Source of the DNA: Herbiconiux sp. L3-i23
Lineage (GTDB): Bacteria > Actinomycetota > Actinomycetes > Actinomycetales > Microbacteriaceae
Reading direction: 5' to 3'
Length of the DNA: 64,000 nt
Assembly (NCBI RefSeq): GCF_023734115.1
Contig: NZ_AP025737.1
Span: 2,852,001-2,916,000, forward strand
The notes beneath the pieces were generated by a model. The model made no database searches. It had not been told where the DNA came from and saw only the letters and a list, made by a program, of their open reading frames with translations. Numbering within the stretch: the first letter of the stretch is position 1; every line of letters begins with the position of its first letter. Positions 1 to 64,000 of the stretch are shown here, in pieces. Position numbers and translations under genes: made by a program.

Positions 1-1
1 G

Positions 2-592
2 CCGGGGTCGCGGCAGCAGGTGATCGAGATCGAGCAGCCGCTCGTCGAGTTCGTCCGCGAGCACCTGCCGCTGCCGAAGGACTCCGGCATCAGGGTGCGC
101 TACGGGGATGCCCGCGAGAAGCTCGGCTCGCTGCCCCCGTCGATGTCGGGCAGCGTCGACCTCGTCGTCGTCGACGTCTTCAGTGGTGCGCGCATCCCCG
201 CCCACGTCACGACCGTCGAGTTCTACCGGCAGGTCGCCGCGCTGCTCGCGCCGGGAGGGATCGTGGCGGTCAACATCGCCGACGGCCCCGGCCTCGCCTT
301 CGCCCGCGGCCAGGCCGCGACCCTCGACGACGTGTTCCCCCAGGTGGCGGCGCTCGCCGAGACGCAGATCCTCAAGGGCCGACGCTTCGGCAACATCGTC
401 CTCGTCGCCTCGCCGTCGGAGCTGCCGTTCGAGTGGCTCCCGCGCATCCTCGCCGCGGGACCGCATCCCGCGAAGGTCGTCATGGAGCGCGAGCTGCGCG
501 ACTTCATCGCCGGCGCCTCCGCGGTGACCGATGCCGTCGCCACCCCCTCGCCGCTGCCGGGGCGCTCGATCTTCCAGGTCCCCCGCGGCTGA
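2..592 (+). CDS. Spermidine-synthase-like methyltransferase-fold protein, 5' truncated
   Basis: The reading frame is already open at the left edge, so the N-terminus lies outside the window and the GTG at 20 is probably internal. The visible C-terminal ~195 residues show a Rossmann methyltransferase-like pattern: an acidic strand end (VIEIEQP), an RYGDAREKL stretch resembling the adenine-binding aspartate motif of spermidine synthases, then DLVVVDVFSGARIP and LLAPGGIVAVNI. Actinobacteria carry many such proteins annotated as fused MFS/spermidine synthase or PABP-like. Whether it makes polyamines cannot be judged; loss of the usual polyamine-site motif is common in this group. The next gene is on the same strand 77 bp downstream. 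Confidence 0.7.
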   Translation, partial: PGSRQQVIEIEQPLVEFVREHLPLPKDSGIRVRYGDAREKLGSLPPSMSGSVDLVVVDVFSGARIPAHVTTVEFYRQVAALLAPGGIVAVNIADGPGLAFARGQAATLDDVFPQVAALAETQILKGRRFGNIVLVASPSELPFEWLPRILAAGPHPAKVVMERELRDFIAGASAVTDAVATPSPLPGRSIFQVPRG

Positions 593-669
593 GCTGTTCC
601 GCCGCGTCGACCTCGAGCGCGGCTGGTCATCAGGGGCGTTTCTCCAGGCGGCCCTGCGACGCTGGCGCG

Positions 670-1860
670 ATGGCACGCCTCCGCTTCGTGGTCGCCGCGC
701 CCACCGTCGCGCTCCTGGCGGCCGCGTTGGGGTTGACGGCGGCGCTGGCGGCCTGCTCGCCGGCGCCGCGCGGAAGCACGCCACCGCCGGCGCCCTCGGC
801 CCCGCCCACTCCGCTCGCGCCCGAGGCGACGATCGGCGCTCTCGTGCCCGGCTCGGTCACCGAGATCGCGTCGGGTCTCGAGGCGCCCTGGTCGCTGCTG
901 CCGCTGCAGAACGGCAGCACCCTCGTCTCGGAGCGGGACACCGCGGCCGTCATCGAACTCACCGCCGACGGCGCCACGCGGCAGGTGACCACGGTCGCCG
1001 GCGTCGTGCCCGGCGGCGAAGGCGGCCTGCTCGGACTCGCCGCCCTCGAGCCCGCCACCGATGCCGGCGACACCGAATCTGCAGATCCGGGCGACGGCAC
1101 GTGGATCTACGCCTACTTCACCGCGGAAGCGGACAACCGCATCGTGCGGATGCCGCTCACCGGTGAGCCCGGCGCCCTCGCGCTCGGCGCGCCGGAGACG
1201 ATCCTCGACGGCATCGCGAAGGCCGGCAATCACAACGGCGGACGGCTCGCGTTCGGTCCCGACGGCATGCTCTACGCGACGACCGGCGACGCGTCGATCC
1301 GGCCGAGCGCGCAGGACCCGGCATCGCTGAACGGCAAGATCCTCCGGATGACGCCGGAAGGCGGCGTGCCCGAGGGCAACCCGTTCGGCGACTCGCTGGT
1401 CTGGAGTCTCGGCCATCGCAACCCGCAGGGGATCGCGTGGACGGAGTCCGGGGCGATGTACGCGGCGGAGTTCGGTCAGAACACGTGGGACGAGGTGAAC
1501 CGCATCGAGCCCGGCGCCAACTACGGCTGGCCGGAGGTCGAGGGTATCGGCGGCCGCGAAGGCTTTGTCGATCCGCTCGTGCAGTGGTCGACCTCCGAGG
1601 CCAGCCCGAGCGGCATGACGGCCGCCGGCTCGACGCTGTTCGTCGCGGGACTCGGCGGCGAACGCCTCTGGGTGGTGCAGGGCGCCGACACCGGCTCGGC
1701 GACGACGACGTCGTGGTTCGACGACCGCGGGAGGATCCGCGACGTGATCGCCGCGCCCGACGGGTCGCTGTGGTTCGTGACGAACAACACCGACGGCCGC
1801 GGCGATCCGCGCGACGGCGCCGACCGCATCCTGTCGGCGGAGCTCGCACCCGCGCAGTGA
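670..1860 (+). CDS. PQQ-type glucose/sorbosone dehydrogenase family lipoprotein
   Basis: A 396-residue secreted oxidoreductase of the soluble aldose sugar dehydrogenase (GSDH, six-bladed beta-propeller) family. These enzymes oxidise sugars or other alcohols outside the cell, usually with PQQ. The N-terminus is a lipoprotein signal peptide with a lipobox ending LAAC (Cys29), followed by a Pro/Ala-rich linker (about 30-55). Propeller motifs follow: LEAPWSLLPL, GGEGGLLGLA, NHNGGRLAFGPDG, LWSLGHRNPQGIAW-type and AEFGQNTWDEVNRI, all typical of the family. I chose the ATG at 670 because it begins exactly at the basic n-region of the signal peptide; the open frame upstream is not needed. The real substrate is unknown, and no PQQ synthesis genes are in this window. 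Confidence 0.85.
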   Translation: MARLRFVVAAPTVALLAAALGLTAALAACSPAPRGSTPPPAPSAPPTPLAPEATIGALVPGSVTEIASGLEAPWSLLPLQNGSTLVSERDTAAVIELTADGATRQVTTVAGVVPGGEGGLLGLAALEPATDAGDTESADPGDGTWIYAYFTAEADNRIVRMPLTGEPGALALGAPETILDGIAKAGNHNGGRLAFGPDGMLYATTGDASIRPSAQDPASLNGKILRMTPEGGVPEGNPFGDSLVWSLGHRNPQGIAWTESGAMYAAEFGQNTWDEVNRIEPGANYGWPEVEGIGGREGFVDPLVQWSTSEASPSGMTAAGSTLFVAGLGGERLWVVQGADTGSATTTSWFDDRGRIRDVIAAPDGSLWFVTNNTDGRGDPRDGADRILSAELAPAQ

Positions 1861-1974
1861 CCGGCAGCGCCTGCGAGGGCGTGTCCGAGGGTGGGCGTAG
1901 CCTCGTCCCGACGACGCCGAACCACCGGCGCCCGACCATTCGACGGTGCCGGAGAACTGGAGACGCGTTTCCCC

Positions 1975-2505
1975 GTGTCAGAACTCGACAGAGTGCGGAA
2001 GTGGGCTGACGCCCTCATCGCGCTGCACCTCGATCCCCGCTGGAGCTTCGGCTTCGACAACGCCAAGCGGCGGGCGGGTCAGTGCGACTACAACGCCCGG
2101 CGCATCACGGTGTCGCGGTACCTGGCCGCGAAGTACACCGACGACGAGATCCATCAGGTGCTGCTGCACGAGGTGGCGCACGCGATGGCCGGTCATCGCG
2201 CCGGCCACGGCCCGCGATGGATTTCGACCGCACGCAGCATCGGGTATGAGGGCGAACGGCTGCACGACGGGGAGGGAGCCAGCGAGCTGGCACCCTGGGT
2301 CGGCCAGTGCCCGGCGGGTCATGTGCACCACCGCTACCGGCGCCCCACCGCTCCGCTGTCGTGCCGGCTCTGCGGGCGCGGGTTCAGCGAGGCGCGGCTG
2401 ATCACCTGGACGCGGCGCGAGGTGACCTCGGCCGACCGGCGCGCGGCGATGACCGCACGCTTGCCGGCCGATCGGCCGATGCGACTCCCCGTGCTCAGTC
2501 GGTGA
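1975..2505 (+). CDS. SprT-like zinc metalloprotease-domain protein
   Basis: A 176-residue protein with the SprT/Spartan-type zinc metallopeptidase motif HEVAH at residues 65-69, preceded by the family's helix (DEIHQVLLHEVAHA) and followed by a GHGPRW segment carrying the likely third zinc ligand. Near residue 105 a GQCPAGH and then CRLCG suggest a small C-terminal zinc ribbon. SprT-like proteins act on DNA-protein crosslinks in eukaryotes; the role of bacterial members is mostly unknown. I chose the GTG at 1975 because GGAGA lies about 12 nt upstream and the predicted protein begins with a helical segment. The stop overlaps that of the convergent DUF427 gene by 11 bp. Confidence 0.8.
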   Translation: MSELDRVRKWADALIALHLDPRWSFGFDNAKRRAGQCDYNARRITVSRYLAAKYTDDEIHQVLLHEVAHAMAGHRAGHGPRWISTARSIGYEGERLHDGEGASELAPWVGQCPAGHVHHRYRRPTAPLSCRLCGRGFSEARLITWTRREVTSADRRAAMTARLPADRPMRLPVLSR

Positions 2506-2797
2506 CCCGGACCTCTTTCCAGAAGGCCACGTAGTCGCTGAAGTCCTTACCGACGCGGGCGATGCCCGACTCGTAGGGCGTCGGGTAGCTCCATGCGCGA
2601 TCCTGCAGGAGCTGCTCGCCGTCCTTCACGCTGAAGTACTGGCACTCGCCCTTCCAGGGGCAGGTGTACGGGGTGGGGCTCTTCTCGAGGAGTTCGGCGT
2701 TGACGCTCGCGGGCGGGAAGTACCAGTTGCCCTCGATCTGGATGAGGTCCTCCTTCGGGGCCTCCGCGATCACCGTGTCTCCGAGTACTGCCTTCAT
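2495..2797 (-). CDS. DUF427 domain protein
   Basis: A 100-residue protein that matches the DUF427 family along its full length: a short N-terminal strand (MKAVLGDTVIAEAP), the FPPASVN segment, the YTCPWKGECQYFSV core with paired Cys and Trp, and the closing YVAFWKEVRV. DUF427 proteins are small single-domain beta barrels of unknown function that are widespread in actinobacteria and fungi. The gene stands alone, converging on the SprT-like gene. The ATG start is preceded by GAGGAG-like sequence (minus strand, just beyond 2800). No specific role can be assigned. Confidence 0.85.
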   Translation of the reverse strand: MKAVLGDTVIAEAPKEDLIQIEGNWYFPPASVNAELLEKSPTPYTCPWKGECQYFSVKDGEQLLQDRAWSYPTPYESGIARVGKDFSDYVAFWKEVRVTD

Positions 2798-2920
2798 CGC
2801 TTCTCCTCACATCGCGTCGACGTCGACGTGACGCCGCACCGATCCCGAACGCTATGCCACCGGGTGGGATTCCCGCTGAGCGTGGCGCCCCGCCACCTCA
2901 CAGCTCTGAGCGCCCGACTC

Positions 2921-3466
2921 TCAGCGCACGCGGACGACGTGCGTGACGTCGAGACGGTCGCGCGCCTTCTCGATCTCCTGGGAGTCGCCCGCCCCGATGA
3001 GGTCCTGACCGGTGACCGACGCCGAGAGGATGTGCGACACGGCACGGTTCAAGCCCTGATACGCCGCCGCGGCGGAGGCCGCCTCGGGTGAGGCGTAGTC
3101 GATGCCGGCGTCGGCGAGCGCGTCGATGACGCCGCCCGCGAGCAGCAGGTCCTCGACGCAGAAGCGGAGCCCGTCCTCCTCGTCGGCTCCGGCCGCGATG
3201 ACCGCGACCGCGAACCGGTCGCCTTTGCCCTCCTGCTGCGCCAGCACCCACGCGGCGGTGGCTTCGCGGTTGCCGCCGGTGGCCGCGAGGACCGGCCCGG
3301 GGAATCCGGCCGGGATCACCTCCGCCGACCCCATCGCGTCGGCGATCACCAGCACGTCGGCCCCGGCGGACACCGCGTCGGCTCCCGCGCTGCCCCACTC
3401 GAATCGGACCTGGTACTTGGCCTGGCCGCGTGCGAGCGATCGAGCGGGCGATGTGGTGTGGGGCAT
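2921..3466 (-). CDS. 2-phosphosulfolactate phosphatase (ComB) family protein
   Basis: A 181-residue protein resembling the ComB family: RFEWG near the N-terminus, DVLVIADAMGSAEVI, then VLAATGGNREATAAWV and VAVIAAGADEEDGLRFCVEDLLLAGG. ComB in methanogens removes phosphate from 2-phosphosulfolactate during coenzyme M synthesis. Actinobacteria do not make coenzyme M, so the bacterial homologues probably act on another small phosphate ester. The gene is monocistronic and divergent from the RibD-like reductase, 45 bp away. The ATG at 3466 lacks a clear ribosome-binding site, so the exact start is uncertain. Confidence 0.65.
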   Translation of the reverse strand: MPHTTSPARSLARGQAKYQVRFEWGSAGADAVSAGADVLVIADAMGSAEVIPAGFPGPVLAATGGNREATAAWVLAQQEGKGDRFAVAVIAAGADEEDGLRFCVEDLLLAGGVIDALADAGIDYASPEAASAAAAYQGLNRAVSHILSASVTGQDLIGAGDSQEIEKARDRLDVTHVVRVR

Positions 3467-3511
3467 CAGGAAAGGCTATGCCTGTCGGGCGGCGTCGGTT
3501 TGACTGGCCGC

Positions 3512-4108
3512 ATGGACACCTCTGACCGTGCGCGAGAGCTCACTTACTACGTCGCCGCCAGCCTGGACGGCTGCATCGCGGCGCCCGACGGCGACTTCGG
3601 AGCCTTCCCGCAGGCAGGCGACCATTTCGATGCGATCCTCGCCGAGTTCGCCGACACGCTTCCGATCCATGCCCAGACCGCTCTCGGCGTCGCGGCAGAC
3701 GGATCGCGGTTCGACACGGTGCTGATGGGCTGGAACACCTACCTCCCCGCCCTCGACGCGGGGATCGCGTCGCCGTACCCGCACCTGCGCCAGATCGTGG
3801 CCACGCGCACGGAGCGGCAGGTGGATGCCGCCATCGAAACGACCGCCGACCCCGTGGCGACGGTCCGAGCCCTGAAGGACTCGCCGGGCGGCGGCATCTG
3901 GCTGGCCGGCGGCGGAGCCCTGGCAGCGACCCTGATCGACGAGATCGACCGGCTCATCCTCAAGGTCAACCCGCTCGTCTTCGGCAGCGGCATCCCGCTC
4001 TTCGCCGGCGCCGCCTACGCGCCGCGGACGTTCGAGCTCGTGACCTCGCGATCGTTCGAGTCGGGAGTCACCATCGCGCAGTACGTGCGGACGACGTCGG
4101 CGGCCTGA
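3512..4108 (+). CDS. RibD C-terminal / dihydrofolate-reductase-like oxidoreductase
   Basis: A 198-residue protein of the RibD_C (DHFR-fold) family. The N-terminus has the typical YYVAASLDGCIAAPDGDF opening, followed by a middle VLMGWNTY strand and the dinucleotide-binding GGGIWLAGGGALAATLI motif around residue 130, then LILKVNPLVFGSGIPLF, the usual C-terminal signature. The fold binds NADPH and reduces pterin- or pyrimidine-like substrates; the stand-alone actinobacterial members have no defined substrate. The ATG at 3512 was chosen because it begins just before the first conserved strand. It stands alone, away from the riboflavin and folate genes. Confidence 0.8.
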   Translation: MDTSDRARELTYYVAASLDGCIAAPDGDFGAFPQAGDHFDAILAEFADTLPIHAQTALGVAADGSRFDTVLMGWNTYLPALDAGIASPYPHLRQIVATRTERQVDAAIETTADPVATVRALKDSPGGGIWLAGGGALAATLIDEIDRLILKVNPLVFGSGIPLFAGAAYAPRTFELVTSRSFESGVTIAQYVRTTSAA

Positions 4109-4175
4109 CCGCGCGCTTGCGCCGGCCGAGGCGGGCTCGCGGCGAAAGCCCGGACGCGGGTGCGACACTGCCTTC

Positions 4176-4658
4176 ATGCGCGTGCAGCTGAAGATGGTCC
4201 TCGATTGCGAGCCCGAGGCCGCCTGGCGTGCGATCCAGTCGCCGACGGTGTTCCGCGAGGCCTCGCTCCCCCTGCTCGACTTCACCTCGCTCGAACCGTC
4301 GGGGTTCCCGCCACGGTGGGAGGCGGGACAGCACCCGGTACGGATCGAGGCGCTCGGTGTGCCGATCGGCAGTCAGTCGATCGGCATCGAGTTCCCGGAC
4401 CGCCAGCACGCGGGGGTGCAGATCATGCGCGACAACGGGAGCGGGCTCAGCGGCCTCAACACGGTCTTCGACACGTGGGATCACCGCATGGCGATCGCAG
4501 CCGCGCCCGGTGAGCCGGGCAGGACGCTCTACCGCGATCGTCTCGTCTATTCGGCGGGAGCGCTGACTCTTCCGATCTGGCCGTCGCTGTGGGCGCTCTG
4601 GCAATGGCGCGGCGCCCGGATCAAGGCCCTCGCTCCCAGCTGGACGAGCGAGCGATGA
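4176..4658 (+). CDS. Hypothetical SRPBCC-like protein
   Basis: A 160-residue protein that I do not recognise with certainty. The start (MRVQLKMVLDCEPEAAWRAIQSPTVFREAS) looks like the first strand and helix of an SRPBCC/START-like lipid-binding fold, where a polar residue pair at the helix start commonly sits. The end is Trp-rich (LPIWPSLWALWQWRGARIKALAPSW). Its TGA overlaps the ATG of the following DUF1684 gene (ATGA), so the two are probably translated together. No catalytic motif is visible. Confidence 0.6.
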   Translation: MRVQLKMVLDCEPEAAWRAIQSPTVFREASLPLLDFTSLEPSGFPPRWEAGQHPVRIEALGVPIGSQSIGIEFPDRQHAGVQIMRDNGSGLSGLNTVFDTWDHRMAIAAAPGEPGRTLYRDRLVYSAGALTLPIWPSLWALWQWRGARIKALAPSWTSER

Positions 4659-5278
4659 CCGCTGTCACCGCGCTGCAGACAGCCGATTGGCGTCGGCGCA
4701 TCTTCGCCCTCTACGACACCGTCCGCGTCCTGCCGCCGGCGGAGGGCCACAACCTGTGGGTCTCGACCCGCAACGAGCTCTTCGCCGCCCATCCGGCTTC
4801 CCCGTTGCTCCCCGAAGACCGCGAGGGTTTCTCCGGGCTCCCGGTGGCCCCGTACGACCCCGCCTGGCGGTTCGAGCTCCCGATCGAGGGTGCGGCGCCC
4901 GAGCGCATGGAGGTCGAGACCGGCACCGACGGCGTCGTCCCGTTCGAACGCATCGGGCTCGTCCGCGTGCCGGAGGTCGGCTCGCTCGACGTGTGGAGGC
5001 TCGCCTCCTACGGCGGCGGAGTGTTCGTTCCGGTGAAGGACGCGACGGCGAACACTTCGGGTGGCACCTACGGCGGCGGCCGCTATCTCATCGACAGCAT
5101 CAAAGGCTCCCTGCTCGACGGCGAGCACACCTCCGGCGGTCGAGCGACCCTCACCCTCGACTTCAACTTCGCCTACAACCCGTCCTGCGCCTACGACCCG
5201 GCGTGGGCGTGCCCGCTCGCCCCGCTCGGCAACACGGTGGCGGCGCCGATCCCCGTCGGCGAGCGCTACGGATCCTGA
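4655..5278 (+). CDS. DUF1684 family protein
   Basis: A 207-residue protein matching DUF1684, a family with an N-terminal helix (WRRRIFALYDTV), LWVSTRNELFAAHPASPL, then a beta-rich core ending in the characteristic DFNFAYNPSCAYDPAWACPLAP. That last segment carries two Cys and looks like the most conserved site of the family. Function is unknown. The ATG at 4655 overlaps the stop of the upstream SRPBCC-like gene (ATGA), which both fixes the start and suggests a two-gene operon. It converges on the hydrolase gene at 5313. Confidence 0.8.
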   Translation: MTAVTALQTADWRRRIFALYDTVRVLPPAEGHNLWVSTRNELFAAHPASPLLPEDREGFSGLPVAPYDPAWRFELPIEGAAPERMEVETGTDGVVPFERIGLVRVPEVGSLDVWRLASYGGGVFVPVKDATANTSGGTYGGGRYLIDSIKGSLLDGEHTSGGRATLTLDFNFAYNPSCAYDPAWACPLAPLGNTVAAPIPVGERYGS

Positions 5279-5312
5279 CTCGGGTCGATCAGCGTCCCGG
5301 CGGCCGGTCGGC

Positions 5313-6119
5313 TCAGGCGGGTGCGAACTGAAGCAGCGCGTCGCGGAGCGCGGCGGCGGACACCTGATGGGTCTGCCTCGCGAGGACCTCGAAGCGGGCG
5401 CCCGGCACGGCGGCGGCCACCTGCTCCTGAGCAGCTCGCATGGCGGGCGCCGCCTTCTCGCCCACGAGAACCAGGGTCGGCACCCCGATGGCCGAGAGCT
5501 CTGCCGAGGGCACGCGGTACTCGGCTCCCATGACGGCGATGTCGTTCGGCAGCGTCTCCGCTGACTTCGTCATCTCGCGGTACTGCGGTCGCATGAGCTT
5601 CATCATGTACGGCAGGAAGGCGGGGGCGTCGATCATCCTGCCGAAGAAGTAGTCGACGGCCTTCGACGGCTTCCCGTCGTCGAGCAGCCGGCGAACGTCG
5701 CCTGCGTAGTCGCGGGCACGGCCGTCCTTCTCGGTCATGAGGCCGACCCACGGTGCCTCGTAGCCCACGAGTGCGACCATCGGCACGCCGGCGGCGGCGG
5801 CCCGGTACGCGAGCGCGGCCCCCGACGACTGTCCGAGCACCGTCGCCTCACCGCCGACCGCGTCGATCACCGCACGCAGATCATCGAATTCGCGCCCGGG
5901 ATCCGCGACACCGCCCTCGCTCGCGCCACGACCGCGTCGGTCGTAGACGGCGGCGGCGTACCGATCGGCGAGCGCTTTCGCGACGGAGCGTCCGGGACCC
6001 ATCGCCCGGCTGCAGAGCGCTCCGTCGACGAGGACGAGCGGCGGTCCATCGCCGTGCACCTCGTAGGCGATGCGGGTGCCGTCGGCCGACCGTGCGTAGC
6101 GGGGCGTCTCGTCGCTCAT
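5313..6119 (-). CDS. Alpha/beta hydrolase
   Basis: A 268-residue alpha/beta-hydrolase. Visible elements are the oxyanion-region strand PLVLVDGALCS (about 27-37), AVYDRRGRGAS (about 60), the nucleophile elbow GQSSG (about 96-100), an acid after the strand VPTLVLVGEK, and a late His (RQTHQVS). The cysteine-rich substitution of the usual HG motif (DGALCS) is common in actinobacterial homologues. It is the last gene of a three-gene operon, arsR then AHSA1 then this gene, with ATGA overlap at 6116-6119. Substrate unknown; such operons often handle small hydrophobic or toxic compounds, which is inference only. Confidence 0.8.
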   Translation of the reverse strand: MSDETPRYARSADGTRIAYEVHGDGPPLVLVDGALCSRAMGPGRSVAKALADRYAAAVYDRRGRGASEGGVADPGREFDDLRAVIDAVGGEATVLGQSSGAALAYRAAAAGVPMVALVGYEAPWVGLMTEKDGRARDYAGDVRRLLDDGKPSKAVDYFFGRMIDAPAFLPYMMKLMRPQYREMTKSAETLPNDIAVMGAEYRVPSAELSAIGVPTLVLVGEKAAPAMRAAQEQVAAAVPGARFEVLARQTHQVSAAALRDALLQFAPA

Positions 6120-6595
6120 CGCGCGTCCTCTCCTGCGGCGAGCGCCGCGTCGATCTTCTCGAACGACTCGGTCCATCCCGAGCCGGTCTGGGTGAGCTGC
6201 TCCGCGGTGAACGGGCCCTGGTGCAGCGTGAGGCGGGTGCGCTCGCCGTGATCGTGGAACCAGAGCCGCAACGTCACGGCGATCGCGCCGTCGGCCCCTG
6301 TCATGGCGCCCTCGAGGTACTCCTCGGGTCGGAAGGCGGTGATGCGGCAGCGCAGCGGATAGCGGTCGCCGCTCGCGTCGTCGATCATGTCGAGGTCCCA
6401 GCGTCCGCCCTCGCGCAGGTCGACCACGACCGACGCGGGGTCGACGTGCACTCCGCGGGGTCCGAACCACAGCGCCAGCGCGGCGGGATCGACGAAGTAA
6501 CGCCAGACCGCTTCGCGGGGCGCGTCGAAGGTGCGCGAGAGGAAGAGGTCGGAGTCGGTCACGTCCGGAACGGCGGGGCGGTGTTCGATGGTCAT
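6116..6595 (-). CDS. SRPBCC / AHSA1-family protein
   Basis: A 159-residue protein of the AHSA1-type SRPBCC fold. It has the family opening LFLSRTFDAPREAVWRYFVDP, then LALWFGPRGV, a central REGGRW strand and the C-terminal helix TQTGSGWTESFEKIDAAL. These proteins form a deep hydrophobic cavity and are frequently encoded beside an ArsR regulator in actinobacteria, exactly as here. Both ends overlap neighbouring genes by four bases (ATGA), so it is probably translationally coupled to arsR upstream and the hydrolase downstream. Confidence 0.85.
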   Translation of the reverse strand: MTIEHRPAVPDVTDSDLFLSRTFDAPREAVWRYFVDPAALALWFGPRGVHVDPASVVVDLREGGRWDLDMIDDASGDRYPLRCRITAFRPEEYLEGAMTGADGAIAVTLRLWFHDHGERTRLTLHQGPFTAEQLTQTGSGWTESFEKIDAALAAGEDAR

Positions 6596-7005
6596 CGGCG
6601 TTCGTCCTTCGAAGAGTCGGTCGGAAGCGGGGCGGCCCCGGTGGATGAGGCTGCCCCGTTGGGAGCAGCGGCCCCGGTGGGGGAAGCGGCGCGGTCGGCG
6701 GCGAGCAGCGCGTCGAGCCGGTCGAACCCGTCGTTCCACAGGCCGCGGTACCGCTCCACCCAGGCGGCGGCCTCGCGCAGGGGCTCTGGCCGCAGGCTGC
6801 TGTACCGGGTGGTCGCGACTCGGGTGCGGGTGATGAGGCCCGCGTTCTCGAGCACCCGGAGGTGCTTCGAGACGGCGGGCTGGGAGATGGCGAACGGCTC
6901 CGCCAGCTCGGTGACGCTCGCGTCGCCGTGGGCGAGGCGCTCGACGATGGCGCGACGGGTGGGATCGGCGAGGGCGGCGAAGACCGCTCCGATGGAGTCG
7001 CTCAT
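6592..7005 (-). CDS. ArsR-family winged-helix repressor
   Basis: A 137-residue DNA-binding protein. Residues 1-90 form an ArsR-type winged helix: AVFAALADPTRRAIVERLAHG, VTELAEPFAISQPAVSKHLRVLENAGLI (recognition helix) and the wing RVATTRYSSLRPEPL. The Cys-based metal site of ArsR/SmtB is absent, so it likely senses something other than arsenite. The C-terminus (about 110-137) is a low-complexity Ala/Pro/Thr/Gly tail with recurring TGAA. ATG 7005 is chosen over an upstream ATG because AAGGAGG lies 5-11 nt before it. It heads the operon with the AHSA1 and hydrolase genes and probably represses it through the palindrome at 7021. Confidence 0.85.
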   Translation of the reverse strand: MSDSIGAVFAALADPTRRAIVERLAHGDASVTELAEPFAISQPAVSKHLRVLENAGLITRTRVATTRYSSLRPEPLREAAAWVERYRGLWNDGFDRLDALLAADRAASPTGAAAPNGAASSTGAAPLPTDSSKDERR

Positions 7006-7020
7006 CCCGCCTCCTTCCAA

Positions 7021-7037
7021 AACCGAACGGTTATATA
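7021..7037 (-). promoter_or_regulatory. Promoter/operator of the arsR operon
   Basis: On the minus strand a TATATA hexamer (7037-7032) is followed directly by the perfect 5-bp-arm palindrome AACCG-TT-CGGTT (7032-7021) and then the AAGGAGG ribosome-binding site. The palindrome would overlap the transcription start, the usual place for an autoregulating ArsR-type repressor. The assignment rests on position and symmetry only. Confidence 0.5.
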
Positions 7038-7271
7038 GCGCTGGGTAGATACTGCTCCTCGACCGGTGGCCGCGTCAATCCGCTAGGCTGTATTTCCTGC
7101 GCCGCGTTCGTCGGCGCTGCGTCTGACGACTTCGTCCCCTCATCTCCGCCGCATCTTCGGCGCTCGGCTGGGACTTCTTCCGAAGGCGAACGACTGCGCC
7201 GCCGGCGCGCTCGCCTCATCGCCGCCACCGAACGCACATGCACGGTCGCGGCCAAGCCAGAAACCACATCC

Positions 7272-8837
7272 ATGTCTGCAACTTTCAGCACGCTCGGCGT
7301 GCCCGCCCCTCTCGTGTCGGAGCTCACCGCTCAGGGCATCGAGTCCCCGTTCCCCATCCAGGTCGACACCCTGCCCGACACCCTCGCCGGGCGCGACGTG
7401 CTCGGCCGCGGCCGCACCGGCAGCGGCAAGACGCTCGCGTTCTCGCTGCCCCTCGTCGCCCGCCTCGGTGGCGAGCTCGCCGGCGGCAAGCGCCGCGCCG
7501 GCCGCCCGCTCGGACTCGTGCTGGCCCCCACTCGGGAGCTCGCGACCCAGATCGCCGCGACCGTGACCCCGCTCGCCGCGAAGTACGGCCTCACCACGAC
7601 GACGATCTTCGGCGGCGTGAACCAGAACCGTCAGGTGAGCGCGTTGAAGGCCGGCGTCGACATCGTCGTCGCCTGCCCCGGTCGCCTCGAGGACCTCATG
7701 AAGCAGGGCTTCATCACCCTCGACGGGGTCGAGATCACCGTCATCGACGAGGCCGACCACATGGCCGACCTCGGCTTCCTGCCCGGCGTCACCCGGATCC
7801 TCGCGGCGACGCCGGAACGCGGTCAGCGCCTGCTGTTCTCCGCGACGCTCGACAACGGCGTGGACAAGCTGGTGAACCGCTTCCTGCACGACGAGCGGAT
7901 GCACTCGGTGGACGAGGCCAACTCCCCCGTCGCCGCCATGACGCACCACGTGTTCGAGGTCGAGGGTCCCGAGGCGAAGAAGGCGCTCGTGCAGCGCCTC
8001 GCGTCGGGCCGGTCGCGCCGCATCCTGTTCACCCGTACGAAGCACCACGCGAAGAAGCTGGCCGCCAGCCTGACCGCGGCGGGCATCCCCGCCGTCGATC
8101 TGCAGGGCAACCTGTCGCAGCCTCAGCGCGACCGCAACCTCGCCGCGTTCGGCGACGGCAGCGTCCGCGTGCTGGTCGCCACCGATGTCGCCGCCCGCGG
8201 CGTTCACGTCGACGGCGTCGAGCTCGTCGTCCACGTCGACCCGCCGACCGAGCACAAGGCCTACCTGCACCGCTCGGGTCGCACCGCCCGTGCCGGGTCG
8301 GAGGGCGATGTCGTCACCGTGTCGCTCGCGAGCGAGCGCAAGGACGTTGCCACCCTGCTGCGCAAGGCGTCCATCTCGGTGCAGCCCCAGCAGGTCGACG
8401 CCGGGTCGGCCGCGGTCGACGCACTCGTCGGCCCCGCCGCCGACTACGTGAAGCCGGCGCCCAAGGTGGTGCAGACCCGCACCCCCGGCACGAGCCAGGG
8501 CGCGAACGCGCAGCGCAAGCGCGCGGCCCGCGCCGAGCGCGGCGGCCAGCGCAGCGAGAACGGCCAGCGCACCGAGAACGGACGGCGCGGCGACGCAGGT
8601 CAGCGTCGGGACCGCGGAGTGCGCGACGAGGTCCGTTCCGGCCAGCGTGACCAGACCCGCACGGGCCAGCGCACCGCGCGTTCGGACGCGCCGTCGACCG
8701 GTCGCGCGGCGAGCGCGTCGGCGGGCGGTTCGCGCTCGGGCGGCTCGCGTCGTGCGAGCAGCGCGGGCGGTGCCCCGAAGCTCATGGTGGGGTCGACCGT
8801 GCGTCAGAACGGCGGCGGCAACCGCCGCGGTCGCTGA
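7272..8837 (+). CDS. DEAD-box ATP-dependent RNA helicase
   Basis: A 521-residue RNA helicase. All core motifs are present in order: the Q motif region (FPIQ, 27-30), Walker A GRTGSGKT (47-54), PTRELA, CPGR, DEAD within VIDEADHMADLG, SAT, then the second RecA domain with ILFTRTKHHAKKLA, ATDVAARGVHV and HRSGRTARAG. The last ~120 residues are a disordered Arg/Gly/Ser-rich tail typical of RNA-binding extensions. It likely remodels RNA during ribosome assembly or in the cold. The space between 7038 and the start (about 230 bp) holds no gene and probably contains a long 5' leader; I see no defined riboswitch there. Confidence 0.93.
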   Translation: MSATFSTLGVPAPLVSELTAQGIESPFPIQVDTLPDTLAGRDVLGRGRTGSGKTLAFSLPLVARLGGELAGGKRRAGRPLGLVLAPTRELATQIAATVTPLAAKYGLTTTTIFGGVNQNRQVSALKAGVDIVVACPGRLEDLMKQGFITLDGVEITVIDEADHMADLGFLPGVTRILAATPERGQRLLFSATLDNGVDKLVNRFLHDERMHSVDEANSPVAAMTHHVFEVEGPEAKKALVQRLASGRSRRILFTRTKHHAKKLAASLTAAGIPAVDLQGNLSQPQRDRNLAAFGDGSVRVLVATDVAARGVHVDGVELVVHVDPPTEHKAYLHRSGRTARAGSEGDVVTVSLASERKDVATLLRKASISVQPQQVDAGSAAVDALVGPAADYVKPAPKVVQTRTPGTSQGANAQRKRAARAERGGQRSENGQRTENGRRGDAGQRRDRGVRDEVRSGQRDQTRTGQRTARSDAPSTGRAASASAGGSRSGGSRRASSAGGAPKLMVGSTVRQNGGGNRRGR

Positions 8838-8848
8838 CCCGGGCCGAA

Positions 8849-8902
8849 GAACCCAGCGAGACAGACGAACTCAGCGAGTCAGACGAACCCAGCGAGTCAG
8901 AC
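8849..8902. repeat. 18-bp tandem repeat, three copies
   Basis: Three head-to-tail copies of an 18-bp unit (8849-8866, 8867-8884, 8885-8902; core CAGCGAG..AGACGAA) differ at only one or two positions. They fill the space between the convergent helicase and Nudix-like genes, and the third copy supplies the last codons and stop of the latter. Confidence 0.8.
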
Positions 8903-9445
8903 GAGGCGGCCGACGGAGGCCATCGCCATGCGCAGCAGCGCTCCGCGGCCGCCTTCCATCTCGGCGGCGACGCTGTCGCTGACCGCTTCGGCCGGTGACA
9001 TCCAGGTCAGCTCGAGGGCGTCCTGGCGCGGGTCGCAGGTGCCGGTGACGGGAACGACGTAGGCGAGCGCGACGGCGTGCTGGCGCTCGTCGGTGTACTG
9101 GCTGATGCTCGGCGTCGGGAAGTACTCGGCGACGGTGAACGGCGCCGGGCTCGCCGGGAGCTGCGGGAAGGCCATCGGCCCGAGGTCCTTCTCGAGGTGG
9201 CGGAACAGCGCGTCGCGCAGGGTCTCGCCGTACATGACGCGTCCGGACACGATGGTGCGGGTGATGGTGCCCGCCGACCCGACCCGGAGCAGCACGCCGA
9301 CCTCGGTGACCTGTCCGAGCCCGTCGACTCGCACGGGCACCGCTTCGACGTAGAGCAGCGGGAGGCGCTGCCGGATGCCCGCGAGTTCCTCGTCGCTCAA
9401 CCAGCCGGGGTTCGGGTCGGGGGTCCCGGTGCCTACGAAGCTCAT
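8897..9445 (-). CDS. Nudix-like DUF4916 family protein
   Basis: A 182-residue protein of the Nudix-related DUF4916 family: N-terminal NPGWLSDEELAGIRQRLPLLYVEAVPV, a central VGVLLRVG strand and a Nudix-box-like segment at about residues 70-91 beginning GRVMYGETLRDALF. Compared with the Nudix consensus (G-x5-E-x7-R-E-U-x-E-E-x-G-U) the Gly, first Glu and Arg are kept, but the REU and EE positions read RHL and EK. Metal-dependent pyrophosphohydrolase activity may therefore be weak or lost. It converges on the RNA helicase; its stop lies in the third copy of the 18-bp repeat. Confidence 0.75.
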   Translation of the reverse strand: MSFVGTGTPDPNPGWLSDEELAGIRQRLPLLYVEAVPVRVDGLGQVTEVGVLLRVGSAGTITRTIVSGRVMYGETLRDALFRHLEKDLGPMAFPQLPASPAPFTVAEYFPTPSISQYTDERQHAVALAYVVPVTGTCDPRQDALELTWMSPAEAVSDSVAAEMEGGRGALLRMAMASVGRLV

Positions 9446-9503
9446 GGGCCTATTCTTCCCACATCTCGTCCGAGAAGTCCGGTGCGGGAGGAAGGATGCC
9501 ACC

Positions 9504-10148
9504 ATGCCGGGGACAGGGAAGCCCTCCGTCGACGCCCGCGCGGTGATCTGGTCGGCGAAGCCGACGGAGCTCGCCGACCGGCCGCTGCTCGTCCTCCTGC
9601 ACGGCGTCGGCTCCCACGAGGGGGACCTCTTCGGTCTCGCCCCGCACCTGCCGCTGCAGCCGGTGATCGCGTCGCTGCGCGCGCTCGCCCCGTACGGCGC
9701 CGGGTGGTCCTGGTACGAGCTCGGCACACCCGGCGACCCGAAGAGCGACGGCGTCGACGCCGCCGCCGCCGCGGTACTCGATTGGCTCGACTCCCTCGGC
9801 CCCGCCCCCACCTCGGTCGGCCTGATGGGCTTCTCGCAGGGCGCCGCTGTCTCGCTGCAGGCCCTGCGCCACGCTCCCGAGCGCTTCGACTTCGTCGTGC
9901 AACTCTCCGGCTACGTCACCTCCGGCGAGCTCGAGGGCGACGCCCGTCTCGCCGAACTGCGCCCACCGGTGTTCTGGGGCCGCGGCACCGACGACGAGAT
10001 CATCCCGGCCGAGGCCGTCGCGCGCACCGAGGAATGGCTGCCCGGCCACAGCGATCTCGATCGGCGCATCTACGAGGACCTCCCCCACGCCGTCTCGCAG
10101 GCCGAGCTCGCCGACGTGATCGGCTTCCTCCGACGCCACTACGGTTAG
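9504..10148 (+). CDS. Phospholipase/carboxylesterase-type alpha/beta hydrolase
   Basis: A 214-residue serine hydrolase of the carboxylesterase/phospholipase family. The oxyanion motif LLHGVGSHEGD is at about residue 32, the nucleophile in GFSQGAA (about 110-116), the acid in WGRGTDDEIIP, and the catalytic His in DLPHAVSQ near the C-terminus. The ATG at 9504 has GGGAGGAAGG about 8 nt upstream. The gene is divergent from the Nudix-like gene (59 bp apart) and converges on the CPBP gene. Substrate not predictable. Confidence 0.85.
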   Translation: MPGTGKPSVDARAVIWSAKPTELADRPLLVLLHGVGSHEGDLFGLAPHLPLQPVIASLRALAPYGAGWSWYELGTPGDPKSDGVDAAAAAVLDWLDSLGPAPTSVGLMGFSQGAAVSLQALRHAPERFDFVVQLSGYVTSGELEGDARLAELRPPVFWGRGTDDEIIPAEAVARTEEWLPGHSDLDRRIYEDLPHAVSQAELADVIGFLRRHYG

Positions 10149-10168
10149 CGTCCGTCTGCGCGCCCGGT

Positions 10169-10945
10169 TCAAGCCGCTGCGGAAGCCGCGACGACGATCG
10201 CCACAGTGAACGTCGCCCAGTCGTTCAGGATGTGCGCTCCCGTCGAAACCGCGATGTTCTTGGTACGGATGAATGCGAGGGTGAGCACGAGTCGGGCCGC
10301 GCCGATGATGAGGAACGCCTGCGCGAAGTTCCAGTCGTAGGTCGGCAGGTGCGCCGCTCCGAACCAGACCGCGGTGACCAGCCAGGCGAGGACGATCGAC
10401 GTCTTCCGGCCGAGGTGCGCCTTGGTGACGAGGAGGTACATGAGGGCCAGGAACGGAAGAAGGGTGAAGACCTCCTCCCCGAATAGCTGGATCCCCGTCC
10501 CCACGTAGAAGGCGACGAGGTTCGCGGCGCCCGAAGCGGCCAGCCCATCGGTCGCCGGGTTCGGGTTAGCGCCGAAGACCGCAGCCACGACGAGGCCGAC
10601 GATCGCCGACACCGCGAGGTTGAGCAGCCAGAAGACGACCATGTCCAACAGGTCCCAGCCGGACAGTCGGCGGAAGATCGACGTCCAGTAGCGACCGGTG
10701 AACAGGATGAACACCGAGAGCGGGATCGCCGGGAAGAGGAGGCGCGGCACGAGAGCGACGATCTGGTCGGGTTGGGGAATCAGCACCAACGCGGCGAACC
10801 CGGCGGCGCAGGCGAGCACGATGATGAGCCACTTCCAGGCCGCGACCTCGATCGGCCGCCCGTCGTAGAAGGGCAAGTCCCGACCGTCTCGGCGCTCGAT
10901 GGGTCTGCCGAAGCGCTCTCGCCTCTGTCCGGTCACCGCGCTCAT
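10169..10945 (-). CDS. CPBP-family intramembrane protease-like protein
   Basis: A 258-residue membrane protein with about six to eight hydrophobic segments, a basic N-terminus and the CPBP (Abi) domain in its second half. Motif 1 reads GEEVFTLLP, keeping the paired Glu but not the following Arg of EExxxR; motif 2 FGAAHLPTY and motif 3 HILNDW keep the His and Asn/Asp ligands. The metal site therefore seems largely intact. CPBP proteins are CAAX-type intramembrane proteases, in bacteria linked to bacteriocin self-immunity or unknown roles. It is divergent from lhr and shares the repeat-containing intergenic region. Confidence 0.8.
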   Translation of the reverse strand: MSAVTGQRRERFGRPIERRDGRDLPFYDGRPIEVAAWKWLIIVLACAAGFAALVLIPQPDQIVALVPRLLFPAIPLSVFILFTGRYWTSIFRRLSGWDLLDMVVFWLLNLAVSAIVGLVVAAVFGANPNPATDGLAASGAANLVAFYVGTGIQLFGEEVFTLLPFLALMYLLVTKAHLGRKTSIVLAWLVTAVWFGAAHLPTYDWNFAQAFLIIGAARLVLTLAFIRTKNIAVSTGAHILNDWATFTVAIVVAASAAA

Positions 10946-11056
10946 GCACCACCCCCACCTCGGCGTGCGCCCAGCATGGCAGTCGCGCGGCCCGACCGAT
11001 AGCCTCGCTCGGCCCCGACCCCGCCTCGGCGACCCCGAACAGGCTGTTCGGAGCCC

Positions 11057-11104
11057 TCGGTGTTCCGAGAACTCGGTGTTCCGAGAACTCGGTGTTCCGA
11101 GAAC
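11057..11104. repeat. Three tandem 16-bp repeats containing GTTC-CGA-GAAC
   Basis: Three perfect head-to-tail copies of TCGGTGTTCCGAGAAC (11057-11072, 11073-11088, 11089-11104). Each includes the interrupted palindrome GTTC-CGA-GAAC. The array ends one base before the TTGTCGGTG element and lies between the divergent CPBP and lhr genes, so it looks like an iterated regulator-binding site. Confidence 0.85.
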
Positions 11105-11105
11105 G

Positions 11106-11128
11106 TTGTCGGTGGCATGGTCCATGAT
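11106..11128 (+). promoter_or_regulatory. PafBC-type (LexA-independent) DNA-damage promoter of lhr
   Basis: TTGTCGGTG at 11106-11114 matches the mycobacterial RecA-NDp/PafBC promoter element TTGTCRGTG. It is followed by the expected eight bases and CATGAT (11123-11128), five of six (or better) to the TAnnnT -10 pattern at its defined positions except the first. Transcription would begin about 11135, exactly at the chosen ATG, giving a leaderless mRNA. The consensus is recalled from mycobacterial work; no test is available here. Confidence 0.65.
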
Positions 11129-11134
11129 GTGCGG

Positions 11135-14100
11135 ATGGCCACGCCGCACGAGAGCTTGGGTCGTTTCTCCGGAGCGACCGCCGAGTGGTTCACTGGCGCC
11201 TTCGGTCAGCCGACCGAGGCGCAATCCGGCGCGTGGTCCGCCATCTCCAGCGGGTCGCACGCCCTCGTGGTCGCGCCGACGGGCTCCGGCAAGACGCTCG
11301 CGGCGTTCCTGTGGGCCATCGACCGGCTGGCCTCCTCGCCTCCCCCCGCTCCGTCCGACGAACTGCCCCGCACCCGGGTGCTCTACCTCTCACCGCTGAA
11401 GGCCCTCGGTGTCGACGTCGAGCGCAACCTGCGGAGCCCTCTGGTGGGCATCACCCAGACCGCGAAGCGCCTGGGCGGCGCCTCGCGCGACATCACCGTC
11501 GGCGTGCGGTCGGGCGACACCCCGTCGTCCGAGCGGCGTGCGCTCGTCAGCTCGCCGCCCGACATCCTCATCACCACTCCCGAGTCGCTGTATCTGATGC
11601 TCACCTCGGCGGCGCGCGAGACCCTGCGCGGGGTCGACACGGTGATCATCGACGAGGTCCACGCCGTCGCCTCGACGAAGCGCGGCTCGCATCTGGCGCT
11701 GTCCCTCGAGCGGCTCGACGCCCTGCTCGAGAAGCCGGCGCAGCGGATCGGGCTGTCGGCGACGGTGCGTCCGCTCGACGAGGTGGCCCGCTTCCTCGGC
11801 GGCCGCGCGCCGGTCACCATCGTCGCGCCGGGCTCGGCGAAGCGGTTCGATCTCACGGTGGTCGTGCCGGTCGACGACATGGCCGAGCTCGGCGCCGCCC
11901 CCTCCGACGAGGGCGGCGAAGCCCGCAGCGGTTCGATCTGGCCGCACGTCGAGGAGGCGATCGTCGACCTCGTCACCCGCCACCGGTCGTCGATCGTGTT
12001 CGCCAACTCCCGGCGTCTCGCCGAGCGGCTGACCGCGCGCTTGAACGAGGTGTGGTCCGAGCGGCTCGAACTCGAACTCGCGCCCGTCGGCGCCGCAGTC
12101 GCCGAGGTGCCGGGTCAGGGCGGAGCGACCCGCGGCGCCGACCCGTTGCTCGCCCGAGCGCATCACGGGTCGGTGAGCAAGGAGCAGCGCGCACTCATCG
12201 AAGACGATCTGAAGAGCGGTCGGCTGCGGGTCGTCGTCGCGACATCGAGCCTCGAACTCGGCATCGACATGGGCGCGGTCGATCTGGTCGTGCAGGTCGG
12301 AGCACCGCCGTCGGTCGCGAGCGGCCTGCAACGGCTCGGTCGCGCCGGTCACCAGGTGGGCGAGATCTCGCGTGGAGTGATGTTCCCCACCCACCGTGCC
12401 GACCTGGTGAGCTCCGCCGTCGTCGCCGGCCGCATGGTACGCAGCGAGATCGAGGCGATCGCGGTGCCCGCGAACCCGCTCGACATCCTCGCCCAGCAGA
12501 CGGTCGCCGCCTGCGCGCTCGACGTCCTCGACGTCGAGGAGTGGTTCGACACGGTTCGCCGCAGCGCTCCGTTCGGCTCGCTGCCGCGATCGGCGTACGA
12601 CGCGACCCTCGACCTGCTCGCCGGGCGGTATCCGTCGGACGAGTTCGCCGAGCTGCGCCCGCGACTCGTCTGGGACCGCGACGCTGGCACCCTCACCGGC
12701 AGGCCCGGCGCTCAACGTCTGGCGGTCACCTCGGGCGGCACCATCCCCGACCGCGGACTGTTCGGCGTCTTCATGGTCGGCGACGCCGGCGGCTCGAACC
12801 GCGTCGGCGAGCTCGACGAGGAGATGGTCTACGAGTCGCGGGTGGGCGACGTCTTCGCCCTCGGCACCACCAGTTGGCAGATCCAGGAGATCACCCACGA
12901 CCGCGTGCTCGTCACACCCGCGTTCGGTCAGCCCGGGCGGGTGCCGTTCTGGCGCGGCGACGGTCTCGGCCGTCCGGCCGAACTCGGACGCGCCATCGGC
13001 GGATTCATCCGCGAGGTCACCGGTCAGAAGCCCGATGCGGCGGCCGCGACGGTATCGGCACTCGGGCTCGACGAGCGGGCGACCGCGAACCTGCTCGGCT
13101 ACCTCGCCGAGCAGCGCGCCGCGACCGACAGTGTGCCGACCGACCGCACCCTCGTCGTCGAACGGTTCCACGACGAGCTCGGCGACTGGCGCGTCGTACT
13201 GCACTCGCCGTTCGGTATGCCCGTGCACTCACCGTGGGGGCTCGCGATCGCCGCCCGCGTCGAGGAGCAGTACGGCGTCGACGGCAACGTGATCACCTCC
13301 GACGACGGCATCGTGGTGCGCCTGCCCGACACCGACGGCGAGCCGCCGGGGGCCGAGCTGTTCGTGTTCGACCCCGACGAGATCGACGACATCGTCACCC
13401 GCGAGGTGGCGGGCTCCGCGCTCTTCGCCTCCCGGTTCCGCGAGTGCGCCGCACGCGCCCTGCTGCTGCCGCGCTACAACCCGTCGCGACGGTCTCCGCT
13501 CTGGCAGCAGCGCCAGCGCGCCTCCCAACTGCTCGACGTCGCCAAGAAGTACCCGAGCTTCCCGATCATCCTCGAGACCATCCGCGAAGTGATGCGCGAC
13601 GTCTACGACCTGCCCGCCCTCGGCGAGATCGTCCGCGAGATCGAGCAGCGGCGCATCCGCATCGTCGAGACCACGACGCAGGCCGCGTCGCCGTTCGCGA
13701 GCTCGATCCTGTTCGGATACGTGGGCGCGTTCATGTACGAAGGCGACAGCCCGCTCGCCGAACGCAAGGCCGCAGCGCTCGCCCTCGACAGCTCGCTCCT
13801 GTCCGAACTGCTCGGACGCACCGAACTGCGCGAGCTGCTCGACCCCGAGGTCATCGAGCGCACCGAGCTCGAGCTGCAGCGCCTCGCCGATGACCGTCAG
13901 GCGAAAGACCTCGAGGGCGTCGCGGATCTGCTCCGCATGCTGGGGCCGCTGCGCACCGACGAGGTGCAGCAGCGCGTGCTGCCCGAGGTCCGCGACGAAG
14001 TGCCCACCTGGCTCGGCGCCCTGGTCGAATCCCGCCGCGCCCTCGCGGTCTCGTTCGCCGGCGAGGAGCGGTGGGCCGCGATCGAAGACGCGAGCCGTCT

Positions 14101-15673
14101 GCGGGACGCCCTCGGAGTGCCGCTGCCGATCGGGGTGCCGATGGCCTTCGTCGAGCCGGTCGACGACCCGCTCGGCGATCTGGTCAGCAGATACGCGAGA
14201 ACCCACGGCCCCTTCACCGCGACCGACGCCGCCAAGCGGCTCGGCCTGGGTGTCGCGGTCGTCACCGATGCCCTGCGGCGGCTCGGCGGAGACCGACGCG
14301 TGGTCGACGGCGAGTTCCGGCCCGGCGGCGCCGGCACCGAATGGTGCGACGTCGAGGTGCTGCGACGACTCCGCAGCCGCTCGCTCGCCGCCCTGCGGCG
14401 CGAGGTCGAACCGGTCGACCACGCAGCGTTCGCCCGCTTCCTCCCCGCCTGGCAGCAGGTCGGAGGTCGCCTGCGCGGAGTCGACGGCGTCGCCGCCGTC
14501 ATCGACCAGCTGGGCGGCTCCCCCATCCCCGCGTCGGCGTGGGAGAGCCTGGTGCTGCCGTCGCGGGTGCGCGACTACTCACCGTCGATGCTCGACGAAC
14601 TGACCTCGACGGGTGAGGTCCTCTGGACCGGAGCCGGCACCCTGCCCGGCAAGGACGGCTGGGTCAGCCTCCACCTCGCCGACACGGTCGGCATCACCCT
14701 GCCGCAACCCGACGAGATCGAACTCTCGCCTCTCGAGCAGGAGATCCTCACCTCGCTCGGGGGCGGCGGCGCCTACTTCTTCCGCCAGCTCTCCGACGCC
14801 GTCGGCAGTACCGACGACGATGCGATGCAGACCGCCATCTGGAATCTCGTCTGGGCAGGACTCGTCAGCAACGACACCTTCTCGCCGTTGCGAGGACTCG
14901 TCGGTTCGGGCGGATCCGCGCACCGTCAGCCGCGCAAACCCGCCCGCACCCGTTCGTACCGCGCCCGGTCGTCGCTGCCCCGCGCCGCGATGCCGAGCCG
15001 CACCGGCAGCCCCCTCGTCAGCGGTCGCTGGTCGATCGTCCCGCTCGCTGAGTCCGACGCCACCGTGCGCGCCGCGGCGACGGCCGAGCTGCTGCTCGAC
15101 CGCTACGGGGTCGTCACCCGCGGGTCGGTCATGACCGAGCGGGTGCCGGGCGGGTTCGCTCTCGTCTACAAGACGCTGAGCGCATTCGAGGAGCGCGGCA
15201 GGGCCCGCCGGGGGTACTTCATCGAAACGCTCGGAGCGGCGCAGTTCGCGACCTCCGGAGCGGTCGACCGTCTCCGCTCGTTCTCGCGCTCCCCCGGCGA
15301 CCCGCGTCCCGCCGCCGATGCGGTCGTGCTGGCGGCGACCGACCCCGCGAACCCGTACGGAGCCGCGCTGCCGTGGCCGACCGTCGAAGGTCACAAGCCC
15401 GGACGCAAGGCAGGGGGACTCGTCGTACTCGACGACGGCGACCTCATCCTCTACCTCGAGCGCGGGGGCAAGAGCATGCTGACCTTCACCACCGACGAGG
15501 AGTGCCTCGCCTCGGGCACCCGCGCTCTCGCTGCCCTCGTCCGCTCGGGCGCCGTCGACCGGCTGAGCATCGAGAAGGCCGACGGCGAGTTCGTGCTCGG
15601 CACCCCCATCGGACGCGCGCTCGAGATGGCGGGCTTCACCGCCGGACCGAGCGGATTGCGGCTCCGCGCATGA
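11135..15673 (+). CDS. lhr: Lhr-family ATP-dependent helicase
   Basis: A 1512-residue superfamily-2 helicase with the full actinobacterial Lhr length (about 1500 residues). The N-terminal Lhr core has Walker A APTGSGKTLAAFLW, TRVLYLSPLKAL, the DEVH box in VIIDEVHAVA, GLSATV, ANSRRLAERL, HHGSVSKEQR, ATSSLELGIDMG and the QRLGRAGHQ motif, followed by winged-helix and Lhr-specific domains, then a long C-terminal Lhr-CTD. Lhr unwinds RNA:DNA hybrids and is damage-induced in mycobacteria. ATG 11135 is preferred: it follows the predicted -10 by seven bases (leaderless) and begins the conserved region (ESLGRFSGATAEWF). Alternative ATGs at 11117 and upstream frames would overlap the promoter. A Nei-type glycosylase follows on the same strand. 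Confidence 0.93.
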   Translation: MATPHESLGRFSGATAEWFTGAFGQPTEAQSGAWSAISSGSHALVVAPTGSGKTLAAFLWAIDRLASSPPPAPSDELPRTRVLYLSPLKALGVDVERNLRSPLVGITQTAKRLGGASRDITVGVRSGDTPSSERRALVSSPPDILITTPESLYLMLTSAARETLRGVDTVIIDEVHAVASTKRGSHLALSLERLDALLEKPAQRIGLSATVRPLDEVARFLGGRAPVTIVAPGSAKRFDLTVVVPVDDMAELGAAPSDEGGEARSGSIWPHVEEAIVDLVTRHRSSIVFANSRRLAERLTARLNEVWSERLELELAPVGAAVAEVPGQGGATRGADPLLARAHHGSVSKEQRALIEDDLKSGRLRVVVATSSLELGIDMGAVDLVVQVGAPPSVASGLQRLGRAGHQVGEISRGVMFPTHRADLVSSAVVAGRMVRSEIEAIAVPANPLDILAQQTVAACALDVLDVEEWFDTVRRSAPFGSLPRSAYDATLDLLAGRYPSDEFAELRPRLVWDRDAGTLTGRPGAQRLAVTSGGTIPDRGLFGVFMVGDAGGSNRVGELDEEMVYESRVGDVFALGTTSWQIQEITHDRVLVTPAFGQPGRVPFWRGDGLGRPAELGRAIGGFIREVTGQKPDAAAATVSALGLDERATANLLGYLAEQRAATDSVPTDRTLVVERFHDELGDWRVVLHSPFGMPVHSPWGLAIAARVEEQYGVDGNVITSDDGIVVRLPDTDGEPPGAELFVFDPDEIDDIVTREVAGSALFASRFRECAARALLLPRYNPSRRSPLWQQRQRASQLLDVAKKYPSFPIILETIREVMRDVYDLPALGEIVREIEQRRIRIVETTTQAASPFASSILFGYVGAFMYEGDSPLAERKAAALALDSSLLSELLGRTELRELLDPEVIERTELELQRLADDRQAKDLEGVADLLRMLGPLRTDEVQQRVLPEVRDEVPTWLGALVESRRALAVSFAGEERWAAIEDASRLRDALGVPLPIGVPMAFVEPVDDPLGDLVSRYARTHGPFTATDAAKRLGLGVAVVTDALRRLGGDRRVVDGEFRPGGAGTEWCDVEVLRRLRSRSLAALRREVEPVDHAAFARFLPAWQQVGGRLRGVDGVAAVIDQLGGSPIPASAWESLVLPSRVRDYSPSMLDELTSTGEVLWTGAGTLPGKDGWVSLHLADTVGITLPQPDEIELSPLEQEILTSLGGGGAYFFRQLSDAVGSTDDDAMQTAIWNLVWAGLVSNDTFSPLRGLVGSGGSAHRQPRKPARTRSYRARSSLPRAAMPSRTGSPLVSGRWSIVPLAESDATVRAAATAELLLDRYGVVTRGSVMTERVPGGFALVYKTLSAFEERGRARRGYFIETLGAAQFATSGAVDRLRSFSRSPGDPRPAADAVVLAATDPANPYGAALPWPTVEGHKPGRKAGGLVVLDDGDLILYLERGGKSMLTFTTDEECLASGTRALAALVRSGAVDRLSIEKADGEFVLGTPIGRALEMAGFTAGPSGLRLRA

Positions 15674-15791
15674 GGCACGCGAACGAGTTCCACTGCGGGG
15701 CCGGGCGAGTCGACCAACAGATCGCGTCTCGTCGCATGAGGCGAGGAGCGCGTTCCACCACACGGCCGGGCGGGTCGCCGAATGGATCGCG
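15667..15791. repeat. Imperfect ~60-bp direct duplication
   Basis: Units 15667-15726 and 15733-15791 align over about 60 bp with roughly 44 identities. Both open with CGCATGAGGC and share GTTCCAC, GGCCGGGCG and GATCGCG blocks. The first copy includes the last codon and stop of lhr; the second runs up to the glycosylase start. It looks like an old local duplication of the lhr 3' end. Confidence 0.65.
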
Positions 15792-15796
15792 GCTCC

Positions 15797-16591
15797 ATGC
15801 CTGAGGGAGACACCGTCTTCCGAGCGGCCAGCCGACTGCGGGCGGCCCTCGTGGGGAAGACGCTCACGAAGTCGGACATCCGGGTTCCGCAGTTCGCCGA
15901 GGTCGATCTCAGCGGCCGCGTGGTCGACGAGGTGGTGAGCCTCGGCAAGCACCTGCTGATGCGGGTCGGCGACGTGACCATCCATTCGCACCTCAAGATG
16001 GAGGGCGTCTGGCAGGTGTACTCCCGCGGCGAGCGGTGGCGGCGTCCGGCGCATGAGGCGCGCATCGTGCTCGAGACCGAGGATCTCCAGGCCGTAGGCT
16101 TCGCGCTCGGCGTTCTCGAGCTGGTGCCGCGCGACGCCGAGGACGAGGTGATCGGCCACCTCGGGCCCGACCTCCTCGGCCCCACCTGGGACGCTGCCGA
16201 GGCGCTACGCCGTGTGGAGGCGCAGGGGGAACGCGCGATCGGTCTTACCCTCCTCGATCAGCGGGTGATGGCGGGGCTCGGAAACGTCTACCGCAGCGAA
16301 CTGTGCTTCCTCCGCGGCGTTCTGCCCACCCGTCCCACATCCGCCGCCGGCGATCTGCGTGCGTGGATCGATCTCAGCCGCCGCACGATCTTCGCGAACC
16401 GTGACCGCCCCGAGCGGGTCTTCACCGGGGACACCCGCCCGGGACGGCAGAAGTGGGTGTACGGCCGCGGCGGCAAGCCGTGTCGGCGATGCGGCACCCC
16501 GATCCACGAGGGCCGGCTCGATGATCCGCGGGCTCCCGGTGAGCCGACCCAGGAACGGGTCGTCTACTGGTGCCCCCGCTGCCAGAGCTGA
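15797..16591 (+). CDS. nei: Formamidopyrimidine/endonuclease VIII-type DNA glycosylase
   Basis: A 264-residue base-excision-repair glycosylase/AP lyase of the Fpg/Nei family. The protein starts MPEGDTV, giving the catalytic N-terminal proline and Glu3 after Met removal, which fixes the ATG at 15797. The H2TH region reads LLDQRVMAGLGNVYRSELCF, and a C-terminal zinc finger has CRRCG and CPRC pairs. MPEGDT, rather than MPELPE, places it with the actinobacterial Nei2 group, which removes oxidised pyrimidines. It lies 123 bp downstream of lhr on the same strand, suggesting a shared repair role. Confidence 0.92.
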   Translation: MPEGDTVFRAASRLRAALVGKTLTKSDIRVPQFAEVDLSGRVVDEVVSLGKHLLMRVGDVTIHSHLKMEGVWQVYSRGERWRRPAHEARIVLETEDLQAVGFALGVLELVPRDAEDEVIGHLGPDLLGPTWDAAEALRRVEAQGERAIGLTLLDQRVMAGLGNVYRSELCFLRGVLPTRPTSAAGDLRAWIDLSRRTIFANRDRPERVFTGDTRPGRQKWVYGRGGKPCRRCGTPIHEGRLDDPRAPGEPTQERVVYWCPRCQS

Positions 16592-16815
16592 CCGTACGCG
16601 ACCCTCGAGAGCGAGCCTCGGCCACCTAGGGGTAGGGCGAACGCTTGGGGGTTATCCCCCTTATCGACCGTTCGATCGTCGAGCTACTTTCTTCTCACGG
16701 AATCAGCGACACCCCAGTCACCGACCGCGACGAACGCAGCCAGCGGAGCTCGGACGGTGACCGCGACCCGTAACGATGAAGGCTCGACGCCTTCAGAAAG
16801 CGGTGGCCCGAACAC

Positions 16816-17031
16816 ATGACTACGCTCTCCCCCTCGCACCCGAACGAGCCCATGAGCCAGGGGTTTACTTCGGTCTCCGCGATGCCCGCAGTCCGCAGAG
16901 GACTCGGCCGGGGAACCGATGATGAACTGTCCGCGCACACCCGAGATCGACAGCGCGTCCTCTTTGTCATCGCGACCGGTCTGCTCGCGATAGCGACCCC
17001 CCTCGCCGTGGTGGGGATGTTGTTCGTCTAG
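16816..17031 (+). CDS. Small single-span membrane protein
   Basis: A 71-residue protein with a polar N-terminal half and one hydrophobic segment at the C-terminus (VLFVIATGLLAIATPLAVVGMLFV). It is supported by a strong terminator right after it (17052) and a promoter-sized upstream gap that includes a small hairpin (GGGGG-TTAT-CCCCC, 16647-16660). I do not recognise the family. The ribosome-binding site is weak, so the start and even the coding status are moderately uncertain. Confidence 0.5.
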   Translation: MTTLSPSHPNEPMSQGFTSVSAMPAVRRGLGRGTDDELSAHTRDRQRVLFVIATGLLAIATPLAVVGMLFV

Positions 17032-17051
17032 TCGGTGACGCTCCGTTCGCG

Positions 17052-17090
17052 CGAAGGCCCTTCACTCCCGGTGGGAGCGGAGGGCCTTCG
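17052..17090 (+). terminator. Rho-independent terminator after the small membrane protein
   Basis: The 10-bp stem CGAAGGCCCT/AGGGCCTTCG encloses a second small stem (CTCCC/GGGAG). It lacks a T-tract, as is usual in actinobacteria. Confidence 0.8.
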
Positions 17091-17167
17091 CCGTTCCCGC
17101 GCCCGCCGCCGGGATCTCCATAGCGAGGTTCGGACTTCTCTCAGGCGGGTTACTGAGAGGATGGGTC

Positions 17168-17401
17168 GTGACCACGTCGCTCCCCACCGACTCGATTCCC
17201 GCGACTCTCGCCTACGTGCGCCTGCTCATCATCAACCTCGAGAAGGTGAACCCGCGGCGGTCGGCCCGGTTGCTGCTCGAGTTCCTCGACGCCCGCACCG
17301 AGCACCAGGCGCTGCGCCTGTCCGATGTGGAGCTGCGCGCCGAGCTCGCGCGGATCGCCGCCGCCGCTCAGACCCTCGACCCGACCGTCGACGCCGGCTG
17401 A
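17168..17401 (+). CDS. Small conserved hypothetical protein
   Basis: A 77-residue soluble protein, largely helical (AYVRLLIINLEKVNPRRSARLLLEFLDAR ... LSDVELRAELARIAAAAQTL). I do not recognise a family. The GTG start is supported by GAGAGGA 8-14 nt upstream and by the terminator that ends the preceding transcript. It is followed 118 bp later by pgi on the same strand, which has its own AGGAGG. Confidence 0.55.
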   Translation: MTTSLPTDSIPATLAYVRLLIINLEKVNPRRSARLLLEFLDARTEHQALRLSDVELRAELARIAAAAQTLDPTVDAG

Positions 17402-17518
17402 TCCGCCTTCCGCGACGGACGGCATCGGAGGCGTCCGCGTCGTGGCGATATGTTCGTAAGGCGGCGCCCGTCATTCCTCGACCCGAGACCGCCTCATCCG
17501 ATTGGCCCAGGAGGACCC

Positions 17519-19264
17519 ATGACCGATTCCGCACCCACTGGCCCCGCCAGCCCGATCGACCCGACCGGAACCGACTCCTGGCAGCAGCTGTCGGACATCG
17601 CAACCGACTTCTCACCCGACCTGCGCGGCTGGTTCGCGTCGGAATCGGACCGCGCTGAGCGTTACACGTTCCAGGCCGCGGACCTCACCATCGACCTGTC
17701 GAAGAACCTGCTGACCGACGACATCCTGCGCCCGCTGCTGCAGCTCGCCGAGGACGTCGACGTGGCGGGACGCTACCGGGCCATGATCAGCGGCGAGCAC
17801 ATCAACGTCACCGAGGACCGGGCCGTGCTGCACACCGCCCTTCGCCGACCCAAGGGTGGCGCCGACCTCGAGCCCGCGGAGGGATTCACGGTCGATGACG
17901 ACGATGTCGACGCCGAGGTGCACGCGACGCTCGCCAAGGTCTACGCCTTCGCCGAGAAGGTCCGCTCGGGCGAGTGGACCGGTGTCACCGGCAAGCGCAT
18001 CGCAACGGTCGTGAACATCGGCATCGGCGGGTCGGATCTCGGACCCGTCATGGTCTACGACGCCCTGAAGCCGTATGTGCAGGACGGGCTCGAGTGCCGG
18101 TTCGTCTCGAACATCGACCCTGCGGACATCTACGAGAAGACCGCGGATCTCGACCCCGAGACGACGCTCTTCATCGTCGCGTCGAAGACCTTCGGCACCC
18201 TCGAAACCCTCACCAACGCCCGTCTCGCCCGGCAGTGGCTGTGGGAGCGGCTCGGTCGGGCCGGCGTCCTCGAGGACACCGATGAGGCACGCACCGGTGC
18301 GGTCGCGAAGCACTTCGTGGCCGTCTCCACCGCCCTCGACAAGGTCGCGGCGTTCGGCATCGATCCCGAGAACGCGTTCGGTTTCTGGGATTGGGTGGGC
18401 GGTCGCTACTCGGTCGATTCGGCGATCGGGACTTCGGTCGCGATCGCGATCGGCCCGCAGGGCTTCTCCGAGTTCCTCGCCGGCTTCCACGCGATCGACG
18501 AGCACATGCGCACCACCCCGCTCGAGCGGAACGTCCCGGTGCTGATGGGGCTGCTGAACGTCTGGTACACCAACTTCCTCGGCGCGCAGAGCCACGCGGT
18601 GCTGCCCTACGCCCAGGACCTCAGCCGCTTCCCCGCCTACCTGCAGCAGCTCACGATGGAGTCGAACGGCAAGAGCGTCCGCTGGGACGGCTCACCCGTC
18701 ACCACGAACACCGGCGAGATCTTCTGGGGAGAGCCGGGAACCAACGGCCAGCACGCGTTCTACCAGCTGATCCACCAGGGCACGCGGCTGATCCCCGCCG
18801 ACTTCATCGCCGTCGCGAACCCCTCGCGCCCGCTGAGGGACGAAACGGGCGACGGCAAGACGGTCCAGCCGGGCCAGGACGTGCACTCCCTCTTCCTCGC
18901 CAACTTCTTCGCGCAGACGAAGGCGCTCGCGTTCGGGAAGACCGCCGACGAGGTTCGCGCCGAGGGCACCGCGGAAGCGGTCGTGCCAGCGCGCGTGTTC
19001 AGCGGCAACCGCCCGACGACTTCGATCCTCGCTCCGGCGCTCACCCCGAGCGTCGTGGGTCAGCTGATCGCCCTCTACGAGCACATCGTGTTCACCGAGG
19101 GCACCATTTGGGGCATCGACTCGTTCGACCAGTGGGGCGTCGAGCTCGGCAAGCAGCTGGCGCTGCAGATCGCGCCCGCCGTCGACGGCGACGCGGAGGC
19201 GCTCGAGGCGCAGGACTCGTCGACCAAGTCGCTCATCGCGAAGTACCTCGAACTACGCGACTGA
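17519..19264 (+). CDS. pgi: Glucose-6-phosphate isomerase
   Basis: A 581-residue phosphoglucose isomerase that interconverts glucose 6-phosphate and fructose 6-phosphate in the cytoplasm. Recognisable parts are the first sugar-phosphate loop [27 protein letters not shown], the PGI signature [20 protein letters not shown] and the closing GVELGKQLA. Length and order agree with the long (about 550 residues) PGI type. The ATG at 17519 has AGGAGG four bases upstream. A strong hairpin ends the transcript at 19278. Confidence 0.95.
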
Positions 19265-19277
19265 CGAAGGCACGACC

Positions 19278-19309
19278 AGCGGCCCGCTTCCTCATGGGAG
19301 CGGGCCGCT
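19278..19309 (+). terminator. Terminator after pgi
   Basis: An 11-bp perfect stem AGCGGCCCGCT/AGCGGGCCGCT with a 10-nt loop, 13 nt after the pgi stop. Confidence 0.85.
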
Positions 19310-19460
19310 TCGTCGTTCCGGGCCGGCGGGACGTACGCCCAGAGGAGTAGGGCGGCTGACACCCGCGGGCGGATGCCCCTGCCGTGACGGGGCGAGAAGG
19401 GTGAGCGGAGCAGCTGGACGCACCCGTGTCCGACCGATCTCGCGAGCAGAGGAGCACTCC

Positions 19461-19964
19461 ATGTCCGATTCCACTTCGAGCAACGTCCAGCCGATACCGC
19501 GGAGCGCTCACGATCGTGCGGCGGATTCGCGTGCGTCCGGTCTGCGAGCGATCGCGCTGAGTGCCCTGATCGTCGCCGTCGTCGCCGGAGCGGTGAACGC
19601 CGGCGTCGCCGCTGCCGCCGTCGCTCTCGGCGCCGAGCCCACCGGCCCTCTCATGCCGCTCGCCTACCTGACCCTCACCGTGGTCGGCGCGATCGGCGCA
19701 GCGGTGGGCTGGTTCCTGATCGTGCGACGGTCGCAGCGTCCGGCGCTGACCCTCCGTCGGCTCGTCCCGTCTGTGCTCGTGCTGTCGTGGATCCCGGACA
19801 TCGTCCTCGGCTTCATCGTGAACACCGCCGACGGATGGCTGACGGTCGCCGCATTGATGGTGATGCACGTCGCGACCGTCGCGGTCGCGGTCGGCGCGTA
19901 CTCCTGGATGATGCCGCCCGCACCGTCAACCGGAACCGGCTCTCTCGACGCGAGGGAGCGCTGA
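19461..19964 (+). CDS. DUF6069-type four-helix membrane protein
   Basis: A 167-residue integral membrane protein with a polar ~28-residue N-terminus and four hydrophobic segments (about 29-53, 63-86, 98-118, 125-145). The helix pattern and the motif WIPDIVLGF in the third segment fit DUF6069, an actinobacterial family of unknown function. AGAGGAG about 8 nt before the ATG supports the start. It ends in the bidirectional hairpin at 19980. Confidence 0.7.
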   Translation: MSDSTSSNVQPIPRSAHDRAADSRASGLRAIALSALIVAVVAGAVNAGVAAAAVALGAEPTGPLMPLAYLTLTVVGAIGAAVGWFLIVRRSQRPALTLRRLVPSVLVLSWIPDIVLGFIVNTADGWLTVAALMVMHVATVAVAVGAYSWMMPPAPSTGTGSLDARER

Positions 19965-19979
19965 TCGAGGCAAGAAGAC

Positions 19980-20025
19980 CGAAGGCCCCGCCTCCCTGCA
20001 CGATGCGCAAGGGCCGGGGCCTTCG
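19980..20025. terminator. Bidirectional terminator between DUF6069 gene and tRNA-Ser
   Basis: Stem CGAAGGCCCCG/CGGGGCCTTCG (11 bp, perfect) with a 24-nt loop. It can end the membrane-protein transcript and, on the minus strand, the tRNA-Ser transcript three bases away. Confidence 0.8.
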
Positions 20026-20027
20026 AG

Positions 20028-20120
20028 TGGCGGTAGCGGTGGGATTTGAACCCACGGTGGAGTTGCCCCCACACATGTTTTCGAGACATGCTCCTTAGGC
20101 CGCTCGGACACGCTACCGCC
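20028..20120 (-). tRNA. tRNA-Ser (anticodon CGA)
   Basis: On the minus strand a 7-bp acceptor stem GGCGGTA/TACCGCC closes a cloverleaf with a D-arm, an anticodon loop reading TCTCGAAA (anticodon CGA), a long type-II variable arm (GTGTGGGGGCAACTCCAC) and a TTCAAATC T-loop. It decodes UCG. The 3' CCA is not encoded. Confidence 0.95.
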
Positions 20121-20250
20121 GATGAGTGTACGCGACCGATCGGGGGTCGCGCGAATCGACGGCCGCGCCGATCGATCGCGCCGACAGCACCGAGCGGTGG
20201 CGACGGCGGCGAGGCTCCAAACGTGAGGTCCATTCCGGCCGAGCTCGACA

Positions 20251-21678
20251 TCAGGCACACTCCTCCCCGGTGTCGTCGCCGGTGAACCAGGCGTCGGAAT
20301 GCCGATCGCTGGTCTGAGCGTCAGTCGTGCGTTCCGCTTCGCCATCGACGCCGAACTTGCGCGCGAGCACGACGTGGATCGGTGATGAGCCTTCGTCGAC
20401 CGGATCATCCACATCTCGGAACCGCACTCCTGACCCGGTCGGCAGCACCTTCGCCGGCGGAGTCTCGTACACCTTGCCGGTGGGCGAGATGCATCGGATG
20501 ACGCCGTCTCCGACGTTCTCGACCTTCCACCTGCCTCTGCCCTTCACCAGATGGTGGCCTCTGCAGAAGTTGGCGAGGTTCTCGGCGATTGTCTCGCCGT
20601 CTTCGACCCATGGAGTTGTGTGGTCGATGTCGCAATACTGAGCGGCTCGAGTGCAGCCGACGAACCGACAGACCTCATCGCGCACCTGCAGGTAGCGGCG
20701 CAGTTCGGCGGGAACTCGGTAGCTCTCGCGGCCGAAGTCGAGGATCGCGCCGTTCGCCGGGTCGGTGAGGAGTCGTGTCCAGCTGCTCGCCGTGCCCGAC
20801 AACTCGCGCGAGGTCTGCGCGTCGATCGGACCGTAACCGACCAGTTCGCCCGGGTCATCGGTCTTGCCGCGCGCGGTGTCCGACGGCACGTGCAGGAATA
20901 CGCCCGCTCTGACGCCGCGCTGCGCCGCGGGGGTTGCGACCGGGTCGCCTCCGGACGGGGTCGCAGCGACGCCCGTCGAATCCACGAAAAGATCGCGGGC
21001 CACGTCGGCCTCGATCTGAGCGAGCGTCCGCGTCTCACCGGGCAGCTTGTGCAGCGTTCGAGCATGTCCAGTGACGGCGGCGAGCGCACCGAGGGCATCG
21101 GGAGCGTCCAAGAGCATGTGCACCCATGCCATCCCGCGGGGAGCGGCTTCACCGAAGATACGGCGCTCGGTCAGGGCTTCGCGGTGCTGCTCGACCATCG
21201 TGGAGGGCTCGATGGACGCGGCGATAGACGCCGCCCGCTTCTCGAACCGCGTGGGCGGCAGATCCTCGGCGACCTCGAGTACCTGAGCTTCGTACTCGGA
21301 GAGCAGGTGCGACGGGACTCCGAGCGAGCAGTCGACGACGATGCGGGCATGCCGATCGGAGATACGCGCTTGAAGCAGGCGCTCGAGGGTTGCCGAGAAG
21401 TCGCCCGACAGGCGCCGCGCGTACGTGAGCTGCGATTCGGCGGTGCGTTCGTGCATCGCCAGAGCGGCCGCCACTTCAGCCCGCAGCTCTCGCCACTCGA
21501 GAGCGTCGGGCAGACTCCACCGCGCCCCGTGCGCGGCTTCGTACCAGCGGCGAACGGCGTCGATCTGCTCGTAGCGCTCCGCCGCGCGAGAGCGCTCGAT
21601 GAGGACACCGGCCGCCAGCGCGTCGACGAGATCGGCGCCTGGAGATGCCGCCTGCGATGCGTCACGCGCCTGGCTCAT
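20251..21678 (-). CDS. DUF222 / HNH endonuclease-domain protein (13E12-like)
   Basis: A 475-residue protein of the actinobacterial DUF222-HNH (REP13E12-like) family. Residues about 20-300 form the helical DUF222 region, then an HNH nuclease module: CRFVGC, CDIDHTTPW (first His), ENLANFCRGHH (central Asn and final His with Cys ligands) and KVENVGDGVIRCISPTG. Genomes of this group usually carry several copies, and the family is suspected to be mobile or to respond to DNA damage, but no repeats or target duplication are visible here. On the minus strand a TATACT hexamer at 21770-21765 could be its -10. Confidence 0.88.
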   Translation of the reverse strand: MSQARDASQAASPGADLVDALAAGVLIERSRAAERYEQIDAVRRWYEAAHGARWSLPDALEWRELRAEVAAALAMHERTAESQLTYARRLSGDFSATLERLLQARISDRHARIVVDCSLGVPSHLLSEYEAQVLEVAEDLPPTRFEKRAASIAASIEPSTMVEQHREALTERRIFGEAAPRGMAWVHMLLDAPDALGALAAVTGHARTLHKLPGETRTLAQIEADVARDLFVDSTGVAATPSGGDPVATPAAQRGVRAGVFLHVPSDTARGKTDDPGELVGYGPIDAQTSRELSGTASSWTRLLTDPANGAILDFGRESYRVPAELRRYLQVRDEVCRFVGCTRAAQYCDIDHTTPWVEDGETIAENLANFCRGHHLVKGRGRWKVENVGDGVIRCISPTGKVYETPPAKVLPTGSGVRFRDVDDPVDEGSSPIHVVLARKFGVDGEAERTTDAQTSDRHSDAWFTGDDTGEECA

Positions 21679-21855
21679 GCCTGCCTCGTCGACTCGGATG
21701 GAGTGACCGGCCAGGCCGGCGCTCCACGGGAAGTGGTCTCATCGCCGGCACGCGATGTGCTGCCAGTATAGCAGACATTCGAAGATATGTACGGGAAATG
21801 GGCACTCAGGCGAGGCGCGTATCGGATGTCGGATGCCGCGCCTACTGTTCTTCCC

Positions 21856-23184
21856 ATGCCCCGCGCCGCCGCCACCGCCTCGCCCTACCGCTGCACGGAA
21901 TGCGGCTGGACGACCGCGAAGTGGGTCGGTCGCTGCGCCGAGTGCCAGCAGTGGGGCACCGTCGTCGAGGCCGCCGAGAAGACGGGCTTCACGCGCTCGG
22001 TGAAGCCGACCGTGGTGCTCGGCGATCGCATCGCGAAGCCCATCGGCGAGGTCGAGATCGAGTCGGCCAGCCACAAGCAGAGCGGCATCGCCGAATTCGA
22101 CCGCGTGCTGGGCGGCGGCGTCGTGCCGGGAGCCGCCATCCTGCTGAGCGGCGAGCCCGGCGTGGGCAAGTCCACTCTGCTGCTCGAAGTCGCGGCGCGC
22201 GCCGCCGGCACCGGTGCACGCGTGCTCTATGTGACCGCCGAGGAGTCCGTCGGACAGGTGCGGATGCGCGCCGAACGCACGGGCGCCCTGCACCCCAATC
22301 TCTATCTCGCGGCCGAGACCGACCTCGCGACGGTGCTCGGCCAGGTCGACGCCGTCGAGCCCGACCTGCTCATCGTCGACTCGGTGCAGACGGTCTCGAG
22401 CGGCGAGATCGACGGCTTCGCGGGAGGGCCGTCGCAGGTCCGCGAAGTCGCGTCATCCCTAATCCGCCTCGCGAAGCAGCGCAACCTCCCCGTGCTTCTG
22501 GTCGGTCACGTCACGAAGGACGGATCCATCGCGGGCCCACGCCTCCTCGAGCATCTCGTCGATGTGGTCTGCACGTTCGAGGGCGACCGGCAGACCTCGC
22601 TGCGCTTCATCCGCGCGCTCAAGAACCGTTTCGGACCGGTCGATGAGGTCGGCTGCTTCGAGATGGCGAGCGACGGCATCGTCGAGGTCCCCGACCCCAG
22701 CGGACTGTTCCTCAGCCGCGGCGACAAAGCGGTCAGCGGCACCTGCGTGACCGTCGCGATGGAGGGCCGACGCGCACTGCCCGTCGAGGTGCAGGCGCTC
22801 GTCGTCGGCACATCGGCCCCGCAGCCGCGACGCGTGGTCAGCGGCGTCGACTCGAGCCGCGTCGCGATGGTCCTCGCCGTGCTCGAGCGCCGCGCGGGCA
22901 TCAAGCTGAGCACGCTCGACGTCTACGTCTCCACCGTCGGCGGGGTCCGCCTCACCGAGCCGGGCGCCGACCTCGCCATTGCGCTCGCGATCGCCTCGGC
23001 CGCGAAAGACCAGCCCGTCGGGCACGACGTCGTCGCGGTCGGCGAGCTGAGCCTCGCCGGCGAGATCCGACCCGTGTCGATGGCGAAGCAGCGGGCGACC
23101 GAGGCGAAGCGGCTCGGCTTCCGTCGTGTGCTCGACCACTCCACCGAGTCGGCACGATCCGCGCTCAAGGCCGCCCTCGGCTGA
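21856..23184 (+). CDS. radA: DNA repair protein RadA
   Basis: A 442-residue RadA. It starts with the CTECG...CAECQ four-cysteine zinc finger, then the RecA-like ATPase with Walker A GEPGVGKSTLL (about 95) and the LLIVDSVQT Walker B, the RadA-specific KNRFGP motif (about 257), and a C-terminal Lon-protease-like domain (GGVRLTEPGADLAIALAIAS). RadA is a branch-migration helicase in homologous recombination. ATG 21856 gives the normal short lead into the zinc finger; an ATG at 21826 would add ten residues, and neither has a strong ribosome-binding site. Confidence 0.93.
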   Translation: MPRAAATASPYRCTECGWTTAKWVGRCAECQQWGTVVEAAEKTGFTRSVKPTVVLGDRIAKPIGEVEIESASHKQSGIAEFDRVLGGGVVPGAAILLSGEPGVGKSTLLLEVAARAAGTGARVLYVTAEESVGQVRMRAERTGALHPNLYLAAETDLATVLGQVDAVEPDLLIVDSVQTVSSGEIDGFAGGPSQVREVASSLIRLAKQRNLPVLLVGHVTKDGSIAGPRLLEHLVDVVCTFEGDRQTSLRFIRALKNRFGPVDEVGCFEMASDGIVEVPDPSGLFLSRGDKAVSGTCVTVAMEGRRALPVEVQALVVGTSAPQPRRVVSGVDSSRVAMVLAVLERRAGIKLSTLDVYVSTVGGVRLTEPGADLAIALAIASAAKDQPVGHDVVAVGELSLAGEIRPVSMAKQRATEAKRLGFRRVLDHSTESARSALKAALG

Positions 23185-23269
23185 GCGCGGCCGATGTCGC
23201 CCGACGCCCTTGCGCCGAGCGGACTCCTTCGATTGAGTGAACCTCACTCAGCCCGTCGATCGGAGCGCC

Positions 23270-23729
23270 GTGTACATCGCGTTGGTCCTGCTGCAGACCG
23301 TGATCCTGCCGGTCGTGTCCGCCGCCGTCCACCTCCTGGTCGCCGGCGGCGACCCGCTTCTCGTCATCGGGATCTGGTTCGCGTTCCGGGGGGGTCGGCA
23401 CCCGCCTCGTCGTCGCCGGTATCAGCCAGCTGACGAACCCGGGCCGCACCTCGAAAGGGATCCTCGGCATCGAGGACAAGGGCGCCGAGCAGGTCGTGCA
23501 CGAGCTCGGCTTCGCGAACCTCAGCTTCGGAGCCGTCGCCCTCGTGGCTGCGTTCCTCCCCGGCTGGGGACTCATCGGCGCCGCACCGGGTGCGCTCTAC
23601 CTCGGACTCGCAGGGATCCGTCACATCGCGAAGCGGGGAAAGCGTGCCGAGGAGACCGTGGCGACCTGGACGGATCTCACCGTCTTCGTCGGCGTCGCCC
23701 TCGGCATCGCGGCGCTCATCACGCGCTAG
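23270..23729 (+). pseudogene. Membrane-protein gene with a frameshift in a G7 run
   Basis: Two adjoining frames make one protein. The first, from GTG 23270 (GGAG seven bases upstream; an upstream GTG at 23237 is possible), encodes two hydrophobic segments ending WFAFRG. The second encodes VGTRLVVAGISQLTNPGRTSKGILGIEDKG and two more hydrophobic segments ending at 23729. They meet at seven consecutive G at 23388-23394; six G would join them into one ~152-residue four-helix protein. This may be a true mutation, a slippery phase-variable tract, or a sequencing error. Family not recognised. Confidence 0.7.
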
Positions 23730-23739
23730 GCGGTGCCGG

Positions 23740-24363
23740 TCACTGGAGCAGGAACTGCTTGGTGTCCGCCGAGGTCACGCCGCCCACGCTGACGGACAGA
23801 TGGTAGGACGCCCCACCCGCGGTGACCGGCTGCCGCTCGCCTCCGCAGGTGTCGGGCGACGACCAGGTGCGATCCCACGCGATGCTGCTCGAGGCGACCG
23901 GCTCCGCTCCCGGTTCGACCGTGTAGGCGAAGTCGTCGGCGCCGTCCTGGCAGTCGGACGAGGTCCAGATCGTCTCGTCGCCACTCGACACCGTGAACAC
24001 CTGCTGCGAGGTGCCGAGGTTCATGGTGCAGGCGACCGACCCGTTGTTGACGAGCGTCCACGACAGCTGCGGTTGCACGTCGGCGGCGTACGAGTCGGCG
24101 TCGGTGACCGCCGTGACGGCGATCTGCTCCGCCGCGCACGGCTGCGGCTCGGAGCTGGGTGCCGACGCGGACGGGTCGGTGGGAGCGGCTTCGGCCGGAG
24201 GAGCCGACGTCTCGACGGACGCCGGGGTGCTGGGCGTTGCGGGACGCACGACGATGAGCACGATGACGGCGATGACGGCCAGCGCGCCGAGCAGCACCAG
24301 GATGCGGCGGCGCCAATAGACCCGCTTCGGCTGTGAACCGACGGGGTCGCGGAAGGCCGACAT
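23740..24363 (-). CDS. Membrane-anchored extracytoplasmic beta-sandwich protein
   Basis: A 207-residue protein: basic N-terminus, a single membrane helix (about 21-40, RRRILVLLGALAVIAVIVLIVV), a Pro/Ser/Thr/Ala-rich linker (about 41-75), then an outside domain of beta strands with four Cys (PCAAEQ, ACTMNL, DCQDG, TCGG). The LSWTLVNNGSVACTMNLG part resembles DUF4232/BsuPI-like domains. Likely exposed at the cell surface; function unknown. The ATG at 24363 directly precedes the charged n-region. It converges with the frameshifted gene, only 10 bp apart. Confidence 0.7.
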   Translation of the reverse strand: MSAFRDPVGSQPKRVYWRRRILVLLGALAVIAVIVLIVVRPATPSTPASVETSAPPAEAAPTDPSASAPSSEPQPCAAEQIAVTAVTDADSYAADVQPQLSWTLVNNGSVACTMNLGTSQQVFTVSSGDETIWTSSDCQDGADDFAYTVEPGAEPVASSSIAWDRTWSSPDTCGGERQPVTAGGASYHLSVSVGGVTSADTKQFLLQ

Positions 24364-24447
24364 GGGCACAGGGTATGCCCGCGTCCCCCATTGGCACGGC
24401 AACACCCCGGCATGATGCCGAGTTCTTATCCGCCCGACAGAACGGGG

Positions 24448-24960
24448 TCAGGCCAGGTGCTTCAGCATGCGGGTGTTGCCGAGCGTGTTCGGCTTGACCC
24501 GCGCGAGGTCGAGGAACTCGGCGACACCTTCGTCGGGCGAGCGGACCAGCTCGGCGTAGACATCGGGAGAGACGACCCCCTCGCCGATCGGAGCGAAGCC
24601 GTGCCGGGTGAAGAAGTCGATCTCGAAGGTCAGGCAGAACAGACGGTCGAGCCCCAGCTCGCGCGCGTCCGCCTCGAGGCGCTCGAGCAGCAGATGGCCG
24701 ACCCCCTTGCGCAAGTGGCCGTCGGATACCGCGAGCGTGCGGACCTCGCCGAGGTCCTCCCACATGACGTGCAGAGCCCCGCATCCCACCAGCGCACCGT
24801 CGGCGTCGACCGCGACGACGAACTCCTGCAGGTTCTCGTAGAAGACGACGAGATCCTTGCCCAGCAGAATGCGTCGCTGCACCAGGGGCTCGACGAGCGC
24901 ATGGATGTCGCGCACGTCGCCGGTGCGCGCGCGCCGGATCGTGTACTCGGAGGCCGCCAC
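24448..24960 (-). CDS. Amino-acid N-acetyltransferase (ArgA-type GNAT)
   Basis: A 170-residue GNAT acetyltransferase closely fitting the short stand-alone N-acetylglutamate synthase type known from actinobacteria: YTIRRARTGDVRDIHALVEPLVQRRILLGKD, FVVAVDADGALVGCGALHVMWEDLGEVRTLAV, the acetyl-CoA loop LRKGVGHLLL, and CLTFEIDFFTRHGFAPI. It would make N-acetylglutamate for arginine synthesis, but the other arg genes are not in the window. It starts with GTG at 24960 (GGAGG-like sequence beyond). No operon partner is evident. Confidence 0.8.
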   Translation of the reverse strand: MAASEYTIRRARTGDVRDIHALVEPLVQRRILLGKDLVVFYENLQEFVVAVDADGALVGCGALHVMWEDLGEVRTLAVSDGHLRKGVGHLLLERLEADARELGLDRLFCLTFEIDFFTRHGFAPIGEGVVSPDVYAELVRSPDEGVAEFLDLARVKPNTLGNTRMLKHLA

Positions 24961-25104
24961 ACCTCAATCCTGCCGTACCCCGCTGCAGAGTCGGCGCGAT
25001 AGGGACGGAGCCGTCGGTAGCCCGCCCAAGACATGGCCGGTGGATCGCAGTGCAGCCCGGGCGCTGCCGACTGCTCTTCTTCGCTACCGGCCGGGTGACG
25101 ACGA

Positions 25105-25152
25105 ATCGCCCGGCCCCGTCCTCGAGACTCGAGAACAGCGGGACCGGGCGAT
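25105..25152 (-). terminator. Terminator after clpC
   Basis: Stem ATCGCCCGG/CCGGGCGAT, extended by four more pairs with one mismatch, 15-60 bp past the clpC stop on the minus strand. Confidence 0.75.
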
Positions 25153-25166
25153 CCGGGTGAAGCGGG

Positions 25167-27677
25167 TCAGCCGGCGGCGGCGATGTCCGGACCGGCCGCG
25201 ATCGCTCCCTGAGCGGTCCCAGCGCCGACCATGTCGTGACGCTTGCCCGTGGTGAAGGTGAACTCACCGTCGACGAAGTCGACCTGGATGTGGTCGCCCG
25301 CCTCGAGCTCGCCGTGCAGGATCTTCTCCGACAGACGGTCCTCGACCTCGTGCTGCACCGCGCGGCGCAGCGGACGGGCGCCGAGCGCCGGGTCGAAACC
25401 GAGGTCGATCAGACGCTCCTTGGCGGGCACCGCGATCTCGATCGTCATGTCGCGGTCCATCAGGCGGAAGCTCAGCCGCTTGATGAACAGGTCGACGATC
25501 TGCAGCAGCTCGGGCTTGGTGAGCTGCGGGAAGACGATCGTCTCGTCGACGCGGTTCAGGAACTCGGGCTTGAAGTGCTTCTTCAGCTCCTCGGTGACCT
25601 TCGCGCGCATCCGGTCGTACCCGGTCGACGTGTCGCCCTCCATCACGAAGCCCACGGGTCCACCCGCGATGTCCTTCGTTCCGAGGTTGGTCGTCATGAT
25701 GATGACCGTGTTCTTGAAGTCGACGACGCGACCCTGACCGTCGGTCAGACGTCCCTCCTCCAGGATCTGGAGCAGCGAGTTGAAGATGTCGGGGTGCGCC
25801 TTCTCGATCTCGTCGAACAGGACCACGCTGAACGGCTTGCGGCGGACCTTCTCTGTCAGCTGGCCGCCCTCTTCGAATCCGACGAATCCGGGAGGGGCGC
25901 CGAACAGACGCGAGACGGTGTGCTTCTCGCCGTACTCGGACATGTCGAGCGAGATCAGAGCGTTCTCGTCGTCGAAGAGGAACTCGGCGAGCGCCTTGGC
26001 CAGCTCGGTCTTACCGACACCGGTGGGGCCGGCGAAGATGAACGAACCGGAGGGACGCTTCGGGTCCTTCAGACCGGCGCGGGTGCGACGGATCGTCTTG
26101 GCGAGCACCGAGATGGCCTCGTCCTGACCGATGACGCGCTCGTGCAGGGCCTTCTCCATGAAGATGAGCCGGCTGGACTCCTCCTCGGTGAGCTTGAACA
26201 CCGGGATGCCGGTCGCCTGGGCGAGCACCTCGGCGATCAGACCCTCGTCGACCTCGGCGGTCGTCGCGACGTCGCCCGACTTCCACTTCTTCTCGAGGCG
26301 CAGACGCTCGGCGAGGAGCTGCTTCTCCTCGTCGCGCAGGCCGGCGGCCTTCTCGAAGTCCTGGTCTTCGATCGCGGTCTCCTTGGCGGCACGCACCACG
26401 GCGATCTTCTCGTCGAACTCGCGCAGCTCCGGCGGCGCCGACAGGATCGACAGGCGCAGGCGGGCGCCGGCCTCGTCGATCAGGTCGATGGCCTTGTCGG
26501 GCAGGAAGCGGTCCTGGATGTAGCGGTCGGCGAGGTTCGCCGCGGCCACGATCGCGCCATCGGTGATGGACACCTTGTGGTGCGCCTCGTAGCGGTCGCG
26601 CAGGCCCTTGAGGATGTTGATCGCGTGGGGCAGCGAGGGCTCGTTGACCTGGATCGGCTGGAAGCGGCGCTCGAGCGCGGCGTCCTTCTCGAAGTGCTTG
26701 CGGTACTCGTCGAGCGTGGTCGCGCCGATGGTCTGCAGCTCACCGCGGGCGAGCAGCGGCTTCAGGATGCTGGCCGCGTCGATCGCGCCCTCGGCGGCAC
26801 CCGCACCCACCAGGGTGTGGATCTCGTCGATGAAGGTGATGATGTCGCCGCGGGTGCGGATCTCCTTCGTCACCTTCTTGAGGCGCTCCTCGAAGTCACC
26901 GCGGTAGCGGCTGCCGGCGATGAGCGAGCCGAGGTCGAGGGTGTAGAGCTGCTTGTCCTTCAGCGTCTCGGGCACGTCGCCGCGCACGATGGCCTGGGCC
27001 AGGCCCTCGACGACGGCGGTCTTGCCGACGCCGGGCTCGCCGATGAGGACCGGGTTGTTCTTAGAGCGGCGCGACAGGATCTGCATGACGCGCTCGATCT
27101 CCTTCTCGCGCCCGATGACCGGGTCGAGCTTGCCGTCGCGCGCGGCCTGAGTCAGGTTGCGCCCGAACTGGTCGAGCACCTGCGAGCCCTGCTGGGCGCT
27201 CTGCTGGTTCTCACCACCCACGGCGATCGCCTCCTTGCCCTGGTATCCCGAGAGCAGCTGGATGACCTGCTGGCGCACGCGGTTGAGGTCGGCGCCGAGC
27301 TTGACGAGCACCTGGGCGGCGACACCCTCGCCCTCACGGATGAGGCCGAGGAGGATGTGCTCGGTGCCGATGTAGTTGTGACCGAGCTGCAGCGCCTCGC
27401 GGAGGCTGAGCTCGAGCACCTTCTTGGCGCGCGGCGTGAACGGGATGTGCCCCGTCGGCTGCTGCTGGCCCTGGCCGATGATGTCCTGGACCTGCTCGCG
27501 CACCGCGTCGAGCGAGATGCCCAGCGACTCGAGCGCCTTCGCGGCCACACCCTCACCCTCGTGGATGAGCCCGAGCAGGATGTGCTCGGTGCCGATGTAG
27601 TTGTGGTTCAGCATCTTCGCCTCTTCCTGGGCGAGGACGACGACGCGACGGGCTCGATCGGTGAATCTCTCGAACAT
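25167..27677 (-). CDS. clpC: ATP-dependent Clp protease ATP-binding subunit ClpC
   Basis: An 836-residue Hsp100 unfoldase that feeds substrates to ClpP. It has two N-terminal Clp repeats (both with [14 protein letters not shown]), the first AAA domain with [15 protein letters not shown] and [12 protein letters not shown], a UVR-containing middle region (about 420-460), the second AAA domain with [19 protein letters not shown] and [11 protein letters not shown], and the LDRVDE-like sensor. Order and length are typical of actinobacterial ClpC/ClpC1. ATG 27677 begins [13 protein letters not shown], the universal ClpC start. A ClgR-like box lies 85-102 bp upstream. Confidence 0.96.
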
Positions 27678-27761
27678 GTAAGTCTTCTCCCCCGACACCG
27701 CAAGGGAAGGGCGGCGTCGAATACATAGAGAGTAACGAGCGGGACCCCCTGACACTGCCCC

Positions 27762-27779
27762 TGTTCGCTCACGGCAACA
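27762..27779 (-). promoter_or_regulatory. ClgR-like operator upstream of clpC
   Basis: TGTTCGCTCACGGCAACA matches most defined positions of the actinobacterial ClgR consensus (core CGC-YNANR-GCG, here CGC-TCACG-GCA). ClgR activates clp genes in Corynebacterium and Streptomyces. Its distance from the clpC start suits an activator. The right half-site is imperfect. Confidence 0.45.
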
Positions 27780-27793
27780 CCGCTTCTTGCGCT

Positions 27794-27826
27794 TATCGAA
27801 CATCGATGTACTATCGAGTATCGATA
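27794..27826 (+). promoter_or_regulatory. Two tandem TATCGA-N3-TCGATA operators
   Basis: Two 15-bp inverted repeats lie 18 bp apart centre to centre: TATCGA-ACA-TCGATG (27794-27808) and TATCGA-GTA-TCGATA (27812-27826). They sit just before the AAGGAG ribosome-binding site of the DUF2975 gene and are AT-rich against a GC-rich background. The XRE protein encoded downstream is the obvious candidate to bind them. Confidence 0.6.
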
Positions 27827-27853
27827 ACAACGAAGAACGATAAGGAGCATCCC

Positions 27854-28459
27854 GTGTCGAATCCCCGTACCTCCGGACGGCCCTTCTCCCGCTCGGACGT
27901 CGTCGCGACGGCGACGCTCGGCGCCATCGTCGCCGTCTGGACGATCGTCGACCTGGTGGTCTCGCTGACCTCGATCCTCTCCAACCGCGATGTGCCCATC
28001 AGGGTGTGGGTCGACGACGCGAGCGCCGCGCTCCCCCTGCCCACCGGCAGTGCGGAGATCACGCTGACCAGCGGCGTCGCGGAGGTGAGCGACATGCCGC
28101 CGTTCATCCTCGGCGTCGTCGCCTCATCGGCCGTGGTCCGCGCAGCGGCGATCCTCGCCGTCACCGCTCTCGTGCTGATCCTCTGCCGGAACCTCGCCCG
28201 CGGGAAGGTGTTCAGCTCGGGCAACACCGCCCTCGTCACCGGCATCGCCGTGGCGATCGCGGTCGGCTGGTTCCTCACCAGCCTCTTCGCGCAGATGGCG
28301 AGCAACAGCGCGGTCAACGTGTTGACCGACAAGGCGTACTCCTCCGCGCAGGCGCCGGTCGAGTGGACCCCGTACCTCGCGGCGTTCGCCGTCACCGTCG
28401 TCGCGGTCGCATTCCGCGCCGGCGAGCGCCTGCAGCGCGACACCGAGGGCCTGGTCTGA
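27854..28459 (+). CDS. DUF2975-type four-helix membrane protein
   Basis: A 201-residue membrane protein with four hydrophobic segments (about 17-40, 90-115, 128-150, 175-192). It has a long outside loop between helices 1 and 2 and a CRNLARGKVFSSGNTALV motif between helices 2 and 3, which is the DUF2975 hallmark. These proteins are nearly always encoded with a small XRE regulator, as here. The GTG at 27854 has AAGGAG seven bases upstream. It shares the TGATG junction with the regulator gene. Confidence 0.8.
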   Translation: MSNPRTSGRPFSRSDVVATATLGAIVAVWTIVDLVVSLTSILSNRDVPIRVWVDDASAALPLPTGSAEITLTSGVAEVSDMPPFILGVVASSAVVRAAAILAVTALVLILCRNLARGKVFSSGNTALVTGIAVAIAVGWFLTSLFAQMASNSAVNVLTDKAYSSAQAPVEWTPYLAAFAVTVVAVAFRAGERLQRDTEGLV

Positions 28460-28710
28460 TGGCGCCCGCCGCCGAGACCGACCTCTCCCGCGTGCACTGC
28501 CGTCTCGACGAGCTCCTCGCCGCGCGCGGCATGACGCTGACCCGCCTCAGCGAGCTCGTGGGGGTGAGTCTCGTGAACCTCTCCGTGCTGAAGAACGACC
28601 GCGCGAAGGCCATCCGATTCTCGACGCTGACGGCGATCTGCGAGGCGCTCGGGTGCGAGATCGGAGAGCTGCTCGTGCTGGCGCCGGGTCCGGTCTCCGA
28701 AGCCCCCTGA
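28459..28710 (+). CDS. Small XRE/Cro-type transcriptional regulator
   Basis: An 83-residue helix-turn-helix protein (HTH_26/YozG-like): VHCRLDELLAARGMTLTRLSELVGVSLVNLSVLKNDRAKAIRFSTLTAICEALGCEIGELL, which spans nearly the whole chain. Its ATG overlaps the stop of the DUF2975 gene (TGATG). In DUF2975/XRE pairs the regulator is thought to control its own operon; the tandem palindromes at 27794 are its likely sites, which is inference from position. Confidence 0.85.
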   Translation: MAPAAETDLSRVHCRLDELLAARGMTLTRLSELVGVSLVNLSVLKNDRAKAIRFSTLTAICEALGCEIGELLVLAPGPVSEAP

Positions 28711-28713
28711 ACT

Positions 28714-28735
28714 CACGCCCTCGTTCGGGGGCGTG
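28714..28735 (+). terminator. Terminator after the XRE gene
   Basis: Stem CACGCCCTCG/CGGGGGCGTG (ten pairs including one G-T) separates the DUF2975/XRE transcript from the kinase cluster. Confidence 0.75.
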
Positions 28736-28823
28736 TGCGGTAGCCCGATGTCGGTCTTACCGGCTACATTCGGTGACACGTGCTCAGGACTCCGCCTTGA
28801 GACGAAAGAGGAAGAGGACCGCG

Positions 28824-30185
28824 TTGACCGACCGCCAGCCCGGCGCGGCCATCGGCCGATACCGAGTGCTCTCCGTCATCGGCCAAGGCGGGCTCGCCAC
28901 CGTGTACTCCGCCCACGACACCCTGCTCGACCGCGACGTCGCGGTCAAGGTGTTCTCCTCGCGAGCGACCAGCCGCGAGCTGGTCAAGGTCCAGGAGGCC
29001 GAGGCGCGGCTCGCCGCCAAGCTCAACCACCACGCCCTCACCACCCTGTACGACGCGGGCGTCGATTCCAGCGACCCCGAGGCTCCGCAGATCTACCTCG
29101 TGATGGAGCACATCGCAGGGGCCGACCTCAAGCAGCGTCTGGAGCGAGGAAGCCTCAACGACCTCCAGCTGGCCTATCTCGCAACCGATCTCAACTCCGC
29201 CCTCGCCTACGTGCACGAGAACGGCTTCATCCACTGCGACATCAAGCCGGCGAACGTGCTCGTCGCCGACCGCGATGCCGCCACGCGACTGCGGGGCAAG
29301 CTCACCGACTTCGGCATCGCCGGCATCATCGGCGCCAACGGGGGCCGCGGCACCACGACCGGCACCGCCGCGTACCTGGCGCCCGAGCAGGTCGAAGGCG
29401 GCGACCCGACGACGGCGACGGACGTGTACGCCCTCGGCCTGGTGCTGATCGAGGCGTACAAGGGCACGATCGAGTTCCCCGGCTCGGTTCAGGAGACCGC
29501 ACTCGAGCGCCTGCGCCGCGACCCCGTGATGCCCGCCGGCATGGAGACCGACCTCGCATCCGCCCTGCGCGCGATGGTCGAGCGCGACCCGGCGAAGCGC
29601 ATCTCCGCCCGCGAAGCGGCCGAGCGGTTCGAACGCGTCGCGGCACGCCTCATCGCCAAGGTCAAGGGCGCATCGATGCCCGTCACCCACACCTCGGAGG
29701 AGGACCGCGTCGACGCCGTGCACCGCTACGGCATCCTCGACACCCCGCCGGATGAGGCGTTCGACCGCATCACCCGCATCGCGGGGCGCATGCTGGCCAG
29801 CCCGATCTCGTTCGTCTCGATCGTCGACGAGGACCGCGTGTTCCACAAGGCGCGGCTCGGCGTCGACATCGAACAGGTCCCCCGCGAGTTCTCGCTCTGC
29901 CCGATCACCGTCGACGTGGGCGCCCCCTGGTACGTCTCCGACATCGCGGTCGACGAGCGCACGAAGGACAACGCCCTCCTCGCCCAGCACGGGGTCCGCG
30001 CCTACGCGGCGGCGCCGATGATCACCGAAGACGGGCACACCATCGGCTCGCTCTGCGTCTACGACGTGCGGCCGCGCACCTTCTCGCCCGAAGACCTGGC
30101 CGACCTCAACGAGCTCGCCGCGGTCGCGATGCACGAGCTCGAACTCCGCCTGGCCGCCCGTCGCGCGGCGTTCGGCGCCGCCTGA
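28824..30185 (+). CDS. Ser/Thr protein kinase-GAF fusion, copy 1
   Basis: A 453-residue soluble protein with no membrane helix. Residues 12-275 form a Hanks-type Ser/Thr kinase: glycine loop IGQGGLATVY (19-28), ATP-binding Lys42 in VAVKVF, catalytic loop HCDIKPAN (137-144), DFG (162-164) and APE (186-188). The catalytic loop has Cys in place of the usual Arg (non-RD), but Asp139 is kept, so activity is expected. Residues about 293-450 form a GAF sensor domain starting RYGILDTPPDEAFD. The TTG at 28824 is chosen because AGAGGAAGAGG lies just before it. It is the first of three paralogues in a row; the next starts 49 bp later. Confidence 0.88.
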   Translation: MTDRQPGAAIGRYRVLSVIGQGGLATVYSAHDTLLDRDVAVKVFSSRATSRELVKVQEAEARLAAKLNHHALTTLYDAGVDSSDPEAPQIYLVMEHIAGADLKQRLERGSLNDLQLAYLATDLNSALAYVHENGFIHCDIKPANVLVADRDAATRLRGKLTDFGIAGIIGANGGRGTTTGTAAYLAPEQVEGGDPTTATDVYALGLVLIEAYKGTIEFPGSVQETALERLRRDPVMPAGMETDLASALRAMVERDPAKRISAREAAERFERVAARLIAKVKGASMPVTHTSEEDRVDAVHRYGILDTPPDEAFDRITRIAGRMLASPISFVSIVDEDRVFHKARLGVDIEQVPREFSLCPITVDVGAPWYVSDIAVDERTKDNALLAQHGVRAYAAAPMITEDGHTIGSLCVYDVRPRTFSPEDLADLNELAAVAMHELELRLAARRAAFGAA

Positions 30186-30234
30186 GCCGTCTTCGCGGTC
30201 ATCGGGGCACTGCCGCCTGGACCAAGATGGACCT

Positions 30235-31557
30235 ATGGCCGACCCACAGACTGCTCATCCCGCGGTGATCGCCGGCCGGTATCGCGTCGTGTCGGAGATC
30301 GGACGTGGCCCGTCGGCGACCGTCTACCTCGCCGACGACGCGGTCCTCGGCCGTCGGGTGGCGGTCAAGGTGTTCGTCGCGGCACGCGCGGGTGAGGAAC
30401 TGCGTCTGCAGGAGGCCGAGGCGAGGCGGGTCGCCGCGCTCGAACATCCGAGCCTCACCGCCCTGTTCGACGCGGGTGTCGCAACGGAGTTCGACGGCGC
30501 CCCGCGCATCTTCCTCGTCTCGGAGTGGACCGATGGACCGCATCTGCGCTCGCAGGTCGATCTCGCGCCGCTCTCTCCGACTGCCGTCGCGCACCTCGGC
30601 CTCCACCTCGCCGAAGGGCTCGCGCACATCCACTCTCGGGGTCTGGTGCACGGCAGCATCAAGCCCGACAACGTGCTGCTGTCGGCTCACGACTCGCTGA
30701 CGCGCCCCTGGGGCAAGCTCGCCGACCTCGATCAGAAGACCGTGGTGTCGGGCTCGCAGGGCCCGGCCGACGAGGCACCGAGCGCCCGCCACCGGGCGAC
30801 CCTCGAGCTGACCCCGGCCGAAGACGTGCTCGGCCTCGGAGCGACCCTCGCCTTCGCGCTGAGCGGCTCGCTGGAGTTCGACGACACCGGATCGGTGCGA
30901 CTCCCCGAGGGGACTCCTCGTGCGCTGGCCGACACTCTGACGGCGATGACAGCACCGTCGCCCGGAGACCGTCCCGATGCGGCCCGAGTGGCGGACGAAC
31001 TGCGTCTCTTCTTCGTGTCCGCCGTGAGCGGCACCCGGGTCCGTGCCGACGACCGCACCACAGAGCGGGAGCGGGTCGCGGCGGTCCGGCGCTACGGCAT
31101 CCTCGACACGCCCCCCGACGAGATGTTCGACCGACTGACCCGCCTGGCCGCCCGGATGACCGACACCCCGATGGCGTTCGTGTCGATCGTCGACGAGGAC
31201 CGGGTCTTCCTCAAGTCGATCCACGGCAGCGACCTGTCCGGCGACGTCCCGGTCGACGAGTCCCTCTGCACGTTCACCGCGCGCGGCGGCGAACCGTGGA
31301 CGGCGTACGACATCTGGACCGATCCACGCACCCGGAACGTGCCACTCCCTCTGGAGCGCGGGTCGGTGAACTCGTACGCGGCCGCCCCGCTCGTCACCCA
31401 CGACGGGTACGCGATCGGCTCGCTCTGCGTCTACTCGGTCGCCCACCGCGAGTTCTCGGACTCCGACCTCGACGACCTGTCGGAGCTGGCGGCGATCGGC
31501 ATGCGCGAGCTCGAACTGGTCCGCACGGCCCGCAGCGTGCGGCAGGTCGCCGCATGA
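30235..31557 (+). CDS. Predicted pseudokinase-GAF fusion, copy 2
   Basis: A 440-residue paralogue of its two neighbours with the same layout: kinase fold about 14-270, GAF about 280-435 (RYGILDTPPDEMFD). The glycine loop IGRGPSATVY and Lys45 remain. However, the catalytic loop reads HGSIKPDN (139-146), with Ser141 replacing the catalytic Asp. DFG reads DLD (164-166) and the APE motif is missing (TPAEDVLG). It can perhaps bind ATP but should not transfer phosphate, so it is predicted to be a regulatory pseudokinase. Its stop overlaps the start of copy 3 (ATGA), implying coupled translation and perhaps a complex. Confidence 0.85.
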   Translation: MADPQTAHPAVIAGRYRVVSEIGRGPSATVYLADDAVLGRRVAVKVFVAARAGEELRLQEAEARRVAALEHPSLTALFDAGVATEFDGAPRIFLVSEWTDGPHLRSQVDLAPLSPTAVAHLGLHLAEGLAHIHSRGLVHGSIKPDNVLLSAHDSLTRPWGKLADLDQKTVVSGSQGPADEAPSARHRATLELTPAEDVLGLGATLAFALSGSLEFDDTGSVRLPEGTPRALADTLTAMTAPSPGDRPDAARVADELRLFFVSAVSGTRVRADDRTTERERVAAVRRYGILDTPPDEMFDRLTRLAARMTDTPMAFVSIVDEDRVFLKSIHGSDLSGDVPVDESLCTFTARGGEPWTAYDIWTDPRTRNVPLPLERGSVNSYAAAPLVTHDGYAIGSLCVYSVAHREFSDSDLDDLSELAAIGMRELELVRTARSVRQVAA

Positions 31558-32903
31558 GCGCGGGCCCCGCTCCGCGGCTCGGACGCTACGAACTGCGCGA
31601 GGTCATCGGCCGCGGCGGTCTCGCCACCGTCTACTCCGCCCACGACTCGCTCCTCGACCGCGAGGTCGCGATCAAGCTGTTCAATGCCGACGCGTCGAGC
31701 GCCGAACTCGTCCGGGTCCAGGAGGCCGAAGCGCGCATCGCGGCGCAGCTCAGCCACTTCGCCCTCACCTCGCTCTACGACGTCGGGGTCGAATCGTCCG
31801 ACGCGGGACACCCCCGCATCTTCCTCGTGATGGAGCACGTCCGCGGCGGCGATCTCAGCGGCCGTCTCGATCAGGGCCCGCTCCGTCCGAACCAGCTGCT
31901 CTCCCTGGCGTGGGATCTGGCGAGCGCGCTCGAGTACATCCACGGCAACGGCTTCGTGCACCGCGACCTCAAGCCGGCGAACGTGCTCATCACCGAGGAC
32001 CCCGCCAACGGACGAGTCCGCGGCAAGCTCACCGATTTCGGCATCACCAGCATCCTCGGCGCCCACGCCGGTCAGGGCACCCGCAAGGGCACCGCCGCCT
32101 ACATCAGTCCCGAACAGGTCGAGGGCGCCGACCCCGACCTCGCGACCGATGTGTACGCGCTCGGCCTCGTCTTCCTCGAGGCCCTCACCGGCCGGATCGA
32201 GTTCCCCGGGGCGATGGAGCAAACGGCGTTCGCGCGGCTCGAACGCGATCCGGTCATCCCCGATTCGGTGCCCCCCGTCGTCGCGGACCTCCTCCGCGGC
32301 ATGACGCATCGACAGCCCGCCCTCCGGCCGACGATGGGCGTGGTGCTCGAGCGCATCGAGGCGGCCGCAGCCACCCTCGCGGCGCCCATCGCGAGCGCAC
32401 CGACCTCCGACGACCCCGAGAAGGGACGTCTTGCGGCGCTGCGCCGCTACGGTGTGCTCGACAGCCCGCCCGACGACGCACTCGACCACTTCACGCTTCT
32501 CGCGTCGCGCCTGTTCGACGCCCCCATCAGCCTGCTGTCCTTCGTCGATGACGAGCGGGTGTGGCTGAAGTCGCACCGCGGAGTCGCGGTGCAGCAGGTC
32601 AGCCGCGACGCGGCGCTCTGCACACTGACGGTCGAAGGAGCGACGGCGATCGCCGTCCCTGACATCTCCACCGATCCGCGGAGCGCCGACAACACCGCAC
32701 TGCGGATGACCGATGCGATGGCCTACGCGGCGGCGCCGCTCATCACGCACGACGGGTATGCGATCGGGAGTCTCTGCGTCTACGACACCCGCCCCAGGAG
32801 CTTCGCCGACGACGACCTCGCCGATCTCGCCGACCTCGCCGCGCTCGCCATGCGAGAACTCGAGCTGCGGCTCGCCGCCCGAGAGGCTCTCTTCGCAGCC
32901 TGA
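31554..32903 (+). CDS. Ser/Thr protein kinase-GAF fusion, copy 3
   Basis: A 449-residue protein with the most complete kinase of the three: IGRGGLATVY (18-27), Lys41 in VAIKLF, canonical HRDLKPAN (136-143), DFG (161-163) and SPEQVEG. A GAF domain follows (about 290-445, RYGVLDSPPDDALD). It has no signal peptide or membrane helix, unlike PknA/PknB-type receptor kinases. The ATG overlaps the TGA of copy 2. GAF domains bind small molecules or sense redox state; the ligand here is unknown. No phosphatase or obvious substrate gene lies beside the cluster. Confidence 0.9.
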   Translation: MSAGPAPRLGRYELREVIGRGGLATVYSAHDSLLDREVAIKLFNADASSAELVRVQEAEARIAAQLSHFALTSLYDVGVESSDAGHPRIFLVMEHVRGGDLSGRLDQGPLRPNQLLSLAWDLASALEYIHGNGFVHRDLKPANVLITEDPANGRVRGKLTDFGITSILGAHAGQGTRKGTAAYISPEQVEGADPDLATDVYALGLVFLEALTGRIEFPGAMEQTAFARLERDPVIPDSVPPVVADLLRGMTHRQPALRPTMGVVLERIEAAAATLAAPIASAPTSDDPEKGRLAALRRYGVLDSPPDDALDHFTLLASRLFDAPISLLSFVDDERVWLKSHRGVAVQQVSRDAALCTLTVEGATAIAVPDISTDPRSADNTALRMTDAMAYAAAPLITHDGYAIGSLCVYDTRPRSFADDDLADLADLAALAMRELELRLAAREALFAA

Positions 32904-32910
32904 GGGCGGT

Positions 32911-32926
32911 CCACCGACGTCGGTGG
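32911..32926. terminator. Palindrome between kinase copy 3 and the convergent small gene
   Basis: A perfect 16-bp palindrome CCACCGACGTCGGTGG lies seven bases after the kinase stop and before the convergent stop at 32941. It may act as a terminator for both strands. Confidence 0.5.
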
Positions 32927-32940
32927 GCTGGGCGAGTGGG

Positions 32941-33114
32941 TCAGCTGCGCGCGGGCGGAAGACCCGCCTTCGCACGCTCCTCGGCCTCGATGCGCGACCG
33001 CACCTTCCGCTCGGTCCGGTCGGCGCGGAGGATCGCGGCGACGATGAACCAGAAGATCACGCCGACGAGGACGGTGGGGGTGACCGACCACAGCGCGTTG
33101 AGGAAGAAGTCCAT
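32941..33114 (-). CDS. 57-residue single-span membrane protein
   Basis: Translating the minus strand from the ATG at 33114 gives a 57-residue protein. It has a short N-terminus (MDFFLNALWSV), one membrane helix (TPTVLVGVIFWFIVAAIL), then a charged helix (RADRTERKVRSRIEAEERAK) and the end GLPPARS. The compact hydrophobic-then-charged layout is typical of small conserved membrane proteins in this bacterial family, but no function is known. Confidence 0.7.
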   Translation of the reverse strand: MDFFLNALWSVTPTVLVGVIFWFIVAAILRADRTERKVRSRIEAEERAKAGLPPARS

Positions 33115-33151
33115 GACAGGACGAGGATACCCGCAGACGCACGAGAGGGGC

Positions 33152-33165
33152 CGCCCGACCGGGCG
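33152..33165 (-). terminator. Hairpin downstream of the secreted-protein gene
   Basis: CGCCCG-AC-CGGGCG, about 50 bp beyond the stop at 33212 on the minus strand. Short direct repeats of GCTGCTGTGGTG fill the space between. Confidence 0.4.
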
Positions 33166-33211
33166 ACCGCTCTGCTGCTGTGGTGGTGCTGTGCTGCTGT
33201 GGTGCGGCGGA

Positions 33212-34411
33212 CTACTGCACGAAGGTGTAGGCCTTGCCCGCGAAGGTGATCGAGTTTAGGACTCCGTCGCCGAGCACACCCGAGCCGAGCGAGAAGCCGT
33301 ACGCTGCGACCTTCGCGTTCGGGAACGCCGCGCTCCACTCGGCGAGCGTGCCGTACCACTGCGATCCGAAGCCCCCGCCGGTGTGCGGTGCGGCCGCCTT
33401 GACCGGGGCGGTGGCGGAGTTGCTGAGCCACCAATTCTGGCCGTAGACGTCCTCGCCGACGAGGATGCCGTCGGACTGCCCATCACCGTCGAAGTCGACG
33501 ACCAGCTGGTAGCCCGGCTTACCGCCGGTGGTCGGGGTGTAGTCGAGGGCGGGGGTACCGACCGCCGAGAGGGCGGTGTTGGTGAACACGTACTCGGCGA
33601 CCTTGTCGGTGCTGGTCGCCCCCTCGGTCCAGATGCGCAGCCCGGTGCCCTTCAACTCCTTGTGGCCGGTCGCACGGGTGTCGCTGAGCCCCTTCGCGAA
33701 GCCGCTCGACACCGAGATGGTGGTGGGGACGACCGAGGTCCTGCCCGGGAACGTGACGGGGAACAGCGACGAGAGGCCCTTGCCGTCGATGTACTTGTAG
33801 GCGCGGATGCTGCCGGCGAGATCGGTCGTGGTCGCATCGGTCGTCTGCACGACGAGGTAGGCCGACTTGCCGGGCTCGACGGTCTGCGCCGCGGACTCGC
33901 CCTTCGGGGTGAGCAGGCGGACGCTGACAGCGTCCTTGCCCTTGTTGGTGAAGTACCCTGTGAGCGCGATCTTGCCCGTCGACGAGTTGATATAGCTGCC
34001 GCCGTTCGCGGTGCCGATCGGGTTCTGCGTGCAGGTCTTCTCGGGGAAGGCCTTCTCCGTGTACGAGTAGGCGGCCGCCTCGGTGGCGGTGGCGCCGCGG
34101 TACACGCTGACCGCGACCTTGCCGCTGGCGACATTGCCCTTCGACGTCTCGAGGGTCTGGTAGTAGCGGGCGCCCGCGGCGACGGTCGCCGACTTCGTGC
34201 CGTAGTCGGTGACGAACTTCACCGAGACGGGCACGGACTCCGTGTTCTCGGCGTAGACGGCGACCAGCACCTTGTCAGTGGTGACATTGCAGGTGGTGTT
34301 GACGCTCGTCGAGGTCTTCGGCGTCGTCGCGGCAGTGGCGGGCGATGCGGCGGTCAGCGTCAGTGCGACCGTTGCGGCGGCGACGCCGGCGATGGACAGG
34401 AACTTCTTCAT
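33212..34411 (-). CDS. Secreted protein with calcium-binding-like motif
   Basis: A 399-residue protein with a clear Sec signal peptide (MKKFLSIAGVAAATVALTLTAASPATA, cut near residue 27). The mature part is Thr/Ser/Gly-rich and beta-strand-like, with several repeats of a strand-turn layout, and near residue 310 has DFDGDGQSDG, which resembles an EF-hand-like or dockerin-type calcium loop. No catalytic motif or sortase signal is visible. GGAAAGAGAG precedes the ATG. It sits 42 bp after the Ig-like surface protein gene and probably shares its transcript. Confidence 0.7.
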   Translation of the reverse strand: MKKFLSIAGVAAATVALTLTAASPATAATTPKTSTSVNTTCNVTTDKVLVAVYAENTESVPVSVKFVTDYGTKSATVAAGARYYQTLETSKGNVASGKVAVSVYRGATATEAAAYSYTEKAFPEKTCTQNPIGTANGGSYINSSTGKIALTGYFTNKGKDAVSVRLLTPKGESAAQTVEPGKSAYLVVQTTDATTTDLAGSIRAYKYIDGKGLSSLFPVTFPGRTSVVPTTISVSSGFAKGLSDTRATGHKELKGTGLRIWTEGATSTDKVAEYVFTNTALSAVGTPALDYTPTTGGKPGYQLVVDFDGDGQSDGILVGEDVYGQNWWLSNSATAPVKAAAPHTGGGFGSQWYGTLAEWSAAFPNAKVAAYGFSLGSGVLGDGVLNSITFAGKAYTFVQ

Positions 34412-34453
34412 TGCTCTCTTTCCAGGGGTGGGAGGGAGGTGCAGGAGTGGTCG

Positions 34454-35620
34454 TCAGCTGTACTGTCGGCGGCGGCGACGGGCGATCAGGAAGATCACCA
34501 ACAGGAGCAGGAGCGCCGCGAGCAGTCCGATGCCGGCGAACAGCAGCGTCGACTGCCAGTCCGTCGTGTCACCGGCCGCCGAAGCGTCCTCGTCGTCGGC
34601 GGGAACCGCGAAGGTGTCGAGTTGCTCGTCGAGCTCGTCGTCAGCGGCGCGAGAGGTCGGCGCCGTCGAGGGAGCGGGGAGCGTCGGCACCTCGGGCGCC
34701 GCGATCGCTGCGGGCGCGGGAGCCGTACCGGTCGTCTGCTGCTGCGCCGCGAACTGCTGCTGCGGGGCCTGCTGAATCGGCGTCTGCCCGCTCTGCTGAG
34801 GGGTACCGCTCGGCTGCTGGGGCTGCCCGGGCTGCTGGGGCTGGTCGACGGGCGTCTCCTCGACGGGGCCCTCCTCGCCGGGCTCTTCCTGCCCGGGTTC
34901 TTCCTCGCCGGGCTCTTCTTCGCCGGGGACTTCCTCGCCGGGCCCCTCTGCGGCGACGAGGACGACGGTGACCGCGGCCTCGACGCTCGTGTTGCCGGCG
35001 GCGTCGACCGCGACGATCGTGATGCGGTGCTCGCCCACGGCCCACAGGGCAGTGTCGAGGGTGTAGGCGTAGGCGGGCGAGGAGTCGCGGTCGCGGACGT
35101 TCACCGGCGTCCCGTCGACGGCGAGCGACAGCGACGACGCGTGGGCGTCGGTGATCGTCGCCGCGATCTGGAGCTCGTCGCCGACGGTGACCTCGGCCCC
35201 CGCGGCAGGGGCGCTGAGCTCGACCACCGGTGCGGTGTGGTCGACGACGACTGTGAGGTCGGCGGTCGATCCCGCGTCCTTGTTGCCCAACGTGTCTTCG
35301 GCGTGCGCGGTGACGACCACCGGGCCCTCGGGCCAACCGCTCGTGTCGAGCACGAACTGCGTGCTCGGCTCGGTCGAGGCCTCGACGTAGCTGACGCCCG
35401 ACTTCGACCCGAGGAAGCGGTGCGTCGGGCTCGAGTCGGTCACCGAGAAGCTGAATGCGGCCGAGTTCCCGATGACGGCACCGGCGGCGGGCGACAGGAA
35501 GGCGACGTCGGGCGCCTCAGCGTCGGCCGCGGAGGCGGAGAGGGCTCCGAGGGGAGCGATTCCGGCAGCGATCGCCGCGGTGACAGCGACAGCGAACCAG
35601 GATTTGAGCGTCTTCGACAA
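34454..35620 (-). CDS. Ig-like-domain surface protein with C-terminal membrane anchor
   Basis: About 388 residues. A signal peptide (cut after LGALSASA) is followed by two bacterial Ig-like domains (APDVAFLSPAAGAVIG... and APVVELSAPAAGAEVT..., each about 95 residues). Next comes a spacer of repeated P-G-E-E units, then a Gln/Pro-rich stretch, an acidic region, one membrane helix and a RRRRRQYS stop-transfer end. No LPXTG motif. I start at TTG 35620, which gives a normal signal peptide; a GTG at 35656 would add 12 residues. Likely an adhesin or envelope spacer protein anchored by its C-terminus. Confidence 0.7.
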   Translation of the reverse strand: MSKTLKSWFAVAVTAAIAAGIAPLGALSASAADAEAPDVAFLSPAAGAVIGNSAAFSFSVTDSSPTHRFLGSKSGVSYVEASTEPSTQFVLDTSGWPEGPVVVTAHAEDTLGNKDAGSTADLTVVVDHTAPVVELSAPAAGAEVTVGDELQIAATITDAHASSLSLAVDGTPVNVRDRDSSPAYAYTLDTALWAVGEHRITIVAVDAAGNTSVEAAVTVVLVAAEGPGEEVPGEEEPGEEEPGQEEPGEEGPVEETPVDQPQQPGQPQQPSGTPQQSGQTPIQQAPQQQFAAQQQTTGTAPAPAAIAAPEVPTLPAPSTAPTSRAADDELDEQLDTFAVPADDEDASAAGDTTDWQSTLLFAGIGLLAALLLLLVIFLIARRRRRQYS

Positions 35621-35798
35621 CGTCGGAACTTTCGTGTGCGGGCTCGCCGAACACACACGCGGGTACAGCTCGGGCGCTGTCGGGGGTGGTAAGCGTGCCC
35701 CTCATTGGGGGGGACGTGGGCACTCTATTGGAGCCGCCCATGCGTTCGCAACGATCGATGTGGTAACGGTCCCGCAACGGCTCGACGGGCTCGCCGAG

Positions 35799-35945
35799 TC
35801 AGCGCGAGAGCATCCCCATGACGCCCGAGATCACGAAGTACGCGCCGACCGCCGCGACCGAGACCCAGATCGCGACGCGGTTGAACGACGGCGGCTTCGG
35901 CGTGTTCTTGTCGCGCAATTCGTCGTCGGGAAGGTAGTCGTTCAT
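35799..35945 (-). CDS. 48-residue single-span membrane protein
   Basis: Minus-strand translation from the ATG at 35945 gives 48 residues: an acidic-polar start (MNDYLPDDELRDKNTPKPPSF), then one membrane helix (RVAIWVSVAAVGAYFVISGVMGML) and a short tail. It begins 15 bp after the lysS stop, so it is probably the last gene of that transcript. Function unknown. Confidence 0.7.
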   Translation of the reverse strand: MNDYLPDDELRDKNTPKPPSFNRVAIWVSVAAVGAYFVISGVMGMLSR

Positions 35946-35960
35946 GGTCGGCTCACCGTC

Positions 35961-37466
35961 TCACTTCACCAGGGGGAAGAGGATCGTCTCACGGATGCCG
36001 AGCCCGGTTAGCGCCATCAGCAGACGGTCGATGCCCATGCCCATGCCGCCCGTCGGGGGCATGCCGTGCTCGAGGGCCCGGAGGAACTCCTCGTCGACGC
36101 GCATCGCCTCGGGGTCGCCCTTCGAGGCGAGCAGGGCCTGCTCGACGAAGCGCTCGCGCTGAATGACCGGGTCGACCAGCTCCGAGTACCCGGTGGCCAG
36201 TTCGAAGCCGCGGACGTAGAGGTCCCACTTCTCGACGACCCCGGCCTTCGAGCGGTGGTCGCGCACGAGCGGCGAGGTGTCGACCGGAAAGTCCAGAACG
36301 AACGTCGGTGCGACGAGTCCCGGCTTGACGAAGTGCTCCCAGAGCTCCTCGACGTACTTGCCGCGCAGCGGGTGCTCGATCTCGATGCCGACGCTCTCGG
36401 CGAGCGCCGTGAGCTCGTCCTGAGGCGTCTCCGGCGTGACCTGCACTCCGGCGGCCTCGCTCAGCGACTCGTACATGCCGATGCGCGCCCATTCGCCGCC
36501 GAGGTCGTACTCGGTGCCGTCGGCCCAGGTGACGACGTGCGAGCCGTAGGCGTCGAGGGCGGCGTTCTGGATGAGCTCCTGGGTGAGGTCGGCGATGCCG
36601 TTGTAGTCGCTGTACGCCTGGTAGGCCTCGAGCATCGCGAACTCGGGCGAGTGCGTCGAGTCGGCGCCCTCGTTGCGGAAGTTGCGGTTGATCTCGAAGA
36701 TGCGCTCGAGCCCGCCGACGGCGGCGCGCTTGAGGAACAGCTCCGGGGCGATGCGCAGGTACAGGTCGATGTCGAACGCATTGCTGTGAGTGATGAAGGG
36801 GCGGGCCGCCGCACCGCCGTGCTGCACCTGCAGCATCGGCGTCTCGAGTTCGAGGAAGTCATGCGAATCGAAGGTGCGACGCAGCGACGCGACCGCCTTC
36901 GCGCGTGCCCGCACCGTCTCTCGGGCCTGCTCTCTGACGATGAGGTCGAGGTAGCGGCTGCGCACCCGCGATTCCTCGCTCAGCTCGGCGTGCAGGTTGG
37001 GCAGGGGCAGCACCGCCTTCGAGGCGATGCGCCACTCGGCGACGAGCACCGACAGCTCACCGCGGCGGGAGGTGATGACCTCGCCGCGGACGAAGAGGTG
37101 GTCGCCGAGGTCGACGAGCTCCTTCCACCGGTCGAGCGAGTCCTGCCCGACCTCGGCGAGGCTCAGCATCGCCTGGATGCGCTCGCCGTCGCCGGCTTGG
37201 AGGGCGGCGAAGCAGAGCTTGCCGGTGTTGCGGAGGTGCACGATGCGCCCGGCGAGGGCGACGGTCTCGCCCGTCGCGACATCGGCCTCGAGATCGGTGT
37301 GACGGGCTCGGACCTTCGCGATGGTGTCGGTGATGGGCACCTCGACCGGGTACGCCTCGGTGCCCTCGTCGATCAGCCGCTCGCGCTTGGCGAGGCGGAC
37401 CGCCTTCTGCTCGCTGACGTCGTCGTCGGCGTCGAAGGGCTCGGGAGCGTCGGGATTCTCGGACAA
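35961..37466 (-). CDS. lysS: Lysyl-tRNA synthetase (class II)
   Basis: A 501-residue class II lysyl-tRNA synthetase, which charges tRNA-Lys. It has an OB-fold anticodon-binding domain ([21 protein letters not shown]), motif 1 ([21 protein letters not shown]), motif 2 ([28 protein letters not shown]) and motif 3 ([16 protein letters not shown]). I chose the TTG at 37466 ([10 protein letters not shown]), with GGAG about seven bases before it; the frame further upstream is not conserved-looking. It follows panC on the same strand after 107 bp. Confidence 0.95.
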
Positions 37467-37573
37467 GAGGTCTCCAGGATCGGGTGGGAACGGCCCCTCA
37501 ACGGTACCCCGCAGGCGGACCCGCGGTCGGCGCGGGGTCCTGGGCAGGGGCGGCGCTGACACCGGCGCGGACG

Positions 37574-38452
37574 TCAGCGGAGGTAGATGCTCTCGTTGTC
37601 GATCAGACGGGTGCCCCCCACATCGGCGGCGATGAGGACCAGGGCTCGACCTCGGTGTCCGTCATCGACCGGCGTGAAGGTGGTGGGGTCGACGATCGCG
37701 AGGTAGTCCAGCGTCACGAGCCGTTCGCCCATCAACGCCGACTGCGCCGCAGCGATCGCGGCGTCGATGCCCGCATCGGCCGACGATGCCGCGGCTTCGA
37801 GCGCACGGGACAGCGCCAGGGCGGCGATCCGCTCCCCCGACCCGAGGCGCCGGTTGCGGCTCGAGCGGGCGAGACCGTCGTCCTCGCGCACGATCTCGAC
37901 GGTCTCGATGGTGATCGGGAAGTCGAGGTCGCGCACCATCCGTTCCACGAGGAACGCCTGCTGGGCGTCCTTGCGTCCGAAGACGGCGACGTCGGGACCC
38001 ACGATGTGGAAGAGCTTCGACACGACGGTGAGCACGCCGTCGAAATGGCCGCGGCGGCTCCTGCCCTCGAAGCGGTCGGCGATGGCGCCGCCGGAGACGC
38101 GGGTCGCCGGGAAGCCGTTCGGATACATCTCCTCGCCCGACGGTGCGAAGACGAAGAGCCCGTCCGCGACGGAACCGAGGAGCTCGACATCGGAGTCGAG
38201 GGTGCGCGGGTAGGCCTCGAGGTCGGCCTTCTCGCCGAACTGGAGCGGGTTCACGAAGACGGAGACGACGACGATGTCGGCCACCTCGCGCGCCCGCTCG
38301 ACGAGGGCGAGGTGTCCGGCGTGCAGGGCGCCCATCGTCGGCACCAGCGCTACCCGTGCTCGCGGCGCCCCGCCGGTCTCGATCTCGGCGCGCGCGCTGC
38401 GGACGCGTTCGCGGATGCCCGCGATCGTGTGCTCGACGATCGGCTGCGTCAC
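37574..38452 (-). CDS. panC: Pantothenate synthetase
   Basis: A 292-residue pantoate-beta-alanine ligase, the last step of pantothenate (vitamin B5) synthesis. The ATP-binding HxGH lies in [14 protein letters not shown] (about 39-52), followed by [12 protein letters not shown], the GRKDAQQ motif and SSRNRRL, all diagnostic. The GTG start overlaps the TGA of the DUF2520 gene (GTGA), suggesting coupled translation. Other pan genes are not in the window. Confidence 0.95.
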
Positions 38453-39192
38453 CGGTCCTCCCGCCCTTCGTCGAAACCGGTCTCGCGCAGAACGGCGAGA
38501 TCGATGCTATCCGGCTGGGCACGGGCCAACGCGTAGTCGAGACTCGAGCGGGCGATGCCCCCGAGAACCCGCCCGGGCGCCTCGACGTCGATCGATCTCA
38601 GCAGACCGACGGCCTGGTCGACGATCGCGCTCGAGAACGTCGACACCGTCGCGATCGCCTCGGCATACGTCGGCCGGTCCTCCTCGGCGATGAGGACGGG
38701 CTCCCCGCCCATCTCGACGACGAGCGCCTGACCGATGGGCTGCACCGCGGCGGGCGCGGTGACCGCGAACCAGGCTTCGGGGAGCCGCGCGAGGTCGACG
38801 CTCGTACCGGTGAAGGCCATGGCCGGATGGATGGCGATGGGGATCGCCCCTGCCCGAGCGGCCGGGGCGAGCACGGCGGTGCCGAACTCCGCTGCCGTGT
38901 GGACGACGATCTGGCCGGGCTGCCATGCGCCCACGGCGGCGAGCCCCTCGACCAGGCCGGTCAGCTCGGCGGTCGGCACCGCGAGGATGACGAGTTCGCT
39001 GCGCTCGAGGACCTCGGGCACCTCGAGGATCGGCACGGCCGGGAGGATCGACGAGGCGCGCTCCCTGCTCTGCTCCGACACCGCCGAGATCCCGGTGAGG
39101 GCATGCCCTGCGCCGGCGAGCGCGGCCGCGAGGACCGGGCCGACACGTCCGGCGCCGATGACTCCGACGCCGAGACGTCCCGATCGCTGCAT
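38449..39192 (-). CDS. Rossmann-like / DUF2520 protein
   Basis: A 247-residue protein with an NAD(P)-binding Rossmann start (LGVGVIGAGRVGPVLAAALAGAGH), ILAVPTAELTGLV, and a C-terminal DUF2520 helical domain (YAEAIATVSTFSSAIVDQAVGLL). The fold resembles 6-phosphogluconate or ketopantoate reductases. Its coupling to panC by GTGA makes a step before pantothenate (ketopantoate reductase) tempting, but DUF2520 proteins lack an established activity. Upstream it follows the PH-domain gene by only three bases. Confidence 0.8.
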   Translation of the reverse strand: MQRSGRLGVGVIGAGRVGPVLAAALAGAGHALTGISAVSEQSRERASSILPAVPILEVPEVLERSELVILAVPTAELTGLVEGLAAVGAWQPGQIVVHTAAEFGTAVLAPAARAGAIPIAIHPAMAFTGTSVDLARLPEAWFAVTAPAAVQPIGQALVVEMGGEPVLIAEEDRPTYAEAIATVSTFSSAIVDQAVGLLRSIDVEAPGRVLGGIARSSLDYALARAQPDSIDLAVLRETGFDEGREDR

Positions 39193-39195
39193 CGT

Positions 39196-40752
39196 TCATC
39201 CCTCCGTCGGGGCGGGCGCTTCGTCCGCGTGCGCGTCGGCGGAGTGTGCCTGATCGGCGGAGTTCCAGCGGTGGCTGCGGTCGTCGCGGCCCGACTCCTC
39301 GGCGCCCGCGACGACGTCGGCGAACATCCCGCGGGCGACGTCGACGTCGATGCCACCGAGACGCGTGTAGATCGGTCCGGCGACGACGTGCGCGTGCAGC
39401 TCCGCCAGGCCCGCCGCCCGGTACAGCGGACCCTGCGACATCGAGACGCTCTGCAGCCGGGCGAGGGGCAGCACGATGAGCGAGCGCCAGATGCGGCCCT
39501 TGCGCAGTTCGAGCAGGGTCTCGCCGAGTCGGTAGCCGTTGCGCCGCCAGGAGAACGGCCGGAACAGCCGCGCGCGACGCGGGGAGGTGATGAACCCCTC
39601 GCCCTGCGACCCGACCCCCGAGAGTCCGTCGTCGACGAGGGCGCCGAGCTGCGCCTCGGTGGCCGCGGGCAGCAGCAGCCCGAGGACCCGCTGCACATCG
39701 CCCCGGTCGCCGACCGGCAGGATCGTGGTGTTGGAGTTCGACGCGCCGCCCTGGGTCAGCGAGACGCTCGCGCGGGTGATCTTGATCTGCCACCACCCGG
39801 GGATGCGCCACAGCAGCGGCTGCGAGATCTCGATGGCGTGGACCCGGCCGGGAGGCAGCGTCTCGTTGCTCGTCGAGAGAAGGCCGAAGCCGATCCGGAT
39901 GCCGTTCGGCGTGCCGGCGATGCTGTAGCGCAGCGACCGGAGGAAGCGGTTCACCGTGTAGCTCACCAGACCGATGAGGCTGGGCACGATCGCGACCAGC
40001 GAGACCCAGGCGTCGGTGATCACGACCCACGGGATGCCGACGGCGAGCACCAGCACGAGGATGACGGTCGAGTCGCGGAGGAACATCGAGCCGACGAGCC
40101 GCCCGAGCGAGAGGTGCACGACCGACTCGGGTTCGGCCTCGGTCGGGTCGAGCTCGGGCGCGAGGAACTCGCCGACCCGACGTTCGAGAAGCCCTCCCGA
40201 GGTTTGGGCGGGGCCCGCCTGCTGGCGGGAGGCGCCGGACGCGAGCGCGAGGACGTCGCGACGGAGCTCGTCCGCGGCGGCCGAGGGCAGGTACTCGAGC
40301 TTCACGCCGCCGTCGTTGCCCGCCACGGAGATCTGCAGCCGCGCGGCGCCGAACAGCCGCGGCACGAGGGGGCGCACGATGTTGACGCCCTGGATGCGGT
40401 CGAGACGTGCCTTGCGCTGGGCGCGGAAGAGGATGCCCGATCGCACCTCGACCACCTCGTCGGTGACCCGGAACTCGTGCATCCGCCAGGCGAGCCAGAA
40501 ACCGCCGACACCGAGCAGGAGCACGCCGCCGACGATCAGCAGCGCCGGGAGCAGCCAGCCCCGATCGATCAGCAGGTCGAACGGGTCGTTCTCCTCGTAG
40601 TGCAGGACGAGTTCGAGGACCCGGTCGCGCAGGTTCGCGATGATGATGCCGATGATCGCGATCAGCGCGATGCCACCGCGCAGCAGCGGCGTCGCCGGAT
40701 GCAGCCGATGCCATTCGCCGTCGGCGAGCGGGCCGGTCGGCGGTGTGGTCAC
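39196..40752 (-). CDS. Multi-span bacterial PH-domain (YdbT-like) membrane protein
   Basis: A 518-residue membrane protein: two helices near the N-terminus (about 25-45, 68-90), a first bacterial PH-2 domain (FRVTDEVVEVRSGILFRAQRKARLDRIQGVNI), a second pair of helices (about 225-265), then a second and partial third PH-like domain (YSIAGTPNGIRIGFGLL, LPPGRVHAIEISQPLLWR) and a charged His/Asp/Glu-rich tail. This is the YdbT/DUF304 organisation. It is coupled (GTGA) to the smaller PH protein gene upstream. In Bacillus the YdbS/YdbT pair affects resistance to bacteriocins. Confidence 0.85.
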   Translation of the reverse strand: MTTPPTGPLADGEWHRLHPATPLLRGGIALIAIIGIIIANLRDRVLELVLHYEENDPFDLLIDRGWLLPALLIVGGVLLLGVGGFWLAWRMHEFRVTDEVVEVRSGILFRAQRKARLDRIQGVNIVRPLVPRLFGAARLQISVAGNDGGVKLEYLPSAAADELRRDVLALASGASRQQAGPAQTSGGLLERRVGEFLAPELDPTEAEPESVVHLSLGRLVGSMFLRDSTVILVLVLAVGIPWVVITDAWVSLVAIVPSLIGLVSYTVNRFLRSLRYSIAGTPNGIRIGFGLLSTSNETLPPGRVHAIEISQPLLWRIPGWWQIKITRASVSLTQGGASNSNTTILPVGDRGDVQRVLGLLLPAATEAQLGALVDDGLSGVGSQGEGFITSPRRARLFRPFSWRRNGYRLGETLLELRKGRIWRSLIVLPLARLQSVSMSQGPLYRAAGLAELHAHVVAGPIYTRLGGIDVDVARGMFADVVAGAEESGRDDRSHRWNSADQAHSADAHADEAPAPTEG

Positions 40753-41231
40753 AGCCCCACCCGGCGGGTCTCGGCGAGCTCGACGAGGCGGTCGCGCAGC
40801 TCCGCCGCGTCGGGCTCGGTCAGTCCGGGGATGGAGACGCCACTCGTCGCCGCCGCGGTGACGAGCTTCAGATCGGCGAGTCCCATCATCCGGGCCAGCG
40901 GGCCGCGGGTGATGTCGACGAGCTGCATGCGGCCGTAGGGCACGGCGACGAAGCGCTGGAAGAGCAGCCCGCGCCGGAACAGCAGATCGTCGTCACGGAG
41001 CAGATAGCCGTAGGCGCGCACCCGGCGCGGCACGAGTGTCGCCGAGATCAGCGACGCCACCGCAGCGGCGCCGAAGATCACCGTGAGGAAGCCGAAGCCG
41101 AGGAAGTAGGCGAATGCAGCCGCCGCGCCCGCGAGGACGACGACGATGACGAGGCCGAAGATCTCGACGCCGATCTGCTTGGGCGAGACCCGACGCCACT
41201 GCGCGTCGGCCAGCTCGAGACGTGTGGCCAT
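40749..41231 (-). CDS. Small PH-domain (YdbS-like) membrane protein
   Basis: A 160-residue protein with two hydrophobic helices (about 21-60) followed by one bacterial PH-2 domain (LLRDDDLLFRRGLLFQRFVAVPYGRMQLVDITRGPLARMMGLADL). This is the YdbS layout and pairs with the larger YdbT-like protein. It starts at ATG 41231 with GGGG just upstream, four bases after the DUF3180 stop, and its own stop overlaps the next start (GTGA). Confidence 0.85.
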   Translation of the reverse strand: MATRLELADAQWRRVSPKQIGVEIFGLVIVVVLAGAAAAFAYFLGFGFLTVIFGAAAVASLISATLVPRRVRAYGYLLRDDDLLFRRGLLFQRFVAVPYGRMQLVDITRGPLARMMGLADLKLVTAAATSGVSIPGLTEPDAAELRDRLVELAETRRVGL

Positions 41232-41235
41232 GCCC

Positions 41236-41709
41236 CTATTGTCCCTGTACGCCGACCCTCGAGTCGTCCTCATCGTCGGGCGGCAGCGTGCACCAGTGCT
41301 CGACGACGAGTCCGGCGACCACGGCGACGGCCGACGCGACGACCGACAGCACCGCGCGGACGAGGTCGTCCGACTGCGCGAGGACCGGTCGTCCGATGAG
41401 GTGGGCGGCCACCCCGACGGCGGCGCCGCCGAGCAGCGCGCCGACCAGCACCGACGCTTTCGCGAACAGCACCACGCGCATCGCTCGGAACGGGTCGAGG
41501 CGTGTGCGGCTCTTGCCACGCAGCACCTGGCGGATCGGCCAGCCGAACAGCAGCACCAGCCCGGCGATCACGACGAGCGAGATCGGGAACGTGAACGGCG
41601 GCACGAACGAGGGGCGCCCGGCGGCGACGAGGCCCACTTCGAGGAGGTAGGCGAGCACTCCCCCGGCGCCGGCGAGAGCGACGGGAAGGCCCGGGGTGGT
41701 CGGCTTCAC
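41236..41709 (-). CDS. DUF3180 membrane protein
   Basis: A 157-residue membrane protein with four predicted helices (about 10-27, 33-52, 78-100, 115-135) and the DUF3180 pattern VLLFGWPIRQVLRGKSRTRLDPFRAMRVVLFAKASVLVGAL. DUF3180 genes regularly follow folK in actinobacteria, as here. GTG 41709 overlaps the folBK stop (GTGA), which fixes the start. Function unknown. Confidence 0.85.
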   Translation of the reverse strand: MKPTTPGLPVALAGAGGVLAYLLEVGLVAAGRPSFVPPFTFPISLVVIAGLVLLFGWPIRQVLRGKSRTRLDPFRAMRVVLFAKASVLVGALLGGAAVGVAAHLIGRPVLAQSDDLVRAVLSVVASAVAVVAGLVVEHWCTLPPDDEDDSRVGVQGQ

Positions 41710-42557
41710 CGGGCGTCCACCTCGGTCACCTGATCGGCCATCGAGGCGGCGAGCGCGTCGACGCGGCCGACGCCCGGCAGCTCCGCCTCGGGGTCGGCGA
41801 GCAGCCACGGCACGAGGACGAACGCCCGCTCGTGGGCTCGCGGGTGCGGCAGCCGCAGGTCGGGGTCGTCGGAGATGACGCTGTCGAAGCTCACGATGTC
41901 GAGGTCGAGCGTGCGGTCGCCCCAGCGTTCGGCGCGCGCGCGTCCGTGCTCGAGCTCGATCTGCTGCAGGCGGGCGAGCAGGTCGGCGGCGCCGAGCTCG
42001 GTGCGGACGATCACGACCTGGTTCAGGTAGGCCGGCTTGTCCTCGTCGACCCCGTCGAGTGTGTGCGCCGCGCTTTCGACGACAGGGGACTCGGCGAGCA
42101 CCGAGAGCGCGGGCGTCGCCGCGATGGCACGGAGCGCGGACTCGAGCGTCGCCGCGCGATCGCCGAGGTTGCTGCCGGACGCGATCACGGCGGTGTGCAG
42201 CCCTGCGCGCGAGATCCGCACGCTCACATCGCCGAACGGCACCGTGATGGGCGCCGACGGCTTGTGCACCGTGACGTCGACGCTGTTCACTCGGACGTCG
42301 GAGAGCACGTCGTCGGCGATGCGCTGCGCGAGGGTCTCGATGAGCGCGACCGGTTCGGCGCCGACCAGGGCGACGATGCGCTCCGCCAGCTCGCCGTAGT
42401 GCACGGTGTCGGCGACGTCGTCGGTCGCGGCTGCCGAGGCGAGGGAGAGGTGGAGGACCACGTCGACGACGAACTCCTGCCCCTGCTCGCGCTCATGCGC
42501 GTAGACGCCGTGCCGTCCGAACGCGCGCACGCCGACGAGTTCGATGCGGTCGCCCAT
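41706..42557 (-). CDS. folK: Dihydroneopterin aldolase-HPPK fusion (FolB-FolK)
   Basis: A 283-residue bifunctional folate enzyme. Residues 1-118 are dihydroneopterin aldolase (IELVGVRAFGRHGVYAHEREQGQEFVVDV, DTVHYGELAERI, VTVHKPSAPI). Residues about 122-283 are 6-hydroxymethyl-dihydropterin pyrophosphokinase (AVIASGSNLGDRAATLESAL, ESPVVESAA, YLNQVVIVRTEL, RWGDRTLDLDIVSF, LPHPRAHERAFVLVPW). Together they make two consecutive steps between folE and folP. The genes flanking it on both sides overlap it by one to four bases. Confidence 0.95.
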   Translation of the reverse strand: MGDRIELVGVRAFGRHGVYAHEREQGQEFVVDVVLHLSLASAAATDDVADTVHYGELAERIVALVGAEPVALIETLAQRIADDVLSDVRVNSVDVTVHKPSAPITVPFGDVSVRISRAGLHTAVIASGSNLGDRAATLESALRAIAATPALSVLAESPVVESAAHTLDGVDEDKPAYLNQVVIVRTELGAADLLARLQQIELEHGRARAERWGDRTLDLDIVSFDSVISDDPDLRLPHPRAHERAFVLVPWLLADPEAELPGVGRVDALAASMADQVTEVDAR

Positions 42558-43378
42558 CACGCATCCGCTCCGGCTCGCCACGCGTCGACGACGTCGAGCG
42601 CGGCCGCGGTCGACGCGACGTCGTGCACGCGCACGCCCCACGCTCCGGCGTGCGCGGCGAGAGCGCTGATCACCGCGGTCGGCAGGTCGCGCGGATCGAC
42701 GCCGGCGCCGACCCTGTTCCGCTGCGGCAGTGCGCCGACGAACCGCTTGCGCGAGGCGCCGACGAGCACCGGGTAGCCGAGCGACTCGATCTCGCCGAGA
42801 CGGGACAGCAGCTGCCAGTTGTGCCGGGCGTCCTTCGCGAAGCCGAGACCCGGGTCGAGGATGAGCTGCTGCTCGTCGATGCCCTGGACGAGCAGCTCGG
42901 CGACGCGCGACTTCAGCTCGCGCCGCACGTCGCTCGGCACGTCGCGGTAGTCGGCGAGGGTGACCATCTCGTTGCTGGGACCCCGCCAGTGCATGGCGAT
43001 GTACTTCACCCGGGTCTCGGCGATCACGCCCGCCATGCCGAGGTCGGCGAGACCACCGGAGACGTCGTTGATGATCGAGGCGCCGCTGCGCACGGCGGCG
43101 AGCGCGGTCGACGCGTTCATCGTGTCGACGCTCACCTCGATCCCGCGTTCGGCGAGGGCGACGACCACCGGGAGGACCCGGGCCCGTTCGATTTCGGGGT
43201 CGACGCGCTCGGCGCCGGGCCTTGTCGATTCGCCGCCGATGTCGATGATGTCGGCTCCGGCCGCGACCATGGCCTCGGCGTGCGCGACGGCGGCGTCGAA
43301 GTCGAGATGCTCGCCCCCGTCGCTGAACGAGTCGGGCGTCACGTTGAGGATGCCGAGCACCTTCGCGCGGCCGGTCAC
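42557..43378 (-). CDS. folP: Dihydropteroate synthase
   Basis: A 273-residue dihydropteroate synthase, which joins the pterin pyrophosphate to p-aminobenzoate and is the sulfonamide target. It has VLGILNVTPDSFSDGG (about 6-21), the DIIDIGGESTRPGA loop, ISVDTMNASTALAAV-type strand, INDVSGG, and the closing LVGASRKRFVG. The GTG at 43378 overlaps the folE stop (GTGA), and its TGA overlaps the folBK ATG by one base. Confidence 0.95.
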   Translation of the reverse strand: MTGRAKVLGILNVTPDSFSDGGEHLDFDAAVAHAEAMVAAGADIIDIGGESTRPGAERVDPEIERARVLPVVVALAERGIEVSVDTMNASTALAAVRSGASIINDVSGGLADLGMAGVIAETRVKYIAMHWRGPSNEMVTLADYRDVPSDVRRELKSRVAELLVQGIDEQQLILDPGLGFAKDARHNWQLLSRLGEIESLGYPVLVGASRKRFVGALPQRNRVGAGVDPRDLPTAVISALAAHAGAWGVRVHDVASTAAALDVVDAWRAGADA

Positions 43379-43962
43379 GAGTCGGCTCCGTCGGCGCCCA
43401 TCAGGAGGACGACCTCGGCACGACCTGCGGGATCGGCGTACTCGCCGCGGCCGGCGATGGTGACGGTGCGGGCCCCTTGCGTGCGGGTCCCGCGCGCCCA
43501 GAGGCAGGCGTGGTTCGCCGACAGGATGACGACCACGCCGCGGGCGTCGAGTCCGCGCTCGATCGCGTCGGCGATGTCCTCGGTAAGGCGTTCCTGCAGC
43601 TGCGGTCGCGACGACACCACGTCGAGAACGCGGGCGATGCGGCCGAGACCGGTGAGACGTGTGCGGGGCAGGTAGGCGATCGACGCCGTGCCCTGGAACG
43701 GGAGCAGATGGTGCTCGCACATCGACCGGAACGGAACGTCGGCGAGCACGACCGGTTCGGCGTCCTCACCCGTCGCGACGTCGGAGGCCTCGGAGAGCAC
43801 CAGCGACGCGTCGACGCCGACGCCGCTGAACAGCTCGGCGTAGGCGTCGGCGACCCGCGCCGGGGTCTCACGGAGCCCGTCGCGGGTCTGGTCCTCGCCG
43901 ATCGCCGAGAGCAGCTCACTCACGGCGCGACGGATGCGGTCAGCGTCGATAGGAGCCCCCAA
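43375..43962 (-). CDS. folE: GTP cyclohydrolase I
   Basis: A 195-residue GTP cyclohydrolase I, the first enzyme of tetrahydrofolate synthesis. It has RDGLRETPARVADAYAELFSG, SMCEHHLLPFQGTASIAYLP (zinc ligands Cys and His), GLGRIARVLDVVSSRPQLQERLTEDIADAI and the third ligand in ANHACLWARG. The TTG at 43962 is one base past the ftsH stop; no stronger start is available, so it is probably coupled to ftsH. Confidence 0.94.
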   Translation of the reverse strand: MGAPIDADRIRRAVSELLSAIGEDQTRDGLRETPARVADAYAELFSGVGVDASLVLSEASDVATGEDAEPVVLADVPFRSMCEHHLLPFQGTASIAYLPRTRLTGLGRIARVLDVVSSRPQLQERLTEDIADAIERGLDARGVVVILSANHACLWARGTRTQGARTVTIAGRGEYADPAGRAEVVLLMGADGADS

Positions 43963-43963
43963 C

Positions 43964-45973
<2,010 letters not shown>

Positions 45974-46033
45974 GATGCGACTAAGGGTACAGCCGCGGAA
46001 CTGTGGGCCTGACGGCTGTTTGCCAAGGGCGAA

Positions 46034-46064
46034 CCATGACAGCGGAACGGGTCCGCTGCCATGG
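46034..46064 (-). terminator. Terminator after the GH65 gene
   Basis: Stem CCATG-a-CAGCGGA / TCCGCTG-c-CATGG (12 pairs, one mismatch, five-base loop) 8 bp beyond the GH65 stop on the minus strand. Confidence 0.65.
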
Positions 46065-46071
46065 TCGAGGG

Positions 46072-48567
46072 TCAGCCGAGCGCGAAGCCGGGCAGGGTCG
46101 GAATCGACGCCGTGATCAGCGTGCCGTCCTCGCGGCGGTTCTCGGCCCCGCGGTTCGCGATGGGGCCTCCCGGCAGGAAGGGTCCCTGGTCGCCGAGCGG
46201 CACCGTGACGGGTGAGCCGGCGGCCACCGTGAAGGACTCCCCGCGCACCGTGAAGTCGACGGCGGCGCCGTCCACCACCTCGACGTGCAGCGCCTGACGG
46301 GTGAGGGTCACGAGCAGGCGGGTGCCGTGCCACGCGACGCGGAACCGGAGCTCGGGCCACGACGACGGCAGGCGCGGGTCGAAGGACAGCGCGCCGCCGA
46401 AGTCCCGCATGCCGCCGAAGCCGTAGACGAGCGCGCTCCAGACGCCGCCGACGGAGGCGACGTGCACACCGTCCGCCGTGTTGGCGTGCAAGTCGGCGAG
46501 GTCGACGTAGAGGGCGTGCTCGAAGTAGCGCAGCGCGAGGTCGCGGTAACCGATCTCGGCGGCGACGATCGACTGCACGACCGCCGACAGCGTCGAGTCT
46601 CCGGTGGTCAGCGGGTCGTAGTAGTCGAAGTCGGCGCGCTTCTCGGCCTCAGTGAATTCATCGCCGTGCAGGAACAGGGCGAGCACCACGTCGGCCTGCT
46701 TCAGCACCTGGAAGCGGTAGATGACGAGCGGGTGGTAGTGCAGCAGCAGGGGCTTCTTGTCCTCGGGCGTCGCCGCGAGGTCCCAGACCTCGCGCTCGAG
46801 GAAGTGCTGGTCCTGCGGGTGGATGCCGACGGCCTCGTCGTAGGGGATCGCCATCGCGTCCGCGGCGCGCTCCCACTCGACGAGCTCGTACATGTCGAGC
46901 CCCAGCCGATCGACCATGCGGGCGAACGCCTGCGGGTACTGCTTCTCGATGAGCCGCACCGACTCGACGGCGTAGCGCAGGTTGAAGCGCGCCATCGTGT
47001 TGGTGAAGAGGTTGTCGTTGACGACGGTCGTGTACTCGTCGGGCCCGGTGACACCGTGGATGTGGAAGGTGTCCTGCGCGTTGTGCCGCCAGAAGCCGAG
47101 GGTCGTCCACAGCCGCGCGGTCTCGACGGCGATGTCCACCGCGCCGCGGGCGAGGAAGTCGACGTCACCGGTCGCACGCACGTACTTCGCCAGGGCGAAG
47201 GTGATGTCGGCGTTGATGTGGTACTGCGCGGTGCCCGCCGCGTAGTAGGCCGACGCCTCCTCGCCGTTGATGGTGCGCCACGGGAACAGCGCCCCCGCCT
47301 CGCTCAACTGACGGGCGCGCTCGCGGGCGGCGGGCAGCATCCCCTCGCGCATCGAGATCGCGTTGCGGGCGAATTGCGGGTTCGTGTAGGTGAGGAACGG
47401 GATCACGTAGATCTCGGTGTCCCAGAAGTAGTGGCCGCTGTAGCCGCTGCCGGTGACGCCCTTCGCCGCGACGCCGAGGCCGTCGGCGCGCGAGGTGGCC
47501 TGCGCGAGCTGGAACAGGTTCCAGCGCACCGCCTGCTGCAGCTCGGGGTCGTGCGGGATCTCGACATCGGAGCGGCTCCAGAAGCCGTCGAACCACTCGC
47601 GCTGCTTCTCGTACTGGCGGGCGACGCCCTCGCCGGCGACCCGATCGATCGTGCGCTCGCACCGGTCGATCAGTTCGTGCGGAGGCACCCCGCGGGAGCT
47701 GTGATAGCTGACGATCTTGGTGAGGCGGATGGGCACGCCCGCCTTGGCCTGGAAGCGGAACACGTTCTTGGCACGGTCGGCCTGCACGCTGTGCCGGCGC
47801 ACGACCTCGTTCTCGGTCTCGACGATGTGGTCGGCCATCACCGCGACTGTCATCCGCGACTGGGTGACCCGGTAGCTGAGGGCGCTGCGGTCGCCGTCCT
47901 GCCAGAACTGCTCGGGCTGCAGCACCCGCTCGCCGATCGTCTCGGCCTTGCGCGGGTCGAAGCCCTTCGCCTTCTGCCGACGCGAGCCGTACTCGTCCTC
48001 GCCGTCCTGGCGGTTGATGACCTGCGAGGAGATGACGACCGGGGCGTCGGCATCCTCGACGGTCACCTCGAAGCGCATTACGGCGAGGTGCCGCTCGTTG
48101 AAGGAGACCATGCGGTCGCTCTTCACGGTGACGTGCTTGCCGCTCGGGGTGAGCCAGCGCAGCTCGCGGCGCAGGAGCCCGTCGGCGAAGTCGAGCTCCC
48201 GCCGGTATTCGAGGAGCTCGGCGACGTCGAGCGCGAGGGGCTCGTCGTCGACGTAGAGCCGGATGACCTTGGCGTCGGGCACGTTGACGATGGTCTGGCC
48301 GGTCTCGGCGAAGCCGAACGCCTGCTCGGCGTGACGGATCTGCCACGTCTCGTGCACCCCGTTGATGAAGGTGCCGTGCATGTGGTTCGCGCGGCCCTCG
48401 GAGTGGTTGCCGCGCATGCCCAGGTAGCCGTTGCCCACCGCGAAGAGGGTCTCGGACAGCCCGAGATTGTCCTCGTTGTAGATGCGGTCGACGAGCTTCC
48501 ACGGGTCGGCCGGGAAGCGGTCGCGGTCGAGCGGCATCAGGGGGACCGAATACTCACGGGCGGTCAT
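46072..48567 (-). CDS. Glycoside hydrolase family 65 (disaccharide phosphorylase-type)
   Basis: An 831-residue GH65 enzyme. The N-terminal beta-sandwich begins around [31 protein letters not shown], followed by the (alpha/alpha)6 barrel with [24 protein letters not shown], the catalytic acid Glu in [15 protein letters not shown] (about 510), [13 protein letters not shown] (phosphate-loop region) and a C-terminal sandwich. GH65 enzymes are mostly inverting phosphorylases acting on maltose, trehalose, kojibiose or nigerose and release beta-glucose 1-phosphate. The substrate cannot be read from sequence alone. It overlaps the HAD gene upstream by ATGA, and the HAD enzyme would convert the product. 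Confidence 0.9.
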
Positions 48568-49382
48568 CGGACTTCTTCCTGGTCTGTGCTGTCGGAGATG
48601 TCGCTGCCGGACATGTCGTTGTCGGAGACGTCGCTATCGGAGGTGTCGCGTGCGACGAGTTCTTCGAGGTCCTGGACGACGAGGTCGGCCCCCGCGGCGA
48701 GAAGCGGCTCGGGCCCGACTCCGCGGTCGACGCCGACGACGAGTCCGAACTCTCCCGCGTGCGCGGCGGCGACACCCGAGATGGCGTCTTCGAAGACGGC
48801 GACGGTGGCGGGACCGAAGCCGAGCCGCTTCGCTCCGGCGAGGAACATGTCGGGGGCCGGCTTGCCGGGAATCCCCTCCTCCACCGCGGTGACCCCGTCG
48901 ACGACGGCGTCGAAACGGTCGCCGAGGCCCGCCGCGCGCAGGACCGGGCGGGCGTTCTTCGAACTGGACACCACCGCCATGGGGATGCCCCGCGCGGCCA
49001 ACTGAACGATCAAATCGAGGGATCCGGCGTACGGGGCGACGCCCTCGTGCTCGAGGATCGCCGCGAACACCGCGTTCTTGCGGTTGCCGATCCCGCACAC
49101 CGTCTCGGCGTCGCCCGGATCGTCCGCACTCCCCCATGGCAGGTCGATACCGCGCGAGCTGAGGAGGGACTGCACACCGTCGTAGCGGGGCTTGCCGTCG
49201 AGCGAGGCGAAGTAGTCGGCGTCGCTGTACGGCACCGTGACGCCGTGCTTCGCGAACTCCTCCTCGAACACCTGCGCCCACGCCTTCATGTGGACTTCGG
49301 CGGTCGGGGTGACGACCCCGTCGAGGTCGAAGAGGACGGCCTCGCATTCAGCGAGGGAGAGGGCGGCGAGGTCGCGGGTCAC
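48564..49382 (-). CDS. HAD-family beta-phosphoglucomutase-like enzyme
   Basis: A 272-residue HAD enzyme with the nucleophile motif VLFDLDGVVTPT (about 16-27, Asp pair), a helical cap, VVSSSKNARPVL (motif 2 Ser), GKPAPDMFLAGAKRLG (motif 3 Lys) and VFEDAISGVAAA (motif 4). With GH65 it fits beta-phosphoglucomutase, giving glucose 6-phosphate. GTG 49382 is preferred because GGAG lies before it and the next downstream codons reach the motif. The C-terminal ~25 residues are an unusual Ser/Asp pentapeptide repeat encoded by 48589-48648. Confidence 0.88.
   Translation of the reverse strand: MTRDLAALSLAECEAVLFDLDGVVTPTAEVHMKAWAQVFEEEFAKHGVTVPYSDADYFASLDGKPRYDGVQSLLSSRGIDLPWGSADDPGDAETVCGIGNRKNAVFAAILEHEGVAPYAGSLDLIVQLAARGIPMAVVSSSKNARPVLRAAGLGDRFDAVVDGVTAVEEGIPGKPAPDMFLAGAKRLGFGPATVAVFEDAISGVAAAHAGEFGLVVGVDRGVGPEPLLAAGADLVVQDLEELVARDTSDSDVSDNDMSGSDISDSTDQEEVR
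48589..48648 (-). repeat. Four 15-bp tandem repeats encoding Ser/Asp pentapeptides
   Basis: Four in-frame 15-bp units (48589-48603, 48604-48618, 48619-48633, 48634-48648) each include TCGGA or CCGGA and GTCG. On the minus strand they encode DTSDS, DVSDN, DMSGS and DISDS-type pentapeptides at the C-terminus of the HAD enzyme. Confidence 0.8.
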
Positions 49383-49532
49383 GAGGGCTCCGAGGTAATA
49401 GTGGCCGCACACGGCCGGGCGTGGGAGGGGCTGCCTCGTCGGCGAGACGTCTCAAGCGAGGATTACTGTACGGCCCTCGAAGCACTTCGACGCGTCATCC
49501 GCGCGTCGCTTCAGCGTTCGGGGGCGCCCCGA

Positions 49533-50093
49533 TCAGTCTTCGTGCGAGTAGACGTGCGGGGCGAGGATGCCGAGTCCGCGCAGGTTGCGGTAGCGCTCGG
49601 CGTAGTCGAGCCCGTAGCCGACGACGAACGAGTTGGGGATGTCGAAGCCGACGTAGCGCACGTCGACCTCGACCTTCGCCGCATCGGGCTTGCGCAGCAG
49701 CGCGCAGATCTCGACCGACTCGGGTCCGCGGGAGCGCAGGTTCTCGACGAGCCACGACAGCGTGAGCCCCGAGTCGATGATGTCCTCGACGATCAGCACC
49801 TTGCGGCCGGCGAGCTCGGTGTCGAGGTCCTTCAGGATGCGCACGACACCGGACGAACGGGTGCTGGAGCCGTAGGAGCTCACCGCCATCCAGTCCATCT
49901 CGACGGGCAGCGTCAGCTCGCGAGCCAGGTCGGCCATGACCATGACGGCGCCCTTCAACACGCCGACGAGCAGCACATCCTCACCCGCGTAGTCGCGTTC
50001 GATCTCGCGGCACATCTCGGCGATGCGCCCCTGGATCTGCTCCTCGGTGAGCAGGAGCTCCACCAGGTCGTTCTCGACATCGGCCGGGTACAT
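49533..50093 (-). CDS. hpt: Hypoxanthine phosphoribosyltransferase
   Basis: A 186-residue purine-salvage enzyme that makes IMP or GMP from hypoxanthine or guanine and PRPP. It has the PRPP-binding motif [14 protein letters not shown] (about 98-111), [13 protein letters not shown] (flexible loop) and [14 protein letters not shown] near the C-terminus. GAGGAG is a few bases before the ATG. It follows tilS by 47 bp, the usual actinobacterial order. Confidence 0.95.
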
Positions 50094-50140
50094 GGAACTC
50101 CTCGGTGTGGCTTGCGGCTCGAGCGGGTGGTGTCGCGCGG

Positions 50141-51142
50141 TCAGACGGATGCGGCGAAGCGCAGGAGACCGTCGCGTCGTTCCACCATAACGCCGGGCAG
50201 GTGCACCGCACCTTGACCGTGCCAGTCGCTGACCAGCCGCGCGACCGCGAGGGTCTGCGATCGCGTGAGTGTCAGCCCGAACTCGTGCAGGGCGGCCACC
50301 CGGATGACGCGCTGGCGCAGCGCGGACGGCTGCCCGTGCAGCGCGGCGACGGGGAGGGCGATGCCCGCTTCGGAGTGCTCGGCGATCTCCTCCGCCCATT
50401 CGAGCGCGAGGTGGTCGAGCGCTTCGGAGTCCTCCCGCAGCTGGTCGGCCGTTCGAGAGAGCGCCTCGGCGACCCCCGGGCCGAGCGCGGTCTCGAGGCT
50501 CGGCAGCAGGTCGTGGCGCACGCGCACACGCGCGTAGCGCGGGTCGAGGTTGTGGGGGTCGTCCCAGAATTCGAGGCCGGAGTCGGCGCAGAATGCGCGG
50601 GTGCTGTCGCGACGGATGCCGAGGAGAGGTCGCAGGTAGGGCGGAGCGTCGACCGCCATGCCCGTCAGCGAGTCGGGGCCGGAGCCGCGCGCCAGCCCGA
50701 GCAGCACCGTCTCGGCCTGGTCGTCGAGCGTGTGCGCGAGGAGGATGCGCATGGCACCCAGCCGCTCCGCCGAGCTCTGCAGTGCCGTGCGCCGCGCCTC
50801 GCGGGCGGCCGCTTCGGGGCCGCCGTCCGCTCCCACCTCGACGGTCAGAACCTCGACCGGGGCGAGCCCGAGCTTCGTCGCTTGCTGGGCCGCTCGGGCC
50901 GCCACATCGTCCGAGCCCGGTTGCAGGCCGTGGTCGACGATGAGCGCGCCCGCCCGGAAACCGGCGCGCGGCGCCTCGAACGCGGTCGCCGCCGCGAGGG
51001 CGAGCGAGTCGGCTCCCCCGCTCAGCGCCACCAGCACCAGCGCTCCGTCACCGCCCTCGCCGCGGTCGAGGGCGGTAAGAGATTCCCTGACCGCGCGCCG
51101 GATGTCGGCCATCGCCGGGGTCAGTCGCGGTCGGGAGGGCAT
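50141..51142 (-). CDS. tilS: tRNA(Ile)-lysidine synthase
   Basis: A 333-residue N-type ATP pyrophosphatase that converts C34 of tRNA-Ile2 to lysidine so it reads AUA. The P-loop is [12 protein letters not shown] (about 38-49), followed by [37 protein letters not shown] and [14 protein letters not shown]. The compact length without the long C-terminal domain is typical of actinobacteria. The gene precedes hpt. Confidence 0.94.
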
Positions 51143-51275
51143 CCACTAACGTTATCGAGTCGGCGCATCCCGCCGATCGTCCGGCTCTGGCCGCGACCAC
51201 GGGCCCTCGCGGCCTGCACCGAAGCACAGGCCCGCACCTCCGCGCGGCCCGCACCAATTGAAGGAGTCGCCGATC

Positions 51276-51767
51276 ATGGCTGCCTACGATGTCGTCGTCG
51301 AAATCCCGAAGGGGAGCCGCAACAAGTACGAGGTCGACCACGAGACCGGTCGCGTCTACCTCGACCGCGTGCTCTTCACCAGCTTCGTCTACCCCGTCGA
51401 CTACGGGTTCTTCGAGGGCACCCTCGGCGGCGACGGCGACCCGCTCGACGCGCTCGTGCTGCTCGAGTACCCCGTCTACCCGGGCGTCGGCGTCAAGGTG
51501 CGCCCCGTCGGCGTGCTGCGCATGAGCGACGAGGCCGGCACCGACGAGAAGATCATCGTCGTGCCGTTCAAGGATCCCCGCTGGACCCACATCCAGGACC
51601 TCACCGACGTCCCCGAGCAGACGCGCAACGAGCTCGAGCACTTCTTCGCCCGCTACAAGGACCTCGAGCCGGGCAAGTTCGTGAAGATCGACGGCTGGGG
51701 CGACGCCGCCGAAGCCGAGCAGCTCGTCCAGGAGGCCATCGAGCGCCTCAAGACCGAAGGTCACTGA
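51276..51767 (+). CDS. ppa: Inorganic pyrophosphatase (family I)
   Basis: A 163-residue soluble pyrophosphatase. The active site has the [17 protein letters not shown] start, the metal-binding signature [10 protein letters not shown] (about 55-64), and KDPRW. Length is standard for bacterial family I. AAGGAG nine bases before the ATG supports the start. It is divergent from tilS, with a 133-bp promoter gap, and is closed by a strong terminator. Confidence 0.96.
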
Positions 51768-51778
51768 CTTCCGACGAC

Positions 51779-51814
51779 GAAGGCCCGCTTCACCGATCGG
51801 TGGAGCGGGCCTTC
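51779..51814. terminator. Bidirectional terminator after ppa
   Basis: Stem GAAGGCCCGCT/AGCGGGCCTTC (11 bp) plus inner CACC/GGTG; lies between the convergent ppa and NlpC/P60 genes. Confidence 0.88.
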
Positions 51815-51826
51815 TGCCGTTCTGCG

Positions 51827-53056
51827 TCAGGCGGTGGGGCGGGCGACGTACGCGACGCGCTCGTAGCTGCGCACCGCGACCTCGCGCACGGGGACGCCCT
51901 CGTACGGCGCCTCGATCATCCGGCCGCCACCCGTGTACATCGTCACGTGGTACATGTCGCTGCCGTCGGAGGAGTAGAAGATCAGGTCGCCCGGCTGCAC
52001 CTGCGAGTAGGGCACCAGCTGGCCGCGGTTGCGGGCGGTGTTGTACTGGTTCGTCGCGGAGTGGGTGCCGATGCCGACGCCGGCGGCCGCGTAGGACTTG
52101 AGGGTGAGGCCCGAGCAGTCCCAGCGGTCGGGTCCGGCGCCGCCGAGCAGGTAGTACTCGCCGATCTGGTCGCGCGCGAACGCGATCGCGGTGGCGACCT
52201 TGTCGACCACGGGCGGGGCGACCGGCGGCGGCTGCGTCGCTCCGGGCGGGGTGATGGGCGGCGCGGAGGGCGGCGCGGGCGGGCCCGACTGCTGCTCCTT
52301 CTCGGCCGTGAGCCCCTGCTGGTACGCCGCCTCGGTCGACGCGGTGGTGTTCTTCAGCGACGCGAGCTGCGCGTAGAGCTCGCTCTGCCGGGACTCCTGC
52401 TCGGCCAGCGCGGCGGAGGCGGCCGAGGAGGCGGCGTTCGCGGCGTCGAGGGCTTTCTGGGCGTCGTCGGCGAGGGCCGCGCGCTGCTTCGTCGCGATCT
52501 GCGCCTGGCTGCCGAGCGAGGTCGCTTCCTTCTGGTCGGCGATCGCGTCGTCGTAGATGCCCTGCGACTGGGCGGACAGCTTCGTCATCGTGCCGAGCTG
52601 GTAGAGCAGGTCGTCGGCGTCGGAGCCGTTCAGCGCCAGGTCGAGCCCGAAGTCGGATCCGGAGTTGCGGGCGAGATGCGCGGCGAGGAGGCCGGCGCGC
52701 ATCTTCGACACCTTCGCCTTCTCATCGGCGTCGGCCGCCTTCGAGGCGAGGTCCTTCTCGCGCTTGGCTGCGCTGTCGAGCTGGTCCTTGGCGATCGCGT
52801 ACTTCTCGGCGGCGATCTGCTGAGTCCGCGCCGCCGCGGCGGCGTTCGCCTGCAGCCCATCGAGCAGACCGGTCAGCTCCGCGATCTTGGCAGCAGTGGC
52901 GGTCTCGTCGTTCTTGGCGTTCTGGACGTCGTCCCACGTCGGGTAGTCGGGGGCGGCGACGGCGGTGGAGACACCGACCGCAGCGGTGACCGATCCGATG
53001 ACGAGCGCGCTGATGGCGACCTCGGGCCGCAGGGCCGTCTTGCGCTTGCCGAGCAA
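51827..53056 (-). CDS. Secreted NlpC/P60 peptidoglycan endopeptidase
   Basis: A 409-residue secreted cell-wall hydrolase. A signal peptide ends near VSTAVAA, followed by a long coiled coil (about 45-265, Ala/Glu/Lys-rich), a Pro-rich linker, and a C-terminal NlpC/P60 domain with the catalytic Cys in RWDCSGLT and His in YHVTMYTGGG. It probably cleaves stem peptides, like RipA-type proteins in septation. The TTG at 53056 has AGGAGG eight bases before it. Just downstream of the M23 gene (10 bp), and the mature N-terminus (DYPTWDDVQNAK) closely resembles that of the M23 protein. Confidence 0.88.
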   Translation of the reverse strand: MLGKRKTALRPEVAISALVIGSVTAAVGVSTAVAAPDYPTWDDVQNAKNDETATAAKIAELTGLLDGLQANAAAAARTQQIAAEKYAIAKDQLDSAAKREKDLASKAADADEKAKVSKMRAGLLAAHLARNSGSDFGLDLALNGSDADDLLYQLGTMTKLSAQSQGIYDDAIADQKEATSLGSQAQIATKQRAALADDAQKALDAANAASSAASAALAEQESRQSELYAQLASLKNTTASTEAAYQQGLTAEKEQQSGPPAPPSAPPITPPGATQPPPVAPPVVDKVATAIAFARDQIGEYYLLGGAGPDRWDCSGLTLKSYAAAGVGIGTHSATNQYNTARNRGQLVPYSQVQPGDLIFYSSDGSDMYHVTMYTGGGRMIEAPYEGVPVREVAVRSYERVAYVARPTA

Positions 53057-53066
53057 GGGCCGCCTC

Positions 53067-54326
53067 CTAGCCAAGTGCCGCTCCCCTGTCGCGCATGAAC
53101 GGCACGGCGTCGATCTGGGTGCCATTGATGCGCACCTCGAAGTGCAGGTGGCATCCGGTGGAGGCGCCGGTCGTGCCACTCGAGGCGATGTTCTGCCCGG
53201 CCTCGACGTAGTCGCCGATGCCGACGAAGCGTCCGCCGTCGCGGATGTGCGCGTACCCGGTGGTGACACCGTCGCCATGGTCGATCTCGATGAAGTTGCC
53301 ATACGTGCCGTACCAACCCGAGTACTTCACGGTGCCGGAGGTCGCGGCGTAGATGTTCGCCGAGCAGCCCGTGCCGATGTCGGTTCCGCGGTGGAACGAG
53401 TTGGCGCCGGCCGGCTGGCTGGGGCGGGGGCCGTAGTTGTCGGTGATGCGGCCGTATGCCGGCTTCGACCAGCCCTGGTCACTCAGCTGACCCCAGTCGG
53501 ATCCGCCACCTCCCGCCGCTGCGGCGGCCGCGGCGGCTCTGCGGCGCTCTTCGACGCCGGCCTGGTACTGCTCGGTGGTCGCGGCGGTCGCATCCTTGAG
53601 CGCGGCGAGCTGCTGCTCGAGCACGATGCTCATCTCCTGCTGCTCGGCGAGCAGGGCTTCTGCCGCCTGCGCGGCGGCGGCGGCTTCGGCGAGCTTCGCC
53701 TCGGCGGCGACGCGGAGCTTCTCGCGCTCATCGCGGGCGACCTGCGCCTGGTCGCTGAGCGACTGGGCGGAATTCTTGGCGGACAGCGCCGACGAGTAGA
53801 CGCCGTCGTTGATCTCGGCGAGCTTCGTCGCGCGTCCGAGCTTGGAGAGGAACTGGTCGGCCGCGCCGTCGCCTTCGAGCATGAGACCGGCACCGCCGAG
53901 GTCGGCACCACCGGATCGGTAGAGCTGCGCGGCGAGGAGCCCGGCGCGCGCGGTCGCGGCGTCGGCCTGCGCCTTGCTCGCATCGGCTTCGGCCTGCAGC
54001 GAGTTCGCCTTCAGGTCGGCGGCATCGAACTCCTCCTGCGCGGCCTGATACTCGACGCCGCGTTGCTCGGCGATGGCCTGCGTCTCGGCGACCTGGGCCT
54101 GCGCGGCGGCGATGAGACCTTCGATCCGCGTGATCTCGGCCGCCTTGGTGGCCTCGTTGGCTTTGGCGGCTTGGACGTCGTCCCAGCTCGGGTAGTCCGC
54201 GGCCCACGCCGGCGCCGACGCGGTGGTGATGACCGCGATCGCAGCGATCGCCCCCGCGAGAACCCGTGTGGCCACGCGTGAACGCAGCGAACGAGACCGA
54301 CTCGTACGCACGCCGACCACCCCCAT
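53067..54326 (-). CDS. Secreted M23-family peptidoglycan peptidase
   Basis: A 419-residue protein: basic start and signal peptide to about residue 42 (PAWAA), a coiled coil (about 45-270), a poly-Ala linker, then an M23 (LytM-like) domain with FHRGTDIG (His and Asp ligands) and HLHFEVR. In an M23 metallopeptidase these make up the zinc site. The shared DYP-S/T-WDDVQ-AK start and coiled coil with the downstream NlpC/P60 protein indicate an ancient duplication with different catalytic heads. ATG 54326 precedes a highly basic n-region. Confidence 0.88.
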   Translation of the reverse strand: MGVVGVRTSRSRSLRSRVATRVLAGAIAAIAVITTASAPAWAADYPSWDDVQAAKANEATKAAEITRIEGLIAAAQAQVAETQAIAEQRGVEYQAAQEEFDAADLKANSLQAEADASKAQADAATARAGLLAAQLYRSGGADLGGAGLMLEGDGAADQFLSKLGRATKLAEINDGVYSSALSAKNSAQSLSDQAQVARDEREKLRVAAEAKLAEAAAAAQAAEALLAEQQEMSIVLEQQLAALKDATAATTEQYQAGVEERRRAAAAAAAAGGGGSDWGQLSDQGWSKPAYGRITDNYGPRPSQPAGANSFHRGTDIGTGCSANIYAATSGTVKYSGWYGTYGNFIEIDHGDGVTTGYAHIRDGGRFVGIGDYVEAGQNIASSGTTGASTGCHLHFEVRINGTQIDAVPFMRDRGAALG

Positions 54327-54440
54327 CGAACCTTCGACTACCGCTCGAGGCTATCCCCCGGATCGAGGCTAACCCGCAAGCGGGGCGGTGTGGCTCGATT
54401 CGTGTCGCTCGGCCCCGATCTGGGGGCGACGCGCGCTCGG

Positions 54441-54470
54441 TTGGCGCATCGACGGAATTCCCCCTATGCT
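54441..54470 (+). promoter_or_regulatory. Promoter of the tRNA-Glu/Asp/Phe array
   Basis: TTGGCG (54441-54446) and TATGCT (54465-54470) spaced 18 bp fit a vegetative sigma promoter. Transcription would start about 26 bp before tRNA-Glu. Confidence 0.55.
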
Positions 54471-54502
54471 TGCTGACCGGTGAGTTCCTCCTGGGGGACT
54501 TC

Positions 54503-54575
54503 GGCCCCATCGTTTAGTGGCCTAGGACGTCGCCCTTTCACGGCGATAACACGGGTTCGAATCCCGTTGGGGTCA
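54503..54575 (+). tRNA. tRNA-Glu (anticodon TTC)
   Basis: Acceptor stem GGCCCCA/TGGGGTC with discriminator A; anticodon loop CTTTCAC gives TTC; T-arm GGGTTCGAATCCC. The 3' CCA is not encoded. Confidence 0.95.
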
Positions 54576-54605
54576 CAAAGCTCTACACTGGAACTCACCA
54601 AGTAA

Positions 54606-54679
54606 GGCCCTGTAGCGCAGTTGGTTAGCGTGCCGCCCTGTCACGGCGGAGGTCGCGGGTTCAAGTCCCGTCAGGGTCG
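54606..54679 (+). tRNA. tRNA-Asp (anticodon GTC)
   Basis: Acceptor stem GGCCCTG/CAGGGTC with discriminator G; anticodon stem CCGCC/GGCGG around loop CTGTCAC (GTC); T-arm GGGTTCAAGTCCC. The 3' CCA is not encoded. 30 bp after tRNA-Glu. Confidence 0.95.
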
Positions 54680-54689
54680 CGAGTAGAGG

Positions 54690-54710
54690 CCCTCCCTTCG
54701 GGGAGGGTTT
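54690..54710 (+). terminator. Terminator between tRNA-Asp and tRNA-Phe
   Basis: CCCTCCC-TTCG-GGGAGGG followed by TTT, a canonical hairpin. tRNA-Phe may therefore be partly transcribed separately. Confidence 0.8.
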
Positions 54711-54749
54711 CTCCACATCGCGATGCACTCCTCGGAGCTCATCGCACGA

Positions 54750-54825
54750 GGCTCTGTAGCTCAGTTGGTAGAGCGCACGACTGAAAATCGTGAGGTCACG
54801 GGATCGACGCCCGTCGGAGCCACCA
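54750..54825 (+). tRNA. tRNA-Phe (anticodon GAA)
   Basis: Acceptor stem GGCTCTG/CGGAGCC; anticodon stem CGACT-GAA-AATCG region gives GAA; T-arm ACGGG-ATCGACG-CCCGT. The discriminator A is followed by an encoded CCA, unlike the two tRNAs before it. Confidence 0.95.
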
Positions 54826-54829
54826 ACGC

Positions 54830-54853
54830 AAAGCCCCGCTTCGGCGGGGCTTT
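54830..54853 (+). terminator. Terminator after tRNA-Phe
   Basis: Perfect 10-bp stem AAAGCCCCGC-TTCG-GCGGGGCTTT, five bases past the tRNA. Confidence 0.9.
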
Positions 54854-54891
54854 CGTCGTTCTCCAGAGTACGATTCCCGCGGCGCCGCGCT

Positions 54892-55084
54892 CTCGATGCG
54901 CTCGTTCCTCGCTTACTCGAGCCGTCTCGATACGGCGCTGGCGCGCCTACTCGACGACCGGTTTCCCCGAATCGCTTCGCTCAACGAGCGGGACGCACAC
55001 CGGTCGTCGAGTAAGCGAAGCGCATCGAGTCCCCCGCGCAAGCGTGCGCGGTGGGCCCAGGGTCGAGTAAGCGAAGCGCATCGA
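54892..55084. repeat. Cluster of REP-like palindromic repeats
   Basis: No gene is found between tRNA-Phe and RidA; the space holds related palindromes. An identical 22-bp unit opening TCGAGTAAGCGAAGC and ending GCATCGA occurs at 55007-55028 and 55063-55084, and near-inverse versions at 54892-54920 and 54924-54954. A 15-bp perfect inverted repeat, TACTCGACGACCGGT (54948-54962) with its complement at 54999-55013, encloses 36 bp. The layout is like a bacterial interspersed mosaic element. Confidence 0.75.
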
Positions 55085-55194
55085 GACCACAGCACATTCA
55101 CTCTCAACACAATCTTGACGGCTCAGCTCGACGTGAGACTCGGTCGTTGATAGCGGCACTGTTAGTCGGGGAAATGGCGTGCCACCGTGGCCTC

Positions 55195-55596
55195 ATGAAG
55201 ATCGAACTGCTGCAGCCCGAGGGGCTCGTGAAGAGTCCCGCGTTCAGTCATGTCGCGATCGTGCCGCCCGGGGCGACGACGATCTACATCGGTGGTCAGA
55301 ACGGGGTCGACGAGACCGGGGCCGTCGTCTCCGCTGATGTTGCAGAGCAGTCGAGCCGTGCGCTCGACAACGCAGAGCTCGCCCTCGAGGCCGCCGGAGC
55401 ATCCCTCGCGGACGTCGTCCAGTGGACCGTGATGCTCGCGGACGAAGCCGACCTCGGCGCGGCCTACGGCGCCATCGCTCCGCGGCTTGCGACCGGCGGG
55501 GCGCCGCCGCTCGTCACCGCGGGGCATGTGTCACGGCTCGGTGTGCCCGGTGCGCTGATCGAGATCAGCGCGATCGCGGCCGTGCTGCGGGAGTAG
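55195..55596 (+). CDS. RidA-family protein
   Basis: A 133-residue RidA/YjgF-like protein: HVAIVPPGATTIYIGGQNGVDETG, LDNAELALEAAGASLADVVQWTVML, and the closing VPGALIEISAIAAV with the family's conserved Glu. RidA proteins hydrolyse reactive enamines/imines. The canonical RidA Arg (in SRVAV-type motif) is not visible, so it may belong to a different subgroup. ATG 55195 begins MKIELLQPEGL; no strong ribosome-binding site. Stands alone next to the repeat cluster. Confidence 0.8.
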   Translation: MKIELLQPEGLVKSPAFSHVAIVPPGATTIYIGGQNGVDETGAVVSADVAEQSSRALDNAELALEAAGASLADVVQWTVMLADEADLGAAYGAIAPRLATGGAPPLVTAGHVSRLGVPGALIEISAIAAVLRE

Positions 55597-55609
55597 AGGC
55601 AACGGAGGT

Positions 55610-55628
55610 CCCGTCATTTCGCGACGGG
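55610..55628 (+). terminator. Weak hairpin after the RidA gene
   Basis: CCCGTC/GACGGG with a seven-base loop, 14 bp after the stop, followed by two copies of TGACCAGGG. Confidence 0.45.
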
Positions 55629-55669
55629 CTTCGCCCTCCTCAATGACCAGGGCTTCTCAGTGACCAGGG

Positions 55670-55933
55670 TCAGCTGATGCGGCGGAGGCGGGTGACCTCG
55701 TCGCGGCGGGCCGTTGCCGTTGCGCGCTGGCGGAGGCGGCGGCTGGCGAGCTGCGGGTACTCGGCGACGATGTCCGCCTTGCTCAGGAGCAGGTCGAGGC
55801 GCTGGTAATAGCGGGCCGCGGAGAGGCCGAGCTCGACCCGGATACCCTCTTCCTTCGCACCGGTGTGGCCGGGGTGAGTGTCCTCGAAGTCGAGGAGCGC
55901 ACGCACGTCCGGTTCGAGATCCACGCCCTCCAT
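55670..55933 (-). CDS. DUF3263 family protein
   Basis: An 87-residue protein fitting DUF3263, a short actinobacterial helix-turn-helix-like family: LLDFEDTHPGHTGAKEEGIRVELGLSAARYYQRLDLLLSKADIVAEYPQLASRRLRQRATATARRDEV. The AKEE...LGLSAARYYQ segment resembles a sigma-like HTH. ATG 55933 gives the usual length; ATGs at 55954 and 55984 are alternatives without better ribosome-binding sites. Likely DNA- or RNA-binding, unproven. Confidence 0.75.
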   Translation of the reverse strand: MEGVDLEPDVRALLDFEDTHPGHTGAKEEGIRVELGLSAARYYQRLDLLLSKADIVAEYPQLASRRLRQRATATARRDEVTRLRRIS

Positions 55934-55998
55934 CCTGCGCCGAGCGCCGCGCATCGCCCGGACGGCAGGCCGAGAAGCCGCCATCCGGGCGAAGGGAC

Positions 55999-56928
55999 TT
56001 ACGGGACGATGTGCCCCGCGGTCGTGAAGAGGCGGTACCACTCGGCGCGGGTGAGCGGGATGTCGGAGCCGGCCGCCGACTCGCGGACGCGCTCGGGCTT
56101 CGTGGTGCCGAGCACGACCTGGATGTTCGCGGGGTGGCGGGTGATCCATGCCACGGCGATGCCGGTCGGAGTCACGTCGTACTTCTCAGCGAGCTCATCG
56201 AGCGCATCGTTCAAGTCGGCGTACTTGTCGCGGTCGCCGATGAAGACGCCGTCGAAGAAGCCCTTCTGGAACGGCGACCACGCCTGCAGCGTGATGTCGT
56301 TGAGACGCGAGTAGTCGAGGATGCCGTTGTCGCGGTCGACCGACTGGTCGGAGGCGCCCATGTTGGTCGCGACACCGGCGGCGATCAGCGGCGAGTGGGT
56401 AATGCTCAGCTGCACCTGGTTCACGACGAGGGGCTGGGTCACCGACTTCTTCAGCAGCTCGACCTGCCCCGGCGTGTGGTTCGAGACGCCGAAGTTGCGC
56501 ACCTTGCCGGCCGACTGCAGCTCATCGAACGCTGCGGCGACCTCGTCGGGCTCGACGAGGGCGTCGGGGCGGTGCAGCAGCAGGATGTCGAGATAGTCGA
56601 CCTTCAACGCGGCGAGCGACCCGTCGACGCCCTCGAGGATGTGCTCCTTCGAAAAGTCGAAGTAACCGTCGCGGATGCCGACCTTGCTCTGGATGATGAC
56701 CTGCTCGCGCTCCGAGGCGGAGAAGGTGATGGCGTCGCCGAAGCGCTTCTCGGCACCGTGAGTGCTGCCGCCGTAGATGTCGGCATGATCGAAGAAGTTC
56801 ACCCCCTCGTCGCGGGCGGTGCCCACGAGCGTGCGGATCTCCTCATCGCTGAGGGGGTCGATCCGCATGAGGCCGAGGATGATGTTCGATGCCTCGAGCG
56901 AGGTCTGGGGAAGCGTCAGCGTCTTCAT
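55999..56928 (-). CDS. Aldo/keto reductase (YdhF-like)
   Basis: A 309-residue NADPH-dependent aldo/keto reductase with FFDHADIYGGS (catalytic Tyr), IIQSKVGIRDG (catalytic Lys), YLDILLLHRPD (active-site His), FGVSNHTPGQVELL, and the NADP-binding VVLGTTKPERVRES near the end. It belongs to the YdhF/YcsN-like subgroup. Its start lies inside the last 86 bp of the preceding acyltransferase gene (same strand). Substrate unknown. Confidence 0.88.
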   Translation of the reverse strand: MKTLTLPQTSLEASNIILGLMRIDPLSDEEIRTLVGTARDEGVNFFDHADIYGGSTHGAEKRFGDAITFSASEREQVIIQSKVGIRDGYFDFSKEHILEGVDGSLAALKVDYLDILLLHRPDALVEPDEVAAAFDELQSAGKVRNFGVSNHTPGQVELLKKSVTQPLVVNQVQLSITHSPLIAAGVATNMGASDQSVDRDNGILDYSRLNDITLQAWSPFQKGFFDGVFIGDRDKYADLNDALDELAEKYDVTPTGIAVAWITRHPANIQVVLGTTKPERVRESAAGSDIPLTRAEWYRLFTTAGHIVP

Positions 56929-57991
56929 GGTTCGAATCTACGCGCCGGTCCCTGCCCACCAGCCAAGAAGGTGCGGTGAGCAGCGGTCGCAGGATCGGCA
57001 CCCTCTCGATCACCCAGCCGATCCACCATCCGATCGCCACCATGAGAACCGCGACCACGGGGACGACGATGTTCGCCGTCGCCTCGCCCACCCCGGTCCA
57101 GAGCACGCCGGTGTCGGGGGCGCTCACCAGCAGCAGCACCCTCAGCAGGATGAGCTGCATCACGTAGATCGGCAGTGTCCGTCGCCCGACGACGACCAGC
57201 AGCCCTCCGAGCGGATTGCGAAGCGGAACCTTCGCGAACAGCGCCAACGCCGTCGGCAGTGCGAGCGCCGACAGCGGGAGCGCCGCCGGCGCCTGCACGC
57301 CGTGCACGAGGGCGAACCAGGTCGCCGCACCGAACAGGGACGCACCGCCCAGGACGAGCGGCCACGACGCCTGCGCTCTCACCCACTCGAGCGCTCGTCG
57401 ACCGTGCACGCCGGCCAGGAACCAGACGAGGTAGGCGGCGAGGGAGCCGAGGAAGACGTGGCCGAACGGCTGAGGGAGATCGCCGAACCCGGCGGCATCG
57501 ATCGCCGGGGCGGCGACCGCGAGTGCCGACGCCGGCACGAGGAGCCATCCCGCTCGCGAGCCGAGGAGTCGCCCTGCAACCGCCGCCACGAGGAAGTACA
57601 ACGCCAGCGCGAAGAGGAACCAGATCCCCGTCGGAAGGATCAGGGCCCGGCCCACCAGGTCGAGTTCGAGCGGCGACCGCTCACTCCACCACCCCGTGAG
57701 CACCAGTGTGAGCAGGGTCCACACCACGTAGAGGTAGTACATGCCGAGCGTGCGGCGCCGCGTGCTCCGCAGCGGGCGACGCACCGCCCTGCTCGCGAGC
57801 ACACCGGAGATGAAGAAGAACAGCGGCATCCGGACCGGAGCGAGCACATCGCTCACCTCGGGCCACACCCCGTTCTCGCTGCCGTACACCCGCGAGAGCA
57901 CCAGACCGGCGTGCAGCAGCGAGACCAGCACGATGCACACCCCCCGGGCCGCGTCGATCCACTCGACGCGAGGTGTTCCCGTCGCGCGCAC
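56843..57991 (-). CDS. Membrane acyltransferase family 3 protein
   Basis: A 382-residue protein with about ten hydrophobic segments and the acyltransferase-3 (OafA-like) opening RVEWIDAARGVCIVLVSLLHAG, then PVRMPLFFFISGVLASRAVRR. These enzymes O-acetylate sugars or lipids at the membrane. The GTG at 57991 is taken. The C-terminal ~30 residues (RVDSNHEDADASPDLARG...) are polar and run through the start of the aldo/keto reductase gene, an 86-bp overlap. The overlap may mean the real stop was lost by a mutation near 56930. Confidence 0.82.
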   Translation of the reverse strand: MRATGTPRVEWIDAARGVCIVLVSLLHAGLVLSRVYGSENGVWPEVSDVLAPVRMPLFFFISGVLASRAVRRPLRSTRRRTLGMYYLYVVWTLLTLVLTGWWSERSPLELDLVGRALILPTGIWFLFALALYFLVAAVAGRLLGSRAGWLLVPASALAVAAPAIDAAGFGDLPQPFGHVFLGSLAAYLVWFLAGVHGRRALEWVRAQASWPLVLGGASLFGAATWFALVHGVQAPAALPLSALALPTALALFAKVPLRNPLGGLLVVVGRRTLPIYVMQLILLRVLLLVSAPDTGVLWTGVGEATANIVVPVVAVLMVAIGWWIGWVIERVPILRPLLTAPSWLVGRDRRVDSNHEDADASPDLARGIEHHPRPHADRPPQR

Positions 57992-58111
57992 ACTCGAAGT
58001 TCACACCGTGGGCGAGCCGTCGAGTCGGGCGCCGCGAAGAGTTCGGCGCTCATTCATGCGTTGGATGCTCGGGGGTCGCTTCCCTTCGTATCGCTGCGCG
58101 GGGCGGGCGGG

Positions 58112-59302
58112 CTACTTGAACGCGGCGATACCGGTGAGGGCGCGGCCGAGGACGAGGGAGTGGATCTCGTCGGTGCCCTCGTAAGTGCGCACCGCCTCGA
58201 GGTTCGCCATGTGCCGCATCACCGGGAACTCGTCGGTCACCCCATCGCCGCCGAGGATCGACCGAGCCATCCCGGCGATCTTGATGGCCTCGCGGACGTT
58301 GTTGAGCTTGCCGACGCTGATCTGCGTCGGGTCGAGCTCGTGAGCGTCCTTCTTGCGACCGAGGTGCAGCGCGAGCAGCACGCCCTTCTCGTACTCGAGG
58401 AGCATCTCGGCGAGCTTGTTCTGCGTCGTCTGGAAGCCTCCGATCGGCGATCCGAACACCTCCCGCGACACTGCCCGCCCGAGGGCGACCTCGAGGCTGT
58501 TGCGCGCGGCGCCCATGGCACCCCACACGATCCCGTAGCGGGCCTCGTTGAGGCACGAGAACGGGGCGCGCAGGCCCTTCGCCTCGGGCAGGCGGTTCGC
58601 GTCGGGCACGCGCACGCCGTCGAGCGCGATGTCGCACTGGATGGAGGCGCGCATCGCGAGCTTGCCCGTGATGGGTGTCGCGGTGAAGCCGTGCGAGTCC
58701 GTCGGCACGATGAAACCGCGGACTCCGTCCTCGGTCTGCGCCCACACGACCGCGACACCGGCGACGCTCGCAAGGCCGATCCAGCGCTTCGACCCCGTGA
58801 TCACCCAGTCGTCGCCGTCCCTCACCGCGACGGTGCGCATCGCCGCCGGGTCGCTGCCGCCGTCCGGCTCGGTGAGCGCGAAGCAGCCGATGACCTCACC
58901 GGCCGCCATGCGCGGCAGCCACTCGTTCTTCTGCTCCTCGGAGCCCCACTTCGCGATCGCGCTCATCGCGAGCGAGCCCTGCACGGAGACGAAGGTGCGC
59001 CAGCCGCTGTCCGCCGCCTCGAGTTCGAGGCAGACCGCACCGTAGGCCGTGGCGCTGGCTCCCGCGCAGCCGTAACCAGAGATGTGCATGCCGAGGAGCC
59101 CCTCCGCTGCGATGACCGGGACCAGCTCCTCCCGGAAGTGGCGGTTCTCGAAGTCCTCCTCGATGACGGGCGCGATGCGCTCTTCGGCGATGCTTCGAGC
59201 TCGCTGCTGCCATTCGCGCTCGTCGGGCGTGAGCAGCGCGTCGAGGTTGAAGACGCCGGAAAGGGCCTCTCGGCCGCGGGCGAGGAGCGTGAGGTCGGTC
59301 AT
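58112..59302 (-). CDS. Acyl-CoA dehydrogenase (glutaryl-CoA dehydrogenase-like)
   Basis: A 396-residue FAD flavoenzyme. It has FENRHFREELVPVIAAEGLLGMHISGYGCAGAS, CFALTEPDGGSDPAAM (FAD/substrate loop), the WITGSKRWIGLASVA motif, and the end TYEGTDEIHSLVLGRALTGIAAF. In TYEGT the Glu is the catalytic base as in glutaryl-CoA dehydrogenase. A decarboxylating role is possible but needs an Arg that I cannot assign. It is the last gene of an operon, 10 bp after the CoA-transferase. Confidence 0.88.
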   Translation of the reverse strand: MTDLTLLARGREALSGVFNLDALLTPDEREWQQRARSIAEERIAPVIEEDFENRHFREELVPVIAAEGLLGMHISGYGCAGASATAYGAVCLELEAADSGWRTFVSVQGSLAMSAIAKWGSEEQKNEWLPRMAAGEVIGCFALTEPDGGSDPAAMRTVAVRDGDDWVITGSKRWIGLASVAGVAVVWAQTEDGVRGFIVPTDSHGFTATPITGKLAMRASIQCDIALDGVRVPDANRLPEAKGLRAPFSCLNEARYGIVWGAMGAARNSLEVALGRAVSREVFGSPIGGFQTTQNKLAEMLLEYEKGVLLALHLGRKKDAHELDPTQISVGKLNNVREAIKIAGMARSILGGDGVTDEFPVMRHMANLEAVRTYEGTDEIHSLVLGRALTGIAAFK

Positions 59303-59312
59303 GTCGTGCTTC

Positions 59313-60428
59313 CTAGTTCGAAGGGGTCGGCGGGTCGAGTCGAGGGGGCGCGAGCCGGTACGAGACCGGGGTCGCGCTCAGGGTGATCGGGTTCGCGACC
59401 TGGCGGGAGCCCTCCACCTCGACGATCGGCTCGAGGCCGAGTCGGGTGGCGAGCTCGAACGCCTCCGCGATCGTGTTGATGGGACCGGCGGGCACCGAGT
59501 GCTCGTTCAGCACGTCGAACCACTCGTCGGCGGACCGCTGCATCAGCCGTTCCGTGACGATCCGTTTCAGCTCCGTCCGGTGCGCGACCCGGGCGGCGTT
59601 GGTGGCGAAGCGCTCGTCGGTCGCGAGCCCTGCCACTCCGAGCGCGGTCGCGAACGCGGCGAACTGCCGGTCGTTGCCGACCGCGACCGCGAGCGGCCGA
59701 TCCGCCGTCTCGAACACCTCGTACGGCGCGATGCTCGGATGCGCGTTGCCGAGGATGCCGGGCACGACGCCCGCGCCGACGTAGGCGCCGGCCTGATTCA
59801 CGAGGCCCGAGAGCAGGCTCGAGAGCAGATTCACCTCGACGCGCTGACCCTCCCCCGTCGCCTCCCGCGCCACGACGGCGGCGAGTATGCCGGTGATGGC
59901 ATGGAGTCCGGTGATGACGTCGACGACGGCGACGCCCGTCTTCGTCGGCTGGTCGGGGGTCTGCCCGGTGATGCTCATCAGACCGCCGACGGCCTGCACG
60001 AGCAGGTCGAAGCCGGGAAGCGCCGCCCCCTCCGCCGTGCCGAAACCGGTGATCGAGCAGTAGACGATACGCGGGTTGAGCGCGCGGACCTCGTCGTAGC
60101 CGAAGCCGAGACGCTCCATCGTTCCGGCGCGGAAGTTCTCGATCACGACATCCGCGGTGCGCAGGAGTTCACGCACCCGCTCGCGGTCGCCCTCGTCGGC
60201 GAGGTCGGCGGGGAACGCCTCCTTGTTGCGGTTGACGGAGGCGAAGTAGGTGGACGTGCCGGTCGCGTCGACGGGCGGAGTCCACGCTCGGGTTTCGTCA
60301 CCCACTCGCGGGCGTTCGATCTTGATGACGCGCGCCCCCAGGTCGCCGAGGAGCATCGTCGCGTACGGACCGGCGAGGACCCGGGAGAAGTCGACGACCG
60401 TCAGAGCCTCGAGGGCGGAACGGGTCAC
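59313..60428 (-). CDS. Class III (CaiB/BaiF) CoA-transferase
   Basis: A 371-residue family III CoA transferase: VVDFSRVLAGPYATMLLGDLGARVIKIERP at the start, NRNKEAFPADL, the catalytic Asp in LPGFDLLVQAVGG (about 140), and GEGQRVEVNLLSSLLSGL. It moves CoA between carboxylic acids by way of an Asp anhydride. GTG 60428 overlaps the ALDH stop (GTGA). Placed before the acyl-CoA dehydrogenase, it probably activates the acid product of the dehydrogenases. Confidence 0.9.
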   Translation of the reverse strand: MTRSALEALTVVDFSRVLAGPYATMLLGDLGARVIKIERPRVGDETRAWTPPVDATGTSTYFASVNRNKEAFPADLADEGDRERVRELLRTADVVIENFRAGTMERLGFGYDEVRALNPRIVYCSITGFGTAEGAALPGFDLLVQAVGGLMSITGQTPDQPTKTGVAVVDVITGLHAITGILAAVVAREATGEGQRVEVNLLSSLLSGLVNQAGAYVGAGVVPGILGNAHPSIAPYEVFETADRPLAVAVGNDRQFAAFATALGVAGLATDERFATNAARVAHRTELKRIVTERLMQRSADEWFDVLNEHSVPAGPINTIAEAFELATRLGLEPIVEVEGSRQVANPITLSATPVSYRLAPPRLDPPTPSN

Positions 60429-61879
60429 GCGCCGCCCCGCAGGTACACCGTGGTCGAGGACGTGTAGAACTCCCGAGCCGCGCCGCCCTGCTCCTTGGGG
60501 CCGAGGCCGCTGCCCTTCGCGCCGCCGAACGGCACGTGCGGGTCGGCGCCCGCCGTCTCGGAATTGACGTGCAGGATGCCGATCTGCAGGCGGTCGATCG
60601 AGTCGAGGGCGAGCCCGAGGTCGTTGGTGAACACCGCGGCCGAGAGCCCGAAGCCGCCCTCGTTCGCGAGGCCGAACGCCTCGTCGACGGTCTTCGCCGT
60701 CAGCATCGCGAGCACCGGGCCGAAGAGCTCCTGCTCCCACAGGAACGAGCCGTCTGTCGGAAGCTCGTAGACGGCGGGCCGCACGAAGTAGCCGTCCGCG
60801 AGGTCGCTCGTCAGCTCGAGCTCGCGCGAAGTGAGCGCGGACGCGCCCTCCTGTTCCGCCTGCGCCATGCCGGCGAGGATCGAGTCGCGGGCGCGACCCG
60901 AGACGACGGGGCCCAGCTGCACGCCCTCGACGACCGGGTCACCGACGACGAGCGCATCGGCCCGCTCGGCGAGGAGCCGACCGAAGTCCGCAGCGATCTC
61001 GTCGGCGACGACAAGGCGAGAGGTGGCCGTGCACTTCTGACCCGACGAGTTGAACGCGCCGGCGAGGACCTGCCCTGCGGCCAGCTCCAGATCGGCGTCC
61101 GCGAGCACCACGGCCGCGTTCTTGCCACCGAGCTCGGCCTGCACCGGGATTCCCCGCGCGGCTCCGGCGGCCGCGACGGACCTGCCTACCGCCGTCGACC
61201 CGGTGAAGCTGACGCCGTCCACCAGCGGGTGTCCGACGAGCGCCGCACCCACCTCGCCCTCGCCGAAGACGAGGTTCAGCACCCCCGCGGGCAGTCCCGC
61301 CTCGTCGAGTGCCTGCGCGAGCCGGAGAGCGAGCAGCGGCACCGGACCCGCCGGTTTCCAGACGACCGTGTTGCCGTAGGCGAGCGCCGGCGCGATCTTC
61401 CAGGCCGGGATCGCGATGGGGAAGTTGAAGGGCGTGATGAGCGCCACGGTGCCGAGCGGGCGACGGGTCACGAGGATCCGCTCGCCGCGGCGCGGGGACG
61501 AGAAGAGCGACCCGGCCTCGCGGTCGGCGTCGTTTCCGAAGTACTCGAGGATCTGCGCCGCGCGCCGGGTCTCCCCCACGCCCTCGGCGAGGGTCTTGCC
61601 CTCCTCACGGGCGAGGTCGCGGCCCCACTCCGGCGCCGCGTCGGCGACGATCGCGCTCGCGCGCTTCAGGATGGCTCCGCGCTCGTGCGGCGGAGTGGCG
61701 GCCCACGCCGCTGTCGCCTCGCTCGCGGCGCGAACCGCCAGCTCGACGTCCTCGACCGTGCCGGCCGGCCCGGAAGCCACGATCTCGGTCGGGCGGGCGG
61801 GGTTCTCGCTGGTCAGCAGGTCACCCCGGCCGTCGCGCCAGACTCCGCCGATGAACTGCTGGAGGAGCACCCCGCTCAT
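60425..61879 (-). CDS. Aldehyde dehydrogenase, first of pair
   Basis: A 484-residue NAD(P)-dependent aldehyde dehydrogenase: TPFNFPIAIPAWKIAPALAYGNTVVWKPA (cofactor site Asn and Lys), FTGSTAVGRSV, catalytic Glu in QAELGGKN, nucleophile Cys in FNSSGQKCTAT, and FGPVLAML. The subtype resembles those for succinate-semialdehyde or lactaldehyde-like substrates, but the match is too general to name it. TGATG overlap with the second ALDH upstream; GTGA with the CoA transferase. Confidence 0.9.
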   Translation of the reverse strand: MSGVLLQQFIGGVWRDGRGDLLTSENPARPTEIVASGPAGTVEDVELAVRAASEATAAWAATPPHERGAILKRASAIVADAAPEWGRDLAREEGKTLAEGVGETRRAAQILEYFGNDADREAGSLFSSPRRGERILVTRRPLGTVALITPFNFPIAIPAWKIAPALAYGNTVVWKPAGPVPLLALRLAQALDEAGLPAGVLNLVFGEGEVGAALVGHPLVDGVSFTGSTAVGRSVAAAGAARGIPVQAELGGKNAAVVLADADLELAAGQVLAGAFNSSGQKCTATSRLVVADEIAADFGRLLAERADALVVGDPVVEGVQLGPVVSGRARDSILAGMAQAEQEGASALTSRELELTSDLADGYFVRPAVYELPTDGSFLWEQELFGPVLAMLTAKTVDEAFGLANEGGFGLSAAVFTNDLGLALDSIDRLQIGILHVNSETAGADPHVPFGGAKGSGLGPKEQGGAAREFYTSSTTVYLRGGA

Positions 61880-63342
61880 CAGAACCGCCGCCGCATCCGG
61901 ATGTGCCGCTGCTGCATGAAGCCGTGCAGCCCCTCGGCGCCGAGCTCGCGGCCGAAGCCGGACATCTTCCAGCCGCCGAACGGCGCCTGCAGTTCGGTGA
62001 TGTCGTTGATGTTGACGCCGACGCCGCCGGCCTCGATGCGTTCGGCGACCGCCCATGCACGGTCGAGGTCGCCGCCGAAGACGTAGGCGGCGAGTCCCGC
62101 CTGGGTGTCGTTGGCGAGTGCGGCGATGGTTTCGACGTCGGACGCGGCGTCGTAGCGGTGCACGGCGACGACGGGGCCGAAGGTCTCCTCCGTCATCACC
62201 CGCGTGTTGCGGGGGACCTCGTCGAGCACGGTCGGTTCAAAGAAGTAGCCGGCATCGAACGCCCCGCCGGTCACTCGCGATCCGCCCGAGACGAGCCGCG
62301 CTCCCTGATCGAGGGCGTCGGCGATGTGCGCCTCGGCGACGCCGATGACGGCGGGCGTCGTGGTCGGGCCGCCCGTGACGCCGTCCTCGACACCGTGACC
62401 GAGCGTGATGGCGCGGGCCTGCTCGGAGACCGCGGCGACGAACTCGTCGGCGATGGAGTCGGCGACGAGGATGCGGTTGACCGCGATGCAGATCTGGCCC
62501 GCGTTCGAGAACGACCGGCGGGCGGCCGCCGCGGCGGCGTCGCGGATGTCGGCGTCGTCGAGCACCACGAAGGGGCTTTGGCCGCCGAGTTCGAGCGAGA
62601 CCCGCTTCATGGTGGCCGCGGCGGAGCGCATGATCGCCTGTCCTGTGCGGGTCGACGCGGTCGCGGTGACCATCCCGATTCCGGGGTGCGACGACAGCGC
62701 CTCGCCCGCCTCGAGGCCGCCGGGCAGGTCGGCGAGCACGCCCGCCGGGATGCCGGCGTCGTGCAGGCATTGCACGACGAGACCGACCGCGAGCGGCGAC
62801 TCGAGGGGCGGCTTCACGATGATCGCGTTGCCCGCGGCGAGCGCCGGGCCGATCTTCCACGCGTACAGGTCGACCGGATAGTTCCATGGCACGACCGCAC
62901 CGACGACGCCGATCGGCGCCCATTCGACGATCGAGCGGATGTCGGGGCGCTGCACCGGGCGGAGGCTGCCGCCGACGCGCTGCCCCTCCTCGGCGTAGTA
63001 GTCGAGGACCTCCGCCGCGAAGGCGATCTCCTTGACGCTGTCGGGGATCGGCTTGCCCTGCTCTCTCGTCAGCAGCTCGGCGATGTCGCCGATCCGCTCG
63101 CGGATGAGGGCGGCACCGCGGTGCATGATCGTGGCGCGGTCACCGGAGGAGAGTGCCGCCCAGGCACGCTGCGCGGGGATCGCGGCCTCGACCGCCCGGT
63201 CGACGTCCTTCGCCGACGCGACAGCCGTGCGGCCGACGAGGTCGCCGGTCGCCGGGTCGGTCACATCGAGCGTCTGGGCGCTCTCGGAGGCGACCCACGC
63301 CCCGCCGAGATAGAGCCCGCGGTCGTAGCCGGTGGTGCTCAC
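61879..63342 (-). CDS. Aldehyde dehydrogenase, second of pair
   Basis: A 487-residue aldehyde dehydrogenase. Key parts are VVPWNYPVDLYAWKIGPALAAGNAIIVKPP, catalytic Glu in VSLELGGQSP, Cys in SNAGQICIAVNRI, and EETFGPVVAVHRYD. It differs clearly from the other ALDH (different cofactor and catalytic loops), so the two likely act on different aldehydes. GTG 63342 overlaps the stop of the SIS gene (GTGA). Confidence 0.9.
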   Translation of the reverse strand: MSTTGYDRGLYLGGAWVASESAQTLDVTDPATGDLVGRTAVASAKDVDRAVEAAIPAQRAWAALSSGDRATIMHRGAALIRERIGDIAELLTREQGKPIPDSVKEIAFAAEVLDYYAEEGQRVGGSLRPVQRPDIRSIVEWAPIGVVGAVVPWNYPVDLYAWKIGPALAAGNAIIVKPPLESPLAVGLVVQCLHDAGIPAGVLADLPGGLEAGEALSSHPGIGMVTATASTRTGQAIMRSAAATMKRVSLELGGQSPFVVLDDADIRDAAAAAARRSFSNAGQICIAVNRILVADSIADEFVAAVSEQARAITLGHGVEDGVTGGPTTTPAVIGVAEAHIADALDQGARLVSGGSRVTGGAFDAGYFFEPTVLDEVPRNTRVMTEETFGPVVAVHRYDAASDVETIAALANDTQAGLAAYVFGGDLDRAWAVAERIEAGGVGVNINDITELQAPFGGWKMSGFGRELGAEGLHGFMQQRHIRMRRRF

Positions 63343-64000
63343 TTGACGACCGGGGCCGAGAACTCGCGGCTGCGGAGGCGGCGCCACAATTCCGCGTAGT
63401 TGCGGTCGTTCTGCTGGTGCGCCTGCTTCGTGCGGTTCGAGTTCGTGTTGATCATGATCATCGGCTCGACGCCGCGCGAGACGAGCTCCGCCGCGGTCGA
63501 CGCGTTGATCGCGTGCGAGACGGCGACGGCGATCGAGGTGGACGTGGGGCCGACGGGCTCGTCGAGGCCCTCGATGCGCTGCGACGCGTCCTCGAGCGGG
63601 ATACCGGTGTCGATGGTGACGTCGGCGATCTCGAAGAGGCGCTTGCCGCTCGAGTGCCGGCTCGCGACCTGCGACGAGTGAGGCACGCTCGTGACGCCGA
63701 TGACCTTGAGGCCGCGTTCCTGGAACTCGGTCGCCATGTCGAGGATCACCGGGTTGATGCCCGAGTGGCTGAACAGGATGATCGAGTCGCCGTCCTTCAG
63801 CTGGTGCGAGCGGAGGATGGCCCTGCCGTAGCCCTCCTGCGTGTGCAGGAAGCGGTACTGCGCGGTGCCCTGGTCGCCGAGCACGTGGTGCATGAGCGCG
63901 ATCGAGGACTCGACGATGGGCCGGAATCCGGTGACACCACCGGTGCGCGGGAAGCTCTCGAGGGCCGCGAAGCCGCCGTGGCCGGTGCCGAAGGTGAAGA
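63339..64000 (-). CDS. SIS-domain phosphosugar-binding protein, 5' end outside the window
   Basis: About 220 residues are visible; the start lies beyond the right edge. The SIS fold is shown by FGTGHGG..., LKDGDSIILFSHSGINPVILDMATEF (phosphosugar-binding Ser loop), VIGVTSVPHSSQVASRHSSGKRL and SRGVEPMIMINTNSNR. The layout is close to the UPF0309/SgaA-type uncharacterised SIS group, not to GlmS. It starts the visible part of the catabolic operon, so an amino- or phospho-sugar could be the initial substrate. Confidence 0.75.
   Translation of the reverse strand, partial: FTFGTGHGGFAALESFPRTGGVTGFRPIVESSIALMHHVLGDQGTAQYRFLHTQEGYGRAILRSHQLKDGDSIILFSHSGINPVILDMATEFQERGLKVIGVTSVPHSSQVASRHSSGKRLFEIADVTIDTGIPLEDASQRIEGLDEPVGPTSTSIAVAVSHAINASTAAELVSRGVEPMIMINTNSNRTKQAHQQNDRNYAELWRRLRSREFSAPVVK

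Follow-up and report, generated by a model that had tools for sequence, protein, structure and literature searches.

In prokaryotes, GAF has been named as one of the most frequent domains attached to Ser/Thr kinases (PMC2877116). A kinase is regarded by sequence as a pseudokinase when it lacks the β3 Lys, the HRD Asp and/or the DFG Asp, and a 2025 review of bacterial pseudokinases presents scaffold, secretion and altered-enzyme roles, in a main text that does not contain the word 'heterodimer' (PMC12599244). HER3–EGFR and KSR–RAF are animal cases of the control of a related kinase by a pseudokinase (PMC8141879), and Fam20A, a paralogous pseudokinase, activates Fam20C (PMC4421793). Kinase–GAF fusions and bacterial pseudokinases are thus both known, and the locus analysed here, a tandem triple of kinase–GAF genes with a dead middle copy, is a new variant of them. 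Among the matches listed in a search of the open-licence literature, the titles and abstract beginnings do not describe a bacterial kinase–GAF triple with a pseudokinase.

Gene layout and distribution of the triple

The locus lies in Herbiconiux sp. L3-i23, within a window of 64,000 nucleotides (the whole stretch of DNA that was analysed, to which the coordinates refer). The genes that mark it on either side are presumably clpC and lysS, as judged by eye.

25167..27830, reverse strand: presumed clpC, flank marking the locus
27806..28710, forward strand: neighbouring pair of a DUF2975-like membrane protein and an HTH_26 regulator
28824..30185, forward strand: copy 1, soluble Hanks-type kinase with a C-terminal GAF (TTG start, 453 amino acids)
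30186..30234, forward strand: spacer of 49 bases between copy 1 and copy 2
30235..31557, forward strand: copy 2, pseudokinase with GAF (ATG start, 440 amino acids)
31114..31494, forward strand: GAF domain of copy 2 (Pfam; 4zmu is the nearest solved sequence relative)
31554..31557, forward strand: ATGA overlap of the copy 2 stop (TGA) and the copy 3 start (ATG)
31554..32903, forward strand: copy 3, kinase with GAF (ATG start, 449 amino acids)
35961..37562, reverse strand: presumed lysS, the opposite flank

The three copies are arranged head to tail. A preliminary description had presented them as adjacent soluble kinase–GAF paralogues, with an ATGA overlap between copies 2 and 3; the coordinates, the reading frames, Pfam and hydropathy agree with this, and the overlap is present. 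All three proteins have the Hanks-type (PknB-like) Ser/Thr kinase fold by Pfam Pkinase, scoring 144.4 bits (copy 1, whose Pfam query carried 57 extra upstream codons), 59.2 bits (copy 2) and 145.4 bits (copy 3) against a curated cut-off of 31.7, and their GAF scores (54.3, 46.8 and 43.5 bits, respectively) are also above the curated cut-off. The highest 19-residue Kyte–Doolittle mean is 1.25–1.42 across the three, so that no membrane helix is indicated in any of them. Copy 2 is 42–45% identical to copies 1 and 3. The copies are paralogues and their arrangement is not due to chance, since the paralogy is accompanied by recurrence of the arrangement at the same locus in a related genome (G132, below).

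By pattern scan, the 49-base spacer contains no terminator-like or sigma70-like pattern, and no terminator-like pattern lies between the three genes; the sole match of the region falls inside copy 2, at chance level. This promoter and terminator scan of the locus is uninformative.

A set of nine genomes, including the window, was compared at the genus level, and eight of them carry a kinase–GAF gene (E up to 1e-40). Two of the nine contain the triple, namely the window and the uncultured Naasia MAG G132; both have it at the same clpC–lysS site and in the same kinase–pseudokinase–kinase order. When ORFs of at least 120 amino acids were scored at E up to 1e-5, the clpC–lysS interval contained three kinase–GAFs in the window and in the MAG, one each in Amnibacterium flavum (G185) and Naasia sp. 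SYSU D00057 (G232), and none in G068, G273, G299 and G301. In G301, clpC is broken at the contig end, the interval to lysS nevertheless lying on one contig; G300 (68% complete), where neither flank was found, was left out of this count. ORFs for sugar transport and a ROK-type regulator, judged by eye, are found in the clpC–lysS gap of G299 and G232.

The genes of the Naasia MAG were assigned as orthologues by the tree described in the next section.

L074:7948-9324: orthologue of copy 1
L074:9321-10667: orthologue of copy 2
L074:10724-12070: orthologue of copy 3

Genes are closely coupled in both genomes, through the ATGA of copies 2 and 3 in the window and an ATGA between copies 1 and 2 in the MAG, and the copy 2 orthologue occurs only alongside copies 1 and 3 (two of two genomes). 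The DUF2975-like neighbour scores below the Pfam cut-off. In the MAG, the kinase genes are followed downstream by a similar DUF2975-like/HTH pair, whose HTH was judged by eye, and in A. flavum a DUF2975-like gene lies downstream of the kinase gene.

A family profile made from copy 2, its MAG orthologue and a homologue from A. flavum (L071) was searched against 398 Microbacteriaceae genomes. Only the three rows of the model itself were better than 1e-200, the next being 1.4e-148, and no further triple was found among the best four candidates per genome. Conserved clustering across Microbacteriaceae, as expected in the preliminary description, is not borne out by these counts. An order-wide search of 297 genomes, with the best five candidates per genome scored, identified at least five genomes outside the family with matches that begin at profile position 11 or 12 and reach 445 or more; the kinase–GAF fusion is therefore not special to Microbacteriaceae. 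A single peptide pattern scan of the named genomes gave 16 loci, four of them close kinase–GAFs.

Catalytic residues, descent and constraint of the middle copy

The catalytic motifs of copies 1 and 2 are placed as follows.

29232..29240, forward strand: catalytic loop HCD of copy 1, with the Asp kept
30649..30672, forward strand: HGSIKPDN of copy 2, with Ser141 in place of the catalytic Asp and with Lys143 and Asn146 kept
30724..30732, forward strand: DLD in place of DFG in copy 2 (residues 164–166), with Asp164 kept and Gly changed to Asp
30733..30804, forward strand: degenerate activation segment of copy 2, without APE

In the alignment, copy 1 carries HCD/DFG/APE, with HCD instead of HRD and the catalytic Asp still present, and copy 3 carries HRD/DFG/SPE. 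Both have the β3 Lys, HxD Asp, DFG and xPE by which an active Ser/Thr kinase would be predicted. Copy 2 carries HGS/DLD and no APE; it retains the β3 Lys and the αC Glu, but has none of the HRD Asp, DFG and APE expected of an active Ser/Thr kinase, and the change of the HRD Asp to Ser makes it a pseudokinase by the sequence definition. The preliminary description had read these motifs in the same way, with the catalytic Asp kept in copies 1 and 3, and with Ser141, DLD and no APE in copy 2. Conservation of Ser141 and DLD, proposed there as a check, fails in the MAG, whose copy 2 has Cys and DIE at these places (HGC/DIE), together with a β3 Arg, no APE, and a Ser where copy 2 has the Asp preceding the Asn of the catalytic loop. 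The αC Glu, Asn146, the DFG Asp164 and the αF Asp are kept in both. The predicted inactivity is conserved between the two proteins, and the exact residues differ.

In a tree of 69 rows (70 were aligned and one distant kinase was dropped), the window–MAG pairs are recovered with supports of 100/100 (copy 2), 99/95 (copy 1) and 100/97 (copy 3), in a bootstrap short of convergence (0.978) and with a long branch for the MAG copy 2; the branch lengths of the copy 2 pair are 0.49 and 1.86, the latter in the MAG. The lone kinase–GAF at the clpC site of A. flavum (L072) groups as sister of copy 1, of which it is an orthologue, and L071, at a different site of that genome, is the nearest neighbour of the pseudokinase pair, with 98/92 as support for the other side. 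L071 is the closest outside homologue, with 46% identity to copy 2, and it is intact (HRD/DFG/APE), which dates the loss of catalysis after the split from its line. Copy 2 is thus a descendant of an intact kinase, with catalysis lost after the L071 split and before the split of the window and MAG lineages. An intact homologue of copy 2 had been named beforehand as a sign against the module proposed there; this sign is half present, L071 being such a homologue and the MAG orthologue being dead.

The ω values of the orthologous pairs, which are rough because synonymous distances are about 1.1–1.2, are 0.54 for copy 2 (95% bootstrap 0.42–0.68), 0.24 for copy 1 (0.19–0.31) and 0.49 for copy 3 (0.38–0.62), and within copy 2 they are 0.52 for the kinase and 0.51 for the GAF. 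GC3 is 0.88 in copy 2 and 0.84 in its MAG orthologue, and stop codons are absent; in a simple neutral simulation starting from L071, a divergence of 0.3 changes per site left 1% of copies without a stop, and one of 0.6 left 0.15%. The GAF of the MAG copy 2 is weakly kept, with 39% identity to that of copy 2. Copy 2 is under purifying selection, weaker than that on copy 1. Together with the dead MAG orthologue and the same gene order, this upholds the part of the preliminary description that took copy 2 for a pseudokinase, which is real and retained; the role proposed there for it is weighed below.

Joint acceleration of copies 2 and 3 was considered as a sign of partnership and was rejected, because the unlinked fourth kinase–GAF of the MAG is fast too (MAG branches of 1.86 for copy 2, 0.87 for copy 3 and 0.92 for the fourth gene).

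Rarity, predicted structure and nucleotide site

The β3 Lys, HxD Asp and DFG Asp are all present in 72 of 75 distinct full-length kinase–GAFs (partial sequences and duplicates dropped, no pair more than 97% identical), a sample and not a census, for which the best four or five candidates per genome were scored and part of the matches taken. The exceptions are copy 2, its MAG orthologue and a gene of a further genome, G016. These three are also the only ones of the 75 with an acidic residue replacing the DFG Gly (DLD, DIE and DSE), and the only ones with a Pro in the glycine loop (GxGP), which occurs in none of the 72 intact rows.

The G016 pseudokinase is placed, at 100/99, together with intact genes from the same genus. 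A single origin of the three pseudokinases was rejected, the forced clade giving p 8e-5 in the AU test, a value to be read with the long branches in mind and with a pseudokinase group that was chosen after inspection of the tree. As placed in the tree, the G016 gene arose independently of the copy 2 pair. The shared GxGP and D-x-acid would then look convergent, which, with two origins, is suggestive only. In the G016 protein, the equivalent of PknB D76 is His and the αC Glu is lost, and the nearest kinase–GAF gene is 5.1 kb downstream (1.7 kb upstream was covered).

AlphaFold2 was run with nine sequences and gave models with a mean pLDDT of 81.4 (copy 2) and 81.7 (copy 1). Residues 169–190 of copy 2, at the position of the activation segment, are below 50, and so are residues 166–177 of copy 1, so the poorly predicted loop is not peculiar to the dead copy. 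The copy 1 model has short helices at 181–184 and 187–190, near the place of APE, and in that of copy 2 the stretch between 172 and 193 is free of them. The pTM values of 0.55 (copy 2) and 0.58 (copy 1) make domain placement unreliable. The best Foldseek matches of the copy 2 model are PknB and PknA, and its best 50 rows are Hanks-type protein kinase chains, both bacterial and eukaryotic. For the copy 2 GAF, the sole match among PDB sequences at E up to 1 is 4zmu, a diguanylate cyclase (E 1e-11). The GAF of this protein, Dcsbis, dimerises via helices α2 and α5 (PMC4937426).

PDB titles list PknB mutants at L33 and D76. Residues R10, L33 and D76 of PknB, which we take to form its back-to-back dimer interface, align with Arg15, Leu38 and Asp79 of copy 2, and R, L and D are also found in the MAG copy 2. 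The three positions are invariant in the nine aligned genes and are kept in 75/75, 75/75 and 74/75 members of the family. Out of 92 columns conserved in the intact relatives, copy 2 keeps 64 (70%) and its MAG orthologue 53 (58%), and the chance of keeping all three interface residues, worked by hand, is about 0.34 and 0.19, respectively, if they are independent. Their retention is not statistically striking and may have fold reasons. In the bacterial pseudokinase MviN, a Leu and an Asp analogous to the dimerisation residues of other bacterial kinases hold the back-to-back dimer (PMC12599244).

The Asn of the nucleotide site and the DFG Asp are retained in all three pseudokinases, with a β3 Lys or Arg in the copy 2 pair. 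An acidic D-x-D has been predicted to aid nucleotide binding in DYD kinases and has been reported for POMK (PMC12599244). By analogy, the DLD, DIE and DSE changes would fit such an acidic aid.

Partner genes were sought by clustering 843 ORFs from 60 loci. The kinase–GAF cluster is present in 54 of the 60; another cluster occurs in nine loci, six of which are exactly those missing from the kinase–GAF cluster, and probably consists of antisense shadows of the kinase–GAF genes. The remaining clusters (8, 7 loci or fewer) are generic families as judged by eye, without Pfam (short-chain dehydrogenase, ABC transporter, aldo-keto reductase, glycosidase), and gave no partner lead. The PADLOC models for the phage-defence kinases PD-T4-6 and Mad6 match all three copies in the kinase domain only, mostly in the first 155 residues in copy 2, and these matches are taken to be common to Hanks kinases.

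Possible roles of copy 2 and comparison with known systems

Because copy 2 has lost catalytic residues and has nevertheless remained an intact gene under constraint since before the window and MAG lineages separated, it is more probably a regulator of its active siblings than a kinase of any substrate. We regard it as a non-catalytic, possibly nucleotide-binding regulatory partner of copies 1 and 3, a reading with about an even chance of being right, in which the partnership is what we infer; it is favoured because of the kept Asn and DFG Asp and the fit of the acidic D-x residue. Also in its favour are the gene order shared with the MAG at the clpC–lysS site, the well-supported orthologous pairs, the close gene coupling in both genomes, the purifying selection on copy 2, the kept PknB interface positions with the MviN analogy, and the GAF-helix dimer of the nearest solved GAF. 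The proteins that may be partners are small and soluble, and all three are encoded at one locus. This three-gene unit would encode paralogous cytoplasmic kinase–GAFs, the middle one being without phosphotransfer and kept as a regulatory partner. The three proteins would pair in mixed combinations via the helices of the C-terminal GAF and the back-to-back face of the N-lobe. Copy 2 would perhaps hold nucleotide through Lys/Arg, Asn and D-x-D/E, and would set the conformation in which one or both of the catalytic siblings are active, in the manner of Fam20A on Fam20C, and a GAF ligand would tune the pairing. A bolder version is tentative and somewhat doubtful: that a nucleotide-binding copy 2, with D-x-D/E for DFG, switches on both active paralogues via GAF-gated heterodimers of the Fam20A/STRAD type, and that GxGP together with D-x-acid evolved as the same solution on at least two occasions among kinase–GAFs.

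Several observations weigh against a partner. The comparison covers two copy 2 orthologues, the one in the MAG has a β3 Arg and a weak GAF, and the retention of the three interface residues is within chance. The G016 pseudokinase is without the D76 equivalent and the αC Glu, with the nearest kinase–GAF gene 5.1 kb away, and no partner gene is conserved across the 60 loci.

Copy 2 could instead be a substrate or scaffold, phosphorylated by its siblings or docking targets through its kinase fold and GAF, with no allostery. The loss of catalysis, the retention and the linkage fit this equally, and EssB/YukC is a precedent for a bacterial scaffold pseudokinase (PMC12599244). However, docking has no need of the kept nucleotide-site residues, and a partner gene conserved at the 60 loci was not found, so that such a role seems unlikely. 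It is decidedly unlikely that copy 2 is a dominant-negative brake, diluting the active homodimers with dead heterodimers formed via the GAF and the N-lobe and with no allosteric design. The GAFs are paralogous, the dimer positions are kept and the stop/start overlap suggests coupled synthesis, all of which would suit a brake, yet a brake needs no nucleotide site, and all three pseudokinases have retained the Asn and the DFG Asp.

A slowly decaying, relaxed duplicate, retained by chance in two genomes, would account for the long branches, for an ω above that of copy 1 and for the absence of copy 2 from the seven other genus genomes searched (one 68% complete). It is very unlikely, given an ω well below 1, the high GC3 and stop-free frames in both lineages, a copy 2 GAF above the Pfam cut-off, and a catalytically intact copy 3 with a similar ω. 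Other catalysis, such as SelO-like AMPylation via the Lys, Glu, Asn and Asp kept in copy 2, is hardly credible, because the loose likeness of HGSIKPDN to the SelO motif Hgvmntdn (Table 1 of PMC12599244) is not conserved in the MAG copy 2, with its Ser before the Asn and its β3 Arg, and the best 50 Foldseek matches are all Hanks-type protein kinase chains.

Among the known systems, the bacterial soluble kinase–GAFs are the closest to copies 1 and 3, which are ordinary members with an N-terminal PknB-like kinase, a C-terminal GAF and no membrane helix; the locus differs from them in its tandem triple with a non-catalytic middle copy. The kinase domains of Mtb PknB and PknA are the best PDB matches by sequence and by fold, and they resemble copy 2 at the L33 and D76 positions, whereas copy 2 has no transmembrane or PASTA part and is without the catalytic Asp, the Phe-Gly of DFG and the APE. 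The Dcsbis GAF is the nearest solved GAF by sequence, although its output domain is a GGDEF and not a kinase.

ActPs1, ActPs2, ActPs3 and DYD are, like copy 2, actinobacterial Hanks-type pseudokinases (PMC12599244). DYD shares the acidic D-x-D with copy 2, and the ActPs3 member MviN shares the dimer Leu/Asp; copy 2 stands apart from these groups in keeping the β3 Lys and the DFG Asp, losing the HRD Asp, and having a GAF and no transmembrane helix. By the published descriptions, it is not ActPs1, in which all three catalytic residues are substituted, nor ActPs2, which has a β3 Arg, an Asn for the HRD Asp, a DFG deletion and commonly a C-terminal transmembrane helix, where copy 2 has Lys, Ser, DLD and no such helix indicated (PMC12599244). 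The MAG copy 2 shares the Arg with ActPs2 and differs in its Cys and DIE. DYD is described as membrane-associated, with a β3 Arg, no αC Glu and the D-x-D motif (PMC12599244), and copy 2, which keeps the Lys and the Glu and is soluble, is not DYD by that description, sharing the D-x-D/E alone.

Fam20A–Fam20C serves as the model for the proposed mechanism, the likeness being that a pseudokinase makes a paralogous kinase more active, and the difference being that these are animal secretory-pathway kinases. To our knowledge, they have no GAF part. The control of a related kinase by a pseudokinase has been described in animals and, if the bolder version given above is true, this locus would represent a bacterial counterpart.

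Surroundings of the kinase genes

The window's kinase genes are preceded by a gene pair.

27806-28710, DUF2975-like and HTH_26 pair, upstream of the kinase genes

A similar DUF2975-like/HTH pair is found in the uncultured Naasia MAG, but downstream of the kinase genes, and in Amnibacterium flavum a DUF2975-like gene also lies downstream, so the kinase locus has been rearranged. The clpC–lysS interval ranges from ~0.5 kb to 11 kb in eight of the nine genus genomes; in G299 and G232 it contains additional ORFs that, on visual inspection, look like sugar-transport genes and a gene for a ROK-type regulator.

Elsewhere in the window's own genome, three more Pkinase matches lie within 4.6 kb of each other, all on one strand (G000:C1:875388-879919).

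Kinase–GAF genes in other genomes

Two kinase–GAF genes are arranged tail to tail in genome G159.

L051 7938-9584, +, kinase–GAF gene
L051 about 9598-11170, -, kinase–GAF gene

The minus-strand product carries unusual motifs (GxGE, VTPAN and ATTAY), but its catalytic residues are intact.

Genome G016 encodes a pseudokinase.

L054:1658-3508, kinase–GAF pseudokinase

Its motifs are HLA, DSE and an alphaC Gln, with His replacing the dimer Asp (equivalent to PknB D76). An ORF resembling SnoaL, read by eye, lies upstream, and the closest kinase–GAF seen is 5.1 kb downstream. This pseudokinase is independent of the one shared by the window and the Naasia MAG.
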